Shown here: in pieces, positions 1 through 10,669 of the stretch
Position numbering within the stretch: position 1 is the first letter of the stretch
Layout of the letters: every line of letters starts with the position of its first letter
From: Thermoguttaceae bacterium
Lineage (GTDB): Bacteria > Planctomycetota > Planctomycetia > Pirellulales > Thermoguttaceae
NCBI GenBank assembly: GCA_017454585.1
Contig: JAFTCU010000058.1
Span: 1-10,669, forward strand
Length of the DNA: 10,669 nt
Reading direction: 5' to 3'
The notes under the pieces: model-generated
Told to the model about the DNA's origin: nothing
Seen by the model: the letters and a program-made list of their open reading frames with translations, nothing else
The model's database searches: none
Position numbers and translations under genes: made by a program

Positions 1-310
1 CCGTCGGAATCACTTCCGCCGAGAGAAAGTCCAAAGCCGGAATGGTGTGTTTCTGAAGTTCGGAACGGATCCACTCAGGGAAGACGTTTTCCGCGTCTTC
101 AGGAAGTTCGATTTCCAAAAGCTCGTTTTCCCCCTCCACGCACAAAGTAAGCGGCACGGGAAAACTGACTTTTGGTTTGGGGTGAAACCCCTGGCTGTAT
201 GCGGGCCGGATCCCTGCCCGGCGAAGGATCCGATGGAACGCGTCCATCAAATCACGATGACCGATAAAACGGAGATCGCCGGTTTTGGAAAAACGGATTC
301 GGACTCGCAT
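1..310 (-). CDS. DUF2344 / radical SAM-linked protein, N-terminal part (runs off window)
   Basis: Partial gene read on the minus strand from an ATG at 310-308 and open to the window edge (103 codons seen). The protein begins MRVRIRFSKTGDLRFIGHRD and continues with a Phe-His-x-Lys-Pro segment (QGFHPKPKVSFP, residues about 40-51). This is the typical start of the DUF2344 (TIGR03936) family. Family knowledge: these proteins are usually encoded next to, or fused to, a B12-binding radical SAM protein and their own biochemical role is unclear. The start lies 15 bases after the ptsI stop, so co-transcription with the PTS genes is likely, although no clear Shine-Dalgarno is seen (the upstream bases are T-rich). 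I expect a radical SAM gene or an RNase E/G gene beyond the edge, but that is inference. The family call is fairly firm; the C-terminus is unseen. Confidence 0.8.
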   Translation of the reverse strand, partial: MRVRIRFSKTGDLRFIGHRDLMDAFHRILRRAGIRPAYSQGFHPKPKVSFPVPLTLCVEGENELLEIELPEDAENVFPEWIRSELQKHTIPALDFLSAEVIPT

Positions 311-325
311 AAAAATAAAAAGGTG

Positions 326-2101
326 TTAAAAAACTTCACCATCTAAATCCGGGAAAAGCCGCAGATATTCGGACCACAGATAGTTTCGTATCTCCGTGGC
401 GTTTTCCATCTGGAGCGCCCGCTCGGCAATTTTGCGGCACTGGCTCACCCGGGCGTGACGCACGACCCGTTTCACTTCCGGGATCGTGCCCGGCACGAGG
501 CTGATCTGGCGCAGGCCCATCCCGATCAGGAGCTGGGTGAAATAAGGATTGCTGCCGAGCTGACCGCAAAGGCTCACCGGCTTGTTGTATCTGTTGGCTG
601 ACCGCATCGTTATGTCGATCAGCTTCAAAACGGCCGGGTCGCACGAATTGTAAAGGTAAACCACATCCATATTGGTGCGGTCCACCGCCAGCGCGTACTG
701 GGTCAGGTCGTTTGTCCCGATGCTGAAAAAATCGACTTCCGGGGCGAACTGGTCGATCATCAGGACTGTGCTCGGAACCTCGACCATGATTCCCAGCGGA
801 ACGTTCGGGTTGAACGGGATGTTGCCGTCCTGGAGGTCTTCCTTCACGTCCTCGGCAATCATTCGCGCCTGACGCCACTCGGCCACCGTGGAGACCAACG
901 GGAACATGATCTTCACTGGACCGTAATAGGCCGCCCGGTAAATCGCACGGAGCTGCTTGCGGAACAGACCTGCACGTTTGAGGGAAAGACGGATGCTTCG
1001 TAACCCGAGGCAAGGGTTTTTCTCCTCGTTGATGTAATAATTGTGGTCCGAATCGCCCGTGTTTTCCTCGGGTTCCAACAGTTTGTCCGCGCCAAGGTCC
1101 ACCGTTCGGATCGTGACCGGTTTCCCGTTCATCGTTTCAACGACTTCTTTGTATGCGTTAAAATGAGCCTCTTCGTCAGGATGCTTGCCGCTCAGATACA
1201 AAAACTCAGTACGGTACAATCCGACCCCGTCCGCGTTGCTCTGCATACAGGCCTGCGCTTCCTGTGGAAATTCGATATTTCCAAGGAGCTGGATCCGTTC
1301 GCCGTCGATCGTTTCGGCGGGTAAATCCCGCATGGAATCCAGGCAGATGTTCAGCGAGTGACGCTGATCCAACAGTTTGCGGTAATGTTCGAGCGTTTTT
1401 TCATCGGGATCAATGATGAAAAAACCTTCGTCACCATCCACGATGACCGTTGTACCGACCGTGACGAGCTTGAGGAAAGGTCCAATTCCGACCACGGCCG
1501 GGATGTGCAGCCCCTGCGCCACAATCGCGGTATGGCTCGACGGCCCACCGATCTCTGTTGCGAATGCCTTAACAGACTGAGTGTCCATGGAGGCAGTTTC
1601 GCTTGGCGTGAGATTTCGGGAAAGAACAATAGACGGGTGGTCGAATTTATGGATTTGTGGTTTTCCCTTTTGAAGGATGCGCAAAAGCCGCTTTCGGAGG
1701 TCCAAAACGTCATTCACACGTTCCGCCATAAGTGGATTTTGAATACGCTGAAAAAGCTGAACGTAAGAAGTAAGAGCCGCATACGCAGAATATTCGGCAG
1801 TATAATGCTCCTTCAGGATTCCATCGCGCATCATACTAAAGAGATTGGGGTCTTGAAGCATCAAGAGATGGCCGTCAAAAATAGCCCCGTAATTCGAGCC
1901 AATTTTGCCGGTAACATCATCGCGGCACGCAGAGATTTCTCGGGAAGCGCTTTGAAGAGCTTCCTGAAGCAAATTAAACTCTGCGTCCACTTCATCAGGT
2001 GCACAGGTAGCAACCCCCATCTGTTGGCCATCCGAATTCAGGATGACAGCTTTGGCGATGGCGACCCCTGAGGACACCGCAATTCCCTGCAGCTTTCTCA
2101 T
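326..2101 (-). CDS. ptsI: Phosphoenolpyruvate-protein phosphotransferase (PTS enzyme I)
   Basis: Cytoplasmic enzyme that takes phosphate from phosphoenolpyruvate and passes it to HPr. The 591 residues are close to the usual 570-590, and the protein starts directly with the EI N-terminal domain (no GAF domain as in PtsP). Landmarks: phospho-acceptor His190 in GGPSSHTAIVA; the PEP-binding barrel with LYRTEF (Arg297), TIRTVDLGADK (Arg332), GIMVEVPS (Glu441) and FFSIGTNDLTQYALAVDR (residues 458-475); and catalytic Cys512 in SLCGQLGSN. The last motif differs from the E. coli form CGELAGD (Glu to Gln, Asp to Asn). The start at 2101 is preceded by GGAAAG about 7 bases upstream. It lies 68 bases after ptsH and 15 before the DUF2344 gene, on the same strand, which fits an operon with ptsN and ptsH. 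All residues known to be needed for phosphotransfer appear to be present. Confidence 0.96.
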   Translation of the reverse strand: MRKLQGIAVSSGVAIAKAVILNSDGQQMGVATCAPDEVDAEFNLLQEALQSASREISACRDDVTGKIGSNYGAIFDGHLLMLQDPNLFSMMRDGILKEHYTAEYSAYAALTSYVQLFQRIQNPLMAERVNDVLDLRKRLLRILQKGKPQIHKFDHPSIVLSRNLTPSETASMDTQSVKAFATEIGGPSSHTAIVAQGLHIPAVVGIGPFLKLVTVGTTVIVDGDEGFFIIDPDEKTLEHYRKLLDQRHSLNICLDSMRDLPAETIDGERIQLLGNIEFPQEAQACMQSNADGVGLYRTEFLYLSGKHPDEEAHFNAYKEVVETMNGKPVTIRTVDLGADKLLEPEENTGDSDHNYYINEEKNPCLGLRSIRLSLKRAGLFRKQLRAIYRAAYYGPVKIMFPLVSTVAEWRQARMIAEDVKEDLQDGNIPFNPNVPLGIMVEVPSTVLMIDQFAPEVDFFSIGTNDLTQYALAVDRTNMDVVYLYNSCDPAVLKLIDITMRSANRYNKPVSLCGQLGSNPYFTQLLIGMGLRQISLVPGTIPEVKRVVRHARVSQCRKIAERALQMENATEIRNYLWSEYLRLFPDLDGEVF

Positions 2102-2169
2102 GATTTACTTTCCAGCCAGTCTCTGCCACTCAGGTTCCACCCAGTGCTTTCCGACTCGAATTCAAAATT

Positions 2170-2475
2170 TCAGGGGTTGGCGTCCAGAACTCCATCCAGC
2201 GGGAAACCGGATTTGAAAAGTTCCGCAATAGCAGCAGCGGCTTCCTCGTGGTCCGGACCTTCAGCCGTGATAGTGACAGCAGTACCCTTCGTAGCGGCCA
2301 GGAGAAGGACGTCCATAATAAAACGTGCGTCCACGGTCTGGCCGTTCGCCTCTAATTCAATTTTGGACTGAAATTTTGAAGCACATTGGGAAATCATCGC
2401 GACTGGACGAATATGGAGACCATTTTCGTTTGTCACCACGACTTTTTCCACTGTTTTTTGGGAAGACTGTTTCAC
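2170..2475 (-). CDS. ptsH: HPr-family phosphocarrier protein lacking Ser46
   Basis: Small cytoplasmic phosphocarrier that accepts phosphate from EI on His and donates it to EIIA. The 101 residues contain the active-site motif NGLHIRPVA with His21, and the downstream helix FIMDVLLLAATKGT, both hallmarks of HPr. The usual regulatory serine, 31 residues after the catalytic His (Ser46 in canonical numbering), is replaced by Phe52 (codon TTT), so HPr kinase-type control at this site looks impossible. The start is GTG, seven bases after the ptsN stop. The protein is about 6 residues longer at the N-terminus than typical HPr; an in-frame GTG at codon 9 is an alternative start but has no obvious ribosome binding site. 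The setting beside ptsN and hpf suggests a regulatory (NPr-like) rather than sugar-transport role, which is inference. Confidence 0.93.
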   Translation of the reverse strand: MKQSSQKTVEKVVVTNENGLHIRPVAMISQCASKFQSKIELEANGQTVDARFIMDVLLLAATKGTAVTITAEGPDHEEAAAAIAELFKSGFPLDGVLDANP

Positions 2476-2482
2476 GATTCAC

Positions 2483-2956
2483 TCACGCGGTAAACTGGTT
2501 GGCGTCTGCTTCGCTAAGCAACTCGATAATGTCGGCCTGATTTTTGGCCTGCATCATAAAGCGACGGAAAGTATCCTCACGGAGCTGCTTGGCGATGTGT
2601 TCAAGCGCACCGAGATGTTCATGCGGCTGATCATTCGGAGAAATGAGCATGAAAAGGACACGAACGGGCTGACCGTCCAAGCTGTCAAAATCCACACCGT
2701 TCGGAGAAATGGCAACGGTTCCAACCATCTTTTTAATGTTGAACTTGGTATGCGGAACGGCAACACACCGACCGATGCCAGTGCTCCCAAGTTCTTCACG
2801 TTTTAGAACGTTGTGCACGATGTCATCGTAATTTTCTTCCGGGATTTGGCCAGCTTTTACAAGGGCATCGACCATTTCACGAATAGCGCCTTCTTTCGTT
2901 GTGGCCTGAAGACTGGCATTCAGGGACTCATTGCACATAAAATCCGCGAATTTCAT
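2483..2956 (-). CDS. ptsN: PTS EIIA component, Ntr/fructose type (PtsN-like)
   Basis: A 157-residue EIIA domain of the mannitol/fructose/Ntr class that receives phosphate from HPr. The phosphorylation motif is GIGRCVAVPHTKF with His69, and the C-terminal half (HEHLGALEHIAKQLRE) matches the family. It is a single-domain protein of the usual PtsN length, with no EIIB or EIIC fused or nearby, so it probably signals rather than transports. An AAGGAG Shine-Dalgarno lies 8 bases before the ATG at 2956. The hpf-ptsN neighbourhood is the same as in proteobacterial rpoN operons, which supports the Ntr-type reading over a fructose EIIA. What it regulates (potassium transport, kinases or other targets in other bacteria) cannot be told from here. 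The gap to ptsH is only 7 bases, so translation is probably coupled. Confidence 0.92.
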   Translation of the reverse strand: MKFADFMCNESLNASLQATTKEGAIREMVDALVKAGQIPEENYDDIVHNVLKREELGSTGIGRCVAVPHTKFNIKKMVGTVAISPNGVDFDSLDGQPVRVLFMLISPNDQPHEHLGALEHIAKQLREDTFRRFMMQAKNQADIIELLSEADANQFTA

Positions 2957-3051
2957 ATTAAAAACTCCTTCAAACTTGGATGATCAAAAGTTATTACGAA
3001 CAGGAAGAGAAACAATTACAGGGAATAACAAATAATAATATTCACAATTAA

Positions 3052-3354
3052 TTAATCCACTCTCGGGTCCGTCAATTTTTCTTTGAATTTTTTCAGCTGC
3101 TGCTCCATTTTCTTCAGGGCTTCGTCCAATGATGCGAAAAGCTCGCCAGCCTGGGACTGAACGACCAGTTCTTTTTTCGGTTCGACTTTCAGAAGCAGCG
3201 TTAATGCGGGGTTATTACGATCCTCAAGGTCAACGACGACCTCCGCGGAAGCGATCCGGTCATAAAACCGAGTCAGTTTTTCGACCTTGGACTGAATCTT
3301 TTCTGTGTTAGGGCTGCTGATGCTGCCACGACGAACAGATAACGTAACTTGCAT
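3052..3354 (-). CDS. hpf: Ribosome hibernation promoting factor (short HPF/RaiA family)
   Basis: A 100-residue protein of the HPF/YfiA (RaiA) family, which binds the 30S decoding centre and helps store inactive ribosomes. It shows the expected beta-alpha-beta-beta-beta-alpha pattern: MQVTLSVRRGSIS, a helix with KIQSKVEKLTRFYDRI, strands with AEVVVDLEDR and ALTLLLKVEP, then the long basic helix ASLDEALKKMEQQLKKFKEK. It lacks the C-terminal domain of long HPF, so it is the short type. I place the start at the ATG at 3354 because AAGGA lies 8 bases upstream; the in-frame GTG at 3360 would leave only 2 bases. It is the first gene of the cluster, 97 bases before ptsN, in the same order as downstream of rpoN in proteobacteria, though no rpoN is present here. 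Confidence 0.9.
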   Translation of the reverse strand: MQVTLSVRRGSISSPNTEKIQSKVEKLTRFYDRIASAEVVVDLEDRNNPALTLLLKVEPKKELVVQSQAGELFASLDEALKKMEQQLKKFKEKLTDPRVD

Positions 3355-3460
3355 TTTCACATTCCTTTCCCGCAGTGACCGAAGTCTCCGCGCTCAAGAT
3401 TTTACCCAGCTACCTTCTTAACATCGAGGATGTTATGAGGGAATTCCGCAATATATCTTT

Positions 3461-3488
3461 ATCTTACATTTTTTTTCAGGATATTCAA
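3461..3488 (-). promoter_or_regulatory. Candidate sigma70-type promoter for hpf-ptsN-ptsH-ptsI
   Basis: On the minus strand TTGAAT (3488-3483) is separated by 16 bases from TAAGAT (3466-3461). Transcription would start near 3454, leaving a leader of about 100 nt before hpf. The surroundings are AT-rich. The match is fair (4 of 6 at -35, 4 of 6 at -10) and rests on consensus only. No sigma54-type GG-N10-GC element was noticed here. Confidence 0.4.
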
Positions 3489-3700
3489 GCACCCCCACCG
3501 GATATTTTTCAAATTTTATCAATTCTGGGGCAGGAGTTTTCCAAAAAACTGGTTCCGTAACGTCTTGAAAGCACATTTTTGCCAGATATTCAGGCAAACT
3601 GTTCTTTTGACTTCAAAGAAAATTCCTGAAGATTTTCTTTAAAATTTTTCACGGAACAGGGATTTTCCTCCAGGAAAAGAGAAAATCTCGAGAAATGCCA

Positions 3701-3735
3701 CCGATGAAACGGCCTCATTTCAACCATTTCATCGG
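3701..3735. repeat. 9-bp perfect inverted repeat, possible RNA hairpin
   Basis: ccgatgaaa at 3701-3709 is repeated in inverse as tttcatcgg at 3727-3735, with a 17-base spacer. It sits 56 to 90 bases beyond the stop of the upstream minus-strand gene, so it could be a 3'-end or processing hairpin. No T-tract follows on either strand, so it is not a standard intrinsic terminator. Confidence 0.45.
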
Positions 3736-3790
3736 CTCTTGAGAAATCTTTCTCCAAATTTTTATCGTCAGCCCTCATGAATTCACAGAA

Positions 3791-4417
3791 TCACGGCAGC
3801 ACACGGAAAATTCGGCCTAAAATATACAGAACGTCCACTCCAATCAGCGCGAACGTGGCGATTTTCCACACATTCGGCTGCGCTGCTGATTCTTCTTCGG
3901 AAGTGGCTTCCTCAAGTACCGGTGCAGCAGAAACAGAATTCACCGGGATCTCGTCAAAAATTTCCTCTTCTTCCTCAACTGGCTGAGATTTCGTTTGAGG
4001 AAGTGGAATCGACGACTCATCATTTGCGTCGATGAATTTGTATAAATCACACAGTTTGGCGCGTAGTTCAGGGGCGAGATCGAGTTTTTGGGTCAATGCC
4101 CGCGACAAAATCTGATGACAACCGGCGATCTCACCCAGCATAATATCCGAATGAATACAGAATTTCTCGAAATCCGGCGTAAGTACCGGGTCCATCGAGT
4201 TGTCCAGGTACTCTGCGGCCGAATTGGCATTCCCCTTCGGAGTACCGTCCAGAAGTTCCGGGGCCGGGAGTTTCTGCTGCCCCATGATGCCTTCGATTTG
4301 GGTCTTCAGCGCTTTCGCCAGTTCGCTTTCTTCCACTTTCTGAGCCACAAGCGCAGCGTCTTCTTCAGAAAGATTGTTGTTGATCCAGTTTAACAGCGTT
4401 CTAAGTGTGAGCCGCAT
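3791..4417 (-). CDS. Conserved planctomycete-type hypothetical protein with C-terminal membrane anchor
   Basis: A 208-residue protein starting MRLTLRTLLNWINNNLSEED. I chose the ATG at 4417 because the open frame upstream of it (to 4522) looks non-coding, while MRLTLRTLL is the start I recall for this family. An AAGG lies about 11 bases upstream. Residues about 8-45 and 72-110 look like two diverged copies of one helical motif (LLNWINNNLSEED... and AEYLDNSMDP...). This resembles the layout of zinc-finger anti-sigma domains (xxYLDxxL followed by a helix), but without a clear His-x3-Cys-x2-Cys metal site; a C-H pair occurs in AGCHQIL. An acidic linker (EEEEEIFDEI) follows, then one hydrophobic segment near the C-terminus (WKIATFALIGVDVLYILG) with a short basic tail. 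The anchor suggests a mostly cytoplasmic protein held in the membrane. Function is unknown. It lies 141 bases downstream of the htrA gene on the same strand. Confidence 0.82.
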   Translation of the reverse strand: MRLTLRTLLNWINNNLSEEDAALVAQKVEESELAKALKTQIEGIMGQQKLPAPELLDGTPKGNANSAAEYLDNSMDPVLTPDFEKFCIHSDIMLGEIAGCHQILSRALTQKLDLAPELRAKLCDLYKFIDANDESSIPLPQTKSQPVEEEEEIFDEIPVNSVSAAPVLEEATSEEESAAQPNVWKIATFALIGVDVLYILGRIFRVLP

Positions 4418-4520
4418 AACGGTTTGCCTTTTGTTCGGTGCCCGAAAAAACAAAACAGTACTTTTGAGGAAAAAATCAATCCTCATTAGTATTAGTGCCT
4501 TTTCATAGCGGCTTCCGTAC

Positions 4521-4555
4521 AAAAAAATAAAAAATTTCCAGGGAAAACAGGAAAT
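4521..4555 (-). terminator. Weak intrinsic terminator after htrA
   Basis: On the minus strand, just after the htrA stop, ATTTCC (4555-4550) can pair with GGAAAT (4539-4534) around a 10-base loop. A T-rich run (TTTTTATTTTTTT-like, down to 4521) follows. The stem is only 6 bp and AT-rich, so termination may be partial and the next gene could be reached by read-through. Confidence 0.45.
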
Positions 4556-4558
4556 CTT

Positions 4559-5944
4559 TTATTTTCCAGACAGATTATTAATGTCGATCCGTGTGAAGGA
4601 AGCATTTTGCTCTCCAGTTGGGCGGCGAAGGATGACCAGATCCAACGTGGACTCAGGCGAGATGTTTTCCAGAATCTCGGCCAGGTGCGCTGGCGATTCC
4701 GGACGTTCGTTATTGACCCGCGCCAGAATATCACCCGATCGGGGTGCGTGTTTCAAATGTTTAAATCGGGAAGCATCCACTTCTGTGAGCAAGACTCCGC
4801 GAGGGAAACGCAAATGGAAGTCCTCGATATCCTTAGGCGTCAGTTCCTTGACCTTCATGTGGAGCCGGTTGCTGACGATCTGCTCTATGTTTCTTGGCGC
4901 ACGTTCCTCAAGCTGGAAGGAAACTTCTTTTACCGATTCCGGCTCATTTTCACGGAAGACCAACAGTTTAACTTCAGAACCGGTTTGAAGTGAGAGAAGC
5001 GTCTGGTAATAATCCACAGCAGTAAACGTTTCTGTCCCGTTAATTTTCTGAATAAGGTCCCCTTCCTGAAGCCCCCATTTTTGCGCAAACTCAGGGGTCA
5101 AATTTCCGATTCGAGTCCGGTGCGGGTCGCTCTTCCGTGAAGCAGTGACGGTCAGAGGGAGTTCCCATCGTTTCGATGCCGCACGGTGGAGCATTTCCGG
5201 AAAGCGGCAGCAAATCGTTTCAAGCGAGATCCCAAACGCAATACCGTCTGAGTCACCGCGTTTTGAGACGGTCATTCCCATGACTTTTCCAAAGAGGTTG
5301 AACCACGGTCCTCCCGAACTGCCGGGATTGATGGCCGCGTCGGTCTGAAGAAGTCCCTTGAGTGTCAGCCCCGGGATATCCGTCAAATTACTGATGCGGT
5401 CTGTCCCGCTGACGATCCCGTAGGTCAGGGAGAATTTCAGAGCGTGCGGACAGCCGATCAGCACGACCGTATCACCGATGGAAACCTCTGGGACCGGTTC
5501 GATCTGAACGGCCGAAAGCGGTTCTTCAGGCTCGATCTTCAGAAGGGCCAGATCCTCTTCCGCGATGATGTCGATGACTTCCGCCGGGTATCGTCGGCCG
5601 CTGATCAGTTCCACCTCAGGGAGAATGGTACGATTGACGGCGTGTGCGTTCGTCACAATGTAACCGTCTGGATGAAGGATGAAACCTGTTCCGACGGTGT
5701 GCTCTTCTTTGGTTCCATTGGGGGGATTGAAGAACTCGTTGGGAGACTTCAGTGTTGGATTGACATTGATGCCTGTAACATAAACCACCTTTGGGGCTTC
5801 CTCACGATAAAGCTTCGCAAGGATGGAATCTCCAGACGGCACGGGGGTGAGTATCTGGTATGGAGTAACATCCTGAGCCGTTCCGGAGAATGGGGCCAGG
5901 ACGAATACAAACAGAAAGATGGAAGCAAAGCGAATGTGATTCAT
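4559..5944 (-). CDS. htrA: Secreted HtrA/Deg-family trypsin-like serine protease with PDZ domains
   Basis: A 461-residue envelope protease/chaperone of the S1C family that degrades misfolded exported proteins. A signal peptide is seen (MNHIRFASIFLFVFVLAPFS, cleavage probably after GTA at residue 23). The protease domain carries the full triad: His101 in TNAHAV, Asp131 in EEDLALLKI and Ser210 in INPGSSGGPWF. Residues about 262-350 (GNLTPEFAQKWGLQEGDLI...) form a PDZ domain. Residues about 365-455 (GVLLTEVDASRFKHL...APRSGDILARVN) look like a second, diverged PDZ. The ATG at 5944 has AAAGGA 5 bases upstream. A good promoter sits just before it, so it is the first gene of its unit. The active-site loop reads GSSGG rather than the more common GNSGG, a conservative change. 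Whether it is DegP-, DegQ- or DegS-like cannot be decided here. Confidence 0.93.
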   Translation of the reverse strand: MNHIRFASIFLFVFVLAPFSGTAQDVTPYQILTPVPSGDSILAKLYREEAPKVVYVTGINVNPTLKSPNEFFNPPNGTKEEHTVGTGFILHPDGYIVTNAHAVNRTILPEVELISGRRYPAEVIDIIAEEDLALLKIEPEEPLSAVQIEPVPEVSIGDTVVLIGCPHALKFSLTYGIVSGTDRISNLTDIPGLTLKGLLQTDAAINPGSSGGPWFNLFGKVMGMTVSKRGDSDGIAFGISLETICCRFPEMLHRAASKRWELPLTVTASRKSDPHRTRIGNLTPEFAQKWGLQEGDLIQKINGTETFTAVDYYQTLLSLQTGSEVKLLVFRENEPESVKEVSFQLEERAPRNIEQIVSNRLHMKVKELTPKDIEDFHLRFPRGVLLTEVDASRFKHLKHAPRSGDILARVNNERPESPAHLAEILENISPESTLDLVILRRPTGEQNASFTRIDINNLSGK

Positions 5945-5984
5945 AATATTCCTTTGAGGATGGGGGTAGCTCTTTCTCCTTTAT

Positions 5985-6012
5985 ATCATACAAGGATGTG
6001 AAAGTTTTTCAA
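5985..6012 (-). promoter_or_regulatory. Sigma70-type promoter for htrA
   Basis: On the minus strand TTGAAA (6012-6007) and TATGAT (5990-5985) are 16 bases apart, each matching 5 of 6 consensus bases. Transcription would begin near 5978, giving a leader of about 34 nt before the htrA ATG. I saw no sigma-E-like element, but such a site could be missed by eye. Confidence 0.55.
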
Positions 6013-6231
6013 GGGGTACGGGCGACATTTTATCCATTTTCCCTTAATTGTTTGCTTACAAGTTCGAGAACAGTTAAAATCCCCCCAAGAGAAATATCCT
6101 CATTCACACGAAAATCAAAATAACCCTTTTTCCTAAGATTTTCAGAAAAAAATGTAAAAATATTTTGACTGGCAAACTTTTTGTAATCGTTAAATCTTAA
6201 CATCGGCCAGTTCCGGTCAGTTAAAATGTAT

Positions 6232-6265
6232 AAAATTTAACGACACTCAAACGGCGTTAAATTTT
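6232..6265. promoter_or_regulatory. 11-bp perfect inverted repeat at a promoter (candidate operator)
   Basis: aaaatttaacg (6232-6242) is repeated in inverse as cgttaaatttt (6255-6265) around a 12-base spacer, followed by a T-rich tract. The right arm covers the place where the -35 element of the TATAAT at 6285-6290 would lie. Read as RNA on the plus strand it would resemble an intrinsic terminator, but no plus-strand gene lies upstream, so an operator is the better reading. Related gttaa/ttaac words recur nearby at about 6073, 6189-6201 and 6220, which suggests several copies of one binding site. Confidence 0.45.
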
Positions 6266-6284
6266 TTTTATTTTACCTGCCTTG

Positions 6285-6290
6285 TATAAT
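6285..6290 (+). promoter_or_regulatory. -10 box (TATAAT) for the Cys-rich protein gene
   Basis: A perfect TATAAT preceded by TTG. No good -35 hexamer lies 16-18 bases upstream: the position is a T-tract within or next to the inverted repeat at 6232-6265. That fits a promoter needing an activator or relying on the AT-rich upstream DNA. Predicted start is near 6297. Confidence 0.5.
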
Positions 6291-6296
6291 GCGAAC

Positions 6297-6551
6297 GGTC
6301 GATAAAACCGTGACCGGGTGGTGATGTAACGACTGTAACGATTATTTCCTCAAGAAGTGCAGGGCAGACTCCGATATAATTTGTGTTTTCGGAGAGGGGT
6401 TTTCAAACCCTACCTTCAACGGGCCTTTTGACTGAAGTTGGCGGCATAACAGGATGGCTGCCGGTCAAAAGCGCAATTTCCCTTGAGACCTCGCCTTATT
6501 GTGTCTGGCGTTGGTTCGAGGGAGCAAAATTACCATTTAGGGAGAAATAGA
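6297..6551 (+). promoter_or_regulatory. Long structured 5' leader with three hairpins
   Basis: About 255 nt separate the predicted start from the ATG at 6552. Three local folds are visible. (1) ctccga (6369-6374) pairs with tcggag (6389-6394). (2) cttttgac (6425-6432) pairs with gtcaaaag (6464-6471), enclosing cggca (6442-6446) with tgccg (6459-6463). (3) tcccttgagacc (6479-6490, one bulged G) pairs with ggttcgaggga (6513-6523), enclosing cgcc (6492-6495) with ggcg (6507-6510). The third hairpin ends 16 bases before the GGGAG ribosome binding site (6540-6544). A direct repeat tgtaacga occurs at 6325-6332 and 6334-6341. I do not recognise a known riboswitch, 6S RNA, tmRNA or SRP RNA. It could be a cis-regulatory leader or a separate small RNA. 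Confidence 0.45.
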
Positions 6552-7646
6552 ATGAAAGCTAAATCAGTTTTTTCCGCCCTCTTGCTGATGGGAGCCATGT
6601 TCATTGCGGCTCCGTCCTTCGCTCAGAATTGTGCGCCTGCTCAAGAGGCATCCTGCGGATGCAATAATCAGTGCACTCCGTGCGTTGTTGTTCGTAAGTG
6701 CGACGTTTTCAGCGGTCTCCGCTGCCGCCCCGTTTGTGATCCGTGCACCCCGTGCACCCCGTGCAAACCCGTTTGCAAGCCTGTTTGCAAGCCCGCTTGC
6801 CAGCCGTGCATCCCGTGCAAACCTGTTTGCGCTCCTTGCAAGCCCGTTTGCGCTCCTTGCAAGCCTGTTTGCGCTCCTTGCAAGCCCGTTTGCGACCCGT
6901 GCAAACCCGTCTGCGTTCCTTGCAAACCCGTCTGCAAGCCCGTTTGCGTTCCGTGCTGCAAGAAATTTGTCGTGAAGAAAGAATGCTGCACGCCTTGCGC
7001 CCCGGCTTGTGATCCGGCTCCGGCCTGCACGCCTTGCGCTCCCGTTTGCTCTCCGTGCGCTCCGGCTTGCACTCCTTGCAGCCCCTGCACCCCGTGCTGC
7101 GCTCCGTGCCGTCCGCTGATGTCCCTGTTCAGCCAGGTTCGCTGCGACATTTCCATCGCGGCTTGCAATGCCCGCGCCGGTTTGGCCAATATCGGTTTCG
7201 GTCTCCAGACGTTCCGTTGCAGCCTTGCCGCTAACATCGCCCAGTGCAAAGCGGAAGCCGACCTGAAAGAAGCCTGCCGTGTTGCTGAAAGAAGCGAGAA
7301 GTGCGGCGAACTGGAAGTCTGCGTCCCGAACCGGATTCGTCCCGGTGCGACGGTGAAAGGCATCTTCCGTACGCTGTTCGGCGGCCCGGTCCCCTGCGCA
7401 TGCGGTTGCGAAGCTGCCCCGGCTTGCGGTTGCGAAGTTGCTGAACCGGCCTGCGCTGCCCCGGCTCCGGCTGAAGAGAAAAAAGTTTCCGAAAAAGTCG
7501 AACCCACCCCGGCTCCGGCTGTGACGGAAGAAAAGGCTGAAATCGAAGAATCCGATGACGCTGAAGAAAGCCTCATCCCGGAAGCTGATCCGGCCGCGGT
7601 CTCCAAGAACTTCTACAATCCGAGCAACAGCATCGTCCTTCGCTAA
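6552..7646 (+). CDS. Secreted cysteine/proline-rich repeat protein, candidate envelope structural protein
   Basis: A 364-residue exported protein. The ATG at 6552 is chosen because GGGAG lies 7 bases upstream and it opens a classic signal peptide (MKAKSVFSALLLMGAMFIAA, cleavage after SFA at residue 24). The open frame extends upstream but crosses a hairpin, so I leave that out. Layout: residues 27-186 are a low-complexity domain of CxPC and CKPVCAP units holding 44 Cys by my count; residues about 187-278 are a non-repetitive, partly helical segment with spaced Cys (SLFSQVRCDISIAACNARAG...); residues 281-301 add CACGC/CGC clusters; residues about 302-364 are an Ala/Pro/Glu-rich acidic tail. 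Total about 57 Cys. Such a protein could be cross-linked by disulfides in the envelope. Cys/Pro-rich protein walls have been reported for planctomycetes, but metal binding is an alternative. No named family is recognised. It is monocistronic, with a strong terminator after it. Confidence 0.88.
   Translation: MKAKSVFSALLLMGAMFIAAPSFAQNCAPAQEASCGCNNQCTPCVVVRKCDVFSGLRCRPVCDPCTPCTPCKPVCKPVCKPACQPCIPCKPVCAPCKPVCAPCKPVCAPCKPVCDPCKPVCVPCKPVCKPVCVPCCKKFVVKKECCTPCAPACDPAPACTPCAPVCSPCAPACTPCSPCTPCCAPCRPLMSLFSQVRCDISIAACNARAGLANIGFGLQTFRCSLAANIAQCKAEADLKEACRVAERSEKCGELEVCVPNRIRPGATVKGIFRTLFGGPVPCACGCEAAPACGCEVAEPACAAPAPAEEKKVSEKVEPTPAPAVTEEKAEIEESDDAEESLIPEADPAAVSKNFYNPSNSIVLR
6816..6956 (+). repeat. 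Tandem 21-bp coding repeat (CKPVCAP units)
   Basis: Five 21-bp units start at 6816, 6837, 6858, 6879 and 6900, and a 36-bp variant follows at 6921-6956. The core unit is tgcaarccygtttgcgctcct. Units 1-3 encode identical CKPVCAP while differing only at third codon positions; later units change Ala to Asp or Val. Shorter 4- and 3-residue variants (CKPV, CTP) flank the array on both sides. Confidence 0.85.
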
Positions 7647-7676
7647 GATTCAGAAGTTGATTTGAATCAATCCCTG

Positions 7677-7703
7677 CCCGGTACATTTTGTACCGGGTTT
7701 TTT
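7677..7703 (+). terminator. Strong intrinsic terminator after the Cys-rich gene
   Basis: cccggtaca (7677-7685) and tgtaccggg (7689-7697) form a 9-bp GC-rich stem with a 3-base loop, followed by six T and more T-rich sequence. It lies 30 bases after the stop codon and should insulate guaB from this gene. Confidence 0.9.
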
Positions 7704-7782
7704 ATTTTCTTGACATTCTGATGTGTCTCGGAGAACTGACCGCTCAAGGAAATTTTTTTGGGAAAATTTTTTCCGCCCCTCC

Positions 7783-7810
7783 TTTACTTCTGATTAAAAA
7801 TGTGTAATAT
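7783..7810 (+). promoter_or_regulatory. Candidate promoter for guaB and the following gene
   Basis: TTTACT (7783-7788) and TAATAT (7805-7810) are 16 bases apart, within an AT-rich tract. Transcription would start near 7817, about 82 nt before the guaB ATG. No guanine-type riboswitch was recognised in the leader. A TTGACA at 7710-7715 has no matching -10 box. The match is modest. Confidence 0.35.
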
Positions 7811-7898
7811 TAAATAGAACCACTTTATTAAGTCAGCATACACCCAATATTGCTTGAAACTTTCGCTCTTTTCAGCTGTTTCATCAAGGAGATTTGGC

Positions 7899-9362
7899 AT
7901 GGAAAACAAAATTCATTATCGCGGAATCACGTTTGACGATGTTCTTCTCGAACCGCGCTACAGTGAGCTGGTCCCTTCCGAGGTGGATATTACCACGAAT
8001 CTGACCAAACGTATTCAGTTGAATATTCCTATTCTCAGTTCTCCAATGGATACGGTGACGGAAAGCGCTATGGCGATCGCTCTCGCCCAGGAAGGCGGTC
8101 TGGGAATCATCCACAAAAATCTTTCCATTCATGATCAGGTCACGGAAGTTATCAAGGTCAAACGTACCGCGAACGGGATCATCAACAATCCCGCGACACT
8201 CCGGCCGGACGCTACGGTCGCCGATGCCCGAAAGAAAATGGAAACCAACCGTGTCTCAGGTATCCCGGTCACTCTCGAAAACGGTCATCTGGAAGGGATC
8301 ATCACCCGCCGGGACCTGCGTTTTTTGGAGGATTCCACAGTCGCCGTTTCGGAAGTTATGACGAAAAAAAATCTTATAACGGCTACGGGAAATGTAACGC
8401 TTGGGGAAGCTGAGAAAATTTTAATGGAAAAAAAGGTGGAGAAACTGCTCCTGGTTGACGATAATTATATATTGACGGGACTAATTACGATCAAAGACAT
8501 CGATATGCAGCGCAAATACCCGCTGGCTTGCAAAGACAGTCAGGGACGTCTGCGGGTCGGGGCGGCCGTCGGGGTTCACGATTACGAACGAATCGGAACT
8601 CTGGTCGAAACCGGCGTCGATATTTTGGTCCTTGACAGTGCCCACGGCCATTCCAAAAACGTATTGGAAACGGTTCGACGCATCAAAAAAGATTGGGACA
8701 TTGATGTAATCGTGGGTAACATCGCAACGGCAGAAGCGGCCAAAGATTTGGTGGCGGCCGGCGCGGACGCTGTGAAGGTCGGAATTGGTCCAGGCTCGAT
8801 TTGCACGACGCGTGTCGTATCGGGTGTCGGTGTTCCTCAAATCTCGGCGATTTTGAATGTTGCGCAGGCGATTGAAGGAAGCGGCACCACGATCATCGCT
8901 GACGGCGGCATCCGCTATTCGGGAGACATCACGAAAGCGCTGGCGGCCGGAGCGCACGTGGTTATGCTTGGTGGGCTTCTCGCTGGATTGGAAGAGAGCC
9001 CTGGAAGCAAAGTGTTTTATCAGGGCCGTCAGTTCAAGGTCTATCGTGGAATGGGATCGCTCGGCGCGATGGTTCGTGGTTCGAGTGAACGTTACCGCCA
9101 GTCGAAGGCCGGGCCGGACAAACTGGTCCCGGAAGGTGTCGAAGGGCGTGTTCCTTACCGCGGAGAACTTGGGCCATTCGTTTACCAGCTCGTAGGGGGG
9201 CTTCGCGCTGGTATGGGTTATTGTGGAACAAGAAATATTGAAGAATTGCGCAGGGATGCCCAGTTCGTTCAAATTTCTCCGGCAACAGTTCGGGAGAATC
9301 ACCCTCATGACATCAAAATTACGCAGGAAGCTCCAAACTACAATTCAGAGGATAACGGTTAA
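7899..9362 (+). CDS. guaB: Inosine-5'-monophosphate dehydrogenase
   Basis: Cytoplasmic enzyme that oxidises IMP to XMP with NAD+, the committed step of GMP synthesis. The 487 residues match the usual length. Seen in order: the barrel start [19 protein letters not shown]; the substrate region [10 protein letters not shown]; a tandem CBS pair at residues about 96-205 ([22 protein letters not shown]...[21 protein letters not shown]); VLDSAHGHS; the catalytic loop [11 protein letters not shown] with Cys302; [28 protein letters not shown]; and the flap Arg398-Tyr399 in GSSERYRQ. The ATG at 7899 has AAGGAG 8 bases upstream; the longer open frame from 7854 has none. All catalytic residues are intact and the CBS module is full length, so nucleotide-dependent allostery is possible. 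A secreted-protein gene follows 7 bases after the stop. Confidence 0.97.
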
Positions 9363-9368
9363 TCCTCT
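9347..9368 (+). promoter_or_regulatory. Hairpin across the guaB stop, next to the following start codon
   Basis: agaggat (9347-9353) pairs perfectly with atcctct (9362-9368) around an 8-base loop that contains most of the guaB stop codon. The ATG of the next gene is at 9370. The only GAGG near that start is inside the stem, so a ribosome finishing guaB could open the site. This is a reading of the sequence, not a known element. Confidence 0.4.
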
Positions 9369-9369
9369 C

Positions 9370-10569
9370 ATGCTGTGCGGCAGACAGGAAGTTTGCCGCC
9401 TTACGGCTCTTTTTGCCGCGGTTCTCGCCGCAGGTATTGCGGGCGCATCGGACAATTGGGCCCGCTCTGATGCCCAGAATGTCCCCACAAAGGGCAATGT
9501 GCCGCTCGTGCGCATTGACACCGCCGCGTCGGACACCGAAGATTCCAGGGTCGTTCAGGTCAGTTATGCTGATCCGGACTCTGTGATCTGTGAATCTGGC
9601 AATGGCCTGAAATGGGTCTCGGTAAACGCGGCTGATGCCTCCAAAAATCAAAAACAGGAACTGAAAAAAGAACCGCGTGTCACACCGATTCCGTCCGTGA
9701 TGCCGCGTTTCTCTCGCGTTCGTTTGACGGCTGGCGATGATTCAAACGACGAACTTGATATGGATTTGGACGGTCTGGACGGTTTGGGAGATCAGGATGA
9801 AATTTCTGTCAAGCCGGAAGATGACGGTCCCATGCAGTCTTTGGAACTCCCGGCGTTGAACGCTGAGACTGAAGAAGACGCTGAGCAGCCGCTGGTTGAC
9901 GAATCCGAAGCGCAAAATCCGGGAGCGATTGGAAACGAAAAGGAAAGCATGATGAAACAGGGGGGCCTGGATCTGAATGCGGACGCGCTGGATGAACAGA
10001 CCGTGGAACCTGCCAAAGAACAACTGCCGGCTCTGGAACAGCCTGGAAAACTGCCAGCGGCCAAAGACTCGATTTCGGAAACCTTCTCGACCAAGCAGGT
10101 TGACGATTCGGACTTTGATATGCCGTGTCAGAGCAGCGAGCCTATGCACCGTATCACGGAAATCACGAACGATATTGAACTTCACGACAATCGTATCGTT
10201 CCGAAATCCTGCCCGCTTTCTCCAGAAGGCGAGAAATTCCCGGCGCGTGAGTTTGCGGGAACCCACTTCACCTGGACCGCGTCGAACCTGTGCCACAATC
10301 CGCTCTACTTCGAGCAGCCTGGTCTGGAACGTTATGGTCACACGATCGGCCCGCTTCAGCCGGTTCTTTCGGGCGCGCAATTCCTCGTGACGATTCCGGC
10401 CCTTCCGATGCTGATGGCCATCGACCCGCCGAACGAGTGCGAGTATGCGCTGGGTTTCTACCGCCCGGGAAGCTGCGCCCCGCGTAAATGGAGTCCGATT
10501 CCGTACTCGACCCGCGGCGCGATTGCGACCGGTGGTGTAGCGACCGCCCTGGTGTTCCTGATCCCGTAA
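9370..10569 (+). CDS. Secreted acidic protein with conserved Cys-containing C-terminal domain, function unknown
   Basis: A 399-residue protein if started at the ATG at 9370, 7 bases after the guaB stop. Residues 1-26 form a signal peptide (hydrophobic core LTALFAAVLAAGIAG, likely cleavage after AGA). A longer start at 9307 has GGGAG 10 bases upstream, but its added codons (tta, ata, agg, aca) differ from the rest of the gene and give an unusually long n-region, so I prefer 9370. Residues about 122-251 are acidic, low-complexity and probably disordered (DELDMDLDGLDGLGDQDEI). Residues about 253-399 look like a folded domain with five Cys, including LCHNPLYFEQPGLERYGH, NECEYALGFYRPGSCAP and a hydrophobic end GAIATGGVATALVFLIP. 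I recall this ending from uncharacterised planctomycete proteins, but have no function for it. It may be anchored or embedded in the envelope. Co-transcription with guaB is likely from the spacing. Confidence 0.85.
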   Translation: MLCGRQEVCRLTALFAAVLAAGIAGASDNWARSDAQNVPTKGNVPLVRIDTAASDTEDSRVVQVSYADPDSVICESGNGLKWVSVNAADASKNQKQELKKEPRVTPIPSVMPRFSRVRLTAGDDSNDELDMDLDGLDGLGDQDEISVKPEDDGPMQSLELPALNAETEEDAEQPLVDESEAQNPGAIGNEKESMMKQGGLDLNADALDEQTVEPAKEQLPALEQPGKLPAAKDSISETFSTKQVDDSDFDMPCQSSEPMHRITEITNDIELHDNRIVPKSCPLSPEGEKFPAREFAGTHFTWTASNLCHNPLYFEQPGLERYGHTIGPLQPVLSGAQFLVTIPALPMLMAIDPPNECEYALGFYRPGSCAPRKWSPIPYSTRGAIATGGVATALVFLIP

Positions 10570-10587
10570 AACAGTTAGAGGAATTAA

Positions 10588-10643
10588 GAGTTAGGAGATA
10601 GGAGTTAGGAGTGAATAAACTTCCAATTCCTCACTCCTGACTC
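10588..10643. repeat. Intergenic repeat: direct gagttaggag copies with an inverted partner
   Basis: gagttaggag occurs at 10588-10597 and 10602-10611. The second copy extends to gagttaggagtga (10602-10614), which is matched in inverse at 12 of 13 positions by tcactcctgactc (10631-10643). The result is an imperfect hairpin after the last gene, followed by T-rich sequence. It may serve as a 3'-end structure or be one copy of a dispersed intergenic repeat cut by the window end. Confidence 0.6.
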
Positions 10644-10669
10644 TATTTCTCGTTTCTTGAGTCGAACTC

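Follow-up and report, generated by a model that had tools for sequence, protein, structure and literature searches.

A clade-restricted, exported cysteine- and proline-rich protein as a candidate structural envelope component in Thermoguttaceae

The window, by which we mean the whole stretch of 10,669 nucleotides analysed here, harbors on its forward strand the gene of an exported Cys/Pro-rich protein of 364 amino acids (P0001), divergent from the gene of an HtrA/Deg-type protease. Both genes, the signals around them and the segments of the protein are given below.

4559..5944, minus strand: HtrA/Deg-type protease with trypsin-like and PDZ domains (Pfam, NCBIfam), divergent, a conserved neighbour
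6340..6392, plus strand: conserved upstream element GATTATTNNCTCAAG-N13-(A/T)CTCCGATAT-N6-TGTTT, in the intergenic region that separates the HtrA gene from the divergent Cys gene
6539..6547, plus strand: Shine-Dalgarno sequence AGGGAGAAA, kept in all five aligned upstream regions
6552..7646, plus strand: Cys/Pro-rich exported protein P0001, whole gene with stop (translation of 364 amino acids)
6552..6623, plus strand: signal peptide, residues 1-24 (by eye; N-termini of relatives similar)
6624..6731, plus strand: N-terminal Cys segment with CD(V/L)FxGxR, residues 25-60
6732..6971, plus strand: CxPC/CKPVC repeat, residues 61-140, with 23 Cys and 21 Pro
6972..7109, plus strand: second Cys/Pro segment, residues 141-186, with 14 Cys
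7110..7382, plus strand: conserved core, residues 187-277, with RPLxxLF, ANIxQxKAEA, ACR and RPGAxxKGIxRTLFG
7383..7571, plus strand: CGC motifs and acidic Pro/Ala-rich tail, residues 278-340
7572..7643, plus strand: conserved C-terminus, residues 341-364, ending in N(P/A)SxSIV(L/R)(R/K)
7676..7698, plus strand: intrinsic terminator-like hairpin with a T run (hairpin scan)

Elsewhere in the window, genes for PTS enzyme I, HPr and an EIIA/PtsN-like protein stand in a row on the minus strand (326-2956), which looks like a regulatory PTS. A ribosome hibernation factor gene (3052-3360) belongs to the same row, and all of these are also found at the related loci L001 and L013. Between the hibernation factor and HtrA genes (3791-4522, minus strand) lies the gene of a 243-aa protein that has no Pfam match and is hydrophobic in a segment near its C-terminus; it is also present in L001, L013 and L043. 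Downstream of the IMPDH gene, an acidic, probably exported protein of no family is encoded on the plus strand (9223-10569; the listed ORF start overlaps IMPDH), as it is in L001. Rfam and tRNA scans of the window returned nothing.

P0001 contains 57 Cys, about one residue in six, and 52 Pro. The initial annotation had arrived by hand at about 57 Cys with 44 of them in residues 27-186, and the computed count agrees exactly, adding 36 Pro in that region and 12 Cys in residues 187-300. It had also described the protein as built of CxPC and CKPVCAP units; the former is borne out (19 occurrences), whereas the latter was a loose description, the commonest unit being CKPVC (9 occurrences) and exact CKPVCAP occurring 3 times. 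Cysteines in residues 61-140 are nearly always spaced by 3 or 4. The window, L001, L002, L013 and L016 together contain 117 ORFs that reach 150 aa; Cys makes up 11.6-16.5% of the five family members among them and 5.3% of the next-highest ORF. The acidic tail recognized earlier is real, with 18 D/E within residues 278-364.

The N-terminus, MKAKSVFSALLLMGAMFIAAPSFA followed by QN, was judged by eye to be a Sec signal peptide. Of the 12 proteins aligned, 9 show a similar one by eye and the remaining 3 records are without N-terminus, so that the peptide is retained in every aligned member whose N-terminus is present. The repeat differs in length among relatives, whereas the core and both ends are kept. 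The core motifs are imperfect, L055 deviating from RPL and from RPGA, and the N(P/A)SxSIV(L/R)(R/K) end is found in 11 of 12 members, the twelfth (L055) being cut by a contig end. As for the helical Cys domain proposed initially, AlphaFold2 run with seven sequences does predict helices beyond the signal peptide (192-247 and 269-276), although with low confidence (mean pLDDT 34), which makes this part of the description weak.

Selection on the gene could be estimated against three relatives. Pairwise dN/dS against L001 was 0.20 over 362 codons (0.285 for the core alone), which argues that the frame is translated and constrained; values of 0.24 against L002 and 0.18 against L013 were obtained at a dS of about 1.0 and 1.8, respectively, that is, near or at saturation. 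In the window and in L001, L002, L013 and L016, the HtrA gene lies next to the Cys gene, upstream of it and in the opposite orientation. In G049, the best HtrA homologue lies on another contig and none is found within 4.4 kb before the Cys gene, while the position of the Cys gene at a contig end leaves this adjacency unjudged in G050 and G053. At 13 HtrA loci elsewhere, 11 from non-carriers and 2 from carriers (G053 and G049), no exported Cys-repeat ORF adjoins the protease gene in a check that runs only to the contig ends, in some cases less than 1.5 kb away; two Cys-bearing ORFs flagged in L054 were not repetitive.

The upstream element was aligned at the same five loci, where it precedes the start codon by 212 bases in the window and by some 210 to 280 bases overall. 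A scan of 586,565 bases, in which some stretches overlap, gave mismatch-free copies of its first half, ATTATTNNCTCAAG, at these five loci and nowhere else, and the element is thus probably a promoter or operator of the HtrA/Cys gene pair. A search upstream of other Cys-rich genes did not find it. If it is the promoter, the Cys gene has a long leader RNA. Downstream of the gene, a similar hairpin is seen by eye at the same place in L001; terminator-like sites in the region number 4, against 3.1 expected by chance from shuffled sequence.

The initial annotation could name no family for the protein, and this holds: Pfam and NCBIfam scans gave no family match, and in particular neither OmcB/OmcA homology nor a metallothionein-type family match. 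Comparison with solved structures remained at chance level, with a best E of 0.042 for whole P0001 (an RNA polymerase II tail) and of 1.4 for its C-terminal part. Strong relatives were found in seven genomes of one family and as four database proteins, and nowhere else in the search. Searches of 5.8 billion proteins with P0001 and with P0005 returned the same four relatives, P0005 included, none with a Pfam domain, and a search with the G051 member gave two proteins, which by their own and their contigs' lengths fit the G051 and G050 genes. Two named carriers are Thermoguttaceae metagenome-assembled genomes (MAGs), from goat reticulum and water-deer rectum. The first Thermoguttaceae MAG matches all ten window genes sought, with identities of 97% for IMPDH, 93% for PtsI and 75% for the Cys protein. 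This synteny and the IMPDH identity bear out the planctomycete origin assumed in the initial annotation, and the window probably comes from a planctomycete of the rumen.

Within the family of that MAG, the Cys protein was matched in 6 of 119 genomes. In a draw of 396 genomes from the order, 10 matched at E 0.01 and seven at E 7.8e-10 or better; the weak matches in G102, G138 and G347 (E 0.006-0.009) were left out of the carrier count. The seventh carrier is G049, with its Cys gene at a contig end. The order search scored few candidates per genome (6 in most rows listed) and could miss distant members. As far as searched, then, the protein is confined to one Thermoguttaceae clade of the order Pirellulales, and, with a strong match in 7 of 396 order genomes, it is too narrowly distributed to belong to the core of the planctomycete wall. 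In open-licence literature on planctomycete walls, cysteine and disulfides, no description of this family appears in titles and abstract openings, and nothing on cysteine-rich proteins was found in that on Thermoguttaceae.

Codon weights were derived from 11 G001 genes for ribosomal proteins (L2 identified by search, the other ten recognized from sequence), and genes were scored with Cys and Pro codons left out. The Cys gene scores 0.828 in the window, 0.816 in L001 and 0.869 in L002 (with the G001 weights), against 0.675-0.794 for the ribosomal-protein genes left out singly (n = 11), 0.645-0.778 for 10 other L001 genes and 0.464-0.731 for 21 ORFs from two stretches, some of which are probably not genes. 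The high score is not caused by the repeat, since the post-repeat part alone gives 0.839. The YTV gene reaches 0.749 and a 165-aa Cys-rich gene 0.886. Such a bias, at or above that of ribosomal genes, supports abundance of the protein and is no proof of it, as the ribosomal and other-gene ranges overlap and the index therefore separates weakly.

The envelope context was considered in 13 family genomes, seven carriers and six others (G001, G002, G003, G007, G048-G051, G053-G055, G057 and G089), so that genome-level statements rest on relatives of the window's genome. The penicillin-binding transpeptidase domain (PF00905) was found in none of the 13, while the control matched in 10 of 14. All 13 have matches to the YTV wall-protein family (PF07639), as do 113 of 119 family genomes, including all seven carriers. 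In the six carriers inspected, YTV lies in separate ORFs with 57 to 101 Cys (101 in G001; that of G053 is broken by a stretch of N). Envelopes of Planctomyces have been published as Pro/Cys-rich and disulfide-stabilised, and wall preparations of Rhodopirellula and Gemmataceae contain Cys-rich YTV proteins according to PMC8567305, which also presents most Planctomycetales as devoid of peptidoglycan genes (for the Gemmata envelope context, see PMC5287468). Since peptidoglycan has been detected in Planctomycetia and anammox planctomycetes, as stated in PMC10632474, the absence of a single domain is no proof that the wall consists of protein alone.

The close relative G001 encodes other exported Cys-rich proteins besides its YTV ORF. 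A 165-aa protein of G001 (L018:4553-5050, minus strand) has 34 Cys and two PFNGFF units, and relatives of this PFNGFFxNLF protein were found in L063, L064, L065, L067, L069, L070 and L071. Matches to it occur in 9 of 119 genomes, which include 6 of the 7 carriers; the match in G052 shows no Cys-rich ORF. A marginal hit of the L063 member to PF03940 (male specific sperm protein; 21.6 bits for a cut-off of 21.2) was dismissed as low-complexity noise. Near the PFNGFF gene, a small lipoprotein-like ORF with W(N/T)PF was seen in G001, G048, G049 and G053. Met by chance in a background stretch, L074:14172-14840 (plus strand) encodes an exported protein of 222 aa that contains 44 Cys and KPCFKFNF-like repeat units, directly upstream of ORFs that resemble by eye ribosomal proteins S12 and S7. 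A 449-kb sample of G001, taken from two large contigs and not at random, yields two ORFs that pass a Cys filter, namely YTV and the KPCFKFNF protein, both exported and repetitive; in 400 kb of G089, which itself carries YTV, five ORFs pass, with no visible repeat or strongly hydrophobic N-terminus.

How the cysteines of such proteins are bonded is less straightforward than the disulfide-linked candidate of the initial annotation, which had also allowed for metal binding, would suggest. Searches of the same 13 genomes found no DsbB (its control matching in 6 of 14), VKOR (3 of 14), DSBA (8 of 14) or Thioredoxin_4 (9 of 14); several of the 13 are fragmented into many contigs and perhaps incomplete, although G089 is a single contig of 4.8 Mb. 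Of the 8 members having both ends, 5 contain an odd number of Cys, with one Cys of L016 possibly in or next to the signal peptide. Both observations count against simple disulfides; disulfides, if present, would be made otherwise or between chains, and metal-thiolate links are possible. The two named carriers come from gut sites, where oxygen is presumably scarce. With no Dsb or VKOR family found, the question arises how a gut bacterium cross-links, or keeps reduced, exported proteins with 50-100 Cys.

Several other readings of the locus have to be weighed. Tandem repeats are prone to yield long ORFs in several frames, and P0001 might accordingly be an untranslated low-complexity artefact; this is refuted by the dN/dS of 0.20 and by the Shine-Dalgarno sequence, upstream element, start, core and stop kept at five loci, which leave it a probability close to nil. 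On these grounds, to which the conserved C-terminal N(P/A)SxSIV adds, sequence conservation identifies the ORF as a real gene. That P0001 is a divergent member of the YTV wall family would fit its phylum, its export, its Cys content and the CKPV-type words that YTV proteins share. P0001, P0002, P0005 and the L013 and L016 proteins, however, have no PF07639 match at E up to 10, in a search whose filters drop most weak matches and which scores the G001 YTV protein (L057) at 261.5 bits over 13 stretches for a Pfam cut-off of 21 bits. With separate YTV ORFs in the six carriers, this largely contradicts membership, which we hold to be very improbable.

The remaining two readings grant that the protein is genuine and differ on what it does. 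Its cysteines could stay reduced in the gut and coordinate a metal (zinc, copper or iron), the protein serving as an exported sink or providing metal cross-links within the wall, a view in line with the four absent oxidative-folding families, the odd Cys numbers and the gut origin of two named relatives. The repeat, however, drifts in length and contains 21 Pro among 80 residues, and to our knowledge metallothioneins show no such proline richness; the eight other window proteins scanned also include no metal-handling family, so that we find a metal-thiolate protein rather unlikely. A surface adhesin, or a mucin- or host-binding protein whose Cys/Pro stalk presents the core, is suggested by the small clade, its two named members from ruminant gut sites and a stalk-like repeat of variable length. 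We rate it as quite unlikely, given that Pfam and NCBIfam reveal no binding domain and that a codon bias of ribosomal level fits a bulk component.

The structural reading is favoured by purifying selection combined with a changing repeat length and by the published Pro/Cys-rich Planctomyces envelopes. P0001 belongs to a real, clade-restricted, exported Cys/Pro-rich family without name, of the Pro/Cys-rich wall-protein kind and distinct from YTV. Its assignment as a wall component, proposed in the initial annotation, is a plausible prediction of location that now stands on better ground, strengthened by the codon bias, the lack of a transpeptidase domain in relatives and the Cys-rich companion proteins. 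We consider it rather likely that this Thermoguttaceae clade exports P0001 in large amounts as a structural protein of the envelope, with its cysteines providing the cross-links; location, linkage and abundance are predicted from sequence features. The protein would leave the cytoplasm through its conserved Sec signal peptide. The repeat may then form an extended flexible chain with a Cys every 3-4 residues, whose cysteines would link neighbouring chains, most likely by disulfides, into an insoluble layer; the core (RPLxxLF, KGIxRTLFG) and the conserved C-terminus might serve as docking sites, for contacts of the chain with itself or with partners. P0001 would act beside the YTV wall protein and not replace it.

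Planctomycete wall proteins are poorly defined beyond the YTV family, and P0001 represents a YTV-unrelated, strongly codon-adapted wall candidate in gut relatives with no penicillin-binding transpeptidase domain detected. Only tentatively, as an idea we would not expect to hold as a whole, we propose that Thermoguttaceae of the gut dispense with penicillin-binding transpeptidases and assemble their wall from unrelated Cys/Pro repeat proteins (P0001, PFNGFF, KPCFKFNF and YTV), cross-linked without Dsb/VKOR by an unknown oxidant or by metal-thiolate bridges.

Several known systems resemble P0001 to varying degrees. In vertebrates, keratin-associated and small proline-rich (cornifin) proteins use short Cys/Pro repeats that are cross-linked into insoluble layers; P0001 resembles them by composition only, its Pfam scan being without match. 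The chlamydial OmcB and OmcA are likewise Cys-rich envelope proteins, believed to give structure instead of peptidoglycan (PMC2811131), whereas P0001 has no family match. That source also lists DSBA-like proteins for chlamydiae, in contrast to the 13 family genomes in which DSBA was not found. Closer at hand, the PFNGFFxNLF proteins (L018 and relatives) are also exported and Cys/Pro-rich, and their GFFRNLF resembles GIFRTLF of the core, but they differ by a length of 165 aa, two PFNGFF units and no SIVLR end, and their homology to P0001 is tentative at best (E 0.07). The YTV wall proteins share with P0001 a planctomycete origin, export, an extreme Cys content and long irregular repeats, and have been reported in wall preparations (PMC8567305). 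P0001 differs from them in having no YTV unit by HMM and, instead, a CxPC/CKPVC repeat, a conserved core and an acidic tail, and the carrier genomes encode YTV proteins by a separate gene. With the Pro/Cys-rich envelope proteins of planctomycetes in general, P0001 shares its richness in both residues, 57 Cys and 52 Pro of 364.
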